Below are positions 1 through 64,000 of a stretch of 64,000 bases of DNA, in pieces. A program made the translations under genes and the position numbers. Under the pieces are notes generated by a model. That model worked only from the letters and a program-made list of their open reading frames with translations, did not search any database and was not told the origin of the DNA. This DNA is from Verrucomicrobiota bacterium (GTDB lineage Bacteria > Verrucomicrobiota > Verrucomicrobiia > Verrucomicrobiales > Akkermansiaceae): the NCBI GenBank assembly GCA_004293445.1, contig RDYP01000003.1, positions 124,001 through 188,000 on the forward strand, written 5' to 3'. Each line of letters starts with the position of its first letter. The stretch's first letter is position 1.

Positions 1-63
1 AAAAAATCCAGCATTATCCACGACGGCGTCGCAGCGAGCGATTCGCGCTGTCATGGATTTTTC

Positions 64-270
64 TTAGCGGGAAGTCGCGAGCGCCATCCGCAAGCGGCCG
101 ACCGCCACCTGAAGCGCAAGCATGATGCTTTCGCGGGTGGTCACGTCTTCAATGTATTCGAGCTTGTTGACCAGGGTGACGGACGCTTTGTCGCAGGTCC
201 GGCAGAAAAATGCCAAGCATCCAGTCGCAAGCAGGCTCAGGGGGTTGCTCCATAGAACAACGCCTCCCAA
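64..270 (-). CDS. Small hypothetical protein (68 aa)
   Basis: I do not recognise this protein. The frame opens with a TTG codon and has a hydrophobic N-terminal stretch (about residues 4-23, with two cysteines), followed by a short amphipathic tail. It is divergent from the gene at 342 across an AT-rich spacer that could hold promoters for both. No Shine-Dalgarno site is visible and there is no family support. The frame is only a little longer than chance would give in this GC-rich sequence, so it may not be real. Confidence 0.3.
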   Translation of the reverse strand: MGGVVLWSNPLSLLATGCLAFFCRTCDKASVTLVNKLEYIEDVTTRESIMLALQVAVGRLRMALATSR

Positions 271-341
271 TGGGGATTTAGCCTATTTATGCCTTTAAAA
301 ATGATCAAATATGTCATTCTAGCTGGTCTTCATCGGCCGAA

Positions 342-1007
342 ATGAATTTCTCGGGGCCTGTGAGCGAAACCCAAGAAAATCCGGAACCAGTGCTTCGCTC
401 TCAACCAAGTGAATTGAGCTCGTTCGGTTCCCTACCCAAGTCAAAGAACAAACAGAGGCCAGCTAAAAACGAATTCGATTTTGACGACATTATTCAATCC
501 ATGGAGGCTGATCTCGGCCCGGATTTCAGACTACCACCGCAGACTTTTGAAAATCAGCAAACTCGCTCAAAAAAAGAGCCAGATGTATTGAGGGTGGAGC
601 CTAGCGAGCACAGAGCTACGGCGCGCCAAGATGGTACGATCGATCACAAAAAAACACCAAAGGGCGGCGAAAAAACGCGCAAAACTGTATCTGATCCTTG
701 GAGAATCAACCGGTTCATGGATCTTTGGTCGTTTTTCGGCCCAATGCTGACCTGCCTATTCGCAACACAGCTTTACACCGGCTTCATGCTCAGTCGATTC
801 CTCAAAAAACGACGATTGCTCCCGGAAAATTTAGACCTTTATCAGACCACGCCCACGATCGGTGTTTTACTCGCGTTCACTAGTTGCCTAGCGCTCCGCA
901 CTTTTCGCGGACGCCATTATGAGAATTTTGCACCAATCCTAATCATCCTCATAGCCATTAGCGCGATCTCCGCTTTCTTGCTCTATTTGGCTCTAGATGT
1001 GATTTAG
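342..1007 (+). CDS. Hypothetical protein with C-terminal membrane helices (221 aa)
   Basis: Unknown function. Residues 1-120 are hydrophilic, charged and low in complexity, probably a disordered cytoplasmic part. The C-terminal ~95 residues contain three hydrophobic stretches (around WSFFGPMLTCLFATQLYTGF, TIGVLLAFTSCLAL and FAPILIILIAISAISAFLLY) that look like transmembrane helices. Codon use is visibly more AT-rich than in the surrounding genes, which may mean recent acquisition or low expression. The ATG at 342 is the first start after the AT-rich spacer. The gene stands alone. Confidence 0.6.
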   Translation: MNFSGPVSETQENPEPVLRSQPSELSSFGSLPKSKNKQRPAKNEFDFDDIIQSMEADLGPDFRLPPQTFENQQTRSKKEPDVLRVEPSEHRATARQDGTIDHKKTPKGGEKTRKTVSDPWRINRFMDLWSFFGPMLTCLFATQLYTGFMLSRFLKKRRLLPENLDLYQTTPTIGVLLAFTSCLALRTFRGRHYENFAPILIILIAISAISAFLLYLALDVI

Positions 1008-1462
1008 AACGAGGCTTTGAGGGTCAGTATTACCAAAGCGTGGAAAATGCCAAGCATACCGTCGTATCGGCTTATGCAACAAACTGAAAATGAACTGGAT
1101 GAGGGTATGGTCGGGCTTAGGGCAGGTCTGGGCTTTGTGAGGTGGGGGCGGGTCTTTTTGGGTAGAGTTGCGCCGGTTTCCAACGATGGCACCGGAAACG
1201 ACACGCGGGGGTTTCCCGGAAGGCGGATGCGTCGCAGCGACATGGCCACGCCGCCCTCCCGAAAACAGCTGCGCGTTATTTCCAGCGATCCCTGCTCTAC
1301 CCGCCTCTGCTGCATCAGACGCCACGCACAGCTCACCCACCCCGGAGATGAGAGAATTGCAGCCGAGGTCGGCGGATTCTCCATAAGGAGAAGCCAGACA
1401 CGAAAAGAGCGCAACTTGCGAAGTGGCGCTCTTCTCGGCTTGGGAAGTTCGGCGATGCGGTC
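1008..1462. other. Spacer without a recognisable gene
   Basis: Several overlapping open frames exist on both strands here, but none shows a recognisable domain, a start context or protein-like composition. The only clear signal is the inverted repeat at 1403-1436, which serves the leu genes. Confidence 0.5.
1403..1436 (-). terminator. Rho-independent terminator after leuD
   Basis: AAGAGCGC and GCGCTCTT form the base of a stem that continues through ACTT/AAGT after one mismatch, closing on a GCG loop. Read on the minus strand the stem is followed by a short T run. It lies about 30 bases downstream of the leuD stop. Confidence 0.7.
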
Positions 1463-2065
1463 TCAGGCGTAATGCAGCTCCTTGGCCTTGGCCGCGATCT
1501 CGCTTTCGCGGTCGAGGAGCTCCTGGATCGGATCCCAGCGACCGGCAACCAGGGCGTCGCGGGCGGATTCGGCGATGTTCAAGGCGAAGTCCAGACCGGT
1601 GGATGAGCGAACGCGCTTATTGACCAGATCGATGCTGATTTCCACCGAAGGATCGGCCTCAACTGCTTGGCGCAGCTGGTCGATCTCGCCGGCGCTGAGC
1701 GTCACGCAGGGCATGGCGAGGGTGGTCGAGTTGCCAAAGAAGATCTCGGCGAAGGACTCGGCGATCACCGCGCGGAAGCCATACTTCGCGAGCGATTGCG
1801 GAGCGTGCTCGCGAGACGAACCGCAGCCGAAATTCACGCCGGCCAGCAAGATGCTTGCCTGGCTGAAGCGGTCATCGTTCAGCGGGTGATCGGTCTTTTC
1901 TCCCGTGTCGGGATTGAAGCGGACATCGTAGAACGCGAACTCGCCGAGACCGTCGAAGGTCACGCATTTCATGAAGCGTGCCGGAATGATGCGGTCGGTA
2001 TCGATGTCGGCGCCGGGGATGAAGACGGCGCGGCCGGAAACGGTGGTGACTTTTTCGAGGGCCAT
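1463..2065 (-). CDS. leuD: 3-isopropylmalate dehydratase small subunit
   Basis: LeuD pairs with LeuC to isomerise 2-isopropylmalate to 3-isopropylmalate in leucine biosynthesis, in the cytoplasm. At 200 residues it has the normal length. It shows the family landmarks near the N-terminus (GADIDTDRIIPARF) and the swivelling-domain motif NFGCGSSREHAP around residue 80. The gene follows leuC after 31 bases on the same strand and ends just before a good terminator, so leuCD is a two-gene transcript. The ATG at 2065 is the natural start because MALEKVTTVSGRAVFIPG matches the family N-terminus. Confidence 0.95.
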   Translation of the reverse strand: MALEKVTTVSGRAVFIPGADIDTDRIIPARFMKCVTFDGLGEFAFYDVRFNPDTGEKTDHPLNDDRFSQASILLAGVNFGCGSSREHAPQSLAKYGFRAVIAESFAEIFFGNSTTLAMPCVTLSAGEIDQLRQAVEADPSVEISIDLVNKRVRSSTGLDFALNIAESARDALVAGRWDPIQELLDRESEIAAKAKELHYA

Positions 2066-2096
2066 GGGAAATCAGAGGAAGAGGACGGAAAGATCG

Positions 2097-3521
2097 TCAG
2101 GCGACGGCGGATTGGGACTCGAGCTCGAAGAGTTCGCGAGCGTCGGCGATGTGGCCCTTGATGGCGGCGGCAGCGACCATGACGGGCGACATCAGGACCG
2201 TGCGGCCGGTCGGGGATCCTTGGCGGCCCTTGAAATTGCGGTTCGAAGAAGACGCGCAGAGCTGGTCGCCGACAAGTTTGTCGGGATTCATCGCGAGACA
2301 CATCGAGCAACCGGCACCGCGCCACTCGAAGCCGGCGGCGGTGAAGATTTTATCGATCCCTTCCTGCTCGCACTGGTGGGCGACGATCTGCGAACCGGGG
2401 ACCACGATCGCTTTCACGCCGGGGGCGACGTGGTGGCCGCCGATGTATCTGGCGACCTCGCGGAAATCGGAGAGGCGGCCATTGGTGCAGGAACCGATGA
2501 AGGCGACGTCGATCTTCACGCCCTGAATCGGGGTGCCAGCGGGCAGCTTCATGTAGGCAAGAGCCTCGTCGATGCTGGCCTTTTCCAAAGGCGTCGCCGC
2601 TTGCGCAGGATCGGGGATGTTTTCGGAAATCGCGATGCCTTGGTCGGGCGAGATACCCCAAGTGACGGTGGGCTCGATGCTGGCGGCGTCGATTTTCACG
2701 ATGTCATCGTAGACCGCATCCGCATCGGAAGCGAAGGACAGCCAGCGGGCGGCGGTCGCATCGAAGTCGGTCATATCGACATGCGGACGGCCGTGGAGGT
2801 AGGCGACGGTCTTGGCGTCGGGATTGACGTAGCCGCAGCGGGCACCGCCTTCGATGGCCATGTTGCAGACGGTCATGCGCTCTTCCATCGACATCTCGTC
2901 GAAGACGTTGCCGGCGTATTCGTAGGCGAAGCCGATGCCGCCCTTCGCGCCGAGCAGGCGGATGATGTGGAGGGTCACGTCCTTCGCGTAAACGCCGGGG
3001 CGGAGCTTGCCGGTCACCTCGATACGGCGAACCTTCAGCGGCTCCATTGCCATGGTCTGGGTGGCCAAGACATCGCGCACTTGAGTGGTGCCGATGCCGA
3101 AAGCGATGGCACCGAAGGCACCGTGGGTAGCGGTATGGGAGTCGCCGCAAGCGATGGTGGTGCCGGGCTGGGTGATGCCCTGCTCGGGCCCGACGACGTG
3201 GACGATGCCCTGCTTGCCGGAGGCAAGGTCGAAATAGGTGACGCCGAAATCATCGGCATTCTTCCGCAGCGCCTGCATCATTTCCGCGGCGAGGGGGTCT
3301 TGGGGAGCGTCCTGATCGATGGTCGGGACGATGTGATCGACGGTGGCGAAGGTGCGCTGCGGGAATTTCACGGTCAGTCCGAGATCGCGGAGCATCCCGA
3401 AGGCCTGCGGCGAAGTGACCTCATGGATGAGGTGCGTACCGATGAAAAGTTGCGTGCGGCCGTCGGCCAGTGTGCCCACGGTGTGAGCGTCCCAGACTTT
3501 TTGATAGAGGCTTTTGCCCAT
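2097..3521 (-). CDS. leuC: 3-isopropylmalate dehydratase large subunit
   Basis: LeuC is the [4Fe-4S] aconitase-type catalytic subunit of isopropylmalate isomerase. The protein is 474 residues, the usual size, and begins [13 protein letters not shown] like other bacterial LeuC. The cluster-binding cysteines are visible in the motifs FIGSCTNGR and [13 protein letters not shown], and the substrate motif [13 protein letters not shown] is intact. It is the first gene of the leuCD pair. No leader peptide rich in leucine codons was seen upstream, so attenuation control is not supported. Confidence 0.97.
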
Positions 3522-3615
3522 GGTTCGAACGCCGGGTTGGGCGGCGGGCGGGCAAATTGGGTCAGCGGCGGCGGATTGTCAAAGCGCGATCAAGCAGGAA
3601 TCGCAGGGGAAACGC

Positions 3616-3858
3616 TCAAAGGAGCTGGTAGTAAAGAAGCCAAATGAAGCCCGCGAAGGCGAGAATGCCGAGAACGATGGCCCATTTGATGCCCGACTTT
3701 TGCGACTTGCTGAGGATGGGGCTGCTACTGCTGCGACTCCGTGAGCGCCGGCGGGTTCCGCCAACCCAAGTCGCCCAACCATCCTGATCTTCCTCACGGA
3801 AGCGATGGTAATGCCGCCTCGTCGGCTGGAAAGGTGGCCTTGAATCCGTATTTTTCAT
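3616..3858 (-). CDS. Small protein with one C-terminal membrane anchor (80 aa)
   Basis: Unknown function. Residues 1-55 are basic and rich in Arg and Ser (RRRSRSRSSSS). The last 22 residues (IKWAIVLGILAFAGFIWLLYY) form a single transmembrane helix, so this is a tail-anchored protein. An AGGA motif sits eight bases before the ATG at 3858, one of the better ribosome sites in the window, and supports the start. It is on the same strand as leuC but 94 bases upstream of it, so it could be co-transcribed. Confidence 0.6.
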   Translation of the reverse strand: MKNTDSRPPFQPTRRHYHRFREEDQDGWATWVGGTRRRSRSRSSSSPILSKSQKSGIKWAIVLGILAFAGFIWLLYYQLL

Positions 3859-3924
3859 TTAATTCCTGCGTCTCCTAGCCGCTTTGTGACTGAACGCAAC
3901 CGAGGAATTCCAGAAATCGGGTCA

Positions 3925-3958
3925 CAAAAAACCCCGCGCCGGAAAAACCGGGCGGGGC
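3925..3958 (-). terminator. Rho-independent terminator of the 58-aa lipoprotein gene
   Basis: A GC-rich inverted repeat (CCCCGCGCCGG / CCGGGCGGGG around an A5 loop) is followed on the minus strand by six T residues. It lies about 30 bases after the stop codon of the small lipoprotein gene. A second, smaller palindrome (ATCGTTC-GG-GAACGAT) overlaps that stop codon. Confidence 0.85.
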
Positions 3959-3989
3959 GAAGTGAAATCGGAAGATCGTTCGGGAACGA

Positions 3990-4166
3990 TTACTTGGCGT
4001 CGTCGATTTCGATTTCCGGAGCCTCCTGAACTTCGGGAGCATTGGGGATCTCCTGGAACTTTGGCAGGGGGCGGAGTCGATTCGCCTTGGGCTCGCCCGT
4101 GCAGCAGCAGGAGACGGAAGCAAACGCAAAGGCGGACAGGCAGATGGCAGCGATGACGCGGAACAT
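3990..4166 (-). CDS. Tiny lipoprotein (58 aa)
   Basis: The translation starts MFRVIAAICLSAFAFASVSC and continues with two more cysteines, a standard lipoprotein signal peptide with the acylated Cys at about residue 20. The mature part is about 38 residues, first Pro/Lys-rich and then strongly acidic (EIEIDDAK at the end). It resembles the small lipoprotein at 4301 only in its signal and Cys-Cys start. Its own terminator follows, so it is probably a single-gene unit. No function is known. Confidence 0.65.
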   Translation of the reverse strand: MFRVIAAICLSAFAFASVSCCCTGEPKANRLRPLPKFQEIPNAPEVQEAPEIEIDDAK

Positions 4167-4226
4167 GGTGTGAGTAGAATGAGGATTTTTGGTTTTCGCG
4201 AGAAAAATGAACGCGGTTGAAAACTA

Positions 4227-4254
4227 CAGGGTGGAGCGCCTGCGCGTCCACCCT
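4227..4254 (-). terminator. Probable terminator of the 40-aa lipoprotein gene
   Basis: GGGTGGA and TCCACCC pair as a seven-base stem with an eleven-base loop. On the minus strand this is followed by a short T-rich stretch (TAGTTTTC), about 45 bases beyond the stop codon of the gene at 4301. Confidence 0.55.
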
Positions 4255-4300
4255 GAGTCAGGTCATGAAACGGTTTTCCGGATCATGAGGCTAGGGCCTC

Positions 4301-4423
4301 TCACTTGGCGGGAGCGACGTAGGCGGGCGTTGGACCCGCGTCCGAGGGCGCGTTGCAGCAGGAAGTCGCAAGAAATGAAGCGGCGGCGGCGGCGCTCAAG
4401 GAGACGATTTTGAGGAGTTTCAT
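4301..4423 (-). CDS. Tiny lipoprotein (40 aa)
   Basis: The translation starts MKLLKIVSLSAAAAASFLAT followed by Ser-Cys-Cys, a clear lipoprotein signal peptide with the lipid-bearing cysteine at residue 22. The mature part is only about 19 residues, rich in Pro and Ala. The ATG at 4423 is the only start that gives a clean signal. Such very short secreted lipoproteins recur in this window (3990, 60632) and in this phylum. Its function is unknown. Confidence 0.6.
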   Translation of the reverse strand: MKLLKIVSLSAAAAASFLATSCCNAPSDAGPTPAYVAPAK

Positions 4424-4620
4424 GATATTAGGTTCGGTTGCGTGGATGGTCGGGACGGAAACACGGTATCTCCGTTCATCGTGAAAACTAAGATTCCCGC
4501 CCCTTGGCGCAAGGTGAAAAGGCGTTCTTGCCAGAACCCTCACATGGGAAAATCGAAGCGGCGGGAATCGACGCGGTCCCAGTCCGTGGCCGAGCGCGGC
4601 CGCCTTCAGGGCAGCACCAC

Positions 4621-5529
4621 CTATCCGGGCTTGGTGAAATAGCCGCGCTGCTTGTCGGAGATGGGTAAGCCGAGCTTTTCCATCGCTTCCAGCATGTCTT
4701 CCCAGACCGCGCGCTTGTCGCTGTTTCCCGAGGTGCCGCGGAGCAGGTAGGCCGGGTGATAGGTAACGCGGACCGGGATGCCTTCGAAGTCGTGCCAGCG
4801 TCCGCGCATGGCGGCGACGGCTCCGGACAAACCGAGCAGGCCCTCCGCCGCACTGGCACCTAGAGCGATGATGCAGCTGGGACGCAAGACGCTGATCTCG
4901 GCGCGGACGAAGGGCAGCCAGCAGGCCATTTCCTCGGGGGTCGGCTTGCGGTTGTTGGTCGTCTGACCGGGCGAGGCCGGGCGGCATTTGACGAGGTTGG
5001 AAATGTAAACCTGCGAGCGGTCGAGACCCATGGCGCGGAGGATATCATCGAGCTTTTGCCCGGCGGGTCCGGCGAAGGGAGTGCCTTGCTGTTCCTCGTG
5101 ATAGCCGGGGGCTTCTCCGAGCAGCATCAAGCGGGCCGCGGGGTCACCGGCGGAGAATACGAGACGATCCCGCAAGGTCCCAAGCTGGCGAGCGGGAGCC
5201 CAGTGCGCCGCCTGCTCGGCGAGGGCGGCGATTTTTTCCGCGGGGCCGCCGAGGCTTGGCACGGCGATCCGGGCGGGCGAAGCGGATGCGGGCGACGACA
5301 CCGGAGCGCTCGAAGCCATCGGCATGCGTGATGCGGAAGGCGCGGCAGCGGCAGAGGCGCTCGGTGCGGCGGGCCGAGGAGATGGAGCCGCAGAGGGCTT
5401 GGCGACACGGGCGCGGCGATGGAGTTCGCGCAGCACTTCCTTGGCTTGGTCGTCGAGATGGACATTCCTGACGCCACGGGCTTCCTCCGCGCGGAGGAAA
5501 TCGAGGAGGCTATCGACCGGTCGCATCAC
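4621..5529 (-). CDS. Family 4-type uracil-DNA glycosylase, divergent Fe-S site
   Basis: This is a base-excision repair enzyme of the UDG family 4/5 superfamily, removing uracil from DNA. The catalytic domain occupies about residues 95-295. Visible motifs are GEAPG at 138-142, the PFAGPAG loop, and HPAYLLR at 258-264. An Ala/Ser/Pro-rich linker (about 43-90) separates it from a short N-terminal helical part. Family 4 enzymes bind a [4Fe-4S] cluster through four cysteines. Here Cys182 (KCRPA) and Cys203 (MACW) remain, but the N-terminal Cys-x-x-Cys is replaced by the region around HWAPAR at 109-114. The spacing to the upstream pump gene is 92 bases. Confidence 0.85.
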   Translation of the reverse strand: MMRPVDSLLDFLRAEEARGVRNVHLDDQAKEVLRELHRRARVAKPSAAPSPRPAAPSASAAAAPSASRMPMASSAPVSSPASASPARIAVPSLGGPAEKIAALAEQAAHWAPARQLGTLRDRLVFSAGDPAARLMLLGEAPGYHEEQQGTPFAGPAGQKLDDILRAMGLDRSQVYISNLVKCRPASPGQTTNNRKPTPEEMACWLPFVRAEISVLRPSCIIALGASAAEGLLGLSGAVAAMRGRWHDFEGIPVRVTYHPAYLLRGTSGNSDKRAVWEDMLEAMEKLGLPISDKQRGYFTKPG

Positions 5530-5621
5530 GGGGGCAGCATAGGAAGACGGATGGACTTGCGCAATGCCGCTGTGGAGCGACCCGAAAGGGCGGGGTCTTT
5601 TGCCGGGGACTGCGGGAGGGA

Positions 5622-8600
5622 TCAGGCGCTGGCGATTTTACGATCGCGCGAGAAGAGGGCATAAACGGCGGGAACCACGAAGAGGGTCAGGATGCCGGAA
5701 AAGATCAGGCCACCGACGACCGCGATGCCGAGCGATTGCCGCGAGCCAGCCGAAGCGCCCAGCGAAAGGGCGATCGGCAGGATGCCGAGAATGGTCGAGA
5801 GGCTGGTCATCAGGATCGGCCGCAATCGGGAAACCGAGGCGTCGAGCACGGCATCGAGCTTTCCTAAGCCCTGTTCCTTCCGCTGGTTGGCGAACTCGAC
5901 GATCAGGATGCCGTTCTTGGTGACCAGACCGACCAGCATGATGATGCCGATTTGCGAGAAGACGTTCAGGGTCTGTCCGCAGAGGTGAAGGGTCAGCAGG
6001 GCACCGGCGAGCGAGAGCGGAACGGTCAGGATGATGATGAGGGGGTCGATGAAGCTTTCGAACTGCGCGGCGAGAACGAGGTAGATGATGACCAGCGCCA
6101 GCAGGAAGGCGAAGAGCAGGCTGGAAGAGCTTTCGGCAAAGTCGCGCGACTGCCCAGCGAGGGTGCTGCGGAAGCCGGTTGGCAGGATTTCCGCAGCGAT
6201 GCGGTCGAGCTCGGCGATGCCATCGCCCAGAGTGCTGCCCGGCGCGGGCGAGCCTTGGATCGTGGCGGAGACGGAGCGATTGAAACGGAAGATCGCGGCC
6301 GGGCTGGCGGATTCCTCGAAGGAAACCAGATTATCGAGCGAAACCATTTCGCCGGTCTTCGTCGGGACGAAGAGTTTCTTCAGATCGCCGGGATCGTTGC
6401 GATCCTGACGCTGCATTTGACCGATCACCTGGTACTGGCGGCCGTCCTTGAGAAAGTAGCCGAAGCGGCGCCCGGAATAGGCGAACTCTAGGGTGCGGGC
6501 GATTTGCTCGACCGAGATCCCCATTTCCGCGGCTTTGCGGCGGTCGATCGAGATGACGCCTTCCGGGCGGTTCACCTTGAGGTCCGCGTCGATCTGTTTC
6601 AGCAGCGGGCTCTTGTTGGCGGCGTCGAGGAACTTCGGCAGGACATCGATCAGCGCGGCGAGGCTCGGCGCTTGAAGAACATAGGACAGCGGCTGTCCGG
6701 CACGGCGGTCGCCGATGGTGGGCGGCTGGGTGGCAAAGGCGCGGACACCGGTGAAGGCGTTGAGCTCTTGGAGGACCTTGCCGTGGATCTCGGCTTGGCT
6801 GCGGTCCCGTTCTTCCGGTGGAACCAGATAGATGTTCTGCACTGCCGTATTCGCCTCGGTCCGGCCGAAGCCGCCCATGATGGTGAAGGTGCGATAGGTT
6901 TCGGGGATGCCTTCCTCGACGTAGGTCGCGATCTTATCCATCCAGCTCTCGGTGAATTCGTAGCTCGAGCCTTCGGGCGCCGTAACGTTGACGCGGATGT
7001 TCTCGCGGTCTTCCAGCGGGGCGAGTTCGCGGGGCAGTGACTTGCCGAGCCAGCCGATAAGCAGCGCATTGCCGGCGAGGATGAGCAGGGCGGCCCAGCG
7101 GAAGCGGAGGAACATCCGCAGCGAGCCGCGGTAAGCGCCACCGAGAAAGACGAAGAATGGCTCCGTCGTGCGGTGAAACCAGCCGGGCTGATGGCGCTTG
7201 AGGAGGTAGCGGCACATCATCGGCGATAACGTCAGCGCGACGAAAGCGGAGACCAGCACGCAGCCGGCGAGGGTGATGCCGAATTCGCGGAACAGCCGAC
7301 CCGTCAGGCCTTGCAGGAAGATGATCGGCAGGAAGACCGCGGCAAGGGCGACGGTGGTGGAAATCACCGCGAAGTGGATTTCCCGCGAGCCTTTCACCGC
7401 GGCCTCCAGCGGTGGCATGCCGGACTCGATCTTGCTGTAGATGTTCTCCAGCACCACGATGGCGTCGTCACAGACCAGGCCGATCGCGAGCACGATGGCG
7501 ATCAGCGTGAGCACGTTGATCGAAAAGCCGGCGACATACATGATGAAGAAGCCGGCGACGATGCTGACGGGGATCGCGATCACTGGGATCAGCGTCGAGC
7601 GCCAGTCGCGCAGGAAGAGGAAAATGATCAACGCCACCAAGCAGAAGGCGATCAACAGAGTCTCCTCCACCTCTGCGACCGAGCGGCGGACGAAGCGGGT
7701 GAAGTCGTAGCCGATCTCCGCGGTGATGTCCGCGGGCAGCTCCTTGCGCACGTCTTCGAGGCGCTTGTAGAACTCATCGGCGATCGCGATGGCGTTGGTG
7801 TTCGGCTGCGGGATGACGGCGACGCCGATGCTGTAGACGCCGTCGCGCTTGACCCCGGTGCGCAGGTTTTCCGCGCCGAGCTCGGCGTGGCCGATGTCGC
7901 GGAAGTGGATCTGGCGGCCACCCTCCTCCTTGATGATGAGATTTTCGAAGTCCGCCGCCGTGTTCAGCCGACCGAGCGTGCGCAGCGACATCTCGGTCGC
8001 GCTGCCTTCCAGCCGACCGCTGGGAAGATCGACATTCTGGGCATCGAGCGCTGTCTGCACATCAAGCGGTGTCAGGCCGTGGACCGCCAGCTTCACCGGG
8101 TCCATCCAGAGTCGCATCGCGTAGCGCTTCTCGCCGAAAATGCGAACGGATGAGACGCCGGGAATCGTTTCCATCCGCTCGCGCACCAGGCGATCGGCAA
8201 GGTCGCTGACCTCGAGGATACCGCGCTGATCGCTGCGCATCGAAAGAAAGAGGATGGGGCTGGAATCCGCATCCGCCTTCTCGACGACCGGCGGATTCGC
8301 ATCGACCGGCAGGGTGCGGAGAGCGCGCGCGACCCGATCGCGGACATCGTTCGCCGCGGCGTCGAGGTCGGTATCGAGGGTGAACTCGACGGTGATGGTC
8401 GAGCGTTCCTCGCGGGACTCCGAGGCGATGGTGCGGATGCCGGCGATGCCGTTGATCACGGCTTCCAGCGGCTCGGTGATCTGGGAGGCGATGACCTCGG
8501 GATTCGCGCCGGGATACTGGGTCTGGATGGTAACGATCGGAGGATCGACGGCGGGATATTCGCGCACACCGAGAAAGCTGAAGCCGGTGATACCGAAAAG

Positions 8601-8666
8601 GACGATGACGAGCGACATCACCGTGGCGAGCACGGGGCGCTGGATGCTGGTTTCGGCGAGGCTCAC
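5622..8666 (-). CDS. RND multidrug efflux transporter, AcrB/MexB-like (HAE1 type)
   Basis: This inner-membrane proton antiporter would pump drugs or other amphiphiles in a tripartite complex. Its 1014 residues and twelve-helix layout with two large periplasmic loops match the family. The N-terminus (MSLAETSIQRPVLATVMSL) is typical. The proton-relay aspartates are visible in GLVCDDAIVVLEN in TM4, and the relay lysine is in GLVTKNGILIVEFANQ in TM10. The adaptor gene lies 19 bases upstream on the same strand, so the two form an operon. No outer-membrane TolC gene is adjacent, so a channel must be borrowed from elsewhere. Confidence 0.95.
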   Translation of the reverse strand: MSLAETSIQRPVLATVMSLVIVLFGITGFSFLGVREYPAVDPPIVTIQTQYPGANPEVIASQITEPLEAVINGIAGIRTIASESREERSTITVEFTLDTDLDAAANDVRDRVARALRTLPVDANPPVVEKADADSSPILFLSMRSDQRGILEVSDLADRLVRERMETIPGVSSVRIFGEKRYAMRLWMDPVKLAVHGLTPLDVQTALDAQNVDLPSGRLEGSATEMSLRTLGRLNTAADFENLIIKEEGGRQIHFRDIGHAELGAENLRTGVKRDGVYSIGVAVIPQPNTNAIAIADEFYKRLEDVRKELPADITAEIGYDFTRFVRRSVAEVEETLLIAFCLVALIIFLFLRDWRSTLIPVIAIPVSIVAGFFIMYVAGFSINVLTLIAIVLAIGLVCDDAIVVLENIYSKIESGMPPLEAAVKGSREIHFAVISTTVALAAVFLPIIFLQGLTGRLFREFGITLAGCVLVSAFVALTLSPMMCRYLLKRHQPGWFHRTTEPFFVFLGGAYRGSLRMFLRFRWAALLILAGNALLIGWLGKSLPRELAPLEDRENIRVNVTAPEGSSYEFTESWMDKIATYVEEGIPETYRTFTIMGGFGRTEANTAVQNIYLVPPEERDRSQAEIHGKVLQELNAFTGVRAFATQPPTIGDRRAGQPLSYVLQAPSLAALIDVLPKFLDAANKSPLLKQIDADLKVNRPEGVISIDRRKAAEMGISVEQIARTLEFAYSGRRFGYFLKDGRQYQVIGQMQRQDRNDPGDLKKLFVPTKTGEMVSLDNLVSFEESASPAAIFRFNRSVSATIQGSPAPGSTLGDGIAELDRIAAEILPTGFRSTLAGQSRDFAESSSSLLFAFLLALVIIYLVLAAQFESFIDPLIIILTVPLSLAGALLTLHLCGQTLNVFSQIGIIMLVGLVTKNGILIVEFANQRKEQGLGKLDAVLDASVSRLRPILMTSLSTILGILPIALSLGASAGSRQSLGIAVVGGLIFSGILTLFVVPAVYALFSRDRKIASA

Positions 8667-8685
8667 GCGGCGATCGGGTTGGAAA

Positions 8686-9699
8686 TCAGCGGCTGGTGGC
8701 TTGCACCGGGACTCCGGGGCGAAGGCGGAGGAGATTGGTGATCAGGAGCTGGTCGCCTTCTTTCAGTCCGCGGAGCACCTGGACCTGGACATCGCTGCGG
8801 ATGCCGATCTCGATTTCCCGGAACTCTGCTTTGCCATCGCGCAGCAGATAGACGCCGTGGCCGCGGGGTGAAGGTACCACGGCTTGGCTGGGGATGGCGA
8901 AGCCTTGGGCGATGCGGTCGAGCTGGAGGCTGACTTCGGCAAATGCGCCGGGCAGCAGGCCTTTAGGCTCCTTGCAGATGCCACGGGCTCGGAGACTACG
9001 CGTGGCGGCATCGGCGGCGGGCTCGATCACGGCGACCTCGCCCTCGAAGACGCTGGCATTCCCCGCGACGGTGAAGGTGAATTTTTGACCGACTCGCAGG
9101 TCGCCGGCGTAGCGCTCGGGCAGCGGGAAATCGACCTTGATGGCGGACAGGTCCTGGAGGGTGGTCAGAACGGTTTTCGGTTCGACCAATGCGCCTTCGC
9201 TGACATGGCGGATTCCGATTTTTCCACCGAAGGGCGCGCGGATTCGGGTCTTGGTGAGGGCGACTTCCTTGGTAGCCTTCTGGGCTTGGATGATCCCAAG
9301 TTCGGCCTTGGCGAAGTCGTATTCCTGACGGCTGACCGCGCGCTGCGGCAGCAAGGTTTCGACGCGGGCCGCGTTCGTTTCAGCGAGCTTGATACGGGCA
9401 TCGATCTCAGCGATCTCGGCGACCAGGTCCGCGTCATCGAGGAGAAAGAGCAGCTCGTCCTTCTCCACGCTGCCGCCTTCTTTCATCGCGATGCGAGTGA
9501 GGCGCTTGGTGAGTTCGGGAACGATGTCGACGGATTCGCGCGCGCGGAGGGTGCCGACGGTCTCGATGCTTTCCGCCATCGGGGTCGGCTGGACGACGAA
9601 AACCTCTGCGGCGACGGGCGCGGCAGGGGCCTGGCCCCGCACGAGGGCAGGGGCGACGAGCAGCGAAAGAACGAAGAGGCGGAAGCTGAAGGAGCGCAT
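8686..9699 (-). CDS. RND efflux periplasmic adaptor (membrane fusion protein)
   Basis: This is the HlyD/AcrA-type adaptor for the pump encoded immediately downstream. The start at 9699 gives a signal peptide (MRSFSFRLFVLSLLVAPALVRG) and a 337-residue protein. A longer in-frame start upstream would put a charged segment before the signal. The beta-barrel and lipoyl halves (about residues 45-85 and 145-180, VGTLRARESVDIVPE and RIRAPFGGKIGIRHV) flank a coiled-coil hairpin. The C-terminus carries the usual LKEGDQLLITNLLRLRPG motif. It would link the inner-membrane pump to an outer-membrane channel. Confidence 0.92.
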   Translation of the reverse strand: MRSFSFRLFVLSLLVAPALVRGQAPAAPVAAEVFVVQPTPMAESIETVGTLRARESVDIVPELTKRLTRIAMKEGGSVEKDELLFLLDDADLVAEIAEIDARIKLAETNAARVETLLPQRAVSRQEYDFAKAELGIIQAQKATKEVALTKTRIRAPFGGKIGIRHVSEGALVEPKTVLTTLQDLSAIKVDFPLPERYAGDLRVGQKFTFTVAGNASVFEGEVAVIEPAADAATRSLRARGICKEPKGLLPGAFAEVSLQLDRIAQGFAIPSQAVVPSPRGHGVYLLRDGKAEFREIEIGIRSDVQVQVLRGLKEGDQLLITNLLRLRPGVPVQATSR

Positions 9700-9774
9700 G
9701 ACGGGCTGGAACTGGAGGAAGGCTACAGGATTTACCTCCGAAATCCTCCTCCGGCAGGACCCTCCCGACAATCT

Positions 9775-10353
9775 TCAGTCGAGCAAAGCCTGAAGTTCCC
9801 AGGTCCGCTTGGCACGCGGGGTGCCCGGGCCGTTGTAGCCGAGCAGGCGGAATCCCTTGGGCCGGGCTTTCCGCTCGGCGAGCGCGGTGTCGAGCGCGTC
9901 CTTGGCTTTACCGATGTTCTCCTTCGAATCGCTGCCCTGCCAAGTGTAGCTGAGAGCACTGGCGGAGGGCAGGTCGCGGACCTCGACCCGTGGGCCGACG
10001 GGACCGGCACTGCCGACCTTGCCGTTTTGATAAAGGAAGGCCATCGAACTTTGTCGGAACTCTTCCCCTTCGATCTTCATTTCGACCGGCGCGGTCATCG
10101 GGATATCGTTCTTTTTGATGTGGGCGAAGAGGGTCCAGAACGCGCTGGTCTCGCCCCTGCCATCGGTGAAAGCGGCTCGATAGGCGGGGTATCTCTTCTC
10201 GCTGACTTGGTCGTAGGGACCGGGCTGCGGCCACCCATGGGGCAAGGGGGCCTCGTCCACATAGGCGGGCGGGGTCGCTGTCACGACGCCGGGATCGGCC
10301 TGAAGCCTGCAGGCGGCAAGCAGCGCGAAGAGTGGCATGAATGTCTTTTTCAC
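9775..10353 (-). CDS. SOUL-family (heme-binding-like) lipoprotein
   Basis: The protein matches the SOUL family, whose eukaryotic members bind heme; the bacterial role is unclear. The landmark is KKNDIPMTAPVEMKI in the middle, followed by the family's beta-strand pattern. Choosing the GTG at 10353 gives MKKTFMPLFALLAAC, a lipoprotein signal with lipobox LAAC; upstream starts would bury it. The predicted product is 192 residues and exported, anchored by Cys15. It lies between the efflux adaptor and a CBM9-like gene on the same strand and may share their transcript. Confidence 0.75.
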   Translation of the reverse strand: MKKTFMPLFALLAACRLQADPGVVTATPPAYVDEAPLPHGWPQPGPYDQVSEKRYPAYRAAFTDGRGETSAFWTLFAHIKKNDIPMTAPVEMKIEGEEFRQSSMAFLYQNGKVGSAGPVGPRVEVRDLPSASALSYTWQGSDSKENIGKAKDALDTALAERKARPKGFRLLGYNGPGTPRAKRTWELQALLD

Positions 10354-10410
10354 CCCGCCAACCAAGCGCGCGGCGACAAGGGCGCAAGGGCTTTTCAAGG
10401 GATCATCCGC

Positions 10411-11028
10411 TCAGGAATTCCGCGCGGCGGCATTGGGCATCGACGTCAGCTGGAGCTGCGGAAAGCGATCCGGGCGATGGAAATCCGGCTCACCGCCCCC
10501 AAGATCCGCCGCGCTGAAAAAGCGCTGCTCGGGTGAATCGAGAATGAAGGTGACATTGCCACGACTGCGCGGACCGAAGTCGACCCGGGCCTCCAACAAA
10601 TCGCGCGGAATCGCCATCGCCGCCATCCAGCCACCATCGGGGGAAAGCTCGGCATGCGTGATCACCCCGGGAAAGGGAATTTCCGCCGCCTCCGCCCGCA
10701 CTCGCGGAGCAGTGAATTCGCAACTCCACCAAGCGCCATTGGGCGCGAGATTGAATTCGAAATAGCGCCCGCTCTTCGGATCGCTGAGAAAAAACTCCGC
10801 GACATCGTGCTTCCAGAGCTCCGGGGTGAAGCGACCCGGACGGGACGCAGGATGGAGCCGGGCCGGTTTTCCGTGACATGCAACCAGCCACAGCATGCAG
10901 GAATCGACAGCTACGCAAAATCCGGCTTGCGGTGACGCCTCACAACCATACCAATCGCGCGCGACACCGAACAACGGAATGTCGAGCTCTCCCCAAACCA
11001 AGGGAGCAGCGCTGGAAATCACTGTCAT
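10411..11028 (-). CDS. CBM9-like carbohydrate-binding domain protein
   Basis: The protein resembles the carbohydrate-binding module family 9-like fold seen in many Verrucomicrobia and Bacteroidetes proteins. The supporting pattern is WKHDVAEFFLSDPKSGRYFEFNLAPNGAWW, then an amphipathic sheet and a DLLE/FHRPDRFP tail. No signal peptide is evident from the ATG at 11028 (205 residues), which I prefer over a longer start at 11088. The ligand is unknown. It could act with the SOUL-type lipoprotein downstream, but nothing in the sequence shows that. Confidence 0.6.
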   Translation of the reverse strand: MTVISSAAPLVWGELDIPLFGVARDWYGCEASPQAGFCVAVDSCMLWLVACHGKPARLHPASRPGRFTPELWKHDVAEFFLSDPKSGRYFEFNLAPNGAWWSCEFTAPRVRAEAAEIPFPGVITHAELSPDGGWMAAMAIPRDLLEARVDFGPRSRGNVTFILDSPEQRFFSAADLGGGEPDFHRPDRFPQLQLTSMPNAAARNS

Positions 11029-11159
11029 GACGAGATCCCTACGAGGCGGCCGGCCAACGGTCGAGAACAGGATTCCTCGGGAGACCACCCCGTATGCCGG
11101 GCCGTCTCCGGTCAGACAGTCGACCTATTATTTAAGTTTTCTTAACTTATTTTCCGCTC

Positions 11160-11954
11160 ATGGCGAAACGCCGTCCTAGCAATCACTTAAGTACCATCGA
11201 GTACATCGGGCCGCGGCCACAGGCCAAGCCTCAGCGGCGTCCGGCGAATTTGCTGGGCGGCTGGGTGGTGCTGCTGATTGCCGCGGGAGCGGTGTGGTTT
11301 TTCGGGAAGCCGCTGGTGCCCCTGCTGAAGGCGCAGCAGTCGGTGGCTTCGGTAGAGAGCGCTGATATCTTGATCGGCGAACTGGCTCCTTCGGCAAATT
11401 TTGGCGATCGGCTGGCGGCAGCCGCCTTGCAGCGGACGAAGATGCCATCGCTCTACGACGCGGCTTATTATCACATCACCTTCCCGGGCGGGGATGTCCC
11501 CCCTGCGCCGGATGGCACCCCGAAAGGCAAGGCGGAGGATCTGATCATCCGCAGCTACCGGAATCTGGGAATTGATCTCCAGCAGTTGGTCCACAAGGAC
11601 ATGACCAAGCATTTCGCGGTCTATCCACAGCTCTGGGAGCTTCGCGCGCCCGATCCGAACATCGATCACCGCCGGATTCAGAACCTGCAGCGCTTTTTCA
11701 AGCACGGCGGGGCCGAGCTGGCGGTGACGCGCGATGCCACAAGCTTCAAGCCGGGCGACGTGGTGGTCTGGATGCTGGCTCAGGGCGACTTGCACTGCGG
11801 CATCGTGGTCCCCGGGCCTGCCGAACGACGTGGAGAAGTCTGGGTCGTTCATGACCTCGGCTCCGGTCCGAAGTGGGAGAATGTGCTGACGGATTACCAA
11901 ATCCACGGGCACTACCGCTACACCGGCCCCGACCGTCCGATTGCGACGAATTGA
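11160..11954 (+). CDS. DUF1287 family exported protein
   Basis: DUF1287 (YijF-type) proteins are exported and of unknown function, with an NlpC/P60-like look. An N-terminal membrane helix (about residues 32-50) anchors the protein. The family signatures are clear: YDAAYYHITFPGGDVP, then RSYRNLGIDLQQLVHKDM, PDPNIDHRRIQNLQRFF and FKPGDVVVWML. In most members the segment after GGDVP reads GVCTDV; here it is GKAEDL, so the conserved cysteine is gone. The gene precedes alaS on the same strand with a 119-base spacer. Confidence 0.8.
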   Translation: MAKRRPSNHLSTIEYIGPRPQAKPQRRPANLLGGWVVLLIAAGAVWFFGKPLVPLLKAQQSVASVESADILIGELAPSANFGDRLAAAALQRTKMPSLYDAAYYHITFPGGDVPPAPDGTPKGKAEDLIIRSYRNLGIDLQQLVHKDMTKHFAVYPQLWELRAPDPNIDHRRIQNLQRFFKHGGAELAVTRDATSFKPGDVVVWMLAQGDLHCGIVVPGPAERRGEVWVVHDLGSGPKWENVLTDYQIHGHYRYTGPDRPIATN

Positions 11955-12073
11955 GAAGCGTCTCCGGCGGTCCTCACGGGCGCATCGCTCCGTAGGGCTG
12001 CACGCTTGCTCCGAAGGCTTTACTCCCGAAAGCCTTTCGACCACGGTCCCGGCCCGTTTCGCTTCCACGACCC

Positions 12074-15000
12074 ATGACCGCCGCTCAAATCAGGCAATCG
12101 TTCCTCGATTTCTTCCGGGAGAAACAGCACAGCATCGTGCCCTCCGCCTCGCTGCTACCGCAGTCGCCCGGCCTCCTGTTCACCAATGCCGGGATGAACC
12201 CCTTCGTCCCCTATTTCCTCGGCGTCGAAAAGGCTCCCTATGATCCGCCGCGGGCCGCCGACACCCAGAAGTGCATCCGCGCCGGCGGCAAGCACAACGA
12301 CCTCGAAGACGTCGGCTACGACACCTATCACCACACCTTTTTCGAAATGCTGGGGAACTGGTCCTTCGGCAACTACTTCAAAAAGGAAGCCATCCAGTGG
12401 GCCTGGGAACTGGTCGTCGAACGCTGGGGCCTGCCCGCCCACCGCCTCCACGCCTCCGTTTACGCGCCGAAACCCGGCGACCCGGGCGAGTTCGACCAGG
12501 AAGCCTACGACATCTGGGCCGAGCTCTACCGCTCGAAGGGCTGCGATCCCGCCGTGCAGATCGTCAACGGCAACGTGAAGGACAACTTCTGGATGATGGG
12601 CGAAACCGGCCCCTGCGGCCCCTGCTCCGAACTCCACGTCAACCTCACCCCCGAAGGCGATCCCAAGACCGGCCGCGAGTTGGTCAACAACGACTCCGAC
12701 CTCTGCATCGAGATCTGGAACCTCGTCTTCATCCAATACAACGCCGAGGCCGACGGCTCCTTCCGCGAACTGCCCGCCAAGCACATCGACACCGGCATGG
12801 GCTTCGAGCGCGCCTGCTCGATCATCCAGGGGACAAAGCGCTTCACCGATTTCTCGCAGAAGCCTAGTAATTACGCGACCGACGTCTTCCAGCCGATCTT
12901 CCGCAAATTGGAAGAGCTCAGCGGTAAGACCTACTCGAACATCTACCCCGCCCTCGGCGCCGACCGCTCGGCCTTCAGCGAGGAAATGAAGGACGCCATC
13001 GCCTTCCGCGTGATCGCCGACCACCTGCGCACGCTGAGCTTCTCGATCGCCGACGGCATCATGCCCGGCAACAACGGCCGCAACTACGTCCTGCGTCGCA
13101 TCCTGCGCCGCGCCGTCCGCTACGGCCGCCAGCTCGGTTTCTCCGGCGACAAGCCCTTCTTCGGCGCGCTGGTGGAAACACTGGTGAAGGAAATGGGCGA
13201 CGTCTTCCCCGAACTCAAGAACCGCCAGGACACGGTGCGCGCGACCTTGGAGCAGGAGGAGGCAAGCTTCAACCAGACGCTCGATCGGGGATTGAAGCGA
13301 TTTGAAGACGCGGTTGGGGAGCACACGCGCCCTCGCGTGTCGTCTGTGGCGCCCTCGCCACAGACCGGCCCGAAGTCATCCCAAAGCTCCGAACCCACCT
13401 ACACCCGCCGCAATCTCCCCCATTTCGAGCGTCCCTGGGGCAAGTACATGGTCACCTTCACGACGCTCGACCGCGACATCCTCAACGAGGCCGAGCGCAC
13501 CATCATTCTCGATTCCATCCTGAATGCCAGCAAGCTCGGCCAGATCTACCTTTATGCCGCCTGCGTAATGCCCGATCACGTGCACCTGCTGATCGAACCG
13601 CAGGTGAAAACGCAATCGCCGGATTCCGATCCCGTCTTCTTCACTCTCTCCGAAATTCTTCAAGCCATCAAGTCGGTCACATCCCACAAGATTCTCAAAG
13701 ACCGCCGCAAGGCACTCCAGAACGAGAACATCAAGCACCTCTGGAATCAGGAATCCTTCGACCGGTTGATTCGAAGCGAGTCCGACTTGATTGAGAAGTA
13801 TGACTACATCCTGAGCAATCCGGTGAAGGCCGGGTTTGCAAGCCGTTCCGATGGGTATGCCTGGACCTGGTGTCGGGAGTTCGACCGTGCTTCGGGCCAA
13901 GCCGGAGCCGAGGGCGGCTCCGGCGACACGCGAGGGCGCGTGTGCTCCCCGTTCTCAGGCGAAATCGCCTTCGAGCTTGAGGATACCTTCGGCTTTCCCA
14001 TCGATCTCACCGAATTGCTTTGCGCCGAGCGTGGGCTCGGCCTCGACAAGGAGCGCTACGAGGAATGCAAGAAGGAGCAACAAGATCGTTCCCGCGCCGC
14101 CCAGAAGTCCACCGTCGTCCGCGCACTCGACATTTCCACCGAGGCCGTCACCGAGTTCCTCGGCTTCGACACCGACGAAACCGAAGCGACCATCCTCGAA
14201 GTCCATCCGCAGGAAGACGCGCTGTTCATCATCACCGACAAGACGGTCTTCTACGCCGAGATGGGTGGCCAAGCCGGAGATACGGGAACTCTCGTAGTTG
14301 GCGGCGTCGAGATCCCCGTCACCGGCGTTCAGCAAGTTGGCAAGGCCCGCGCCCACGTCGTCGACGCCAATGCCAAGGTGAAGGCCGGCGATGCGGTCAC
14401 GCTAAAGCTCGACACCACCCGCCGCCGTCCGATCGAAGCCCACCACAGCGCCACCCACCTGCTTCACTGGGCGCTGCACGAGGTCGTCTCGAAGGACGCC
14501 GCGCAGCAGGGATCGTCGGTCGACGAGAACCGCCTGCGCTTCGACTTCAACAGCGCCGCGGTCACGCCGGAGCAGATCGCCGCGATGGAGGAGAAGGTGA
14601 ACGCCGCCATCAAGGCCAACGACGTGGTGTCGTGGAAGGAAGTCCCGCACGCCTCGATCAAGGGCCGGCCGGACATCATGCAGTTCTTCGGCGACAAGTA
14701 CGGCGACCTCGTCCGCGTCGTGCAGATCGGCGGCGGGCAAGGCGACCTGACCGGCTACTCGATGGAACTCTGCGGCGGCACCCACGTCCGGCGCACAGGA
14801 GAGATCGGACTGTTCAAGATCAAGAGCGAGGGCGCGATCGCGTCCGGCGTCCGACGCATCGAGGCCGCCTGCGGTGAGGCCGCCTGGGCCTACCTCAACG
14901 AAGCGGTCGAGAAATGGGACGCCGAACTCCAGGCCGCGACCGACAAGCTCAAGGCTGCCAACGCGAAGCTCGCCGCCCTCGGCGAAGCGCCGGTGACGGT

Positions 15001-15511
15001 GAACGAGTTCCCGCACATCATGGGCGCAATGCTGGTCGAGCGGGCGGATATTTCGCAGCTCAATGCCACTTTCGCCCATGGCCAGCGCACGCTTGAGGAG
15101 ACCAAGGAGGCCGCGATCGAGGCGGAGAAGCGCTTCAAGAAGCTGCAAGCCGGAGCCGCCGCCAAACAGGCCGACGCCGCGCTGGCGGAACTCATTGCCG
15201 CCGGCGGACCGATCGTCGCGACCTTCGAGGCCGATGCCTCATTGCTCCAAGAGCTGCTCAACGGATTCAAGAAACAGGGCTTCGGCGGTGCGGGCTTCGT
15301 GATTGTGGATGACGGCGACAAGCTGCACCTCGGTGCTTACTGTGGCGATGCGGCTTTGGCGGCGGGCCACAAGGCTGGTGATTTGTTGCGCGATCTTGCT
15401 GCCTTGGCTGGCGGTAAAGGCGGCGGCAAAGCGGATCAGGCCCGCGGCGCGGCACCGGAACGCGACAAGCTTGCTGCGATCGAGGAAGCTGCCCGCGCTC
15501 GGCTTGGCTAA
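12074..15511 (+). CDS. alaS: Alanyl-tRNA synthetase with an in-frame RAYT insertion
   Basis: AlaRS charges tRNA-Ala. Residues 1-414 hold the class II catalytic core (FLDFFREKQHSIVPSASLLP, then the AGGKHNDLEDVG and GNWSFGNYFKKEA segments). Residues 627-1145 resume with FSGEIAFELEDTFGFPIDLT, followed by the editing domain with HHSATH near 790 and CGGTH at 900-904, and the C-terminal domain. Residues 415-626 are foreign: a complete REP-associated tyrosine transposase with its inverted ends. Removing 636 bases (212 codons) restores an ordinary 933-residue AlaRS in frame. The frame stays open throughout. Whether the enzyme works with the insert, or another alaS exists, cannot be told from this window. 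Confidence 0.93.
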   Translation: MTAAQIRQSFLDFFREKQHSIVPSASLLPQSPGLLFTNAGMNPFVPYFLGVEKAPYDPPRAADTQKCIRAGGKHNDLEDVGYDTYHHTFFEMLGNWSFGNYFKKEAIQWAWELVVERWGLPAHRLHASVYAPKPGDPGEFDQEAYDIWAELYRSKGCDPAVQIVNGNVKDNFWMMGETGPCGPCSELHVNLTPEGDPKTGRELVNNDSDLCIEIWNLVFIQYNAEADGSFRELPAKHIDTGMGFERACSIIQGTKRFTDFSQKPSNYATDVFQPIFRKLEELSGKTYSNIYPALGADRSAFSEEMKDAIAFRVIADHLRTLSFSIADGIMPGNNGRNYVLRRILRRAVRYGRQLGFSGDKPFFGALVETLVKEMGDVFPELKNRQDTVRATLEQEEASFNQTLDRGLKRFEDAVGEHTRPRVSSVAPSPQTGPKSSQSSEPTYTRRNLPHFERPWGKYMVTFTTLDRDILNEAERTIILDSILNASKLGQIYLYAACVMPDHVHLLIEPQVKTQSPDSDPVFFTLSEILQAIKSVTSHKILKDRRKALQNENIKHLWNQESFDRLIRSESDLIEKYDYILSNPVKAGFASRSDGYAWTWCREFDRASGQAGAEGGSGDTRGRVCSPFSGEIAFELEDTFGFPIDLTELLCAERGLGLDKERYEECKKEQQDRSRAAQKSTVVRALDISTEAVTEFLGFDTDETEATILEVHPQEDALFIITDKTVFYAEMGGQAGDTGTLVVGGVEIPVTGVQQVGKARAHVVDANAKVKAGDAVTLKLDTTRRRPIEAHHSATHLLHWALHEVVSKDAAQQGSSVDENRLRFDFNSAAVTPEQIAAMEEKVNAAIKANDVVSWKEVPHASIKGRPDIMQFFGDKYGDLVRVVQIGGGQGDLTGYSMELCGGTHVRRTGEIGLFKIKSEGAIASGVRRIEAACGEAAWAYLNEAVEKWDAELQAATDKLKAANAKLAALGEAPVTVNEFPHIMGAMLVERADISQLNATFAHGQRTLEETKEAAIEAEKRFKKLQAGAAAKQADAALAELIAAGGPIVATFEADASLLQELLNGFKKQGFGGAGFVIVDDGDKLHLGAYCGDAALAAGHKAGDLLRDLAALAGGKGGGKADQARGAAPERDKLAAIEEAARARLG
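13316..13364 (+). repeat. Left REP-like end: two CCCT-loop hairpins
   Basis: Two adjacent stem-loops share the same four-base loop. The first is ACACGCG-CCCT-CGCGTGT (13323-13340), inside the terminal inverted repeat. The second is TCTGTGGCG-CCCT-CGCCACAGA (13343-13364). This paired-hairpin arrangement is what RAYT transposases recognise in known REP systems. Confidence 0.85.
13902..13950 (+). repeat. Right REP-like end: two AGGG-loop hairpins
   Basis: This is the inverted counterpart of the left end. CCGGAGCCG-AGGG-CGGCTCCGG (13902-13923) is followed by ACACGCG-AGGG-CGCGTGT (13926-13943), inside the right 27-bp inverted repeat. The outer hairpin is identical to the left one; the inner hairpin keeps the loop but has a different stem. 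Confidence 0.85.
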
Positions 15512-15518
15512 AGCAAAC

Positions 15519-16226
15519 TCAGACCTGCGGTAGCAGGCTCGGATGCCGCGGCACGGCGTTCAGATGCGTGTCCAATCCAAGCCTGTCCGACATGGCCAGC
15601 AAGGCTCGGCCGAGGAGATCCACGTCGCCGCGCGCATCGTGCCGACGCAGAGTGGTGTCTCGCAGACCCAGCCGCGCCTTCACGTGGTCGAGCGAGTGAC
15701 CCGTCCCGCGGGCCTTGCCGAAGAGCATTTTCGAAATGTGGATCGAATCGATGCAGTCCACCGGCCTCGTGGCGAGTCCGTGGCGACGGCAGGTGGCGGC
15801 GAGGAACTTGGAGTCGAAGCGCAGGCCGTTGTGGGCGATCAAGGTGGAGTCACCGGCCCATTGAGAAAATCGGCAGAGCACCTCTTCCGGCCGCGGCGCG
15901 CCGGCGACATGGTGGTTGCCGATGCCGGTGTAGCTTTCAATGAAGGATGAGATCCGGCGACGCGGACGGGCAAAGCTGGAAAAGCCGTCCTCTGGAATCA
16001 GGCGTCCGCCTTCGAAGCGGACTGCGGCGAGCTGGATGAACTCGTCCTCGTCCGGATAGAGGCCGGTGGTTTCGAGGTCGTAAATGACGAAGGAATCACC
16101 GCGATAAAAGCGGTCTGTCCAGATGAAGGCGTGCCCGCAGGCGGGACAAGCGACTTGCTTGCCGATATCGGATTTCAGCCCCGAGAGGCCTCGCTTGCAG
16201 GTATCATTGGGACACTCTATTTTCAC
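15519..16226 (-). CDS. DnaQ-like 3'-5' exonuclease with N-terminal zinc ribbon
   Basis: This is a DEDDh exonuclease. Motif I is YDLETTGLYPDEDEF, motif II is IAHNGLRFDSKFL, and motif III is the terminal RHDARGDVDLL with the catalytic His and Asp. Before the nuclease there is a zinc-ribbon-like segment with cysteines at CPNDTCKRG and CPACGH (residues 5-31), as in proteins that bind nucleic acid or partners. It could trim DNA ends or proofread. The gene converges with alaS, with only seven bases between the stops. Confidence 0.85.
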   Translation of the reverse strand: MKIECPNDTCKRGLSGLKSDIGKQVACPACGHAFIWTDRFYRGDSFVIYDLETTGLYPDEDEFIQLAAVRFEGGRLIPEDGFSSFARPRRRISSFIESYTGIGNHHVAGAPRPEEVLCRFSQWAGDSTLIAHNGLRFDSKFLAATCRRHGLATRPVDCIDSIHISKMLFGKARGTGHSLDHVKARLGLRDTTLRRHDARGDVDLLGRALLAMSDRLGLDTHLNAVPRHPSLLPQV

Positions 16227-16294
16227 ACCGGAGCTTGGGAATCACCGAGTCAGTCTGTAAAGGCACAAGGCGCCGGGACGGAGGCGGCATCCTG

Positions 16295-18012
<1,718 letters not shown>

Positions 18013-18016
<4 letters not shown>

Positions 18017-18324
18017 GGGTCGAGCCTACCGTTGACTTTGTTGTTCAATCCGTGGATTTCGCGCTGGCCAGCGAAGGCGACCAGCGGCACTTCGCGGGTA
18101 TCTCCCGGCTCGAAGCGGATCGCGGTGCCTGCGGGGATATCGAGACGATAACCGGTGGCGGCGGTGCGGTCGAAGTGGAGGGCATCGTTCACCTCGGCGA
18201 AATGAAAGTGGCTGCCGACCTGGATCGGACGGTCGCCGGTGTTGGCGATGGCGAGCTTGAGCTTGGCAAGGCCGGTGTTCAGCTCGATGACGCCGTCGGG
18301 GGTGAGGATTTCTCCGGGGATCAC
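18013..18324 (-). CDS. ureB: Urease beta subunit
   Basis: UreB is the structural beta subunit of urease (103 residues). It begins [16 protein letters not shown] and contains the conserved [18 protein letters not shown] motif and the FEPGDTREV segment. It overlaps ureC by four bases, implying translational coupling, and follows ureA after 64 bases. Confidence 0.95.
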
Positions 18325-18388
18325 TGGTTGAAAAGATGGATGAAAGGCAGGGAGAGAAATTGGAACGATCTACCGTCCTCGATCTTCA

Positions 18389-18691
18389 TCAGCGCACCGG
18401 GTGGTGAACGGTGACCAGCTTGGTGCCATCGGGGAAGGTGGCTTCGACCTGGATGTCGTGGATCATTTCAGCGACGCCATCCATCACCTCGTCGCGGGTC
18501 ACGAGGGTGGTGCCGTAGCTCATGAGTTCGGCGACGGACTTGCCGTCGCGGGCACCCTCGAAGATCTCGGACGTGATGAGGGCGATGGTTTCCGGGTAAT
18601 TCAGCTTCAAGCCGCGCTCGCGGCGGCGCCGGGCAAGGTCGCCGGCGACGACGACGAGCAGCTTTTCCTGTTCGCGCGGGGAAAGGTGCAT
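18389..18691 (-). CDS. ureA: Urease gamma subunit
   Basis: UreA is the 100-residue gamma subunit of urease. It begins [23 protein letters not shown] and contains [10 protein letters not shown] and the terminal [15 protein letters not shown], all standard. Its ATG shares one base with the stop codon of the upstream His-rich gene (TGATG), so the two are probably coupled in translation. Confidence 0.95.
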
Positions 18692-18957
18692 CAGAGGGCG
18701 GCGATGAAGGCGAGCGAGCTACCGAAAGCGAGGGCGGCGGCGAGGCGGACCTTGCGGTTTGGGTTTAGCTTGAAGACCGCGATAGCTCCGAGTGCCGCAA
18801 CCGCGAGGCAGATCTCGAGCGGGCCGTGGAGGTGAAGGTAGTCGGCGCGGAGTTGGTCGAACTCGTCCTCCTCGCCCGGAGGATGGTAGTGGCCCGGATG
18901 AGCGAGCGCGAGGGTGGGGAGGAAGGCGAAGAGAAGGGCAATGAGTCTTGGGATCAT
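18691..18957 (-). CDS. Small His-rich exported membrane protein of the urease operon
   Basis: The 88-residue product has a signal peptide ending in LALA and then a mature N-terminus [17 protein letters not shown], with further His at 42 and 44. Two hydrophobic helices follow (about 47-63 and 70-86). The start at 18957 is chosen because it gives the signal peptide. HPGH-type N-termini occur in HupE/UreJ nickel transporters, which are about twice as long. Position and histidines suggest metal handling for urease, but this is inference. I do not recognise a named family. Confidence 0.65.
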
Positions 18958-19045
18958 GGCGTTGGAAAACAAGGGACCGGGATAGATGGAATAGATGGGA
19001 TTCTCAGAAGGCTCGCGGCGAGATACTCCAGCCCATTTTGGATGC

Positions 19046-19064
19046 TGCGGGCGAGCCGCCCGCA
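19046..19064. repeat. REP-like palindrome between urtE and the ure genes
   Basis: TGCGGGC-GAGCC-GCCCGCA is a perfect seven-base stem in the 141-base spacer between urtE and the His-rich gene. There is no T run, so it is not a standard terminator. It looks like a dispersed repetitive palindrome or an mRNA-stabilising stem between the two halves of the operon. Confidence 0.5.
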
Positions 19065-19098
19065 CCCCTCTTGAGCCTGATATCGATCGGTGTTCGGT

Positions 19099-19824
19099 TC
19101 ACACGGTGAGGAATTCTTTAATGAGCTCATCGCTCAAGCCAGACATCGCGCCTGCGGCGGCGACCCGGCCGCGCTCGAGGATGGCGAAGTCATCGCCAAG
19201 CTCTTTGCAAAAATCCAAGTACTGCTCAACCAGTAGAATCGCCATCTCCCCCTCGTCGCGCAGCATCTTGATGGCATCTCCGATTTGATCGATGATGTTC
19301 GGTTGGATGCCTTCGGTCGGTTCGTCGAGGATCAGGAGCTTCGGTCGGGTGAGCAGGGCGCGGGCGATGGCAAGCTGCTGCTGCTGGCCACCGGAGAGCA
19401 TGCCACCTTTGCGCGGGAGAAACTCCTTGATGATGGGAAACAGAGTGAAGACGCGATCCACCTCCTCTGGCTTCGGCTTGCGGCCGCGGGCGACGGTGCC
19501 GACGTAGAGGTTTTCCTCCACGGTGAGTTGGGGGAAAATTTCGCGACCCTGCGGAACGTAGCCGAGACCCTGGAGGGCGCGGCTTTCAGCGTTCAGGCGG
19601 GAGAGATCAGTATCGCCAAGTTTGACGCCACCCTTGTCGGCGGACATCAGACCGGTGATCGCCTTGAGGGTGGTGGTCTTGCCGACCCCATTGCGGCCCA
19701 TCAGGCAGAACACGGTCTTGGGGCGGATGCTCAGGCTCACGCCACGCAGGATGCGGCTGCCACCGATCGATACGGAGAGATCGGAGACGTCGAGCGTCGG
19801 GGTTTCGAGGGCGGTAGCGCTCAT
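19099..19824 (-). CDS. urtE: Urea ABC transporter ATP-binding protein UrtE
   Basis: This is one of two ATPases of the Urt urea importer, a branched-chain amino-acid-type ABC system. It shows Walker A GRNGVGKTTT, signature LSGGQQQQLAIARAL, and Walker B LLILDEPTEG. The segment YVPQGREIFPQLTVEENL is characteristic of UrtE rather than LivF. At 241 residues it has the normal size. Its start overlaps the urtD stop by four bases. Confidence 0.93.
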   Translation of the reverse strand: MSATALETPTLDVSDLSVSIGGSRILRGVSLSIRPKTVFCLMGRNGVGKTTTLKAITGLMSADKGGVKLGDTDLSRLNAESRALQGLGYVPQGREIFPQLTVEENLYVGTVARGRKPKPEEVDRVFTLFPIIKEFLPRKGGMLSGGQQQQLAIARALLTRPKLLILDEPTEGIQPNIIDQIGDAIKMLRDEGEMAILLVEQYLDFCKELGDDFAILERGRVAAAGAMSGLSDELIKEFLTV

Positions 19825-20588
19825 GCGGCTTTGGATTTGCGGCCGAGATAGACTTCGATCACTCGCTCGTCGTTCTGCACCTTGTCGACCGGACCTTCGC
19901 AGAGGACGTGACCTTGGTGGAGCACGGTGACCGTGCGGCCTTGGGAAATTTGGCGGACGAAGGTCATGTCGTGTTCGATCACCACGATCGTGTGCTTGCC
20001 GGCCAGCGACAGCAGAAGTTCGCCGGTGCGATGGGTCTCCTCGTCGGTCATCCCGGCGGCGGGTTCATCGACTAGCAGCAGCTTGGCGTCCTGAGCGAGA
20101 AGCATGCCGATTTCGAGCCATTGCTTTTGCCCATGAGCCAGCGACCCGGCCTTGGCATGGGCGCGCTCGGTGAGCTTGATGGTGTCGAGGATTTCATCCA
20201 TCCGCTCTTCCTGTTCCTTGCGGATACGTCCGAAGAGCGAGTGCCAGATGCTACGGGGTCCGGCGAGAGATAGCAGGAGGTTCTCGCGCACCGTGTGATC
20301 GGTGTAAACGGTAGGCGTCTGGAATTTCCGGCCGATGCCAAGTCGGTAGATTTCGAATTCGTTCATCCGCAGCAGGTCGTGCGTTTGCTCGAAGTGAAGC
20401 GTACCGCTATCGGGCTTGGTGCGGCCGGTGATGAGGTCGAGAAAGGTCGTCTTGCCCGCGCCGTTCGGTCCGATCACGGTGCGCAGCTCGCCTTTTTCGA
20501 GAACGAAGTTCAATTCATTGATCGCCTTGAATCCGTCGAAGGACTTGTTGAGTCCCTCGGCGGCCAGGAGGTAGTTTACCATGCTCAT
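19821..20588 (-). CDS. urtD: Urea ABC transporter ATP-binding protein UrtD
   Basis: This is the second Urt ATPase, 255 residues. Walker A is [10 protein letters not shown], the signature region is [17 protein letters not shown], and Walker B is [15 protein letters not shown]. The frame is open far upstream, but [17 protein letters not shown] at 20588 is the correct start because it overlaps the urtC stop by four bases and matches the family N-terminus. It is translationally coupled at both ends. Confidence 0.93.
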
Positions 20589-21718
20589 TCGGCTTCGGGG
20601 CTGGGGTTGATGGCGGCAAGGTCGTCGGCGCGGTCTCGTTTGATGGCCTTGCGACGGTCGATCATCGACTTGATCTGAGCGGGCACGCCGACGATGCCTT
20701 TTGGCAGGAAAAGCACCACGATCACGAAAGTCGCGCCGAGGATGATCAACCAGAGATCCGGATATTCCGTGGTCGCCCAGCTTTTCAGATAGTTCACACC
20801 GATCGCGCCGAGGACGGGGCCGATCAAGGTGCCGCGTCCGCCGACAGCGACCCACACCACGGCTTCCAGCGACTTCTCGGTCATCATCTCGGACGGATTG
20901 ATGATGCCGACCTGCGGGACGTAGAGCGCGCCACCGATGCCGGCGATCACGGCGCTGATCACGAAAACGAAGAGCTTGAAGTTGGCGGCGGAGTAGCCGG
21001 AGAAGAGCACGCGATTCTCGCTGTCACGGATCGCCCGCTGGATCAGCCCGAAGCGCGAGGTGGTGAGCCATTTGCAAAAGAGAAACACGGCGCTGAGTGA
21101 GATCGCGGAGGCGAGGTAGAGAGCACGCTTGATTTCCGGGCTACGGAGGTCGGCCCCGAGCAGGCTACGGAAATCGGTGAAGCCGTTGTTGCCACCCATC
21201 ATCAGATCATTGCGGAAGAACATCAGCGCCGCACCGTAGGTCAGCGCTTGAGTGAGGATGGAGAAATAGACGCCCTTGATCCGCGAGCGGAAGGCGAGGT
21301 AGCCGAAAATGCCCGCAAGCAGAGCCGGGATGGCGAGCACCATCAGCGCGGCGAAGGGGAAGGAATAAAAGGGCTGCCAGAAATCGGGGAGCTCCTTCAG
21401 GCCGAGGAAGACCATGAAGTCGGGCAGGTCGCTCTTGTAGGCACCGAGCTTGCCGATCATCAACATCAGGTGCATCCCCAGCATGTAGCCGCCGAGGCTG
21501 AAGAAGAGGGCTTGGCCGAGACTGAGCAGGCCGGTGTAGCCCCATAGCAAGTCGACGGCGATGGCGAGAATCGCGTAGCAAAGATACTTGCCCCAGGTGT
21601 TGAGGGTGAAGTCCGACACCGCGCCCGCGGCGTTGAGCGAGGGCATGCCCACCACGAGGAAGAGCGCGACGGCGGCGAGGAGGAGGGTCGGAGCCTTTCC
21701 GGAGATCGTTGTATTCAT
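20585..21718 (-). CDS. urtC: Urea ABC transporter permease UrtC
   Basis: UrtC is one of the two membrane channel subunits for urea. The 377-residue protein has about ten hydrophobic helices, with [47 protein letters not shown] near the N-terminus, a hallmark of LivM/UrtC permeases. [18 protein letters not shown] near the C-terminus is the EAA-like loop. The ATG at 21718 shares a base with the urtB stop, so translation is coupled; an upstream open extension is in the urtB coding region and is rejected. Confidence 0.93.
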
Positions 21719-23469
21719 CAGTCGAGGCTGCGGGAGCGGGTGGCGAAGAGGCCGGATGGCTTCCACTGGAGGAAAAGGATGATGGCACCGAGCACGAGAA
21801 TCTTGCCGAGCACCGGATTGCCGAGGATTTGCTGGAGCGACTGATCGGCCATCCCGATGCCCAGCGCGCTGATGACAGTGCCCATGATATTGCCGACACC
21901 GCCGACCACCACGGTCATGAAGGAGTCGACGATGTAGTTCTGCCCGAGGTTCGGGCCGACATTGCCAATCTGCGAAAGGAAGGCACCTGCCAGTCCGGCG
22001 AGGCCGCTGCCAAAGGCGAAGGTCATCATGTTCACCCGCTCGGTGCGGACGCCCATGCAGGCGGCCATCCCGCGATTTTGCATCACCGCGCGAATCAGCA
22101 AGCCAAGGGAGGTCTTGTTGAGCACCAGCCAAGTCAGGAAAATGATCAGCACCGCGAAGACGATGACGAAAACACGGTTCCAACCGAAGACGATGTCATT
22201 GACGGTCCAGTTGCCGGATAGGAAAGCGGGACTTTCGACCTGCACGTTGTTCGCGCCGAACACGAGGCGGAAGAGCTGCTGAATGACCATCGAGACACCC
22301 CAAGTCGCAAGCAGGGACTCAAGCGGCCGTTTGTAGAGGAAACGAATCACGCCGCGCTCCAGCAAGAGTCCGACGCCAGCTGCGGCAAGGAAGCTGGCGG
22401 GCAGCGCGACGAGGAAGTAGCAGTCCCAAGCCCCGCCGCTCAGGTTCATTCCGGGGATATTGATCTTGAGACCAAAGGGCGACATGTGAATGCCGCCGGC
22501 GAAAAGATTCTGGATCAGATAGGTGGTATAGGCGCCGACCACGATCAGTTCGCCGTGGGCCATGTTGATGACCCCCATCAGGCCGAAAGTAATCGCGAGG
22601 CCGATCGCCACCACCAGCAGGACGCTGCCGAGTGAGAGTCCACGAAACAAGGTGCCAACGGTATTGACTCGGGCGATGTGGCCCTCGATGCCGCGCTGGG
22701 CTTTATCGCAGGCGGCGACAAGTTCGGCCTGGCCCGCTTTCTCCGCCTCGCCGCGGACCGTCTTGATGGCACCCTGCGCGGCGATCGATCCCAACTCACC
22801 GAGCTCCAAAACAGCGGCCTCGCGAATGGCGGGATCTCCATCGCGCAGACGAATCATCGCCATCGCCTCGGCGAGAGCGTTTCTGATCGATCGATCCGTT
22901 TCGACGCTGAGCCGCTGTTCCAAAAGCACCAGCTTGGCGGGATCTTGCTCGAGGCCAGTGTCCTGCACGGCTTGGAGGCGCTTCTTGGCATCGGGTGATG
23001 CCAGCGCGATCCGATCCGTCACGCCTTTCATCACCCGCCGCAGGCCGGAATCGGTATCGGCAAGGTAGAGGTCATCCTTGCTGGCGCGGACCGAGGCTCC
23101 GTCAGCATCGAGCACCGCTTGCCCGTCGGCGACGCGGCTCAGTGTCTGTTTGCCCTCGGGGTCCGCTTCGCCCTCGAGAAGCACCGCGATGTCAGTGCCC
23201 GCAGCGTCTTGGTAAAGATACACCTCACCTTCTTTCCATTTCGCCAGCCACAGAGAAACATCTCCGGGTTCGCCCTCGCCAAGGCCCTCGACGAGCGACC
23301 TTTGCTGATCGGCGTCCATCATCACTGCGGCTTCGGCAACCACCTCGCGTGCTGGTCTCGCTTCGGCGATGGCGCTCAGCAAGAGCGCGCCGAACGCAAA
23401 GAACCATGCCCGTAAAATCGGGCTTCGGCACCCGATGCTTGCGGACAGGGAAGGCGGAGCGAATCTCAT
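21718..23469 (-). CDS. urtB: Urea ABC transporter permease UrtB
   Basis: UrtB is the second channel subunit. The 583-residue protein has a signal-like helix (about 22-38), then an extracytoplasmic domain of about 200 residues typical of UrtB, and a LivH-type permease from about residue 270 ([36 protein letters not shown]). The start at 23469 gives the exported N-terminus. It is the first urt gene here. In most bacteria urtA, the urea-binding protein, precedes it; here a divergent phosphorylase-like gene does. Confidence 0.93.
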
Positions 23470-23687
23470 GTGAGCGCGCGCTTTAGCATCTTCCGTGCCA
23501 TTCGTCGCTTCGCTCCCGAATACGAGAATCCCGGGGAGCTGGTACGGAACAAGCATCGGCTCGCGGGGACTCGACAATTCCTCACTGCTGTGCCAATGAT
23601 TGGAGCGCATGTGAGGTTTCCAGTGCCGAAATCTGACACCTTGCCGCGACCACCGAATTTTCCCACCGAACCCCTCCCCTGCCGTTC
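23470..23687. promoter_or_regulatory. Divergent promoter region of the urt-ure operon and the phosphorylase-like gene
   Basis: This 218-base spacer separates two genes read away from each other, so it must hold both promoters. I see no strong -35/-10 pair or clear NtrC/GlnR-type operator, so nitrogen control is not demonstrated. Short open frames here are not convincing genes. Confidence 0.5.
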
Positions 23688-25349
23688 ATGACCGGATCTT
23701 TTTTGCCCAAGCCCTTCGCCCATTCATACGAGATCGACCCGAAATTCTCGAAGAGCGCGGTTTATTTCTCCTGCGAATTCGCCATCGACCAAATCTTCAA
23801 AATCTACTCCGGCGGGCTCGGTTTTCTTGCCGGATCGCACATGCGCTCGGCCGCGGCGATGCGGCAGAACGTCTGCGGTATCGGGATGCTTTGGACCTAC
23901 GGTTACTACGATCAGGCTCGCGGTGAGGAGCGCGAGATGGCGGTCCAGTTCCGCAAGAAGCAGTATGCCTTCCTACAGGACACCGGGATCCGCTTTCAGG
24001 TCCCGGTCCACGGCCACCCGGTTTGGGTGAAGGCGATGTTCTTGCCCGGCGAGGTTTTCAATACGGTGCCGATGTTCTTCCTCAGCACCGACATCGAGGA
24101 AAATGACGCCCTGTCCCGTGCCATCAGTCACCGACTCTACGACAACGACCCGCTGCGTCGGATCGCCCAGTACATCGTGCTTGGCGCAGGCGGCGCTCGC
24201 TTGCTCGAGGAGCTGGGCGTGGACCCCGAGGTCTGGCATCTCAACGAAGCGCACGGCCTGGCAGCAGCCTTCCGGATTTACGAGAAACATCGTAGCGCGG
24301 AGGAAGTGAGACGTCGCTTCGTCTTCACCACCCACACCCCGGAGGAGGCGGGCAATGAAAAGCACGACTTGCGCTTGCTCCATGAATTCTCGTTTTTCGG
24401 ATCCGTGCCGCTCGATGAAGTCCGGCAGCTATGTGGCATCGAGGGCGATGTCTTCAATCACTCGCTGGCGGCTCTACGCTTGAGCCGATTGTCGAACGCG
24501 GTGTCCAAGCTTCACGGCGATGTGTCCCGCAAGATGTGGGAAAGTCATCCGGGGATCTCGCCGATCACCCATGTGACCAATGCGCAAAACGCCAAGTACT
24601 GGACGGATCGCGGTCTCGAGCACGCCCGCTTGGAAGGAGATGCCAACGAACTCCGCAGCCGGAAACGCGAGCTCAAATCCCAGCTTTTCCAAGCGGTGGC
24701 GAATCAGACCGGCAAGCTTTTCAATCCTGACGTGCTCACGATCGTGTGGGCACGACGTTTCGCCGGCTACAAACGGCCGGACCTGATCACGCGGGACATC
24801 CGTTTGTTCCGATCGCTGATCAACAACAACGACAGGCCGGTGCAAATCATCTGGGCTGGCAAGCCCTACCCCTTCGATTTCGGAGCGATCGAGACTTTCA
24901 ATCACCTGGTGCAAGTCACCAAAGACTTCCCGAACGTCGCGGTGCTGGTCGGCTACGAACTGGAACTGTCGAGGCTGCTGAAATACGGCTCCGACATCTG
25001 GTTGAACAACCCGATCGTGACCCGCGAGGCATCGGGAACCTCGGGGATGACAGCGGCGATGAACGCATCGGTCAACCTGTCAACCTATGATGGTTGGGTC
25101 TGCGAATTCTCGAAGGATGGGCACAACAGCTTCATCATTCCTCCCGCCGATGCGACCCTGAGCGCGGAAGAACGCGACCGCCACGACTTGCTCGGATTCT
25201 ACCGGGCGATGGAGGAAAAGATCCTGCCGCTTTACTATGACGATCCCGCGGGCTGGTCGGAGCTGGTGTTCCACTCGATGAACGAGGTGCGGCCCTTCTT
25301 CGATTCCGACCGAATGGTGACCGAGTATTACGAGCGGATCTACGCCTGA
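23688..25349 (+). CDS. Alpha-glucan phosphorylase homologue lacking the PLP lysine
   Basis: This is a GT35-type alpha-glucan (glycogen/maltodextrin) phosphorylase homologue of the short class, 553 residues. The substrate and phosphate landmarks WARRFAGYKRPDL (about residue 360) and the terminal glucan-site motif EASGTSGM are present. Active phosphorylases continue with Lys, which binds pyridoxal phosphate; here residue 455 is Thr (ACA at 25050-25052) and the motif reads GTSGMTAAMN. One base change would convert ACA to AAA. The protein may use another chemistry or be a non-catalytic glucan binder. It converges with the DUF455 gene. Confidence 0.8.
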   Translation: MTGSFLPKPFAHSYEIDPKFSKSAVYFSCEFAIDQIFKIYSGGLGFLAGSHMRSAAAMRQNVCGIGMLWTYGYYDQARGEEREMAVQFRKKQYAFLQDTGIRFQVPVHGHPVWVKAMFLPGEVFNTVPMFFLSTDIEENDALSRAISHRLYDNDPLRRIAQYIVLGAGGARLLEELGVDPEVWHLNEAHGLAAAFRIYEKHRSAEEVRRRFVFTTHTPEEAGNEKHDLRLLHEFSFFGSVPLDEVRQLCGIEGDVFNHSLAALRLSRLSNAVSKLHGDVSRKMWESHPGISPITHVTNAQNAKYWTDRGLEHARLEGDANELRSRKRELKSQLFQAVANQTGKLFNPDVLTIVWARRFAGYKRPDLITRDIRLFRSLINNNDRPVQIIWAGKPYPFDFGAIETFNHLVQVTKDFPNVAVLVGYELELSRLLKYGSDIWLNNPIVTREASGTSGMTAAMNASVNLSTYDGWVCEFSKDGHNSFIIPPADATLSAEERDRHDLLGFYRAMEEKILPLYYDDPAGWSELVFHSMNEVRPFFDSDRMVTEYYERIYA

Positions 25350-25401
25350 GTCTGCGGTGCTGCGCTTCGTGAGGAAGTCGCCGGCATGACTGCAAACGCG
25401 A

Positions 25402-27462
25402 TCAGCCGGGCACCTTGATGGCATCCGCTTCCACCTCCCAGGCGGCCAAGAACTCGCGAGCGCAGGCGGGATCGTTCAGGAGCATCGATCCACCCCGCAA
25501 ACTACCTCCGCGCAGGGCGTCCAGATCGGCCACTTTATCTTTGCGCAGGATTCGCAGGCGTCCACCGCGACGGGTGGTCGACTTCGCAAGCAGTTCCAGC
25601 GCGACTCGTCCCATGGTCATCCGCACGTTGAGCTCGACAACTGGCTTGAGCGCAAGGCGGCCGTCGGGAAGTCGATAGACCATGGCATCGACACCCACAG
25701 GACCGCGATAGCCGGGCAGCAGTTCGCCGAGAAGGGCTGGGATTTTTTCCTGATACCAAGCCATCACCCCGGCCTCACGATGGAGAAAGGTGGAGACCTC
25801 CGGTTCCAGCAAACTAGCCCATTTCCGAGCAACGCGAGTGCCGAGGAAACGACCAGCGGCATCGTTTTCCATATGGGTCAATCCGATCAGCGAGGCCTCG
25901 CCAGCGACGCCCATTTCATAGAGCGCCGAGAAATCGAGCACCCGATCGCGCCATGGCTCCACCGTCACGCAACCATGCGCGGCGAGCTGATGGCGCAGCC
26001 ACGCACGGGTCGCCGCTTCCGGGCTCTCATGATTGATGCGCCGATGGCCACGACCCGCGTGGGAAAAGGCCGCCTTGACCAAGGCCTGGCCACCATCGGC
26101 AAGACAGCTGCCGACACTTGACCACGCGGCTTCCTCGTCGCGGCAGATGACGGCGATCTCCGGGCAACCAAGCGCCTGCTCCAAACGAATGCCAATTTCT
26201 TTCGAAAGCCATTCGCGAGGCAAGGCGTCCCGCCATTGCCACAGGACTCCGGGTGAAACGTCGCCTGCCATGCCGGACAAGGTCTTGCTGGCATCCGGCG
26301 ACCATGCCCAAGGTCGCAGCCCGCCGAGTCGGCGTCCGGCGAGTTGGCTGGCGCTGGCGATTTCCGGCAGCTCGAAGCCCGCGCGCCGGAGCTCTCTCAA
26401 ATGCTCCAGCGATGGCGCTCGCCGCAGCAGGGCGACATCGTCCTTGCGCGACCACGCCACGATCAGCAGTTCCAAATCTTCCTCCAGAGCGAGTGCTGTT
26501 TTGTCCGGCTGGTAGCTCGGCGACAACGCGTGGCCCTCGGCGTTGGGATTGAACCAATGCACCACCGGCGTGCGCCCGCGGGACTGCTCGCAGACCTCGA
26601 GTTGTCGGATGAAATCCTCATCCAACCCGGCCAGTCGGCGACCTTCCGCATTGAAGGGCGCGAGACCCTTGGCTCGCACCGGGGCCAGCGGGAAGACCAG
26701 AGATTTGCGGAAGGCCTCCCAGTCACTGTTTCCCCGATCTTTCCAGCGACGGAACCAAGTGACCCCGTGGCCCACGTGGCCAATCTCGTCGCGGTAGATT
26801 TTTTCTAACACCCCGGCCGTCGCCGCGTCGCCCGCCTGACGGAACAGGCCGGCGTAATGCTTTGAAAAATCCAAATTCGCCTGCTCGAAGGTGAGATTGA
26901 GCCGCGTCACGAAATCCATCGGAGTCGCCATCGGCGCGATGATTCGCCAGAAATAATCGTTCACCGGCAACTCGCCGAAATGGATGCCGCACTCCCTCAT
27001 CCGCCGCAGATACATCGCGGTGTGCATCTGCTCCTCGCGCATCGCGGCATAAACCCCAGCGCGATATTCCTTCGGGGCATCGGGGAATTTCAGCAAGACC
27101 AGTGCCATCAGCTCGGCGGCGAGCAGCTCATGATTGGCGAGAAAATGCAGCATCACCCCGCGCTCGCGCTCATCGTCCAGCCGATGGACGCTAGGAAAGT
27201 CGACCCTCACCCCGTCCGCGCGCACCCGCAGTTCGCGAGGGCGGCCAGGAGCCTCGGGCGTTCGCAAGGCCGGACCCGGAACATCATCCGCCAATCCGAC
27301 CGGCGCGAGCCGCAGCTTCTCCTCCAGCGTCTCCGCAAAAAGGATCCGTTCCGCTGCTTCCCGCATTTGCATGGCGTCACGCTGGGGGGCTGGAGACGGC
27401 TTGAAAACCGGAATTCCACGGTCCGCAAAAAAGTTTTCGCGCTTTTTGAACGTCCGCATCAT
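25402..27462 (-). CDS. DUF455 ferritin-like domain fused to an ATP-grasp domain
   Basis: The N-terminal part (about residues 95-245) is a DUF455 ferritin-like di-iron domain. Candidate metal ligands are His111/Glu112 (NHELLAAEL), Glu144/His147 (REEQMH), Glu193 (TFEQANLDF) and Glu226/His229 (YRDEIGHV). The C-terminal part (about 430-660) reads like an ATP-grasp enzyme: VKAAFSHAGRGHRRI, HREAGVMAW, and the metal-site stretch PVGVDAMVYRLPDGR with VELNVRMTMGR. Such a fusion suggests an oxygenase or radical step linked to ligation of an amine and a carboxylate. The substrate is unknown. The gene converges with the phosphorylase-like gene. Confidence 0.75.
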   Translation of the reverse strand: MMRTFKKRENFFADRGIPVFKPSPAPQRDAMQMREAAERILFAETLEEKLRLAPVGLADDVPGPALRTPEAPGRPRELRVRADGVRVDFPSVHRLDDERERGVMLHFLANHELLAAELMALVLLKFPDAPKEYRAGVYAAMREEQMHTAMYLRRMRECGIHFGELPVNDYFWRIIAPMATPMDFVTRLNLTFEQANLDFSKHYAGLFRQAGDAATAGVLEKIYRDEIGHVGHGVTWFRRWKDRGNSDWEAFRKSLVFPLAPVRAKGLAPFNAEGRRLAGLDEDFIRQLEVCEQSRGRTPVVHWFNPNAEGHALSPSYQPDKTALALEEDLELLIVAWSRKDDVALLRRAPSLEHLRELRRAGFELPEIASASQLAGRRLGGLRPWAWSPDASKTLSGMAGDVSPGVLWQWRDALPREWLSKEIGIRLEQALGCPEIAVICRDEEAAWSSVGSCLADGGQALVKAAFSHAGRGHRRINHESPEAATRAWLRHQLAAHGCVTVEPWRDRVLDFSALYEMGVAGEASLIGLTHMENDAAGRFLGTRVARKWASLLEPEVSTFLHREAGVMAWYQEKIPALLGELLPGYRGPVGVDAMVYRLPDGRLALKPVVELNVRMTMGRVALELLAKSTTRRGGRLRILRKDKVADLDALRGGSLRGGSMLLNDPACAREFLAAWEVEADAIKVPG

Positions 27463-27575
27463 TGCCGAGTCTCATGCCCCGATGGCCACGCATGTCGTGT
27501 GTCTTCATGTAAGGGTGAACAGCATATCGTCAGCTTCCGAAATCCCGGTTTCCGGCTTGGGGCCTTGATGATCTC

Positions 27576-27611
27576 GGCCGTCGGGGGTGGGACCCCGGCG
27601 GCCAATTTTTT
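27576..27611 (+). terminator. Plus-strand terminator in a gap between minus-strand genes
   Basis: GGCCGTCGGGG and CCCCGGCGGCC form an 11-bp stem (one G-T pair) with a six-base loop, followed by AA and six T residues. The T run is only on the plus strand, yet both flanking genes are on the minus strand. It therefore terminates an unannotated plus-strand transcript, possibly a small RNA starting within 27463-27570. Confidence 0.6.
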
Positions 27612-27632
27612 GCCCATGCGCCAAGCCCCGCG

Positions 27633-28085
27633 CTAGCCCCTCCGTTTGCGGAGGGTCGCGCCCATCGCCGCAGTGACCGCAGCCGGCAGATTCACGCCAC
27701 CCCGACCGCCGAGACGGATATCGATGTCCTCAAGTCGCTGGATCAGATCCCGGACTTCCTTGCGCGATGCCGGGCCGCCCGCCGCTTCGCAAAAATGCGT
27801 GCGGCACCCGAAGGGCCGGCCTTCATAAATTTGGCAGCGGCTGCCTTTGAGGAAAGGACAGGCTCCATCTTCGGTCTCTGGCACCGTCGTGCGTCCGGCA
27901 GCCCGCCAAGCCAGCGCGGCGACCCATGCCTCGCCTTTCGTCAGGAAGGGCGTGCGCCCGGTCGCCTGAAAACGGCAACAATCGCCCCGCCCGATGCAGG
28001 CGCGCGTCAGAGGCCGCTTCTCCCAGTCGCGGTAAATCTCCCGGACCGCCGCCGCGACGCTTTGCGGATCAAGCTCAGGTGTCAC
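27633..28085 (-). CDS. YkgJ-family cysteine-cluster protein
   Basis: This 150-residue protein belongs to the YkgJ-type zinc/iron-chelating family (PF03692-like). It carries CIGRGDCC near residue 30, then ACPFLKGSRCQIYEGRPFGCRTHFC between about 74 and 99, the eight-cysteine pattern expected. Some members are linked to metal or oxidative processes but the role is unproven. Translation starts at a GTG. It is downstream of, and separate from, the fucose-locus genes. Confidence 0.85.
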   Translation of the reverse strand: MTPELDPQSVAAAVREIYRDWEKRPLTRACIGRGDCCRFQATGRTPFLTKGEAWVAALAWRAAGRTTVPETEDGACPFLKGSRCQIYEGRPFGCRTHFCEAAGGPASRKEVRDLIQRLEDIDIRLGGRGGVNLPAAVTAAMGATLRKRRG

Positions 28086-28398
28086 AGGAGCGCGAGGGTT
28101 CGAATCCGAAAATGGCTCACGCCCGAAGCCTGTCTAGCCGACCCCACCCATGCAAGCGCTCCGGCGCGGGCTCATCATGCGCACGCCTCACGAAGGAATT
28201 CGGGGAGCATGAAGCCGACTCCATCCGCCGTCTTCCGGTGAGGCCGGATTGGCACGCGACGCGCTTGATCAGAGAGGTGCAAGGCGCTTCAGGTCATTCC
28301 GGAATCACCCTCCCGGCCTTCCCCCATGGTGGAGAGGGTGGTTTCGGAAAAACCAGAGTTCTTGGCATGGTGGAAGCTTCCCATGGTTCGCGGATGGT

Positions 28399-28446
28399 CC
28401 GCGGTGGATTGGCAGTTTCTTGGGTTTCTCTGCCAGTCGATCGCGG
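28399..28446. repeat. 17-14-17 stem-loop, copy 1
   Basis: The arms CCGCGGTGGATTGGCAG and CTGCCAGTCGATCGCGG pair over 17 positions (one mismatch, two G-T pairs) around a 14-base loop TTTCTTGGGTTTCT. It is one of two similar stem-loops separated by four bases. It lies in the 490-base spacer between the YkgJ-like gene and the enoyl-reductase-like gene. Confidence 0.75.
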
Positions 28447-28450
28447 TGCG

Positions 28451-28498
28451 CCACGGCGGATGCGGGGTTTCTTGGGTTTTTCCCCGCGTCCGCCGTGG
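28451..28498. repeat. 17-14-17 stem-loop, copy 2
   Basis: The arms CCACGGCGGATGCGGGG and CCCCGCGTCCGCCGTGG pair over 17 positions with a single G-T pair around the loop TTTCTTGGGTTTTT. The loop matches copy 1 in 13 of 14 bases and the outer stem is similar, while the inner stem differs but still pairs. That pattern indicates conserved structure. Confidence 0.8.
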
Positions 28499-28512
28499 TC
28501 ATCACCCGCATG

Positions 28513-28551
28513 AAAAAAGCGGCCGGCGTCTGCAAAGCCCGGCCGCTTTTT
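28513..28551 (-). terminator. Bidirectional terminator after the fucose-locus minus operon
   Basis: GCGGCCGG and CCGGCCGC form a strong stem flanked by A6 and T5 runs, so it can act in both directions. It lies 25 bases past the stop codon of the enoyl-reductase-like gene. Confidence 0.85.
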
Positions 28552-28575
28552 CACTCCAGCGACGCGAGGCGGCTC

Positions 28576-29547
28576 TCAAGGGACCAACAAAATCTTGCCA
28601 TCCCGCCCGCTGGCAGCCGCTCCCTCCAGTGCCACTTGGAATTCCCCGAGCGCATGAGTGGCCGCGATGGGTAGCAGCAACTCGCCGGAGAGCATCATCG
28701 CCGCCAGGCGGCCGTAGACGGCATCGAGCTCCGCGCGCGGCGCGCTCTCGATCCAGCGGGTGATCCACAAGCCTTGAATTCGCAGATCTTTGAAAATCAG
28801 CAGCCCGTTCGGAACCGTCAGCGGTCGACGGGACATGGCGCCGTAGGTGATATGGACGCCGCCAGGCGCCAGCAAGTTCATCAACCGCAAGGCGCTCTCG
28901 CCGCCCACTCCATTGAACGCGAGCGAGGGTCGATTCTCGCCAAGCAGATCCACGGCCTGCTCGACGGCAGAGGCATCGTCCACCAGCACCGCATCCGCGC
29001 CTCGCGCGAGCAGCTCGTCGCGCAGCTCCGGGCGTCGCACGAGATTCAGCGTGCGCAGTCCCATCCTGCGGGCGAGGGCGATGACGCAGCGGCCGACGCC
29101 CGAGTTGGCGGAATTCTGGACGATCCACGATCCCGGCGGCGGCGTGGCGAAGCCGTGGAGCAGGCGCCAGGCAGTGGCCGGATTCACCTTCAACATCGCG
29201 GCTTGCAGGGGATCGATGCCTGTCGGCAATTTGAAAAGATCGCCCCCTGGGACAATCACCTCGTCCGCCCAAGTTCCGGCGCGGCAAAGCAGGACGGCGC
29301 GCTCACCGGGCACGAAGCCCGGGGCACGACTTTCCACGACTTCACCGCAGCCCTCCCCTCCCGGCCGTGCGGGCAGTTCCGCCTGCACGCCGTAGTTGCC
29401 CTCGATGAAATTCAGGTCCGCGGGATTCACCGGAGCGGCTAGAATCCGCAGCCGAACTTCACCCTCCGCCAGAGAGCGCGCTTCGATCCTCTCCAGACGC
29501 AACACGTCGCCCGGACGGCCGCATTGATGAAATCGAAGCGCGTTCAT
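28576..29547 (-). CDS. MECR/ETR1-like trans-2-enoyl reductase (MDR superfamily)
   Basis: This NAD(P)H-dependent medium-chain reductase closely resembles mitochondrial enoyl-thioester reductase: NPADLNFIEGNYGV, LKVNPATAWRLL, VQNSANSGVGRCVIALA (Rossmann motif), TLNLVRR, FNGVGGESALRLMNLLAPGG, HITYGAMSRRPL and the LLIFKDLRIQGLW segment. At 323 residues it is a normal length. It may serve fatty-acid synthesis or another quinone or enone reduction. It lies 16 bases after the class II aldolase on the same strand as the AraC regulator, so it is part of that operon although its role in fucose use is not obvious. Confidence 0.85.
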   Translation of the reverse strand: MNALRFHQCGRPGDVLRLERIEARSLAEGEVRLRILAAPVNPADLNFIEGNYGVQAELPARPGGEGCGEVVESRAPGFVPGERAVLLCRAGTWADEVIVPGGDLFKLPTGIDPLQAAMLKVNPATAWRLLHGFATPPPGSWIVQNSANSGVGRCVIALARRMGLRTLNLVRRPELRDELLARGADAVLVDDASAVEQAVDLLGENRPSLAFNGVGGESALRLMNLLAPGGVHITYGAMSRRPLTVPNGLLIFKDLRIQGLWITRWIESAPRAELDAVYGRLAAMMLSGELLLPIAATHALGEFQVALEGAAASGRDGKILLVP

Positions 29548-29563
29548 GCGTACCCGCTCCCGA

Positions 29564-30328
29564 TCAGGCTTTCGCTTCGATCATCTTGCGGCGATAGGCC
29601 TCGTCGAGCCGGTTGTCGATCTTCGCGGCATCTTCTTCCGGCAAGAAGTTCGGCCCACCCGCGGCGAAGGCACCGAGGAGAACGCGTGCCCACTTGTCGA
29701 GCATCAGCATGATGTTGAGCACTTCCTTGCTGCTCGAGCCGAGGGCGACCGGGCCATGGTTTTTCATCAAGATGACCTTCGGCGGCTTGCCGTGTTCGGC
29801 GCGGAACTTTGCCAAGCCTTCGCGCACGGCGAGGGCGAGGTCGAGGCCGGGATTGATGTACGGCACCGGTAGTACGTGACGGCCGCAGACAACGATCGCG
29901 TCCGGGCAGACGTGGCGCAGGAAAGGCTCCGCGCCTTGTTTGCTGGCGAGGATGGCAAGGACGGAAGTGGTATGGGTGTGGCCGGTCCATTTCACACCGG
30001 GCTCGCGCAGGCAAAGCGAGTGGAGGAAGGTTTCGACCGAGGGCTTTTTGTGGGTGGGGTCAGCCAGGCAGGCGACCAGGCCGTCCTCGATTTCCTGCTC
30101 GGTGACGTTCGGGCGGTCGAGCAATTCGTCCACCTTGGCGTGGGAGACGCGCGACAGACCATCGGGCGTCATGGTGCCGAGGGAGGTGCCGGATGCCTTG
30201 ACGAGGAAAGTGCCGTCACCGAGGTCGGCAGCAGTGTTTCCTTCGCCGAGGATGGCGAGGTGGCGGTCTTCGCGACCGAGTTCACGGGACAATTGAGCGA
30301 GTTCTTCAGCGGTGGTCATGGGAGTCAT
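29564..30328 (-). CDS. Class II aldolase, probable fuculose-phosphate aldolase
   Basis: This zinc-dependent class II aldolase/adducin-family enzyme would cleave a sugar 1-phosphate. Zinc-ligand histidines are seen in TGHTHTTSVLAI and in the GRHVLP region; EGNTAADLGDGTFLVKASGTSLG is the usual phosphate-binding N-terminal segment. The ATG at 30328 overlaps the regulator's stop codon by four bases (ATGA). Neighbouring fucI and fucP suggest L-fuculose 1-phosphate as substrate, which is inference. At 254 residues it is longer than E. coli FucA, so a related aldolase such as the rhamnulose type is possible. Confidence 0.8.
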   Translation of the reverse strand: MTPMTTAEELAQLSRELGREDRHLAILGEGNTAADLGDGTFLVKASGTSLGTMTPDGLSRVSHAKVDELLDRPNVTEQEIEDGLVACLADPTHKKPSVETFLHSLCLREPGVKWTGHTHTTSVLAILASKQGAEPFLRHVCPDAIVVCGRHVLPVPYINPGLDLALAVREGLAKFRAEHGKPPKVILMKNHGPVALGSSSKEVLNIMLMLDKWARVLLGAFAAGGPNFLPEEDAAKIDNRLDEAYRRKMIEAKA

Positions 30329-31215
30329 CGGGGTTGCTTGGCGTGCATCGCCTCGCGGAAGCGGGACGGCGGAACGCGGTGGACGGATTTGAAAACGCGG
30401 GAAAAATGGAAGGGATCGGCAAAACCGGTCGCACGGGCGGCATCCTTCACCGACAGTCCGCCTTCCAGCAAGAGCGAAGCGGCGTGGCGCATCCGGAGGC
30501 GGGTGAGGAATTGATAGGGACTTTCGTCGTGGAAGCGGGCGAACAGCCGGCACAGGTAAGGGCCGTCGAGTTGGCAGGCGGTGGCGATCGCCTCCAGACT
30601 GGCGAAACCGAGGAAGCCGTCCTCGATTGCCTTTTTCGCCCGACTGAAGGTCGCAAAAGCACGGGTATCGGTGCTGCCGGCGACCACTGCATCCTCGCGA
30701 CACATCAGCAGCAGTTGCTGGACGGTGGCAGCGCACAGCGCTTGTGAATACTTGGAATTCCGGCTGCCACGTTCGACCAGAGTGTCAAAGGCGCGGCGGA
30801 TCGGCTCGGCCTTGAGACACTGGGAAACCATGCCCGGTGCGAGCTCATGGCGGGCGAGGAAGTCCGCCGCTCCCTCACCGGAGAATCCAACGAAATATTT
30901 CACCAAGGGCTTGTCGGGGTCGCTGACGATCCGATGCGGCACGCCCGGACCATAGAGAAAAAAGACGCCCGACTTCAAAGTCGCCTCAGCGCCGTCGATC
31001 ACCAGAGAGCCGCGACCGCCGTGGACGAATTCGAGCAGGAACCAAGGGAACCCCTGCCGCTTGATCCGATAGTCGGGGCGACAGCGCTCCAGCCCGCCGC
31101 AGCGAACTTGGAAATCCGCCCCGTTCGGCGCGTCAAAAAAGAAGACCCGTGACGACTCGACCTGTCGCGAAAGGAAGGCGGGCGGCGGAAGCACGGGATC
31201 AGGGGGACGTGACAC
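30325..31215 (-). CDS. AraC-family transcriptional regulator
   Basis: An N-terminal cupin-like ligand-binding part (about residues 25-130, with LLEFVHGGRGSLVIDG and YGPGVPHRI) precedes two helix-turn-helix motifs (about 195-290, FASLEAIATACQLDGPYLCRLFARFHDESPYQFL and LSVKDAARATGFADPFHFSRVFK). It is divergent from fucI, is the first gene of the aldolase operon, and is the obvious candidate to control fucose use. The effector is not known from sequence. Confidence 0.92.
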   Translation of the reverse strand: MSRPPDPVLPPPAFLSRQVESSRVFFFDAPNGADFQVRCGGLERCRPDYRIKRQGFPWFLLEFVHGGRGSLVIDGAEATLKSGVFFLYGPGVPHRIVSDPDKPLVKYFVGFSGEGAADFLARHELAPGMVSQCLKAEPIRRAFDTLVERGSRNSKYSQALCAATVQQLLLMCREDAVVAGSTDTRAFATFSRAKKAIEDGFLGFASLEAIATACQLDGPYLCRLFARFHDESPYQFLTRLRMRHAASLLLEGGLSVKDAARATGFADPFHFSRVFKSVHRVPPSRFREAMHAKQPR

Positions 31216-31452
31216 GATGCCGTTCCTTCTCCCGAACGACGGGAAAATAAAAGCAAGAAAATCTAGGTTGAAGGGAGAAGCAATGATGGGGAGGATCGGG
31301 CGCAGGGACTCGATCCGCCTAAAAATCGCCTATTTTGGGTTAGTCGTAGTGATTTCCGCGTCGCCGCGGCGGAACGATCCCTGCTGGACCGAGCAACAAC
31401 ATTATCCATTTCCAGAGTGACAAGCGGCGGCGACTCCCGCAGCGTCGCCGCC
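31216..31452. promoter_or_regulatory. araC-fucI divergent control region
   Basis: Both transcripts start here. An inverted pair TTCCGC/GCGGAA (31354-31359 and 31369-31374) could be a regulator site but is short. A 9-bp perfect stem (31426-31434 with 31444-31452, GGCGGCGAC/GTCGCCGCC) ends exactly at the preferred GTG start of fucI and could block it in the mRNA. Confidence 0.4.
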
Positions 31453-33234
31453 GTGAAATCCAAGTCCTATCCGAAAGTTGGTATCCGCCCCACCATCGAT
31501 GGCCGTCTCGGCGGCGTTCGCGAATCGCTCGAAGAACGCACCATGCAGCAGGCCCGTGCGGTCGCAGAACTCATCGCCAAAGAACTGCGCTACCCCGACG
31601 GCACGCCGGTCCAGTGCGTGATCGCCGACACCTGCATCGGCGGCGTGAAGGAAGCCGCCGACTGCGCCGAGAAGTTCAAGCGCGAAAATGCCGGGGTCTC
31701 GCTGACCGTGACGCCTTGCTGGTGCTACGGTTCGGAGACCATGGACATGGACCCCCACCTGCCGAAAGCGGTCTGGGGCTTCAATGGCACCGAGCGCCCC
31801 GGCGCGGTTTACCTCGCCGCCGTTCTGGCCGGCCACACCCAGAAGGGCCTGCCGGCCTTCGGAATCTACGGCAAGGACGTCCAAGCCGCGACCGACACCG
31901 AGATTCCGGCCGACGTCCGCGGCAAGCTGCTCGATTTCGTCCGCTGCGGCCTGGCCGTCGCCCTGATGCGTGGGCAGTCCTATCTTTCCATGGGCGGCAC
32001 TTCCATGGGCATTGCCGGCTCGGTCGTCGACCCCGCGATGTGGGAAAAATGGTTGGGCATGCGGGTCGAGGCGATCGATATGACCGAGTTCGTCGGCCGC
32101 ATGAAGAAAGGCTGGTACGACCCGGCCGAGTATGAAAAGGCCCTCGCATGGGTGAAAGCCAACTGCCCGGAAGGCAAGGACTACAACTCCCCGGAAACCA
32201 CCCGCAGCCGCGAACAGATCGACAGCGAATGGGAAGACAGCGTCAAGATGGCCCTGATCGCCCGCGATCTGATGGTCGGCAACCCACGACTCGCCGAAAT
32301 GGGCCTCGGTGAACAAGCACAAGGCCACAATGCCATCGCCGCCGGTTTCCAAGGCCAGCGCCAGTGGACCGACCACTTCCCGAACGGCGACTTCCTCGAA
32401 GCCATCCTCAACTCGTCCTTCGACTGGAACGGCAAGCGCGCGCCTTACATCGTGGCCACCGAGAACGATGCGCTCAACGGTGCCGGCATGCTCTTCGGGC
32501 ACCTGATGACCCACAGCGCCCAGATCTTCGCCGACCTGCGCACCTACTGGAGTACCGACGCGATCGAAACCGCCAGCGGCAAATCCTTCTCCCACCCGCT
32601 GGTGCAGGACGGCATCCTCCACCTGATCAACTCCGGCCCGGCCGCCCTCGACGGTACCGGTGAGCAGGAAATCGACGGCGTGCCCGCGATGAAACCCTTC
32701 TGGGAAATCAGCGACGCCGAGGTCGAGAAGTGCCTCAAAGCCACCACCTGGCATCCCTCGATCACCGAATACTTCCCCGGCGGTGGCCTCAGCACCCGCT
32801 ACCGCACCCGCGGTGGCATGCCCGCCACGATGATCCGGCTCAACCTCGTCGACGGCCTCGGCCCGGCGCTGCAAATCGCCGAAGGCCACACCATCGATCT
32901 CCCGGACGATGTGCACGATGCTCTCGACCAGCGCACCAATCCGACCTGGCCGACCACTTGGTTCGCTCCGATCCTCACCGGCGAAGGAGCCTTCCGCAGC
33001 GCCTACGAGGTGATGAACCACTGGGGAGCCAACCACTGCGTCATGAGCCACGGCCACATCGGCCACCTCTACATCACCCTCGCCGCCATGCTGCGGATTC
33101 CCGTTTACATGCACAACGTGGCTGAAGAACGTGTCTTCCGCCCCAGCGCTTGGCGTGCCTTCGGCACGGCAGATCTGGAAGGCGCCGACTTCCGAGCCTG
33201 CTCCAATTACGGCCCGCTCTACGGCAAGGCCTGA
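31453..33234 (+). CDS. fucI: L-fucose isomerase
   Basis: FucI interconverts L-fucose and L-fuculose (also D-arabinose/ribulose) using Mn. The 593-residue product matches E. coli FucI end to end: [62 protein letters not shown]-like [19 protein letters not shown], and the metal-site region [11 protein letters not shown]. The GTG at 31453 aligns with the E. coli start; a longer frame begins at GTG 31417 and adds 12 residues that do not align. It is separated from fucP by a strong stem-loop. Confidence 0.93.
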
Positions 33235-33260
33235 TTTCCAGAACCGTCCTATGGTAAAAA

Positions 33261-33295
33261 TTCGTGGCGACATCCGACTGCGATGTCGCCACGAA
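33261..33295 (+). promoter_or_regulatory. Stem-loop between fucI and fucP
   Basis: TTCGTGGCGACATC and GATGTCGCCACGAA form a perfect 14-bp stem with a seven-base loop. No T run follows on the plus strand; five A residues precede it. It is more likely an mRNA-processing or stability element than a full terminator, and could set the ratio of isomerase to permease. Confidence 0.55.
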
Positions 33296-33377
33296 ATCTC
33301 CTTCACCGAGACATCACCTTCGTTCGTGACAAGTCTCGATCGATTTCCAAACTACCGACCGTCAAAAACAAATACCC

Positions 33378-34940
33378 ATGAGTAAATCCGGAATCTTCAC
33401 ATCTCCCGAGGGCAAGAGCTACGCGGTGACCTTCACCCTCGTTAGTTCTCTTTTCCTACTCTGGGGATTCTGTAACGGCATGATCGATGTGATGGACAAG
33501 CACTTCCAGCAAGAGCTTCATCTTACCCTCGCTCAATCCGCTTGGGTCCAGTTTGCCCATTATCTAGGCTATTTCCTTATGGCCATGCCCGCAGGTTGGC
33601 TTGCAAGCAAACTCGGCTACAAAGGCGGCATCATCGCGGGACTTCTCATGGTCGCGGTCGGCGGCTTCTGGTTCATTCCCGCCACGAAAATCGCCACCTT
33701 TCCCGCATTCCTTCTGGGCGTCTGCATTATTGCCTCCGGCCTGACTTTCCTCGAAACCGTGGCCAACCCTTATACCACGGTCCTCGGCCCGAAACAATTC
33801 GCCGCGACCCGTATCAACCTGGCACAGTCATGCAACGGCGTTGGCTGGATCTTCGGTCCCATTGTTGGAGCCCAGTTCTTTTACGGGAAAAACGCTGCCG
33901 GAGAGAGCACTGGCTCGGAAACTCTTTGGATCCCGTATGCGGCTATCGGCGGCTTCGTTCTGATTCTAGCTGTCGTTTTCTCGTTCTGCAAAATGCCGGA
34001 CGTCGCTTCCGAAGACGAGTTTCATGTCGATGACAAAACGCCCGCAGCTACCGCCGCCCCGGCCGCCAACCGCGGCATCGCCATGGGATTGCTCTGGCTC
34101 AACATCGTCGTGCTCGCCGTTGCCGTCGGCATGATCTTCTCGGCGATCGTCGCTATCCCTTCCGTGGGAGCCAAGCTCGGCATGACCGAAAACCAAGCGC
34201 TCTGGTATGCGTCGGGCATCCTCGCAGCCATCGGCACCATGGTATTCTTCCTCAAAAACGGGAAAATCACCAATCACAGCATCTGGAGTCACCCCCACTT
34301 CTCGGGTGCGACGCTCACACAGTTCTTCTACGTAGCGGCCCAGTGCGGCATCTTCGCCTATTTCATCAATTACATGACGTCCCAGATTCCGCCAGTTTCC
34401 GAGTCTTTGAAGACCGGAGCTTTCGCTTCTTGGTTTGAAGTTCACAAAAACGGTGTCTTCGGACTCAGCGACAAGGGCGCATCCAACCTCGCCTCCGTCG
34501 GCTTCGTCTGTTTCCTCATCGGCCGCGTGATCGGTGCCGCCCTATTGAAGAAGTTCCCTGCTCACAAAGTGCTCGCTGCGTTTGCAACACTCGCAGGTAT
34601 CTGTAGCCTGCTCGTCTATCTGAAACTTGGCTGGCTCTCGGCCATCGCCCTGTTCCTGACCTATCTCTTCATGTCGATCATGTTCCCGACCATCTTCTCG
34701 CTCGGGATCTACGGCCTCGGAAGCCGCGCCAAAAACGCAGCCTCCTTCATCGTGATGGCGATCATGGGCGGTGCGATCATGCCCAAACTCATGGGACACA
34801 TTGCCGACAACGACGGCATGTCCGCCGGCTTCATCGTCCCCCTCATTTGCTTCATCTGGGTGGCAGCCTACGGCTTCACCTGGAGCAAACTCAGCGGTTC
34901 GACGGGCTTGATCGGAGTCTCTGCCAAAGGCGGCCACTGA
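33378..34940 (+). CDS. fucP: L-fucose:H+ symporter
   Basis: FucP is a 12-helix MFS transporter bringing L-fucose into the cytoplasm with a proton. The protein (520 residues) has the family N-terminus FLLWGFCNGMIDVMDKHFQQELHL, where the E. coli proton-coupling Asp lies, and FLETVANPYTTVLG holding the conserved Glu. It is somewhat longer than E. coli FucP because of an insert after helix 6 (EDEFHVDDKTPAATAAPAANRG). With fucI it forms a plus-strand unit ended by a good terminator. Confidence 0.9.
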   Translation: MSKSGIFTSPEGKSYAVTFTLVSSLFLLWGFCNGMIDVMDKHFQQELHLTLAQSAWVQFAHYLGYFLMAMPAGWLASKLGYKGGIIAGLLMVAVGGFWFIPATKIATFPAFLLGVCIIASGLTFLETVANPYTTVLGPKQFAATRINLAQSCNGVGWIFGPIVGAQFFYGKNAAGESTGSETLWIPYAAIGGFVLILAVVFSFCKMPDVASEDEFHVDDKTPAATAAPAANRGIAMGLLWLNIVVLAVAVGMIFSAIVAIPSVGAKLGMTENQALWYASGILAAIGTMVFFLKNGKITNHSIWSHPHFSGATLTQFFYVAAQCGIFAYFINYMTSQIPPVSESLKTGAFASWFEVHKNGVFGLSDKGASNLASVGFVCFLIGRVIGAALLKKFPAHKVLAAFATLAGICSLLVYLKLGWLSAIALFLTYLFMSIMFPTIFSLGIYGLGSRAKNAASFIVMAIMGGAIMPKLMGHIADNDGMSAGFIVPLICFIWVAAYGFTWSKLSGSTGLIGVSAKGGH

Positions 34941-34963
34941 TCGAAGCGCCTTGCTTCGCGAAG

Positions 34964-34995
34964 GCGCGGATTCCGATCGGAATCCGCGCTTTTTT
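34964..34995 (+). terminator. Rho-independent terminator after fucP
   Basis: GCGCGGATTCC-GATC-GGAATCCGCGC is a perfect stem followed by six T residues, starting 24 bases after the fucP stop. Confidence 0.93.
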
Positions 34996-35039
34996 GTGCC
35001 CTGCGGGGACGTTTGCCCGAATCCACTCGGCTAGCCTTC

Positions 35040-35489
35040 TCAGGCAGATCTCGTATCGCCGATGTGCTGTCCGATTTTATAGTAAATCAAACTACCGAAA
35101 ACCGTGCTGATCAAGACATCGACGCCCGTGGTTTCTTCACCGACGAGCTCCAAGGCGCCCGCGAAGCTATAGGCGAGCATCGCACAAGGCAGAAGAACCA
35201 CGAGACAGCGCAGCGATACCACCCAGCCGAGCACGACGTATTTCTGAATCAGATCGAAACCCGACGCGCCTCCGTTTTGCCGATAGGCATGAATCACCCC
35301 AACGATGGCCAAAGCGATCGCAAGCGAAGCATCAAGATAGTCCCAGCCATTCGGACTTTTTTCAAAGTCGCCAAGACAGGCCGCTGCCGTCAACGCGGAG
35401 AAAACGACGAGATAAGGAAGCGCCTCCCGATCGCAAACCTTGCGGTTTTTCAGGCGCTCTTTGAGTGGTTGATAGCTGAAGAAATACAT
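35040..35489 (-). CDS. Hypothetical membrane protein (149 aa)
   Basis: Unknown function. The protein has a basic N-terminus and about four hydrophobic helices (ALPYLVVFSALTAAACL, ASLAIALAIVGVIHAY, VVLGWVVSLRCLVVLLPCAMLAYSF and GVDVLISTVFGSLIYYKI). No catalytic motif is seen. It is next to two other small membrane-protein genes read the other way. Its role cannot be assigned. Confidence 0.6.
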   Translation of the reverse strand: MYFFSYQPLKERLKNRKVCDREALPYLVVFSALTAAACLGDFEKSPNGWDYLDASLAIALAIVGVIHAYRQNGGASGFDLIQKYVVLGWVVSLRCLVVLLPCAMLAYSFAGALELVGEETTGVDVLISTVFGSLIYYKIGQHIGDTRSA

Positions 35490-35771
35490 CGTTCGTCAGC
35501 AGTTTTTGACCCCCTCCGAAAAACGGACAAGGACAAAGCTTTCAACCAACAAGTCGGACGATCAAAGCATGGCTCTCTCGAAGGCGAGGGCTGACAAGTC
35601 CGAGCACATAAGGAAAATCCGCGCCCCATCGTGGCCTGCGCATCGCTTGCGATGTTCGCCCACAAGCCTTAAAGCACTCCGACGCAAGCTCAGCGGCGCG
35701 GCCCGCAACGGGCTCTCGGACGAAATCGACGCCGAGACCCGCTGGCCTCATGCCGCATCTCCCCAAAACCG

Positions 35772-36260
35772 ATGAAATTACAAGACCGCTCTGCCCCTCC
35801 GTCGCGGCGTGTTTGGGCGTTCATCGGTTGCATTCTTCTCGCATGGCCCCTGCTCGGCAGTTCGGAAAATTCGATCCTGACAATCATCGCTGCCTTCATT
35901 CGGCTCAGCGAGACCGGCATGGCGGATCAGAGTAAAATCGCCAGCTCCGTCAGCATGGCACTGCTCACCACGCTGTACCGCTCGATCTACGGCACAGTGG
36001 GAGCCACCATCGTCAGCCTCGTCTTGTTTCGGAAAATCAACCGTGAAAAGTGGTTCTACCGTTGTGTGACCATCCTATCCAAATGCTGGTGTCTGCTACT
36101 TTTCCCATTCGGATCGGTGATCGGCATCTATCTCTTGATCGTATTTGGAAGGCGGAAGAGAGAGTTCCATCCAAGGCCGGAAGATCCCTCTCCGAGCGGC
36201 CTTCCGGATTCCCATCCCCCATCTTTCAACACCCACAACGAGAACGATGACGGTATCTGA
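35772..36260 (+). CDS. Small membrane protein, weak MotA/ExbB-like pattern (162 aa)
   Basis: The product has three hydrophobic helices, including a first one after the positively charged N-terminus (VWAFIGCILLAWPLLG). The stretch MADQSKIASSVSMALLTTLYRSIYGTV resembles the proton-channel region of MotA/TolQ/ExbB, where an ALLTTLYG-like motif is typical. The rest lacks the large cytoplasmic loop of those proteins, so this is only a suggestion. The C-terminal 40 residues are hydrophilic. It overlaps the next gene by 14 bases. Confidence 0.55.
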   Translation: MKLQDRSAPPSRRVWAFIGCILLAWPLLGSSENSILTIIAAFIRLSETGMADQSKIASSVSMALLTTLYRSIYGTVGATIVSLVLFRKINREKWFYRCVTILSKCWCLLLFPFGSVIGIYLLIVFGRRKREFHPRPEDPSPSGLPDSHPPSFNTHNENDDGI

Positions 36261-36789
36261 GAAACAAGGCGCATACCAACCGTTCAGACACGACCTGCCG
36301 CTGGGCTTGCACTCGTGGCTGTTTTTTGCCGGCACCTATGCGGGATTCGTTTTGCTATCGGTCGCAATCGGCGTCGGAGTTTTTTGGGGAATCGTGACAA
36401 GTTTGGTGATCTCGTTTTTCAGCCACTCTACATGGCAAGCCAGCGTGGGAGCATTGCTCATGAAGCGATTTTTCACAAAATCGCTGATCGGTTTCGTGAT
36501 CGATGCCTTCCGGAAAAAATCGTTCCTCCGCGCGGCCGAGGAGATGCTCGCCGTGCATGATAAGGCAGATGCCGAGATCGAGGAAATCATGCAGCGCGAG
36601 AGCCGTTGGCTCTTCATCATTCCCGCCTTGATGCTGGTAGGGACGGGAATGCTGGATTGGCTGATCGATGCGAACCTGAGATACTTCCGGATCGCCGAAT
36701 CCTACTTCCTGTTGGTCGGCTTCATCTGGATGTGCCTGTGCCGACGGGGCCGTTTGACCATGCTCCCGATGGCTTCGTCCGATGCTTGA
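36247..36789 (+). CDS. Small membrane protein (180 aa)
   Basis: Unknown function. The ATG at 36247 overlaps the previous gene by 14 bases, indicating coupled translation. The product has a first helix at about 23-44 (WLFFAGTYAGFVLLSVAIGVG), then a cytoplasmic helical segment (FVIDAFRKKSFLRAAEEMLAVHDKADAEIEEIM) that may be a coiled coil, and two helices near the C-terminus. It may pair with the upstream MotA-like protein as a membrane complex. Confidence 0.6.
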   Translation: MTVSEKQGAYQPFRHDLPLGLHSWLFFAGTYAGFVLLSVAIGVGVFWGIVTSLVISFFSHSTWQASVGALLMKRFFTKSLIGFVIDAFRKKSFLRAAEEMLAVHDKADAEIEEIMQRESRWLFIIPALMLVGTGMLDWLIDANLRYFRIAESYFLLVGFIWMCLCRRGRLTMLPMASSDA

Positions 36790-36860
36790 CCCGACCAAGC
36801 GCCGGGGCTTGGGCTTGAGCTTGCTGAAGGGCAAAGATCAACGAATGCTCGGCCACTGCC

Positions 36861-37928
36861 ATGGCTCCCGCTTCCGTCAATGTCGCCCGCCTGATCTACC
36901 TCTTGGTCTGCGAGGGAGCCGGCGTGGCCATCGCCATGAGCACCAGAGGATCTCCGGTGGAAATCTCGACCACCAGCGGCCTGGTCGGCGGCCTGGTGAC
37001 CGGTGGCTTTTTCATTTGGATCGAGTCCCTCATCAAAGGCTTCAGCCTGCGCGGCTTCTCCACCGCGACCTTCGGCCTTTTGGTCGGCGTGTTCTGCGCT
37101 TGGCTGCTCACCCGAGTCGGCATTTCCAATCTCGTCACGCTCGCCTTACGCGATCGGATCACCACGACCGAGACCGGTGCCGACCTTGCGGCAACGGTCA
37201 GCTTGACGCTCGAATTGATGCTTTATGCCAGCTTGGGATTCATCGGCGCGGTGCTGGCGCTTCGGAGCAGCCGCGATGATTTCGCCTTCATTCTTCCCTA
37301 CGTCCGCTTCCGGCAGGACAGCAGCAGTGGACAGCCCGTGGTGATGGATGCCGAGGCGGTCATGGATGGCCGGGTGCCAGCGGTGATGCGGGCGGGCTTT
37401 CTCCGGGGACGCCTGATCGTGCCGCGCTTCGTGCTCGACGAGATCCAAGTCCTCGGAAATTCACCGAGTCCCGCGGTCCGGCAGCGTGCGGAACGCGGGT
37501 TGGCATCACTGGAGGCCATGCGCGCGGCGAAAGACCTGCAAATGAGCATCGAGGACGCAGCCGGAGTCGCGGACGATGACGCATCGGGCGGACGACTTCT
37601 GCAAGTGGCACAACTGCTGGGGGCACGCCTCATGAGCGGGGACGAAACCTTGTGCAAGGTCGCTAGGCTACGGGGCATCGATGTCTTGAATCTCAACGAT
37701 CTGCTCGATGCCTTGCGGCCCGTGGTAGCAGTCGGTGAAAAGATCCGCCTCGCCCTCGTCCGGGGCGGAAAGGACGAGCATCAAGGAGTGGGTTATTTGG
37801 CCGATGGCACGATGATCGTGGTCAACCACGCAGCGGGCCGGATCGGTAGCCGCCAGGATGTGGTGGTCATCAGCACCTTGCAAACCAGTGGCGGCGTCAT
37901 GGTCTTCGCCGAACTCGACGGGGCCTGA
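36861..37928 (+). CDS. YacL-like membrane PIN-TRAM protein
   Basis: Four N-terminal helices (about 1-125) are followed by a PIN nuclease-like domain (about 150-290) and a C-terminal TRAM domain (about 295-355). The PIN acidic residues are in VVMDAEAVMDGRV and LMSGDETLCKVARLRGIDVLNLNDL, but the first motif differs from the usual ILDTSVIIDGRI. TRAM: ALVRGGKDEHQGVGYLADGTMIVVN. Relatives are widespread and thought to bind RNA at the membrane. It ends one base before the converging nnr gene. Confidence 0.85.
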   Translation: MAPASVNVARLIYLLVCEGAGVAIAMSTRGSPVEISTTSGLVGGLVTGGFFIWIESLIKGFSLRGFSTATFGLLVGVFCAWLLTRVGISNLVTLALRDRITTTETGADLAATVSLTLELMLYASLGFIGAVLALRSSRDDFAFILPYVRFRQDSSSGQPVVMDAEAVMDGRVPAVMRAGFLRGRLIVPRFVLDEIQVLGNSPSPAVRQRAERGLASLEAMRAAKDLQMSIEDAAGVADDDASGGRLLQVAQLLGARLMSGDETLCKVARLRGIDVLNLNDLLDALRPVVAVGEKIRLALVRGGKDEHQGVGYLADGTMIVVNHAAGRIGSRQDVVVISTLQTSGGVMVFAELDGA

Positions 37929-37929
37929 C

Positions 37930-39393
37930 TCAGCGACGGCGTTCCTGCCAATCGCGCATGGCGCCACCCAGTTCCCGCAGCGTATCGCCCGCGGTGGTGA
38001 TGGGGCCAGCGATCAAGGCACGCTCCGCAGCACGACCGCACAGCCAAGCCGCCAAGGATCCGGCATCGGCTCCGCCAAGGCCCGCAGCAAGCAGGGATCC
38101 AGCCACGCCGGCAAGCACGTCGCCCTGGCCACCAGAAGCCATGCCGGCATGGCCGGTAGGATTGAAGCGGATCTCCCCAGGTCCCGAAGTCACGAGGGTT
38201 CGCGCCCCTTTCAACAAAAGGCTACAGGGATGACGCGCGACAAAGGTGGCAGCGGCAGCACAGCGATCGATCTCCGCCAAATCCGGAGCGAGGCGGCGGA
38301 ATTCGCCGGGATGAGGCGTGATCAGGTGCGAGGCTCGCAGCAGATGCTGACAGCTGGCCTTGGCGAGCTGGTTCAAGGCGTCGGCATCCAGCAAGCTAGG
38401 AATTTCCGAGTCGATGAGGGCCGCAAGCAGGGCCGAGTGAGTGGAATCCGACCAATGACCGCAGCCCGGGCCGATCACCAAGGCATCGTGCCCGGCAGCA
38501 AAGGCATCCGCCACGGGATTCCGCGAACTGCGGACCATGACTTCAGCCGGCATGGCCGCGGAGAGGGATGCTAGGAAATCGGACTCCACATGGAGAGTGA
38601 CCAGGCCGGCTCCCGCGCGCAGGGCAGCGCTGGCGCAGAGAACGGCGGCACCACTCATCCCCGGCGAGCCCGCGAGGATGCCGAGTCGGCCGGCACGTCC
38701 TTTATGAAAATCGTGCGCTCGCGGAATCAGCAATCCGGGAAAGAGCTCCGGGCAGAACAGGCGCAGCGAGCCCCCATCGGGCGCGGGCAAATCCGCAAGC
38801 GGTACCAGAAAGACCCTGCCAGCCCGCAAGATGCCCTCAGGCGTAGCCAGCCCGGATTTCGACGCGGCAACGCAGAGGGTGAGATCCGCAGTGACGGCAT
38901 CGCCCTCGCCTGTATCGGCATCCATGCCGGAGGGCAGATCCATCGCCGCGATCACCGCGCCCTGCTGCTCCCGGAGCTCCGCCATTTCGGCGGCCAACTT
39001 CGCCAGCGGCGGGCGGAGATGGCCGCGACCGCCGATGCCTAAGAGCCCGTCGAGCAAGAGTAACGGTCCGGGACGCGCCCAATCTGGAACTTTCAAGGGC
39101 CCCAGCTCGCGGCGCTTTCGACGGGACAGGATCGACCACTCGACTTCCGGATAAGCGGCGCGCAGGTCCACCTGCCAGCCCGCATCACGCAGATGGCGCA
39201 GGGCAACCAAGGCATCGCCGCCATTGTTGCCCTTGCCGACATACGCGATGGCGCGGCCTGCTTGCGGGAAGTGATCGATCAGCCGCTGAGCGATACCCGC
39301 TCCGGCGAGGTCCATCAGGGACTCGGCGCTGATCCCACGACGAAATGCAGCATCTTCCAGCGACCGCATGGCCGCAGCGGTGACGAAAGACAT
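37930..39393 (-). CDS. nnr: Bifunctional NAD(P)H-hydrate repair enzyme (epimerase/dehydratase)
   Basis: The enzyme repairs damaged NAD(P)HX. The N-terminal YjeF/NnrE epimerase domain (about 1-205) has AYVGKGNNGGDALVALRHL. The C-terminal NnrD ADP-dependent dehydratase domain (about 225-485) has GRLGILAGSPGMSGAAVLCA, DADALNQLA, LITPHPGEFRRL and GMASGGQGDVLAGV. It has no close operon partner. It ends convergently against the YacL-like gene. Confidence 0.93.
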   Translation of the reverse strand: MSFVTAAAMRSLEDAAFRRGISAESLMDLAGAGIAQRLIDHFPQAGRAIAYVGKGNNGGDALVALRHLRDAGWQVDLRAAYPEVEWSILSRRKRRELGPLKVPDWARPGPLLLLDGLLGIGGRGHLRPPLAKLAAEMAELREQQGAVIAAMDLPSGMDADTGEGDAVTADLTLCVAASKSGLATPEGILRAGRVFLVPLADLPAPDGGSLRLFCPELFPGLLIPRAHDFHKGRAGRLGILAGSPGMSGAAVLCASAALRAGAGLVTLHVESDFLASLSAAMPAEVMVRSSRNPVADAFAAGHDALVIGPGCGHWSDSTHSALLAALIDSEIPSLLDADALNQLAKASCQHLLRASHLITPHPGEFRRLAPDLAEIDRCAAAATFVARHPCSLLLKGARTLVTSGPGEIRFNPTGHAGMASGGQGDVLAGVAGSLLAAGLGGADAGSLAAWLCGRAAERALIAGPITTAGDTLRELGGAMRDWQERRR

Positions 39394-39686
39394 GCCGGAA
39401 AGCTAAGCCCGGAGCCAAGGGCATCGCAAGTCACGGAATCACGCATCCTCCGCGGCGGGGCCTATGATCCCGAACTCCGAGAGGACGCACCGAAAAATTG
39501 CTGATCGGTTGATCGGAATCCTGCCATCGAAGGTAGCGCAAGGACCGCCGGGCACGCCCCCTTTGTCCCAGAGGACGAAACGCCGAAGCATTTGCTGAAG
39601 AAGTGCCTACGCAGCCGCTGCTAAAATGAAACCGCCCGGCAGTCGGTCCCTACCATTTTAAGAGATAGGGCGCGCGCCACCCGGGC
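39394..39686. other. Spacer with local inverted repeats, no gene seen
   Basis: Nested arms TAAAATG/CATTTTA (39622-39628 with 39654-39660) enclose ACCG/CGGT. CCCTA/TAGGG pairs nearby. A loose direct repeat around AGAGGACG occurs twice about 90 bases apart. This may be the 3' region of the amidase transcript or a structured RNA, but I cannot match a known RNA family. Confidence 0.4.
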
Positions 39687-40292
39687 TCAACCGTTCCGGC
39701 GGAAGCGCACGACGCCGTTGGCGATGCCTTCGGCGAGGGCTTGGCGGAACCAGCCGGACTTCATCCGACCGCGCTCGCCGGCATTGCTAACAAAACCTCC
39801 CTCGACCAAAATCGAAGGGCATCTTGTATTACGGATCACGTAGTAGCGGGCGAATTTCACACCGCGATTCACGGCCCGGACCTTGGACATCATCCCGTAG
39901 TGCACGAAGGACGCGAGCGAGCGGCTCTGACCGGAGTGGTAGAAGGTTTCGAGCCCAGAGACCTGCTGCTTCCACGTGTAATTGTAATGCACGCTAATGA
40001 AAATGGCATCGGAGTAGCGGCTCGCGATCCGAACCCGCTCGGGCAAGGAAATGAAGTAATCGCTGCGGCGGGTCAGCACCGTCCGAAAACCGCGCTTTTT
40101 GAGCTCGTTCTCCAAGCGGACCGAGGTGTCGAGGGCGAGGTGCTTTTCATAGACGAGCCCCCACTGCCCGCCCTTGTCATGCCCGCCGTGACCGGGATCG
40201 ATGATCACCGTACGGAAATAACGCGCCTGCAAAGGTGCGGCGGCGAGGATCAAAACAAGTAGGGCGAAAATCAGACCATGCTGCCTTTTCAT
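39687..40292 (-). CDS. N-acetylmuramoyl-L-alanine amidase (Amidase_3)
   Basis: This periplasmic zinc amidase cuts the lactyl-peptide bond of peptidoglycan. From the ATG at 40292 it has a signal peptide (MKRQHGLIFALLVLILAAAPLQA). Zinc and catalytic residues appear in VIIDPGHGGHDKGG, in the YEKHLALD glutamate, in SVHYNY, and in the terminal VEGGFVSN. At 201 residues the protein is a bare catalytic domain without a cell-wall-binding module, so it may need an activator or partner. An AT-rich 99-base spacer upstream probably holds its promoter. Confidence 0.9.
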   Translation of the reverse strand: MKRQHGLIFALLVLILAAAPLQARYFRTVIIDPGHGGHDKGGQWGLVYEKHLALDTSVRLENELKKRGFRTVLTRRSDYFISLPERVRIASRYSDAIFISVHYNYTWKQQVSGLETFYHSGQSRSLASFVHYGMMSKVRAVNRGVKFARYYVIRNTRCPSILVEGGFVSNAGERGRMKSGWFRQALAEGIANGVVRFRRNG

Positions 40293-40391
40293 GACGAAAA
40301 ATTTGTTAGGAAAACCAAACAATGTGGATTTTTTATGAATGCCGTTGTTTCGAGTAAAGGCAAAATTCCCTAAAGCAGCGCGGCTGAAGGC

Positions 40392-41267
40392 TTAGGGATC
40401 CACAAAAGCGGGGCGCTCGGAGGCCTTGCGGACGCGATTGCGCGCTTCCGCCTCGGCCTGGGGATCGTAGGGAATGCCGTTGGCGACTTCGACGATCCCA
40501 CCAGCAAGAGTCACGAGCTGCGGATCCGGTCCGTCGCCGCGTTTATGGAGTTCGCGACCGAGCAGGCTGCCATCGGGTCCGATCCTTGCGTGGGACCAAA
40601 GGGTGGGGCCGATCAGATAAAGCACGTGCATCACCTGACGATTGTCGAGGGTGACGGTCGGCTTGCGGAACATCAGCACTTCGCCCAGAGACTGGGTTTG
40701 GAGGGGATTGCCGGTGCGGCTGTCAACGACTTGGGCGTAGAGCATGTTCTTTCTGCCGCCGGTGAAGTTCAGCACGCGATATTCACGGCTTTGGCCGACT
40801 TTGCCGGGCACGCCGACTTTTTGGGACCAGTAGGGCAAGGCGTTGTTGACGTTGAACAGCAATCGGTTGGAGATGAAACCGTCGGTCACTTGGCCGGGCA
40901 GGCGGACGACGCCGTAAACCGAGTAATTCCCCATATTTCGCAGAGGAAAGATCCGTGAGAGATCGATGCTGCGGGCCATGGTCTGGCCGAGCGGCACCCG
41001 CACGGTGCCAAAGGCTGGCTGGCCGAGAGGGGTCATCGGAACGCCACGACCCGAGGTGACGGTGAAATCGATCCAACTGCTCCGTTGGCTTCCCTGGAGC
41101 GTGAGGTCTTGGCCGGAATGGTTCGTGATGCTGATGGTCAGCGGGATGGACTCGCCGGCGACGTAAGTTTTGCGTGGCATTTGCAGCTTCACCTCGATCT
41201 GGGCGATCGCCGGAACGAGCCCAAAGGTGAGAAACAGGAGCGAAAAAAGCAGGCGCATGCCGGTCAT
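40392..41267 (-). CDS. Secreted protein with Ig-like N-terminal fold (291 aa)
   Basis: Unknown function. A signal peptide (MRLLFSLLFLTFGLVPAIAQ from the second Met) is followed by a region resembling a BsuPI or Ig-like domain (VAGESIPLTISITNHSGQDLTLQ). No catalytic motif is seen. The start at 41267 gives three residues before a second good Met at 41258. It would act in the periplasm or on the surface. Confidence 0.65.
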   Translation of the reverse strand: MTGMRLLFSLLFLTFGLVPAIAQIEVKLQMPRKTYVAGESIPLTISITNHSGQDLTLQGSQRSSWIDFTVTSGRGVPMTPLGQPAFGTVRVPLGQTMARSIDLSRIFPLRNMGNYSVYGVVRLPGQVTDGFISNRLLFNVNNALPYWSQKVGVPGKVGQSREYRVLNFTGGRKNMLYAQVVDSRTGNPLQTQSLGEVLMFRKPTVTLDNRQVMHVLYLIGPTLWSHARIGPDGSLLGRELHKRGDGPDPQLVTLAGGIVEVANGIPYDPQAEAEARNRVRKASERPAFVDP

Positions 41268-41326
41268 GGGGGTGAAGTCCTAGCCCAGTCGCATCGGGGC
41301 GTCAATGCAAGGGGCTCCGCTCGCCT

Positions 41327-42643
41327 CTAACTGCGAGGCGGGCGGGGTGGCTTGTTACCAACGCGAGGGGGCTTGGCGGATTTGGCGGCGAATTTACGGG
41401 CGGCCTTGGCAGGCGGCTTGGCGGATTTCTTCGCCTCCATTTCGCGGGTTCGCTTGCGCCAATCGCGCTTCGGCGCGGGAACGCCGGGTGCCGCGGCGGA
41501 ACCCTTGGCATGGTAGTCGAAGCCGCGCAGTCGCTTGCGCTCAATGCGATCGCCAATAAAGCGCTCGAGGATGCCCAGCAGGTTCAGGTCGCCGCGGGGG
41601 ACAAAGCTGATCGCCTCGCCACGGGCCGCCGCTCGACCGGTGCGACCGATGCGGTGGATGTAGTCCTCGGGATTGACGGGAAAGTCGTAGTTCACGACAT
41701 GGGTCACGCCGTCGATGTCGATGCCACGGGCGACGATGTCGGTGGCCACGAGCACCTGGACCTTGCCGTCCTTGAAATCCTGGAGCGCGCGCGAACGCTG
41801 CTCCTGGGATCGGCTGGAATGAAGCTTGGCCACTTGAACTCCGGCATTTTGGAGAAACACGGTCAGGCGGTCCGCGCCATCTTTGAGTCGGGCGAAAACG
41901 AGGACGCGCTTGAACTTTGGCAATCGTAGTAGTTCAAGCAACAAAGGACCTTTCAAGTGAGGCTGCACTTCGTAAACCGACTGGTCCACGGTGTCCGCAG
42001 GATCTGAGCGGCTGCCGATCTGGACCATTTTCGGCCCTTGCTGGAAGCGTCGCGCCAGCGACTCGACCTCGCGCGGGAAGGTGGCGGAAAACATCAGGGT
42101 CTGGCGGCGCTGCGGGAGGGCTTCGATGAGGGCTTCGATGTCCGGCAGGAAGCCCATGTGGAGCATCCGGTCGGCCTCATCGAGCACCAGCATTTCGAGA
42201 GCGGTGAAGTCGACTTGCTGGCGGGCCAGCAGCGCGAGCAAACGGCCCGGGGTGGCGACGATGATTTCCACTCCGGCACGCAGCAGCTTGATCTGGGCCT
42301 CTTCTTCCACGCCGCCAAAGATCGCCGCGCCACGGATGGGCAGGCCTTTCCCGTAGGTCCCGATGCTTTCCATGATCTGCACAGCGAGCTCGCGGGTGGG
42401 AGCGAGGATGAGCGCGCGGACTTCGCGCTGAGCGCCGCGGCGGCGGGTCTGAGCCAGCCGCCTCAGCATCGGCAAGACGAAAGCAGCGGTCTTGCCGGTA
42501 CCGGTCTGGGCGATCGCGATGAGATCCTGACCCTGCATCACCTTGGGAATGGCCGCCGCTTGGACCGGGGTCGGGCGGGTGTAACCGGCATTCTGAATGG
42601 CGAGCAGGATCTCGTCCCCGAGTCCGAAGTGGCGAAACGGCAT
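41327..42643 (-). CDS. RhlE-type DEAD-box RNA helicase
   Basis: The ATP-dependent RNA helicase has all core motifs in order: Q motif RPTPVQAAAIP, motif I AQTGTGKT, PTRELA, DEAD in VLDEADRML, SAT, and HRIGRTGRAA. A basic Lys/Pro/Ala-rich tail (about 385-438) probably binds RNA. The start at 42643 (MPFRHFGLGDEIL) matches other members; a TTG 63 bases upstream overlaps yqgF by four bases and is a less likely alternative. Likely role: ribosome assembly or mRNA decay. Confidence 0.93.
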   Translation of the reverse strand: MPFRHFGLGDEILLAIQNAGYTRPTPVQAAAIPKVMQGQDLIAIAQTGTGKTAAFVLPMLRRLAQTRRRGAQREVRALILAPTRELAVQIMESIGTYGKGLPIRGAAIFGGVEEEAQIKLLRAGVEIIVATPGRLLALLARQQVDFTALEMLVLDEADRMLHMGFLPDIEALIEALPQRRQTLMFSATFPREVESLARRFQQGPKMVQIGSRSDPADTVDQSVYEVQPHLKGPLLLELLRLPKFKRVLVFARLKDGADRLTVFLQNAGVQVAKLHSSRSQEQRSRALQDFKDGKVQVLVATDIVARGIDIDGVTHVVNYDFPVNPEDYIHRIGRTGRAAARGEAISFVPRGDLNLLGILERFIGDRIERKRLRGFDYHAKGSAAAPGVPAPKRDWRKRTREMEAKKSAKPPAKAARKFAAKSAKPPRVGNKPPRPPRS

Positions 42644-42702
42644 GGCGGAAGCTAACTTGCCGAATGCCCCGCTGGCAGCAAGAAACGCAGGGATCGCCTC
42701 GC

Positions 42703-43125
42703 TCAACAGGAAGCCATCCAGGCTTCGAGGATGGCGACGGCGGCGGCTTGGTCGATCACCGCTTTTTGCCGCTTCGCATTGCGACCCGCCTCATGGAGTT
42801 TCGCAGCGGCGTCCATGGTGGTGTAGGCCTCATCGATGAAAACGAGGGGGACTTCCGGCACCCGAGCGGCGAGCTTGGATGCGAATGCGCGGACCTTGAT
42901 CGCAGCACTGCCTTCGCTGCCATCGATCCTCAGCGGCAGTCCGACAACAAGGGTGCGAATTTTCCGCTGAACAACAAGGGCGGCGATGCGGTCGAGCGGG
43001 TCGCCTTTGCGGACATCGATCGTTTCGACCGGATGGGCGAGGATGCCGAGGGGATCAGTGGCGGCGACGCCGATGCGGGCATCACCGGGGTCGATGCCGA
43101 GCGCGGGATGAAGGGACTCGTCCAT
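42703..43125 (-). CDS. yqgF: Pre-16S rRNA-processing nuclease YqgF (RuvX-like)
   Basis: This RNase H-fold nuclease matures the 5' end of 16S rRNA, though it was long annotated as a Holliday-junction resolvase. The 140-residue product contains LGIDPGDARIGVAATD, VVGLPLRIDGSEG, FIDEAYTT, and DQAAAVAILEAW with the terminal Asp. It sits between manC (13-base gap) and the helicase on the same strand. Confidence 0.92.
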   Translation of the reverse strand: MDESLHPALGIDPGDARIGVAATDPLGILAHPVETIDVRKGDPLDRIAALVVQRKIRTLVVGLPLRIDGSEGSAAIKVRAFASKLAARVPEVPLVFIDEAYTTMDAAAKLHEAGRNAKRQKAVIDQAAAVAILEAWMASC

Positions 43126-43138
43126 GGCGCGGGGCCGG

Positions 43139-44221
43139 TCAGAGCAGCTCGGGCGGAAGCTTGTCGGAGAGCGCCTTGATCGCGTCCGCCTGATGGCGGT
43201 TGGCGATCAGCAGAGCGTCGTCGGTCTGCACGATGATCAAGTCATCGACGCCGAGGAGAGCGACGTGGGAGCCTTTGCGGGCATTGAAGACGATGTTGTT
43301 TTCGGAATCGATGACCGAGAGCGGGCTGTTGGAGCGATTCTCACCGTCGACTTTTTCGAGGTATTTCGCCACCGAGAGCCATGATCCGACGTCGTCCCAA
43401 TCGAAGCTCGCCTCGATATTGAGGACGCGGCTCGATTTTTCCATCAGACCGTAGTCGATGGAAATAGGCGTGAGCTTCGGAAATTGGGCGGCGACGGTGG
43501 CGGCAGGATTGCTGGAGTGGCGGATTTCCGAAACGAAGGTGGCAAGCTCCGCTTGGTGGCGGCTGAGCTCACGGATGACATTGGGCAGGGACCAGACGAA
43601 CATGCCGGCGTTCCAGCAAAAGCCGCCTTGGGCGATGAATTGTTCGGCGAGCTCGCTGCTGGGTTTTTCGCGGAAGCGCTTCACTTCGGCGGGGACTTGC
43701 TCGCTGTCGAGCCCCGGGATCGAGGCGCGGGGCCCTCGTTCGATGTAACCGTAGGACGGACAGGGCCAAGTGGGCTTGATGCCGATGGTTACCAACCCGT
43801 CGGACTTTTCCGCGGTGGCGAGAGCATCGCGCATCGTCGATTGGAAAGCAGCGACATCCTGAATGAGCTGATCGGCGGGGAGGACGATCATCAGCGCGTC
43901 GGGATTTCGGGCGGCGATGAGGCCGATGCCGAGGGCCACGGCTGGAGCGGTGTCGCGCTTGGCGGGCTCGGCGAAGATGTTTTCCGGCGGAAGCACGCGA
44001 GCGACTTCGCGGACGGCGGCCTCCTGCTGGGCATTGGTAAGGATCAGGATGTTTTCCGGCGCAACCAGACCGTCGAGGCGCTCGAGCGTCTGCTCGAGGA
44101 GGGTCGAGTCGCCGAAAAGATTCAGCAGCTGCTTCGGCCGGGCATTGCGGCTGAGCGGCCAGAAGCGCGTGCCGGAGCCACCGGCGAGGATCAAGGCGTA
44201 GGTCGAAGAAGGGTCGGGCAT
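43139..44221 (-). CDS. manC: Mannose-1-phosphate guanylyltransferase
   Basis: The enzyme makes GDP-mannose for glycans. It is 360 residues, the nucleotidyltransferase domain only, lacking the C-terminal isomerase seen in bifunctional versions. Motifs: LILAGGSGTRFWPLSR (nucleotide signature), PKQLLNLFG, FAEPAKRDTAPAVALG, VLPADQLI, KRFREKPS and WNAGMFVW. It is the first gene of a manC-yqgF-helicase set. GDP-mannose is a precursor of GDP-fucose, but no link to the fucose locus is shown. Confidence 0.93.
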   Translation of the reverse strand: MPDPSSTYALILAGGSGTRFWPLSRNARPKQLLNLFGDSTLLEQTLERLDGLVAPENILILTNAQQEAAVREVARVLPPENIFAEPAKRDTAPAVALGIGLIAARNPDALMIVLPADQLIQDVAAFQSTMRDALATAEKSDGLVTIGIKPTWPCPSYGYIERGPRASIPGLDSEQVPAEVKRFREKPSSELAEQFIAQGGFCWNAGMFVWSLPNVIRELSRHQAELATFVSEIRHSSNPAATVAAQFPKLTPISIDYGLMEKSSRVLNIEASFDWDDVGSWLSVAKYLEKVDGENRSNSPLSVIDSENNIVFNARKGSHVALLGVDDLIIVQTDDALLIANRHQADAIKALSDKLPPELL

Positions 44222-44422
44222 CGCTGGCCGAAAAGTAACGAGTCGGCGGGTCAGGGAAAGCGGGAATCGCGGGGACAGATCCCACCACCGAATCCCCCTG
44301 CCCTGCTGTGATCATGTTCTTTGAAAGCGAAACCGACTTGAGAAGTCGTCGGATGGAGAAACCCGTAGAGGCTTTCACTTTCGGGGATTGTCGGGATGGG
44401 GAAGGAGTGTTAGGGAAAGAGC

Positions 44423-44734
44423 ATGAACATTGATGACGACGGAGCAAGGGATTGGACCGAATCAACCGCCATGGTGGCTCCGGCATTGCTCGGTGCGGCG
44501 ACGGGCCTGATCCTTGGAGAAATGATGCATCCGAGCGCACGGCGCGGCGCGGCGTTGGGTTTGGCGGCTTTGGGAGTCGTGGCTCTGCTGCCCCTGGCGG
44601 TAGGCGGCGTGGTGAATCTGGTGAACGGCCCGGAAAGCAAACGTGGCGCGAATCGCCGACTGCGCCAAATCCGGGATGCGGGAGCCGGGCACGATTTTGT
44701 CGAAGACAGCCTGAGCGAAGTCGGCGTGATCTAA
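44423..44734 (+). CDS. Small hypothetical membrane protein (103 aa)
   Basis: Unknown. Two hydrophobic segments (about 17-35 and 43-65, TAMVAPALLGAATGLILG and ALGLAALGVVALLPLAVGGVV) sit between acidic and basic ends. The preceding AGGGAAAGAGC gives a plausible ribosome site for the ATG at 44423. It is upstream of another small membrane-protein gene by 82 bases. Confidence 0.6.
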   Translation: MNIDDDGARDWTESTAMVAPALLGAATGLILGEMMHPSARRGAALGLAALGVVALLPLAVGGVVNLVNGPESKRGANRRLRQIRDAGAGHDFVEDSLSEVGVI

Positions 44735-44816
44735 GCAGGCCTGGGCGTCCTGCTCAGGAGAGCTTCGCACGCCAGGCTTTCGCGGACGGCATCGGACTCA
44801 TTGGTTTCGGACAAAC

Positions 44817-45119
44817 ATGCCGTTCCAAGATGCCATCGCAGATGTCCTGCTCCGCGCGTTCCTGCAGACCGCTTCTTATTGGACCGGATGGGTCGTGCTC
44901 AAGCTTCTGACTGGCGGGCGTATCCTGCTTGCTCCTTTCGAAGAAAAAATCCGGCCGCAGAAATCGAAAGAAAAAGCGCAGCGCGGGAAATGGGGCATCT
45001 GGGTACACGCGCCGAAGAAGGCGCGGCGTCTCAGGTCCGAGGTGGTGCAACTGGTCGGCCTGCTGCTCTGGTTGTTGCTTGGGCTTTTCTCCGCATATCT
45101 CTTTTCGCGAAACGGATGA
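44817..45119 (+). CDS. Small hypothetical membrane protein (100 aa)
   Basis: Unknown. A first hydrophobic stretch (about 14-36) and a second at the C-terminus (VVQLVGLLLWLLLGLFSAYLF, 75-96) flank a very basic cytoplasmic middle (about 42-70). Its start context is weak. It may form a unit with the gene at 44423. Confidence 0.6.
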   Translation: MPFQDAIADVLLRAFLQTASYWTGWVVLKLLTGGRILLAPFEEKIRPQKSKEKAQRGKWGIWVHAPKKARRLRSEVVQLVGLLLWLLLGLFSAYLFSRNG

Positions 45120-45184
45120 GATGCGGGAATCTCGCCCGCGATTTTCCATCGCCCACGCTGCGGATTCGTTGCAGTCTTCGGGCC

Positions 45185-46114
45185 GTGAAATCCCTTCTTT
45201 TTCCTCTCTTGTTTCTTGTAGCCCCGGCGTTGGCCGCCGATGGCTTCGTGATCCGCGAATCGCCCGAGACGAAGGAAATCCGCGTTGAGCTCGACGGTCA
45301 GCCGTTCACGTCCTTTCGCACCGATGCTCGTGTGCCTTACCTCCACCCGCTGCGCTCGGCGTCTGGTGCCGTGTTGACCCGCCATTGGCCGATGGAAGAC
45401 GGCTTCGAAGGGGAGGAAAAAGATCACCCCCACCATCGCTCTTTCTGGATGAGTCATGGCAACGTCAACGGCCACGATTTCTGGGCGTGGCAGTTCGGCA
45501 AGGACCCGAAAATCGAGCTCAAGAAGGTCGGACCCGTCACCCCAAACGGGTTCACTGTCGAACTCGCATGGACAGCCGGGGGCCTGACGCATCTGACCGA
45601 AACCCGGAGCTACACGTTCCGAGAGATCGATGCGAAAACAACGATGATCGACTTCTCCTCCAAGCTCATCGCCGCCGATGGCGACGCAGTGTTCGGCGAT
45701 ACCAAGGAGGGCTTCTTTGCAACCCGCGTGGACCGGACGCTGCGCCAGAAGGGTCCGACTGCTAAGGGTTCGATTCTCGACTCCGAGGGCCGCAAAGATG
45801 GTGATGCCTGGGGCAAGCGCTCTGAATGGGTCGCCTTCAGCGGTCCGGATGAAAAAGGTGAGCCTGCGGTCATCGCCGTGCTCGATCATCCGTCCAATCT
45901 CCGCCACCCGACTTGGTGGCACGCGCGCGACTACGGCCTGCTGGCGGCGAATCCATTCGGTATCCACGATTTCGAGGGCAAAAAGGACAAGACGATCGGC
46001 CAGCACGTCTTGAAAAAAGGAGATGCCCTCGTTTTCCGCTACGGCGTCATCCTGCATCATGGCGAACTCCATTCCGCCAAGCTTGCCGAGCGCTGGAGCG
46101 AATTTGCCCGTTGA
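45185..46114 (+). CDS. DUF6807/PmoA-like secreted protein
   Basis: The GTG at 45185 gives a clean signal peptide (MKSLLFPLLFLVAPALA) and a 309-residue protein. The mature part resembles the DUF6807 (so-called methane oxygenase PmoA-like) family common in Planctomycetes and Verrucomicrobia, seen in MEDGFEGEEKDHPHHRSFWMSHGNVNGHDFW and the terminal HVLKKGDALVFRYGVILHHG. Despite the family name, it has no evident methane-oxidation function; the fold suggests carbohydrate binding or catalysis. Confidence 0.8.
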   Translation: MKSLLFPLLFLVAPALAADGFVIRESPETKEIRVELDGQPFTSFRTDARVPYLHPLRSASGAVLTRHWPMEDGFEGEEKDHPHHRSFWMSHGNVNGHDFWAWQFGKDPKIELKKVGPVTPNGFTVELAWTAGGLTHLTETRSYTFREIDAKTTMIDFSSKLIAADGDAVFGDTKEGFFATRVDRTLRQKGPTAKGSILDSEGRKDGDAWGKRSEWVAFSGPDEKGEPAVIAVLDHPSNLRHPTWWHARDYGLLAANPFGIHDFEGKKDKTIGQHVLKKGDALVFRYGVILHHGELHSAKLAERWSEFAR

Positions 46115-46240
46115 GAAAGTCGCCTTGAGGCGGCGTCCGACGAGAAAATGCCGCCGCCGCTGCTGGTGGAGGTGGCTCGAGACGGCGGATCGGACGGGTG
46201 AACAGTGGCCTCCTACCCGGCGCAGCGCGGGCGACTGCGC

Positions 46241-47380
46241 TTAGCTGAACACGCTTTTGCGAAGCTGGCGCAGATTGAATAATCGGTCTGCCGGATGACT
46301 GGGATCCGCGGCGAGGCCACGCAGCGGACGCGCGCCGTCCTTACGCTTCGGTCCGAAGCGCTCGCGGAAGGTCGCGAACAGCTCGTTCACAAAGTCTTTC
46401 CCTCCGATCGCGGCTCCATCGCTGAGGTAGCGGACCTTGCATCGGAGGTAGTCGGCCTCCGACAACTTTCCGCCCCGTGCCAAGACCTCAAGCGCCTTAT
46501 CCCGGGGGATGCGGTCGCGGTAAATATCCGCCCGATCCCCCTTCGCTGCCTCATTGCGCTGTCGCTCGGCCTGTTCAGGGATTCCGAAGAGATGGCATCG
46601 CCAGCGACGGAGGGCCTCCTTGGGTGGTAAGTTCGAGCGCCTAGAATTTGGCGAGCGGGAGATCGCGGGGACGGGCGACGAGGGAAAAGCAAGTTGCGGT
46701 TTCAATCCGCCGTGAGGATTGAGGGAAACGAGGAATTCCACCGCTTCGCGCGCTTCCTTGCCGCCGGCGATTGCCTCTGCATAACCGCACCAGCGATAGT
46801 CCTTGGGGTCATCGCAGATCTTGGCGCGGACTGGATTAAGGTCGATGTAGGCTGCCATTGCCCGTAGCGCCTGGCCTCTGCCCTCCACCAACACGGAGCG
46901 GAAACGGTCTTCCCACAAGGTGCCGCGGCGAGCATGGCGGCCATTGAACCATTGAGAAAAGCGTTGTTTCAGGACCTTCATGAAGGCGCTGACGTTCCAC
47001 ATTCGAGAAAACCATTTCTCGCGTAGAGCTTCGGCCGCCTCGTGATTGCCTTGTCCACGGAAGTGGGCGAGTTCCCACTCGAGCGCGACGGCTGACTTAT
47101 CGCCAAGGGTGGCTTGGACCTTTGCGACCAGAGCGGTATCATTTGGCAGGTCGGCGTCGTCCGGTCGCTGTGGGACTTCCACGAGGATGTGGAAGTGATT
47201 TGACATGATACAGTAGGAAATCACGCGAAGCCCGCCGAAGCGTTCGTAGATCCGCATGTATTCGACCAATTGGTCTCGCTCCGCATCGCCGAGGACGAAA
47301 TCGCGGTTCACCACTCGAGAGACGCAGTGGTAATAGGCAACAGGGTGAGTGGCGGGAGCTATCAGACGTGGCCGACGCAT
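46241..47380 (-). CDS. REP-associated tyrosine transposase (long RAYT)
   Basis: This is a Y1-type transposase of the RAYT class, 379 residues. It has YYHCVSRVVNRDFVLG near the start, the HUH motif MSNHFHILVE at about residue 68, the helical WFSRMWNVSAFMKVLKQRFSQWFNGRHARRGTLWEDRF segment, and the catalytic-tyrosine region AAYIDLNPVRAKI. A basic C-terminal extension follows. It differs from the short RAYT inside alaS. The start at 47380 is the ATG of MRRPRLIAPATHPVAYYH. Two direct repeats lie just upstream. Confidence 0.9.
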   Translation of the reverse strand: MRRPRLIAPATHPVAYYHCVSRVVNRDFVLGDAERDQLVEYMRIYERFGGLRVISYCIMSNHFHILVEVPQRPDDADLPNDTALVAKVQATLGDKSAVALEWELAHFRGQGNHEAAEALREKWFSRMWNVSAFMKVLKQRFSQWFNGRHARRGTLWEDRFRSVLVEGRGQALRAMAAYIDLNPVRAKICDDPKDYRWCGYAEAIAGGKEAREAVEFLVSLNPHGGLKPQLAFPSSPVPAISRSPNSRRSNLPPKEALRRWRCHLFGIPEQAERQRNEAAKGDRADIYRDRIPRDKALEVLARGGKLSEADYLRCKVRYLSDGAAIGGKDFVNELFATFRERFGPKRKDGARPLRGLAADPSHPADRLFNLRQLRKSVFS

Positions 47381-47407
47381 GGAAGGAGCTTGAGACGATC
47401 CGATCTT

Positions 47408-47490
47408 GCGATCAACTTTTTTGCAGAGGGACAGGCATTTTTACAGCCGGCGATTAACTTTTTTGCAAAGGGACAGATAATTTTACACCA
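47408..47490 (-). repeat. Two 42-base direct repeats upstream of the long RAYT
   Basis: GCGATCAACTTTTTTGCAGA and the matching GCGATTAACTTTTTTGCAAA each continue with GGGACAG, a few variable bases, TTTTACA, and a final CC, with start points 42 bases apart (47408 and 47450). GGGACAG next to T-rich blocks is often seen upstream of RAYT genes, so this is likely the transposase's own recognition end. Confidence 0.7.
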
Positions 47491-47524
47491 AAACAAAAAA
47501 CAGGCGGGGCTTATGCCCCGCCTG
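47491..47524 (-). terminator. Terminator of the PEP-CTERM gene
   Basis: CAGGCGGGGC-TTAT-GCCCCGCCTG is a perfect ten-base stem. On the minus strand it is followed by TTTTTTGTTTT. It lies 35 bases after the stop codon of the PEP-CTERM protein. Confidence 0.92.
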
Positions 47525-47558
47525 CTATCTCTAGCTATCAGCTAAAATCTGCAGTGAA

Positions 47559-48185
47559 TTAACGACGGCGGCGAACGAGGCCGAAGATGCCAAGTGCACC
47601 AAGCAAAGCGATTGAAGGCTCAGGAACGGGCGAAGCGAGAACGATAAGGTCACGAGCAGCACCATTAGCATCTTCCAAACCTGCATTTGGAAGAACAACG
47701 CTATTGGTGATCGATGACAAGGTGACAGTCGTCGCAGCACTTCCAGTAACATCGGCCGGGAAAAGCACGTTGGTTGCAGTCGTCAAAATGGCAAATTCAT
47801 TCGAATTTGCAAGAGTGCTACCGTTTCCAACCACAACGTAGATTTGCTTACCATTGAAAAGTGAAGCATTACCACCACCAATTGCTGTGAAGCCACCAAC
47901 AATCGCGCCCTGGGTGTTTCCAGCGGCGGTTGGTGAAGTCAGCGTTTGGAAGACGTTCAAGGACGAGACGGCGGCCGCAAGGTTAGAAGCATCAGGCAAA
48001 ACCGTTGGAACGGTCGTGAACGATCCAACGGCAATGACATAACCACCGCTGGACAGAACCGTACCAGTAGAAGTCTTCACACCCAAACCAGAAGCAGCGC
48101 TGAAAACGCCACCGACGTTGATGGTTGCTGCCTGCGATACGCCGCATGCGACGAGCAAACCGATTAGTAGTTTTTGTAGTTTCAT
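47559..48185 (-). CDS. PEP-CTERM sorting-domain protein
   Basis: The 208-residue protein has a signal peptide (MKLQKLLIGLLVACGVSQA) and a C-terminal sorting signal of VPEPS, a hydrophobic helix (ALLGALGIFGLV) and RRRR. This is recognised by exosortase and anchors or releases proteins in Gram-negative bacteria making exopolysaccharide. The body is a low-complexity Gly/Ala/Ser/Thr-rich beta protein. It lies 30 bases after another secreted-protein gene, so the two probably share a transcript. Its GC is lower than that of the neighbours. Confidence 0.85.
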   Translation of the reverse strand: MKLQKLLIGLLVACGVSQAATINVGGVFSAASGLGVKTSTGTVLSSGGYVIAVGSFTTVPTVLPDASNLAAAVSSLNVFQTLTSPTAAGNTQGAIVGGFTAIGGGNASLFNGKQIYVVVGNGSTLANSNEFAILTTATNVLFPADVTGSAATTVTLSSITNSVVLPNAGLEDANGAARDLIVLASPVPEPSIALLGALGIFGLVRRRR

Positions 48186-48215
48186 GGTATTGTTTAGCGT
48201 TGAGAAAAAACTTTA

Positions 48216-49235
48216 TTAAGGGGCTGCAATCACTGGTGCAGGGAGCGTCAAAACTGAGGCTGCTTGCGACGAATCCCGGCGGAAGACATAACCAACTCCC
48301 TCTGGAACGACAACAGAAGTCGCATCGGTACCACCAACGAAATCCAAAACATAGCCACCTCCGAGAGTTTCATCGAGAGCAACATAGCTCGAAGACGTCT
48401 GGTCTGGATTAAGTACGTCGATTACATCGTTAGGGGTTGTGCCACCATCAAACTTAACCATCTGAGAGAAAAAGTTCATCGAGCCAAAAGAACCACCAGC
48501 AGCAAGTGGCTGAGCGATCCAATTCTCCGCGGGAACAACGTCGACTTGAGTCTTAGTAGTCTTTACCTCACCGGAGGACGTAAACGAAAGGGCCGAAGAT
48601 CCAAAACGAACGACCCGAACAGCCTCTCCAGGAGCAATCGGATAATTGTCCGCACTCACACCAGCGACAAAGTCGAACCATTCGTCAGGCAATCCGGAAA
48701 TTGTTTCCGGAAGGTAGCTAACAGCGGAAACAGCGCCAGTGGAAGGATTGAGAAACTGAATTTCATCAGCTTGCGTAGCACCACCATCAAATGGGTTCAA
48801 CCCGGCCGTATTCGCACCGAGAAGCGACTTAACTGTATTAAATTTTCGAACGGTCACCGCGACATTGGCAGGAAGCCCTTGGGGGAACGCGTCAGCAATG
48901 GTGATCGACGTGGAGGTCGACGAAATAACGGCACTCCACCAACCTTCGGAACCGCCCCCGGCAATTTCAAGAACATACGCGCCGTTGAAGGTAGTGGGAA
49001 CACCACTGGAAAACGTGATTACGGAACCACCGGAGGGTGTTGCAGTCGACGTGCCGGCAAACTCGGTCGGTTGCACAAGAGTGGCTGAAAGATAGGTAGC
49101 CGCCCCAGATGGATTACCAGAGGTGTTTCCGGCGATAGAATGGGTAATATATCCGACAGGCGTGGTGGAGGCGGCCTTGGCCGCTCCGACAGCAAAGAAC
49201 GCGCTGAGGAGCGCGAAAGGGATGATTGGTTTCAT
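48216..49235 (-). CDS. TIGR02597-type secreted protein
   Basis: The product starts MKPIIPFALLSAFFAVGAAKA, a signal peptide, and is 339 residues. Its pattern VGYITHSIAG, then YVLEIAGGGSEGWWSAV and NTVKSLLG, matches a Verrucomicrobia-type secreted family known as TIGR02597. It contains no PEP-CTERM tail. Its function is unknown. It precedes the PEP-CTERM gene and may work with it in the envelope or extracellular matrix. Confidence 0.75.
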   Translation of the reverse strand: MKPIIPFALLSAFFAVGAAKAASTTPVGYITHSIAGNTSGNPSGAATYLSATLVQPTEFAGTSTATPSGGSVITFSSGVPTTFNGAYVLEIAGGGSEGWWSAVISSTSTSITIADAFPQGLPANVAVTVRKFNTVKSLLGANTAGLNPFDGGATQADEIQFLNPSTGAVSAVSYLPETISGLPDEWFDFVAGVSADNYPIAPGEAVRVVRFGSSALSFTSSGEVKTTKTQVDVVPAENWIAQPLAAGGSFGSMNFFSQMVKFDGGTTPNDVIDVLNPDQTSSSYVALDETLGGGYVLDFVGGTDATSVVVPEGVGYVFRRDSSQAASVLTLPAPVIAAP

Positions 49236-49730
49236 GACGAGGTAGGATTTAGGGGTGGATTTTGGTTTCGTCGAGAAAAAAGCTGCGGGTTGCGGTGACT
49301 GCTTTGTCACCTCGAGGTTTTTCCGCAAAAAATTCTTCTCACGTTCAGAATTCATCCTCATTCGGAGGATTGACGCAAGGAGATTTTGGAGAGGCACTAA
49401 AAGAATTTATTTACAGTGACTTGTGGATGAATGAGAAGATCTTTCGATTGGGGAAGAGATCGCTTTGGAGAAGGGATTCGAGCTAGGCCGCAGGGGGCGA
49501 AAAGCTGTTAGAGAATTTTTTAGACTGGGGACAGAAAAGCAGGTTTCAGGATCAGAAAGTGCGGAAAAGAGAGTAAAACTTTTGAGGGAAGAGGGGCGCT
49601 GAGGCATCGAGCCCGAGTGACGGGATCTTTCGGCTCAGGCTTGCCAAGCGGCGCGGGTTCGGGAGGATGCGGGGGCGATCGGCCACGAGGGGCCGTCGCG
49701 CATTGAACTCTTCTTTACCCTGAACCATCG
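49236..49730. other. AT-rich spacer, likely promoter of the secreted-protein pair
   Basis: I see no gene here. The sequence is richer in A and T than the chromosome around it. A short stem (GGTGAC/GTCACC around 49300) is present. The minus-strand promoter of the TIGR02597 gene must lie here, and the plus-strand promoter of the PfkB-type kinase near the right edge. Confidence 0.4.
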
Positions 49731-50708
49731 ATGAATCCCACTCAGCAAGCCGTGCTCGTTGGCGGCACGATCGCAATCGACCACGTGAAGACTCCCGATG
49801 CGGAGGGCAAGGAGCTGCTGGGCGGCTCGGCGGCCTATGCGGCCTTGGCGGCGAGCTTTTACGCGCCGCGAGTGAACCTGGTGGGGATCGTGGGCCGAGA
49901 TTTCCCAGCGGGGCACTTGGCCATGCTGGAAGGACGCGGAGTGAATCTGGATGGCGTGGAGCGCTCGGAGGGCGACTCTTTCACCTGGAGTGGCGAATAT
50001 CTGGCGAACCTGAACGAGCGGGTGACGCATCGGGTAGGTCTGAACGTTCTGGAAAGCTGGCAGGTGAAGGTGCCGGCTGCCGTAGCGGAAGCGGCGGTGG
50101 TGGTGCTGGCGAACATGTCGCCTGACAACCAATTGCAGATGCTGGAAGGCTGCGCAGGAGCGGAACTGGCGGGCGGGCGGCCTTTCGTGATCGCCGATAC
50201 GATGGACCTGTGGATCGGGATCGCCAACGAACGCCTGCACGAGGTGCTGCGAAAGATCGATCTGTTCGTGATCAACGAAGGTGAGGCGCGAGAATTCGCG
50301 GGAACGGCGAACTTGGTCGAGGCGGGGCGAGTCCTGCTGGGGAAGGGACCGCGCTTTGTGGTGATCAAACTGGGGGAATTCGGGGCGATGCTATTCGCGG
50401 CGAACGGCGAGGGCGAAGTGGATTCGGTGCCCTGCCCAGAGACCTTTTTCCGCTGTGCGGCCTTCCCGCTGCGCGGGATCGCGGACCCAACGGGCGCGGG
50501 GGACAGTTTCCTAGGCGGGCTGGCAGGATATCTGGCGGCGCATGCTGGAGGGGACTACAGCTTCCACAACATCCGGCAAGCGGTGGCGCGGGGATCGGTG
50601 GTGGCCTCGTTCACCTGCGAGGAATTTTCGACCCGGCGGCTGGAGCAGATCGGCAAGGCGGAGGTGGAAGCGCGGTTGGAAGCGTTCCGGCGGATGACGG
50701 CGTGGTGA
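49731..50708 (+). CDS. PfkB-family carbohydrate/nucleoside kinase
   Basis: The ribokinase-like fold is seen in VLVGGTIAIDHVKTP with GGSAAYAALAASFYAPRVNLVG, and the catalytic anion-hole motif DPTGAGDSFLGG (about residue 257). At 325 residues it is a normal size. The substrate cannot be told: fructose 1-phosphate, adenosine, ribose and others are possible. It is followed by a seven-base tandem repeat array. Confidence 0.88.
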   Translation: MNPTQQAVLVGGTIAIDHVKTPDAEGKELLGGSAAYAALAASFYAPRVNLVGIVGRDFPAGHLAMLEGRGVNLDGVERSEGDSFTWSGEYLANLNERVTHRVGLNVLESWQVKVPAAVAEAAVVVLANMSPDNQLQMLEGCAGAELAGGRPFVIADTMDLWIGIANERLHEVLRKIDLFVINEGEAREFAGTANLVEAGRVLLGKGPRFVVIKLGEFGAMLFAANGEGEVDSVPCPETFFRCAAFPLRGIADPTGAGDSFLGGLAGYLAAHAGGDYSFHNIRQAVARGSVVASFTCEEFSTRRLEQIGKAEVEARLEAFRRMTAW

Positions 50709-50731
50709 GGGGCCGGGGGCCGGGGGCCGGG

Positions 50732-50829
50732 GGTCAGTGGTCAGTGGTCAGTGGTCAGTGGTCAGTGGTCAGTGGTCAGTGGTCAGTGGTCAGTGGTCAG
50801 TGGTCAGTGGTCAGTGGTCAGTGGTCAGT
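50732..50829 (+). repeat. Heptamer minisatellite GGTCAGT x14
   Basis: Fourteen perfect copies of GGTCAGT run from 50732 to 50829. They are preceded by three GGGGGCC-type heptamers (about 50709-50731) and followed by degenerate copies to 50845. The period of seven is kept across the transition. It is short-unit and unspaced, so it is not a CRISPR. A degenerate relative occurs in the accB-accC spacer. Confidence 0.95.
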
Positions 50830-50862
50830 GAGTGGTCAGTGGTCGGGGGGCGCAGTGGCGCA

Positions 50863-50904
50863 GTCAGAACATGGGTAACGCTTTTGGGTCAGAACATGGG
50901 TAAC
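50863..50904 (+). repeat. Two copies of GTCAGAACATGGGTAAC
   Basis: Two identical 17-base units (50863-50879 and 50888-50904) are spaced 25 bases start to start. A partial inverted copy (GGTTAC) follows at about 50919. They resemble the ends of insertion sequences carrying GGGTTACCCATGTTCTGA and may be a transposon remnant; no transposase frame is left. Confidence 0.5.
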
Positions 50905-51034
50905 ACTCTTGCGGGTGAGGGTTACACTTATGGATCGGGGTGGACAGTTTTGGTCGGGGCTTTGTGAGGCAAGGGCCTTGCCGTTGGAAAGGCGTGGGCC
51001 GAGCGTGGCCGGGAGACAGGGGGCCGAGCGGAGG

Positions 51035-51655
51035 TCAGGGGGCGGGGCTTAGCATTTGCTTCGCTTCGCGGGTGGCGGACTCGATGTCGGAGGCGGTGAG
51101 GAGGTCGGAGACGATGACGGCGTTGCGGGCACCCGAGGCGAGGACGGTGGGGAGATTTTCGCGTTTGATGCCGCCGATGGCGAAGACTGGGATCTTGCTG
51201 CCGACTTCGGTTTGGACAAGGGCCAGATCAGCAAGGCCGACGGCGGGTCGACCGGGCTTGGTAGGAGTGGGAAATAGCGGGCCGAAACCGATGTAATCAA
51301 AACCCTCCGCCAAGGCGGCACGGGCTTGCTCAGGAAAATGAGTCGAGCGACCGATGATCTTGCCCGAGCCAAGCAGAGCGCGGACAGGGGCGAGGGCGCC
51401 ATCGTCCTGACCAATGTGCACGCCATCGGCCCCGATGGAGGCGGCGATAGCGGGGTGGTCGTTGACGATGAAAGGCACGCCGGCGGCGCGGCAGAGCGGT
51501 AGCAGGCGGCGGGCGACGGCCTCGATGGCGGCGGGCTCATGGCCTTTGGCGCGGAGCTGGAGGAGATCGGCGCCGCCGGCGAGGAGGGCGGCGGTGGCAC
51601 TTTCGGCCTGCTCCGGGGCGACGTAGCCGAGGTCGAGGATGGCGTAGAGTCTCAA
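51035..51655 (-). CDS. thiE: Thiamine-phosphate synthase
   Basis: ThiE joins the pyrimidine and thiazole halves of thiamine. The 206-residue product shows LLAGGADLLQLRAKG, FIVNDHPAIAASIGADGVHIGQDD, IGRSTHFPEQARAALAEGFDYIGFGPLFPTPTKPG and FAIGGI. TenI-like homologues share these motifs, so the activity is inferred. No TPP riboswitch was seen upstream. It follows accC after a repeat-bearing 89-base spacer. Confidence 0.85.
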   Translation of the reverse strand: MRLYAILDLGYVAPEQAESATAALLAGGADLLQLRAKGHEPAAIEAVARRLLPLCRAAGVPFIVNDHPAIAASIGADGVHIGQDDGALAPVRALLGSGKIIGRSTHFPEQARAALAEGFDYIGFGPLFPTPTKPGRPAVGLADLALVQTEVGSKIPVFAIGGIKRENLPTVLASGARNAVIVSDLLTASDIESATREAKQMLSPAP

Positions 51656-51744
51656 GGTCTTAAAGTCGAAAGTCGAAAGGGAAGCCGCTGTCTTTGTCTT
51701 ACGACTTTCAGACCTTCGACATTTCGACGGCTTTCAACCGCCTT
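51656..51744. repeat. AAAGTCGAAAG imperfect inverted repeat spacer
   Basis: AAAGTCGAAAGTCGAAAGG on one side and a CTTTC/TTCGAC-rich stretch (51705-51740) on the other form an imperfect palindrome. It looks like one of the short intergenic repeats seen elsewhere in this window. Confidence 0.45.
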
Positions 51745-53097
<1,353 letters not shown>

Positions 53098-53143
53098 GGG
53101 AAAAGTGGTCAGTGGACAGTGATCCGTGATCAGGAAATTCCAG
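53098..53143. repeat. Degenerate GTGGTCAGTG repeat in the accB-accC spacer
   Basis: The spacer reads GTGGTCAGTGGACAGTGATC then GTGATCAGG, a weak relative of the heptamer array at 50732. It separates the two acc genes. Confidence 0.4.
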
Positions 53144-53611
53144 TCACTTGATGCGGAAGAGGGCGTCGCCGAACTGCACGGGAGTGCCGTCTTCAACGAG
53201 GACGGCGGTGATGGTGCCGGATTTCTCGGACTTGATTTCGTTCATCACCTTCATGGCTTCGATGATGCAGAGGGTCTGCCCTTCGCTGACCACGTCGCCA
53301 ACGCTGGCGAAAGCTGGGGAATCGGGACCGGGCTTGCGGTAGAAGGTGCCGACCATGGGCGAAGTGATGGCGGAGCCTTCTTCGACCGGCGCAGCGGCGG
53401 GGCTTGCGGCGGCAACGGGAGCGGCCGGGGCAACCGCTGCGTGGGCGAGCGGCGCAGGCGCGGCGGGCAGGCTGCCGAGGAGGCCGCGGAGGGCATCGAG
53501 GTCCTGTCCTTTGCGGAGCTTGAGCTGGAAGCCTTCCTTCGACATGTCGAAGAGGGTCAAACCGTGCTCGTTCATGAGCTCGACGATCTTGCGGATTTCC
53601 TTGAGGTCCAC
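53144..53611 (-). CDS. accB: Biotin carboxyl carrier protein of acetyl-CoA carboxylase
   Basis: AccB carries the biotin. The GTG at 53611 gives MDLKEIRKIVELMNEHGL, which matches the N-terminus of other AccB proteins. The 155-residue product has an Ala/Pro-rich linker (about 50-75) and a C-terminal biotinyl domain whose acceptor Lys is in CIIEAMKVMNEI. It is upstream of accC. The spacer to the divergent trmB is 189 bases. Confidence 0.93.
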   Translation of the reverse strand: MDLKEIRKIVELMNEHGLTLFDMSKEGFQLKLRKGQDLDALRGLLGSLPAAPAPLAHAAVAPAAPVAAASPAAAPVEEGSAITSPMVGTFYRKPGPDSPAFASVGDVVSEGQTLCIIEAMKVMNEIKSEKSGTITAVLVEDGTPVQFGDALFRIK

Positions 53612-53800
53612 GGTGATGAGAAAGGGTGCGGTTGGCGGAGAAGTGGCTCGCGGTGTTGCGGGGTCCACGGTGGGGAAAGCTAGGGACGGGTCGGAAAGAG
53701 CGTCAAGCGGGAACCCGGGGCGGGGAAATCGGAAAAGGGTGGGGTGGGGAGGCAAGAAAGGCTTGTCGGCGGAGGCGGGAGGGGTTGGAAAGCGTTTGCC

Positions 53801-54412
53801 ATGGAAGCGACGCGACCCGCCCGGAACCCGGAAGCGCATGAATTCATGCCGGAGAATTATTTCCGGCGGCTGGAAAAATCGGAGTTGCTGCGGGCGGGGC
53901 GGCCGCTGGAGGTGGACTTGGGATGTGGGGACGGGCGCTTCTTGCAGGAAATGGCGGCGCACTATCCGGAGCGGGATTTTTTGGGGGTGGAGCGGCTCTT
54001 GGGTCGGGTGCGAAAGGTGTGCAAGCGCTTGAGCAAGCTGGGGCTGGAAAACGCGCGGGTACTTCGTCTGGAGAGTCGCTACACGGCGGAGTGGCTATTG
54101 CCGCGTGAGTCGGTGTCGCGTCTGCATTTGCTGTGTCCGGACCCGTGGCCGAAGCTGCGGCATCATCGGCGGCGGCTGATTCAGAAAGAATTTTTGCAGG
54201 CGGTGTGGGACTTGTTGGAGCCCGGCGGGGAGTTTTTGTTCAAAACGGATCACCCGGAATATTTTGCCTGGGCGGAAGAAAAGGTGGCGGACTTCGGGAA
54301 ATTCGAGCGGCTGGAATGGCAGGAAGGTGCCTTTTTTTATCCGAAGACGGATTTTCAGCTGCTGTGGGAGAGTCAGGGGAAGGCGCTACAAGGGCTGCGG
54401 CTGCGGAAGTAG
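53801..54412 (+). CDS. trmB: tRNA (guanine-N7-)-methyltransferase
   Basis: TrmB makes m7G46 in tRNA using S-adenosylmethionine. The ATG at 53801 (MEATRPARNPEAHEF) gives 203 residues. Motifs: EVDLGCGDGRFLQEMA (SAM binding), DFLGVERL, DPWPKLRHHRRRLIQKEFL and FLFKTDHPEYF. It converges with comEC, ten bases apart. Confidence 0.92.
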   Translation: MEATRPARNPEAHEFMPENYFRRLEKSELLRAGRPLEVDLGCGDGRFLQEMAAHYPERDFLGVERLLGRVRKVCKRLSKLGLENARVLRLESRYTAEWLLPRESVSRLHLLCPDPWPKLRHHRRRLIQKEFLQAVWDLLEPGGEFLFKTDHPEYFAWAEEKVADFGKFERLEWQEGAFFYPKTDFQLLWESQGKALQGLRLRK

Positions 54413-54422
54413 GGGGCGCGGG

Positions 54423-56669
54423 TCAATGCGTGAGGCGGAGTTCCGAGGCATCGAGGAAGCCACGAATCCGCAGAGTACCATCGCTTTCGGGAACAAGGGT
54501 GACGGCTCCGCAGCGGCCTTGGTGGAAGATACGGATGCCGGCATGTTCGCAGGCTGCTTGCCAAGAGGCTGGGATGTTTTCTTCCGGCGGGAAGTCCGCG
54601 TGGCTCGCGATGATGGCGCGAGGTTTTACGGCGGCGAGGAAATCGTCACCGAGGGAGGCGTCGTGTCGGTGACGTCCAGCGACGATAAGATCGGCGCGAA
54701 GGTCACGGCCGCTTTCCAGGAGAGCTCGCTCGGTCCGCAGGCCGGCATCGCTGAGGAACAGGATGCGCCAGCCACGCCAGTGGAGGCGGAGGACCATCAC
54801 GCGTTCGTCGGCGACGGCATGCCAGTCGAGGGGGTCGGGCTGGTGGAGGACTTCGAGGCAGGCGCTCGGGGAAATTGGGTAGCTTTCGCCAGCCGTGCCG
54901 TGAACGACAGAGATGCCGCGCTGGATGGCGGCTTCTTGGAGCGAGCGGAAACCCTCGCTGCGGGCACGGGCGACGGGTAGCAGAATTTGGCGGACAGGAA
55001 AGGCATCGAGGGCATCGGTCCCGCCGCCGAGATGGTCGCCATCGGGGTGGCTGAGGGCCATGCTTTGTGGGCGGAGCGCGAAGTGGCGCAGCGAGGGCAG
55101 CAGGGTGCGGCGGAAGCCCGGGCGGTGACCGGTGTCGAGGAGAAGGGTCAAGCCGGCATCGTGCAAACAAGCGCCACCCCCGCCGTGGCGAATATCGTAA
55201 ACGACCAGAAAATGCGGTCCCGGGCGATCGCGCGGAATCCCGAAGCTGGCTCCGGGAACCTCCGCCGCGCGAGTGGCGATGCCCGTGCAGGTGGAGGCGA
55301 CGCGGCCATTCAACAGGTTGATCTTTTCCCGCAGGGCGGGCAGTGGGGAGAGGGCGGCGGCGAGAAGGGCGAGGGCCATGAGGGCGAAGACCGGCAGTCC
55401 GATCAAAGGGCTCGCGAAGATGGATACCGGCGAGAAGAAGCCGAAATGCCAGCCGGTGAGCGGGAGGGACCCGAGGCTTGCGGCGGTCGAGGCACCAAGC
55501 GAGGTGGCGATATTTTCGCGCAGCTTGAGCCAGCGGCTCCGCCAGGGGCCGTAGAGTGGCAGCGGGAGGTAGGGTTCGCGGCGCTTCAGCCAGGCGAAGA
55601 GGCGGGTCGCGGCGGCAGTGGCGAGTCCGATGGCGGTGAGCACGCCGAAGGAAAGCTGGACACCGGGTTGGAAAATCAAGTGCCCATCGAGCAGCAACGC
55701 GGCGAGAAGGGCGAAGCCGAGGGCGTTGAGCAAATCGGGGCGACGGCGCAGGAGAAAGGCGCCGAGGAGGATCGCAGCCATCGTCACAGAGCGGGCGGCG
55801 GGCGCTTTCATCCCGCTGATCCAGGCATAAGTGAACATGCCGGCCAGGATGAGCCAGACTGCTTGTCGGCGAGGGACACTGAGCAGGCGGAGGACGAGCC
55901 AGCCGATGGCTCCGACCATGGCGACGTGCATGCCACTGACCGAAAAAACATGCAGGGTGCCGCTGGCCCGATAGGCTTCGATCAGGGCGTCATCGTCAGG
56001 ATTTTCGCCAAGGACCATCGCGCGGATCACGGCGGCATCAGGTCCGGTAGGATCGAGACCGGCAGTCACCGCGTCGCGGAACCAGGTGCGAATGCGGGTG
56101 GTCAGACGCGCGATGGTGGACGGTGCCTCAATGGTCCGAGCCGGGCCGCGGGCTTCGAAGACCGCCCAAGCGCCCTGACGGTGGAGCCAGCGGGGGACAT
56201 CGAACTCGCCGGGATTGCGCGGAGGAGGAGGAGGAAGAAATCGGCCCTCGGCCTGAATGATCGAACCCTGCTCCGCGGCATGCCCCCTGCCCCACCACCA
56301 GACTTTCCCACGGGGTCCGTCGCCGCGGAGATCGACCAGCGCGGACCAGCCCCCGCCACTCGCCTGTGGCGACGAAAGGACCTGTGCAAGGGTGCTGGCA
56401 TGACGGGATCCGGTGGCTTCGATTTTCTGCCGCGCCACTTGCTGCGGGCCCAAGCGGATCCCGTGGAGCAGGCCGGCGAGGGCGGCAAAAAAGAGGGCGG
56501 TGGCCGCGATGCCGACACGGCCGAGCTTCAGGAGCAGGATGAGTGGCAGCGCGGCAAGCAAGGCGCCGACGAGGGGCGAACCATCGACCGCCAGCACCGC
56601 GCACGCGGCCACCGCGGCCACCCACAAAAGCGGGTGGCGCTCCACCGAGCGGCGGAGCCAAGCGATCAT
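54423..56669 (-). CDS. comEC: ComEC/Rec2-type DNA-uptake channel
   Basis: ComEC is the membrane channel for transforming DNA. The 748-residue protein has N-terminal helices and a DUF4131-like region, a central membrane domain with VFSVSGMHVAMVGAIGWLVL, and a C-terminal beta-lactamase-like domain beginning about residue 500 with LSHPDGDHLGGG. No other competence genes are adjacent. Confidence 0.9.
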   Translation of the reverse strand: MIAWLRRSVERHPLLWVAAVAACAVLAVDGSPLVGALLAALPLILLLKLGRVGIAATALFFAALAGLLHGIRLGPQQVARQKIEATGSRHASTLAQVLSSPQASGGGWSALVDLRGDGPRGKVWWWGRGHAAEQGSIIQAEGRFLPPPPPRNPGEFDVPRWLHRQGAWAVFEARGPARTIEAPSTIARLTTRIRTWFRDAVTAGLDPTGPDAAVIRAMVLGENPDDDALIEAYRASGTLHVFSVSGMHVAMVGAIGWLVLRLLSVPRRQAVWLILAGMFTYAWISGMKAPAARSVTMAAILLGAFLLRRRPDLLNALGFALLAALLLDGHLIFQPGVQLSFGVLTAIGLATAAATRLFAWLKRREPYLPLPLYGPWRSRWLKLRENIATSLGASTAASLGSLPLTGWHFGFFSPVSIFASPLIGLPVFALMALALLAAALSPLPALREKINLLNGRVASTCTGIATRAAEVPGASFGIPRDRPGPHFLVVYDIRHGGGGACLHDAGLTLLLDTGHRPGFRRTLLPSLRHFALRPQSMALSHPDGDHLGGGTDALDAFPVRQILLPVARARSEGFRSLQEAAIQRGISVVHGTAGESYPISPSACLEVLHQPDPLDWHAVADERVMVLRLHWRGWRILFLSDAGLRTERALLESGRDLRADLIVAGRHRHDASLGDDFLAAVKPRAIIASHADFPPEENIPASWQAACEHAGIRIFHQGRCGAVTLVPESDGTLRIRGFLDASELRLTH

Positions 56670-56673
56670 GACT

Positions 56674-57357
56674 TCAGGCGAGGCCCCAATCGCGGAGCTT
56701 CTGGCGGGCGTTTGCCGAATGGCGGGTCTCGGGGAACTGCTCCATCACCTGCGTCATGATGCTGGCGGCGGAAGCGCGATCGGCCAAGTGCGCGTCGTAG
56801 ATTTCCGCGAGGCGGAACATCAGATAGGCGGCGTCGTTTTCCTGCCACTCCTGTCCCTCGATCGCCTGCCTCAAAGTGCGGACCGCGGCAGATGGATCGG
56901 CGAGTTGGTCGAGCTGAATCTTGGAAATCTCCACGTAGGGCAAGCGGTTCAGCGGATCGGCGGCGGCAGCGGCTTGGAAGGCCTCGATCGCGGCGGGCCA
57001 GTCGCCTTGCGCAACCTTCGCCCGGGCATCGTGCATCGGGTCCCGCTCCACCATTTCCGCGCTGTCATAAACCGCATGGGTGAATCGATGGGCAATGGCG
57101 GGGAGCACGTGGATGACGAAGACGATGCCGACGAGGCCAGCGGTCAGAAAAGCGAGCAGGATGCCGCTCATGATTTTTCCGTTTTTATCCGACTCAATCT
57201 GTATCCGGAGTTCGCGCGCGGCATCGTCGTCTTCGCCGCTGTTGTGCAACTCTTCCCAGCGGACTTCCTCCTTGGCGATTCGCCGTCCGGTGTCGGCGAA
57301 CTTGAGCCACGCGAACGCCACCGCGATCACCATCAAGATGTAGAGCACGCGCTTCAT
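56674..57357 (-). CDS. Membrane protein with TPR-like repeats (227 aa)
   Basis: The ATG at 57357 gives MKRVLYILMVIAVAFAWLKF, a signal or anchor helix. A second helix (about 66-90, IMSGILLAFLTAGLVGIVFVIHVLP) follows a charged loop. Residues about 110-220 are alpha-helical repeats (DWPAAIEAFQAAAAADPLNRLPYVEI), resembling TPRs. It lies just before comEC on the same strand, four bases apart, so the two are co-transcribed. Its role is unknown. Confidence 0.7.
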   Translation of the reverse strand: MKRVLYILMVIAVAFAWLKFADTGRRIAKEEVRWEELHNSGEDDDAARELRIQIESDKNGKIMSGILLAFLTAGLVGIVFVIHVLPAIAHRFTHAVYDSAEMVERDPMHDARAKVAQGDWPAAIEAFQAAAAADPLNRLPYVEISKIQLDQLADPSAAVRTLRQAIEGQEWQENDAAYLMFRLAEIYDAHLADRASAASIMTQVMEQFPETRHSANARQKLRDWGLA

Positions 57358-57435
57358 CTCCGAACAGACTAACCAAGGAGCGCTGCCGTTCTGAAAGCAC
57401 AAAATCCGCGACAGCCACCTGCCGAGCCAAGAGGC

Positions 57436-57798
57436 TTAAAGCCGACGAGCCGCGCGACCTTCATCGATGAGGGTCCAGAAATGCTTCGATTTCGCCAGTT
57501 CTTCGTCCTCGGCAATCGGGATCTTCGAGCGGAAGGCGAAGTCGGAGAAGGTCCCCTTGTGGAGGACTCGATGGACGACGACTTGGCCGTCCTTGACCTC
57601 GAAGTAAAAGCGCCAGTCTTTCGCGCGAAAGCGGTGCAAGGTACGGCCATCGCGCTCGATCTTTCCGAAACGCTCGCCGTCGAGGTTTTCCAAGTCGCGC
57701 TCGGTAACCTTAAACTCATCGAGCAGCTCGAGTTGTTCGAGAGTGCCAAGCCGTGAAATTTCCGCCGCACTGATTTCGTTGAAGACGATTTGGAACAC
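57436..57798 (-). CDS. RelE/ParE-like protein without an antitoxin gene
   Basis: The 120-residue protein resembles RelE-superfamily toxins in size and in the core FGKIERDGRTLHRFRAKDWRFYFEVKDGQVVVHRVL. No antitoxin gene is adjacent, so if it is a toxin its partner is elsewhere or lost. It may instead be a housekeeping relative found in this phylum. No hallmark catalytic residues can be assigned with confidence. Confidence 0.55.
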   Translation of the reverse strand: MFQIVFNEISAAEISRLGTLEQLELLDEFKVTERDLENLDGERFGKIERDGRTLHRFRAKDWRFYFEVKDGQVVVHRVLHKGTFSDFAFRSKIPIAEDEELAKSKHFWTLIDEGRAARRL

Positions 57799-57875
57799 GG
57801 CGGGAGCTTGGAAGCACCGCCGCTAAAATCCAAATCCGAATTTACAGTCAGCTCCCAACACCTAGTTTCATCGAG

Positions 57876-58682
57876 ATGAGATTCACCGCCGCCCTGCTCG
57901 CATTCACCTTCGCCTCCGCATCCGCCGCCGAACCGGCTGGCTTGAAATTGATGCTGATCACCGGCGGCTGCTGCCACGACTACAAGACTCAGAAAGATAT
58001 CCTGAAGCAGGGACTGGAAGAGCGGATCAACGTGCGTGTGGACCAAATCTACGTCGACGACGGAAGCACACGCCCACCCTTGCCGATTCACGGAAATCCA
58101 GACTACGCAGCAGGTTACGATCTGGTCATTCACGACCAATGCGCCGCGGACATCAGCGATCCAGCCATCGTGCGCGGGGTGCTCAAACCCCACCTCGAAG
58201 GACTGCCCGCGGTCGCCCTTCATTGTGCGATGCACAGTTATCGCAGCGGTGATTTTCAGCGCAAAGTCGAGACCTTGGGTGGCGACGGCTCCCTGTGGTT
58301 CGAATTTCTAGGCCTCCAGTCGAGCGGCCACGGCCCACAGCAACCCATTGACATTTCATTCACCGACAAGCGCCATCCCGCGACGCGAGGCTTGAAGGAC
58401 TGGACCACCATTCAGGAGGAACTCTACAACAACGTCCGACTTTTCGACAGCGCCCGCCCTCTGGCCACGGGCACTCAGGGCAATGCCAACGCGGTGGTGA
58501 TCTGGACCAATCTTTACGGACCGAAGAAGACTCGGGTGTTCTGCACCACCCTCGGTCATAACAATGAGACCGTGAAAGACGCTCGCTACCTCGATCTCGT
58601 CGCGAAGGGCGTGCTCTGGGCGACCGGTAAACTCAGCGAGGACGGCCGACCGCTTCCCGGCTACGGCAGAAGGAAGAAATGA
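57876..58682 (+). CDS. ThuA-like secreted protein
   Basis: The signal peptide MRFTAALLAFTFASASA leads into a 268-residue ThuA-domain (trehalose-utilisation-like) protein. Motifs: LMLITGGCCHDYKTQKDIL, YDLVIHDQCAADI, VALHCAMHSYR, and VIWTNLYGPKKTRVFCTTLGHN. ThuA proteins are class I glutamine-amidotransferase-like and act on sugars; they are abundant in Verrucomicrobia and Planctomycetes. The substrate is unknown. Confidence 0.85.
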   Translation: MRFTAALLAFTFASASAAEPAGLKLMLITGGCCHDYKTQKDILKQGLEERINVRVDQIYVDDGSTRPPLPIHGNPDYAAGYDLVIHDQCAADISDPAIVRGVLKPHLEGLPAVALHCAMHSYRSGDFQRKVETLGGDGSLWFEFLGLQSSGHGPQQPIDISFTDKRHPATRGLKDWTTIQEELYNNVRLFDSARPLATGTQGNANAVVIWTNLYGPKKTRVFCTTLGHNNETVKDARYLDLVAKGVLWATGKLSEDGRPLPGYGRRKK

Positions 58683-58762
58683 GCGGTCGAGGCGCGTATG
58701 CGCATCGAAGATCTGACATAGGACGAGCAAGGCTCCGTCGATGCGCCCAAAATGCGTGAGGC

Positions 58763-59329
58763 TCAGGCAAGCAGGGTGCCGCGCGAGTAGAGCGCGAGGA
58801 CCGGGATGCCGCGGGCTTCGATCGCTTGCCGGCCGCCTTCCTCGCGATCGACCAGCACGAGAGCAAAAGCGACCTTGCCGCCCTCACGCTCGATGACATC
58901 GATCGCCTTCAGGGTGGAGCCGCCGGTGGTGATCACGTCATCCACCACCACCACGGTGTCGCCGGCCTTGAAGTTGCCTTCGATCTGTTTTCCGCGCCCG
59001 TGGCCTTTCGGTTCCTTGCGGACGGTGAAAACTTGCAGGGCTTCATCGGGATGAGCCGTCGCACTCGCCATCCCAACAGCGAGAGAGATCGGGTCCGCGC
59101 CGAGAGTCATCCCGCCGATCGCATCGATCTCCAATCCCTCCGCCTGGATCTTGGTGCGAACCGCGTCCCAGCCGAGCTTGCCGATGAGGTTCGCGCCAAA
59201 GGGATCGAGCGCGGTGACGCGGCAGTCGATGTAGAGATCGCTCTCCTTGCCGGAGGCGAGGGTGAAGGTTCCGGTGCGGACGGATTTCTCGAGGAGCAGA
59301 GCTTTCAGCGCGGCGGCGGTGTCGGGCAT
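58763..59329 (-). CDS. pyrE: Orotate phosphoribosyltransferase
   Basis: PyrE makes orotidine 5'-phosphate from orotate and PRPP in pyrimidine synthesis. The ATG at 59329 (MPDTAAALKALLLEKSV) gives 188 residues. Motifs: GTFTLASGKESDLYIDCR, FTVRKEPKGHG, and the PRPP loop VVVVDDVITTGGSTLKAI. An AAGAC-rich spacer lies upstream. Confidence 0.95.
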   Translation of the reverse strand: MPDTAAALKALLLEKSVRTGTFTLASGKESDLYIDCRVTALDPFGANLIGKLGWDAVRTKIQAEGLEIDAIGGMTLGADPISLAVGMASATAHPDEALQVFTVRKEPKGHGRGKQIEGNFKAGDTVVVVDDVITTGGSTLKAIDVIEREGGKVAFALVLVDREEGGRQAIEARGIPVLALYSRGTLLA

Positions 59330-59400
59330 GGAGAAAGCAGAGACACAAGACCGGCAGACGCAAGACTCAAGACTTGGAAATCGTGGCAAGACGCGGAAAG
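59330..59400. repeat. AAGAC-rich spacer upstream of pyrE
   Basis: AAGAC recurs several times (ACACAAGACC, GCAAGACTCAAGACTTGG) in a short stretch. It resembles other loosely repeated words between genes in this window. It may include the pyrE promoter. Confidence 0.35.
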
Positions 59401-59465
59401 GGTGGGGGCGCGGGGGGATGAAAGAAAGAATCGCCGAGTGCTTTTTACTTTCGGGGCCTATCTGC

Positions 59466-59502
59466 AAAAAAGCCGCCGACCCGGATCGGGACGGCGGCTT
59501 TT
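59466..59502. terminator. Bidirectional terminator after rpmA
   Basis: GCCGCCG-A-CCCG-GAT-CGGG-A-CGGCGGC forms a stem with A6 on one side and T4 on the other. It lies 18 bases after the rpmA stop codon. Confidence 0.85.
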
Positions 59503-59519
59503 CAAAAAACGCAGCGCGC

Positions 59520-59777
59520 TCAGTTCGCAGTGGCGGTGGCGCTCACGTTGACGCGGCGACCGTCCTTGTCGAAGAACACGCGGCCATCGATCACGGAGAA
59601 GATGGTGTGGTCCTTGCCAATGCCGACACCGGCACCGGGGTGCCACTTGGTGCCGCGCTGGCGGATGATGATGTTGCCCGGGATAACGGCTTGACCGCCG
59701 AACTTCTTCACGCCGAGGCGCTTGGAGCGGGAATCGCGACCGTTTTTGACGGAGCCTTGACCTTTCTTGTGAGCCAT
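59520..59777 (-). CDS. rpmA: 50S ribosomal protein L27
   Basis: L27 is a small basic ribosomal protein near the peptidyl-transferase centre. The 85-residue product begins [20 protein letters not shown] and has the standard [19 protein letters not shown]. It is the second gene of the rplU-rpmA pair. Confidence 0.97.
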
Positions 59778-59798
59778 AAAATCAGAGTGATTGGAGGA

Positions 59799-60110
59799 TT
59801 AGCCAGCGATGGAGGTGATCTCCAACTGGGTCAGATGACGGCGGAAGCCGATGGTCTTGTGGAAGCCCTTGCGGCGCTTGAACTTGAAGGCAACGCCCTT
59901 CGGTCCGCGGTGCTGCTGGACCACCTTGGCGGTCACGGTGGCTCCGTCCACGAGGGGGGCGCCGACCTTGATGCTTTCGCCTTCGCCGACCATGAGCACG
60001 TCGAAGGTAAGGGTGGCATCAACGTCCACGTCGAGTTTTTCGACGTCGATTTTGTCGCCCTGTTGGACGCGGTATTGTTTACCGCCGGTTTTGATGACTG
60101 CGTAGGCCAT
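59799..60110 (-). CDS. rplU: 50S ribosomal protein L21
   Basis: L21 is a ribosomal large-subunit protein. The ATG at 60110 gives MAYAVIKTGGKQYRVQQGDK and 103 residues, with the conserved HRGPKGVAFKFKRRKGFHKTIGFRR. It is the first gene of rplU-rpmA, 21 bases before rpmA. Confidence 0.97.
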   Translation of the reverse strand: MAYAVIKTGGKQYRVQQGDKIDVEKLDVDVDATLTFDVLMVGEGESIKVGAPLVDGATVTAKVVQQHRGPKGVAFKFKRRKGFHKTIGFRRHLTQLEITSIAG

Positions 60111-60234
60111 GACAGAAAGGAGATGCTTTGCCACCCGGGAGTCGGGCGGGCGGGGAGATCACCACGGCACAGGGCATCGGGCAAGGGAATTTTTTGAAAT
60201 CGACGAAGCCGCATCGATCAGGTTTTTGCAAGGC

Positions 60235-60657
60235 ATGGATCAGGTGCTGCGGGACGAGCGGGAAATGGAGGCGCTGGGCGAGACTCTGGGCGCAAAATTG
60301 CGGCCTGGAATGGTGCTCGCCCTTGTGGGAGGACTCGGCGCGGGAAAGACACGTCTGGCGAAAGGCGTGGCGCGGGGAGCCGGTTATCCGGGCGAGGTGA
60401 CGAGCCCGACCTTTTCTCTGGTTCACGAATACCGGGGCGGACGACTGCCCTTGTTTCACTTCGATCTCTACCGCTTGAAATCGGCGGACGAACTTTTATC
60501 GATCGGCTGGGACGAATTTTTTGATGAGCCAGGGGTCCTGATCGTCGAGTGGGCGGATTTGTTTCCGGAACTGCTACCGCCGACGACCTATTGGCTGCGC
60601 TTCGAAGTGCTGCCAGAGGGAGGACGCCGGCTTAGCGGAGACCTACTGCTCGGGTGA
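60235..60657 (+). CDS. tsaE: tRNA threonylcarbamoyladenosine biosynthesis ATPase TsaE
   Basis: TsaE assists TsaB/TsaD in making t6A37 in tRNA. The P-loop is VGGLGAGKTRLAKGVA, followed by SPTFSLVHEYRGGRLPLFHFDLYRL and VEWADLF. The ATG at 60235 (MDQVLRDEREMEALG) is preferred, giving 140 residues; earlier in-frame starts are in the rplU leader. It is divergent from rplU and slightly overlaps a small gene on the other strand. Confidence 0.9.
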   Translation: MDQVLRDEREMEALGETLGAKLRPGMVLALVGGLGAGKTRLAKGVARGAGYPGEVTSPTFSLVHEYRGGRLPLFHFDLYRLKSADELLSIGWDEFFDEPGVLIVEWADLFPELLPPTTYWLRFEVLPEGGRRLSGDLLLG

Positions 60658-60769
60658 CCGAGTTCAACGAACGGCTGGCGGTCCGATACAGGCTCTCGGG
60701 CAGGCTGCAAGCAGTCAGGCTGGCACCGACGACAGCGACGGCAATCAGGCGGAAGAGAAATGTTTTCAC
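60632..60769 (-). CDS. Tiny lipoprotein (45 aa)
   Basis: From a GTG at 60769 the translation reads MKTFLFRLIAVAVVGASLTA followed by Cys, a lipoprotein signal with lipobox LTAC. The mature part has 25 residues (SLPESLYRTASRSLNSV and a short basic end), rather like entericidin-type lipoproteins. It overlaps the 3' end of tsaE by 26 bases on the opposite strand. Its function is unknown. Confidence 0.6.
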   Translation of the reverse strand: MKTFLFRLIAVAVVGASLTACSLPESLYRTASRSLNSVTRAVGLR

Positions 60770-60802
60770 GATGTAACGAGGCTAGGAGCAGCTTCCGGCG
60801 AG

Positions 60803-61486
60803 TCAAGCGATGCGGCTGTCGAGCTGAAAGACCTGGCCGGAGGTGTGGGGAAGTCGGTCGTGAAGATGAAGAAGGAAGTCCGCGACGGCTTCCGGGGTAT
60901 TTTCGCGACCGAGCAGGTGTTCGGCGCGGACCTGCTCACGGCGTTTGGCAGAGAGGCTGGCAGTCATCGGGGTATCAAGAAAACCGGGTAGGATGGTATT
61001 CACCCGAATATTCGAGCGGCCGAGTTCGCGAGCCAAAGAGTGAGCGAGGCCGAGAAGTCCCGCCTTGGCAGCTGCGTAGGCGGCTTGGCCGTGGGGAGGG
61101 TGGCGAGCGGAATGACTGGAGATAAAAACGATATGGCCGCGACCGGTCCGCAGCATCGAACGGGAAGCCGCGGCTGCGCAGAGGGCCGCTCCGCGCAGAT
61201 TGACGGCGAGGACATCGTCCCAGGTCGCTTCATCCAGTCGAAGCAGCGGAGTGTCGCGGATGATGCCTGCATTGCAGATCAGCAGCGATGGGGAATGGAC
61301 ACGGAAAAAATCGCGCACCGCAGCGGCATCCGTTACGTCGAGCTCGCGTCGACCGGGTGCGAGGACCGGATGGCCTGCCGCCGCAAAGGCTCCGGCGATC
61401 GCTTGTCCGAGCCCGCCTTCGCCACCGGTGATCACCACGGGTCCAGTCACGGCGACGAGAATGGCGTGACATCGAGCCGACGGCAA
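60803..61486 (-). CDS. Short-chain dehydrogenase/reductase (FabG-like)
   Basis: The Rossmann cofactor motif is VVITGGEGGLGQAIA near the N-terminus, then ICNAGIIRDTPLL, the active-site Ser in FISSHSARH, and the catalytic Tyr-x3-Lys in AAYAAAKAG. At 227 residues it is a normal SDR. The substrate is not known; FabG-type ketoacyl reduction is one option. The N-terminus has about 13 residues before the first strand. Confidence 0.85.
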   Translation of the reverse strand: MPSARCHAILVAVTGPVVITGGEGGLGQAIAGAFAAAGHPVLAPGRRELDVTDAAAVRDFFRVHSPSLLICNAGIIRDTPLLRLDEATWDDVLAVNLRGAALCAAAASRSMLRTGRGHIVFISSHSARHPPHGQAAYAAAKAGLLGLAHSLARELGRSNIRVNTILPGFLDTPMTASLSAKRREQVRAEHLLGRENTPEAVADFLLHLHDRLPHTSGQVFQLDSRIA

Positions 61487-61518
61487 GAGCGCGGCTCGCT
61501 CACGGACGAGGGCTCCTA

Positions 61519-62043
61519 TTACTGGCCAGTAGTCGCCACCGGGCGGATGATGATGGCATGCTGTTCGTATCGGGCGACGGCACCGACCTGTTTCAATAGC
61601 ATCTCCAAGAGGGCCTTGGCGGGAACATGTTTCACTTGGAGGGTCACCTCGCGGGTGGCGAGCTGATGGGAGGGATCTTGGATCATAAAATTCGGGGCAA
61701 ACTTCCCGGCAGTTTCTTCTTCGACAAGCATGCCAAGCGCGGCAATGGCGTCGGAGAACTCGGTCTTGCTGAAATCGATTTGTCCGATAACCGATTCACT
61801 CAATTTCTTAGCGCGGGCACGGGCGGCGATGGAGCCTTGATTTTGCTTCAGTTCGGCAAGCTGGTAGCGCGCGTTGGCATGACCGGGTTGGAGGCGGAGG
61901 ACTTCGTTAAAGGCGGCTTCAGCGGCGATCACGTTGCCTTCGCGAACGGCAATCATGCCTTGCTGATAGATCCGGGCTATCGGGCTGGCGTGGCTGGCGG
62001 ACACACAGGAGATGACGATGCAAGCAAGCAGGAGTTTTTTCAT
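61519..62043 (-). CDS. Secreted protein with TPR-like and secretin-N-like regions (174 aa)
   Basis: The ATG at 62043 gives a signal peptide (MKKLLLACIVISCVSASHA). Residues about 28-75 look like one TPR unit (AEAAFNEVLRLQPGHANARYQLAEL). The C-terminal half (REVTLQVKHVPAKALLEMLLKQVGAVARYEQHAIIIRP) resembles the short N0/STN domain of secretins. The combination suggests a scaffold partner of an outer-membrane complex, but none is nearby. Confidence 0.65.
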   Translation of the reverse strand: MKKLLLACIVISCVSASHASPIARIYQQGMIAVREGNVIAAEAAFNEVLRLQPGHANARYQLAELKQNQGSIAARARAKKLSESVIGQIDFSKTEFSDAIAALGMLVEEETAGKFAPNFMIQDPSHQLATREVTLQVKHVPAKALLEMLLKQVGAVARYEQHAIIIRPVATTGQ

Positions 62044-62207
62044 GGCGAGATGATGGGTTGAGCGAGATCGACGCACGGATCAACGCAACGTCGCATTGCA
62101 ACTCATGCACAAAAAGAGCAGCGGGATCAACATTGATCCTCGCTTGAGAGCGGATGGCGAGGGGTCGGGGCTTGCGCGGATTCCCGGAAAATGTCCTTTC
62201 TCGGGTC

Positions 62208-63248
62208 ATGGACGGCGAGGACCAGCGGTGGATGCGAAGAGCTCTCGAGGAAGCGCGGCGAGGAGTGGGTCGCACCTCACCGAACCCCGCAGTCGGAGCA
62301 GTGATCGTCAAGAACGGGACGGAACTCGGCGCGGGATGGCATCGGGGTGCCGGCCTGCCGCATGCCGAGCGGGAGGCGATGGCGGCAGTTCGGGAACGCC
62401 ATGGGGCCGAGGCGCTGCGGGGCGCGGACGTTTATGTGAGTTTGGAACCTTGCTCGACCCATGGAAGAACGCCGCCCTGCACGATGGGCCTGATCGAGGC
62501 AGGGGTGGCGCGGGTCATTTATGCGGCGGAGGATCCGAATCCCTCCCATGCCGGGCGGGCGGACCGACTGTTAGAAGAAGCCGGCATTCAGGTCGTCCGC
62601 AACGTCCTGGCGGAAGAAGCACGGCGCTTGATTCGGCCTTTCGCGAAGGTCCAGAGCAGCGGCTTGCCTTGGGTGATTCTCAAGACTGCGATGAGTCTCG
62701 ATGGGCGGATCACGCGGCCGCCAGGCGAAGGCATGTGGCTGAGCGGGCCGGAGTCACGGGCGGAAGTCCAGCGCATCCGGGCGGAAGTCGATGCCGTGAT
62801 GACGTCGGGCGAGACGGTGCGGAGGGATTTGCCGCGTCTCGATCTACGCGATCCGGAATTGGCTGTAGGCCGTCAGCAGCCATGGCGGGTGGTTCTGACT
62901 CGAAATCCCGATCTCCTGCCTGCGGATGCGCCTTTATTCACCGATACCCATCGCGCGCGGACACTGGTTGAAACGCGCGATCACCCGGAGGAAGTCCTGC
63001 GGTCGCTCGTCAAAGAACGAGGAGTCTCAGCGGTGCTAGTCGAATGCGGTGGAAAACTTGCCGCCGTTCTACTGGAGGCGGGACTGGTCGACGAATGGGT
63101 CGGCTTCCTCGCGCCTCTTTTAGGTGGTGGACCGGTGCCGGCATTGGCTGGGAGCGGTCTACCTGAGGGGCTACGATTGAAAGATCCGCTGTTCCAGCGC
63201 TTTGGGCAGGACATCATGCTGCGCGCGGAAATAGAGCGCGCCGAATGA
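62208..63248 (+). CDS. ribD: Riboflavin biosynthesis deaminase/reductase
   Basis: RibD performs the deamination and reduction steps of riboflavin synthesis. The ATG at 62208 (MDGEDQRWMRRALEEARRG) gives 346 residues. The N-terminal CDA domain has NPAVGAVIVKNG, HAEREAM and CSTHGRTPPCT (zinc site). The C-terminal reductase domain has WVILKTAMSLDGRI and LVECGGKLAAVLLEAGLVDEW. No other rib genes are adjacent. Confidence 0.93.
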   Translation: MDGEDQRWMRRALEEARRGVGRTSPNPAVGAVIVKNGTELGAGWHRGAGLPHAEREAMAAVRERHGAEALRGADVYVSLEPCSTHGRTPPCTMGLIEAGVARVIYAAEDPNPSHAGRADRLLEEAGIQVVRNVLAEEARRLIRPFAKVQSSGLPWVILKTAMSLDGRITRPPGEGMWLSGPESRAEVQRIRAEVDAVMTSGETVRRDLPRLDLRDPELAVGRQQPWRVVLTRNPDLLPADAPLFTDTHRARTLVETRDHPEEVLRSLVKERGVSAVLVECGGKLAAVLLEAGLVDEWVGFLAPLLGGGPVPALAGSGLPEGLRLKDPLFQRFGQDIMLRAEIERAE

Positions 63249-63309
63249 GAATTTCACCAAAGTGGCATCACGACTTCATCCGGCGGAGAAAGAAGGGTCG
63301 TGCAATCCA

Positions 63310-63558
63310 ATGCACGAAATCATGAACATCCCATCCACCACCGTCAAAGTCCCCAACTGGCTTCTGCCCACAGCACGCTACGCCATCGCAGCCCTACTGA
63401 CGCTCTCCGGACCACTCGTCATGCTTGGTGCCATGGGTCTGGGTTTCCTCGTGGGTAGTCCGAGCCTTGGAGGATTCGGCCTCATCGCGGGCGCGCTGCT
63501 CAGCGCCTGCGGCGGACTCGGCTTGTTGTGGTCTCTGCCATGCGGTCGACGCCGCTGA
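63310..63558 (+). CDS. Small hypothetical membrane protein (82 aa)
   Basis: Unknown. Two hydrophobic stretches (about 23-48 and 51-76, YAIAALLTLSGPLVMLGAMG and GGFGLIAGALLSACGGLGLL) are followed by a short basic end. The ATG at 63310 is the first likely start. It is a plausible small inner-membrane protein. Confidence 0.5.
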   Translation: MHEIMNIPSTTVKVPNWLLPTARYAIAALLTLSGPLVMLGAMGLGFLVGSPSLGGFGLIAGALLSACGGLGLLWSLPCGRRR

Positions 63559-63584
63559 GGAGACATCCATCCAGCTGCGGTCGC

Positions 63585-63619
63585 AAAAAACCCGGCCATG
63601 CCGAATCGCAGGGCCGGGT
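63585..63619 (-). terminator. Terminator of the final secreted-protein gene
   Basis: ACCCGGCC and GGCCGGGT form an eight-base stem with a 14-base loop. On the minus strand it is followed by a T run. It is 22 bases past the stop codon of the gene at 63641. Confidence 0.85.
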
Positions 63620-63640
63620 GAAGCTTCAAGCCGAGGAATT

Positions 63641-63913
63641 TCAGCGGCAGCGGCGATAGCGAGCCGGGTGCTGATAGCGGGTCGAATACTCGTAGGAATG
63701 GCCGTGATGATGACGAACCGGTAGCACGCGAGTCCGGAACACCGGATGCCCGCAAGCATCATAGTAAGCGACATAGGTTTCCACCCAGGCCGGGCCACCG
63801 CAGGAACGATGGAATGACACGTAACTCCGCTCCCGACAGCCCCTGGCTTCTGCCAAAGGAGCAGCAAAAAGGGTTATGATCGCGATGCTTAGGACGGGTA
63901 TCAGTTTTTTCAT
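63641..63913 (-). CDS. Small secreted Arg/His/Tyr-rich protein (90 aa)
   Basis: A signal peptide (MKKLIPVLSIAIITLFAAPLAEA) leads to a mature part rich in Cys, Arg, His and Tyr (HHHGHSYEYSTRYQHPARYRRC). Cysteines at CRERSY, CGGPAW, CGHPVF and the C-terminal CR could form disulfides. It is probably an envelope protein; the histidines may bind metal. I do not recognise a family. Confidence 0.6.
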   Translation of the reverse strand: MKKLIPVLSIAIITLFAAPLAEARGCRERSYVSFHRSCGGPAWVETYVAYYDACGHPVFRTRVLPVRHHHGHSYEYSTRYQHPARYRRCR

Positions 63914-64000
63914 GGGATGTGCTTTCAACGCACCCCCCTTCGACGTGCGGGGCTTCACGCTATTCGACGGAAGAGTAAATTTTTCGCTGCGGAAATTTCG

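Follow-up and report, generated by a model that had tools for sequence, protein, structure and literature searches.

A RAYT transposase carried in frame within alaS of a Verrucomicrobiota bacterium, and the intragenic habit of its nearest relatives

Mobile elements residing in essential genes are usually tolerated either because they splice out (introns and inteins) or on account of their very small size (REPs and RPEs). Inteins and homing endonucleases place an enzyme in conserved sites of essential genes, where they occur sporadically and alternate at one site. Closer to the locus studied here, RAYTs (REP-associated tyrosine transposases) are described, in the excerpt of PMC2817692 used for this work, as reading frames located between two inverted REPs. 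TIRYTs (TIRtrons) pair a RAYT-like enzyme with terminal inverted repeats (TIRs) that are long and partly self-complementary; some of these TIRs carry the motif GGGGWSAS (PMC3733652, in excerpt). Section 15 of that paper also covers intragenic REPs and Rickettsia RPEs, i.e., palindromic elements found within genes (in frame for RPEs). They occur in tRNA synthetases of some species, among other hosts, and widely within genes of the Verrucomicrobium O. terrae, and they code for about 20–82 residues; the section mentions no transposase in them. As for whole RAYTs lying in frame in core genes, we found no account of them in open-licence papers.

The window, i.e., the whole stretch of 64,000 nucleotides analysed here, contains such a case (Table 1). 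The initial annotation had reported a complete RAYT in frame within alaS, and this stands: one frame of 1145 codons carries, between alaS codons 414 and 627, an insert matching NCBIfam NF047646 (REP_Tyr_transpos) at 90.6 bits (cut-off 80) and Pfam Y1_Tnp at 38.3 bits (cut-off 23), while alaS families are matched both upstream and downstream of it (Pfam and NCBIfam). Residues 502, 504, 578 and 582 are H, H, Y and N, the inverted ends (13316–13342/13924–13950) are perfect over exactly 27 bp (28 bp fails), and there are two hairpins per element end (z −4.7 and −4.5 against 200 shuffles). The insert was also said to add 636 net bases while keeping the frame; the frame is indeed kept, but alaS has gained 205 codons net (615 nt) relative to its counterpart in the sister genome G007, since about 21 nt of the native loop were replaced. 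This sister, 98% identical over the N-terminal part of AlaRS, has no insert, so that the additional codons are missing from a related alaS, a check that the initial annotation had proposed.

Table 1. Coordinates of alaS, its insert and associated features in the window.
Feature	Position	Strand	Details
alaS, alanine--tRNA ligase with internal RAYT	12074..15511	+	single open frame, 1145 codons / 1145 aa
AlaRS N-terminal part, 414 codons	12074..13315	+	
In-frame insert, 212 codons	13316..13951	+	element proper = 13316-13950
Left inverted end, 27-bp	13316..13342	+	starts GGGGAGC
Left-end hairpin pair	13323..13364	+	13323-13340 and 13343-13364
RAYT (REP-associated tyrosine transposase) domain	13421..13864	+	extent of NF047646 match
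HUH motif, His502-Val-His504	13577..13585	+	
Tyr578 + Asn582, Y---N motif	13805..13819	+	
Right-end hairpin pair	13901..13943	+	13901-13924 and 13926-13943
Right inverted end, 27-bp	13924..13950	-	
alaS flank unusually diverged from sister G007	13952..14111	+	62-82% identity per 40-base step
Remaining alaS: editing (tRNA_SAD) + C-terminal (DHHA1, slightly below cut-off) parts	13952..15511	+	

The window genome (3.35 Mb in 49 contigs, 97.4% complete) was searched for a second alaS and only this one was found, which speaks against the duplication considered in the initial annotation; its other options, an insert tolerated in a loop or a functional fusion, fit the evidence. The RAYT is in frame at the loop of the only alaS found, with its HUH motif, its tyrosine and its hairpin ends intact. 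Within the first 150 bases of the insert, the in-frame starts are limited to GTG 13337, GTG 13346 and then ATG 13448, the latter already inside the RAYT core, so that only two GTGs, both within the left hairpin region, precede that core and a separate RAYT protein is unlikely. The number of close copies of the window RAYT in its genome is one; the same genome has nine NF047646 matches, while four others among the matches listed are below the cut-off (frames of 216–445 aa). Another Y1 transposase match lies elsewhere in the window (47168–47338, minus strand), in a frame of 399 codons.

We class the enzyme as a RAYT. It shares with RAYT/TnpA-REP proteins (REPtrons; E. coli, 4er8) the HUH and Y---N motifs, the fold and inverted hairpin ends that are also dispersed in the genome, but differs from REPtron RAYTs in being an internal domain of AlaRS and in having ends that start with GGGGAGC, not GTAG. 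The GTAG (or CGTC) tag was not found beside the hairpin, this tag being what defines REP classes, not the RAYT enzyme family; likewise, the stand-alone gene usual for RAYTs, a state that is not part of the family's sequence definition, is replaced here by residence inside alaS. The 14-base end GGGGAGCACACGCG has 11 exact occurrences in the window genome, two of which belong to the element itself; its reversed control, with one mismatch allowed, has none. Eight of the nine further copies were inspected, seven of which show, by eye, the same second hairpin (one was folded). Inverted end pairs devoid of this RAYT occur at G000:C12:13511-15617 and G000:C28:62799-63784 (L299 and L300), about 2.1 and 1.0 kb apart, and possibly carry other cargo. 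With TIRYTs, as presented in the excerpt of PMC3733652, the locus has in common a RAYT-like enzyme and long inverted, partly self-complementary ends; compared to GGGGWSAS, the motif given in that excerpt, GGGGAGCA (type A, the window's type) has two mismatches and GGGGAGCG (type B, introduced below) has one, and we found no report of TIRYTs residing inside other genes in the same excerpt. Unlike intragenic REPs and RPEs, the insert is here the whole element including its enzyme. The likeness to inteins and homing endonucleases lies in the conserved site within an essential gene, the sporadic presence and the alternation at one site; in contrast to inteins, there is no sign of splicing, an HUH transposase stands in for the homing endonuclease and the domain would remain in the protein. 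RAYTs, TIRYTs and short intragenic REPs are known (PMC2817692 and PMC3733652, both in excerpt), whereas the lifestyle, homing-like without splicing, appears to be new.

Modelling agrees with this classification. The RAYT-only model (pLDDT 87.8) aligns to 4er8 with Z 14.1 and rmsd 2.3 over 134 residues, the corresponding sequence-only match having an E of 0.018, while the whole-fusion model recovers both AlaRS chains and TnpA-REP 4er8 (E 1.4e-5). In the AlphaFold2 model of the fusion (35 aligned sequences), the RAYT (about 451–600) is at pLDDT 62–90 per 10 residues, and the linkers (417–445 and 603–624), flanked by helices 385–417 and 629–639, are below 50; the N-terminal catalytic part is poorly modelled over much of its length (19–100 and 218–260), and the placement of the domains is unsure, owing to the pTM of 0.42 and overall pLDDT of 73.7. 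Among 39 aligned cores including the window's, N is invariant and Y is present in at least 90%, the invariance of H being uninformative because the HUH motif was used to delimit the cores. More broadly, 121 of 125 RAYT cores show a Y---N pattern; the others include L229 (same genome as L116), L261 and L286, which have lost the tyrosine. In the alaS RAYT of G157 (L116/L229), a type-A member, the tyrosine is replaced (YDS for YDY) and the frame is still open.

When the insert was searched against 84,980 named species genomes, 175 relatives were recovered, of which the best 80 were kept, corresponding to 79 loci. Within this set, 77 of the 79 nearest relatives lie inside larger genes, in frames of at least 520 aa, only L261 and L281 being free-standing. 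By homology, the 77 hosts are AlaS (39), RecG (24), MetH (9), ThrS (4) and CarB (1); NCBIfam confirmed the hosts of nine representatives and served to assign the MetH host of L278. Wherever a group is given, the 79 loci belong to Verrucomicrobiota or its subgroups (one is labelled just “bacterium”), and the intragenic habit of the nearest relatives spans this phylum. One carrier of an alaS RAYT, Ereboglobus sp. PH5-10 (Opitutaceae; L265), is not labelled as a MAG, and its copy is at the end of a contig. Most RAYT sites on AlaRS are at the codon-414 loop, with a second site near codons 292–302 (L233, L236, L239, L263 and L279). In 22 genomes of the family, mainly chosen carriers, 60 of the 150 RAYT matches listed (the best ~150) are in frames of at least 500 aa, 20 being alaS. 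Loci covering 39 of the 40 non-alaS rows were fetched (G135:C73:93-404 was left out), and the 38 fetched loci are hosted by IspG (15), MetH (11), LeuS (5), CarB (3), HsdR (2), BioA (1; L183, a C-terminal fusion and not an internal insert) and a DUF1156-like protein (1; L215, whose host we take to be a “DUF1156” protein). In a control of 144 genomes of the phylum, only 11 of the 150 RAYT matches listed (again the best ~150, with frame lengths taken from that list) are in frames of at least 500 aa, the window's among them, which argues that the intragenic habit is a property of certain RAYT lineages rather than a consequence of frame length. The same count led us to reject the idea that long frames arise here by chance in GC-rich DNA. 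The rule put forward in the initial annotation, that RAYTs normally sit between genes, consequently holds for RAYTs generally (139 of these 150 matches are in frames below 500 aa) but not for the nearest relatives of the window RAYT, whose lineage-wide habit had been missed. Double occupancy also occurs: in Pedosphaera sp. (L236), one AlaRS has two RAYTs from different tree clades, near codons 292 and 412, and a single MetH of G184 (L212) holds two RAYTs.

At the alaS loop itself, three genomes display three states, G174 being empty, G187 carrying type A and G153 type B, with AlaRS proteins that are nearly identical (tree branches of 0.01–0.02) and distal synonymous sites that are 18–29% different. 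Their flanks are common to all, both types start with (G)GGGAGC and finish with CTCCCC, and both replace one identical stretch of the loop. In the family survey, the loop region was obtained from 238 of 260 genomes, with at least two matches in 46; 55 genomes were listed, of which 39 besides the window's were fetched and 15 left out, the loops of G251 and G025 being unread by the script. Type A was found in frame in 13 fetched genomes, all of genus code g13 (14 with the window genome), and type B in frame at the same loop in six family genomes, with B-like pieces at contig ends in G147 and G190. Sporadic presence at one conserved site and alternation of alleles, which characterize homing elements, are thus both observed.

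Type A was seen in alaS alone: its 13 hits in the species scan are all there, at 66–76% identity, and the 66 remaining loci are at most 52% identical to the window insert (best 80 of 175 relatives). These 13 hits are not independent evidence, since they come from the same 13 genomes as the family type-A carriers. Fourteen other RAYT-like loci, a subset of those in these genomes, were compared; 13 align over at least 90 residues at 20–31% identity and one (L036) over 21 residues only. Searches for a vector returned two plasmid records, at 30% identity or less, and no RAYT relative among phages and viral contigs. These results bear on ordinary transposition followed by selection, i.e., random jumps of which the rare in-frame hits in tolerant loops survive, with neither homing nor site preference. 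The many hosts and sites (alaS at ~414 and 292–302, recG, metH, ispG, leuS, thrS, carB and hsdR), the acceptance of non-RAYT inserts by the alaS loop and the dispersal of element ends through the window genome would all be natural under such a scheme. Yet we judge it unlikely, given that no possible source of type A turned up outside alaS (among the best 80 of 175 relatives and the 14 other loci) and that the RAYT tree groups by host gene: its host-gene labels require 18 changes, whereas shuffled labels average 70.6, a contrast to which near-copies contribute. In this tree (FastTree, 125 cores, L195 being left out for want of an HUH motif), the window RAYT falls in a clade of 14 rows, all AlaS, with a support of 100.

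The AlaRS tree (quick LG+G4, 85 rows from 82 genomes, with G002, G011 and G015 present twice) implies nine changes for type A, eight of them forced by starred branches, and six for type B, all six forced, with G008 scored as empty although its loop is 18 codons longer. Five carriers nevertheless form one AlaRS clade, and RAYT-A distances follow AlaRS distances (Mantel r 0.62 and 0.68, compared with 0.70 between the two AlaRS parts), from which we conclude that much of the inheritance is vertical. Overall, the element is inherited but is also often gained and lost at one loop. Among type-A cores, the median dN/dS is 0.094 (77 usable of 91 pairs), and the AlaRS of type-A carriers has 0.08 upstream and 0.195 downstream of the insert, values based on near-saturated synonymous sites (median pS 0.64); with that saturation in mind, type A appears to be under strong purifying selection. 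Such a ratio, the retention of most catalytic residues and the correlation of distances might suggest a domesticated domain that serves the synthetase or its host and descends vertically with losses. We consider this improbable, as presence is patchy among near-identical AlaRS proteins, two RAYT types alternate at a single site and relatives are housed in unrelated enzymes. The AlaRS estimates also speak against a non-functional alaS accompanied by an intact second one, which, like an assembly artefact, is scarcely credible. It is true that 13 of 13 type-A carriers of the species scan are labelled as MAGs, that two carriers (G147 and G190) break at the insert and that another AlaRS-like frame, at 45% identity, exists in the carrier G170. 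However, the 97.4% complete window genome has a single alaS, identical junctions recur in other assemblies and the RecG case L283 sits within a contig of 2.7 Mb, so that neither the misassembly nor the second intact alaS raised in the initial annotation was encountered. The second frame of G170, a type-A carrier genome with 4% contamination, is at G170:C28:8601-9413.

Synonymous divergence around the loop was examined as well. Window alaS and G007 are 85–97% identical in 20 of 21 off-junction steps of 120 bases (77% in the last), whereas the two junction steps are at 70% and 78%, and one 40-base step there falls to 62%; a comparison of 28 alleles revealed no clear donor for this divergent flank. 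We then compared 140 pairs, drawn from 67 genomes, with a distal pS below 0.40; these pairs are not independent, and the summary omits 11 in which both members have a non-RAYT insert. Median pS rises from 0.36 distally to 0.66 near the loop in the 46 same-state pairs (43 rising) and from 0.36 to 0.79 in the 83 discordant pairs (78 rising), while in the insert-free genus g3 (20 genomes, a state judged from loop matches of even length), 36 pairs of like divergence stay at 0.32 to 0.32, with 19 rising (97 of all 190 pairs). Since insert-bearing genera peak and g3 is flat, the loop resembles a hotspot of exchange or repair, but only in lineages with circulating inserts. The peak also appears in empty/empty pairs (G007/G005) and is absent from the trio G187/G174/G153 and from some A/A pairs, and thus does not by itself mark an insertion; the flank tract was rejected as a clean insertion mark for the same reasons.

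Given that its closest relatives are nearly always inside core genes, the insert looks like a mobile element surviving as an extra domain of enzymes that the host cannot lose. There is strong support for a reading in which the ribosome would pass straight across the insert, with no splicing, AlaRS would fold around a tethered RAYT and still work, and the RAYT would be made as a part of AlaRS. Removal of the insert at the RNA or protein level, in the manner of an intron or intein, would leave a normal final AlaRS and account for tolerance in essential genes, and the self-complementary element ends would suit it. A spliced RNA, though, need have no open frame, yet stop codons are absent from the matched part of all 79 relatives (best 80 of 175), all 20 complete alaS inserts from the family, which vary in length, are open, and neither intein nor intron families are listed for the fusion in Pfam and NCBIfam scans, which makes removal very improbable. 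Our preferred explanation, which we regard as probable, is that this RAYT mobile element lives in host genes as a translated, tethered domain and spreads in a homing-like manner at one loop. The RAYT, with its predicted ssDNA cleavage activity retained, may cleave the loop as ssDNA, after which recombination, or transposition from another cell's alaS, could spread it among alaS alleles; the same-loop spread, together with the lack of any outside source among those searched, suggests homing. Residence in an essential gene would provide expression without a promoter and a shield from deletion, through which the element may persist. It would then behave like an intein- or intron-borne homing enzyme, except that splicing is not needed. 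A bolder version, to which we give slightly less than even chances, is that an HUH transposase targets fixed loops in essential genes by homing, becomes part of the host enzyme through translation, with no need of splicing, and drives rapid turnover of these loops, the unrelated non-RAYT alleles of the AlaRS loop being its scars or resistant host alleles.

Many Verrucomicrobiota thus carry, in repeated instances, a whole and apparently intact transposase as a domain of an enzyme, which offers a testable case of selfish DNA sheltering in essential genes and indicates natural insertion-tolerant sites in AlaRS, RecG, MetH, IspG, LeuS, ThrS and CarB. Such elements can be hidden when long proteins are discarded, as in PMC6006769, where (in the excerpt used) “unexpectedly long” proteins were set aside as “gene fusions or annotation errors”.

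Several other features of the AlaRS loop deserve a brief description. Non-RAYT inserts of about 30–143 residues occupy it in 15 genomes (L130–L137 and L139–L145) and in L008. Of the 17 such loops compared, including that of G181, just three pairs match at E < 0.1, and one loop type is common to two genera (G008/G188, 50% identity, E 2e-10). The G181 loop (L138) has type-B-like ends in frame without a RAYT, i.e., a remnant or a REPIN-like form. In the loops of G180, G144 and G190 (L121, L124, L148 and L149), an end-like unit (GGGGAACGTT..., NTAAGDTAAG) forms in-frame tandem repeats that adjoin a RAYT or a contig break. Finally, just past the loop, the window (13979–13981) and the alleles of G015, G011 and G176 (L140, L141 and L137) read LED where most alleles read LYD, possibly reflecting compensation or a common loop ancestry.
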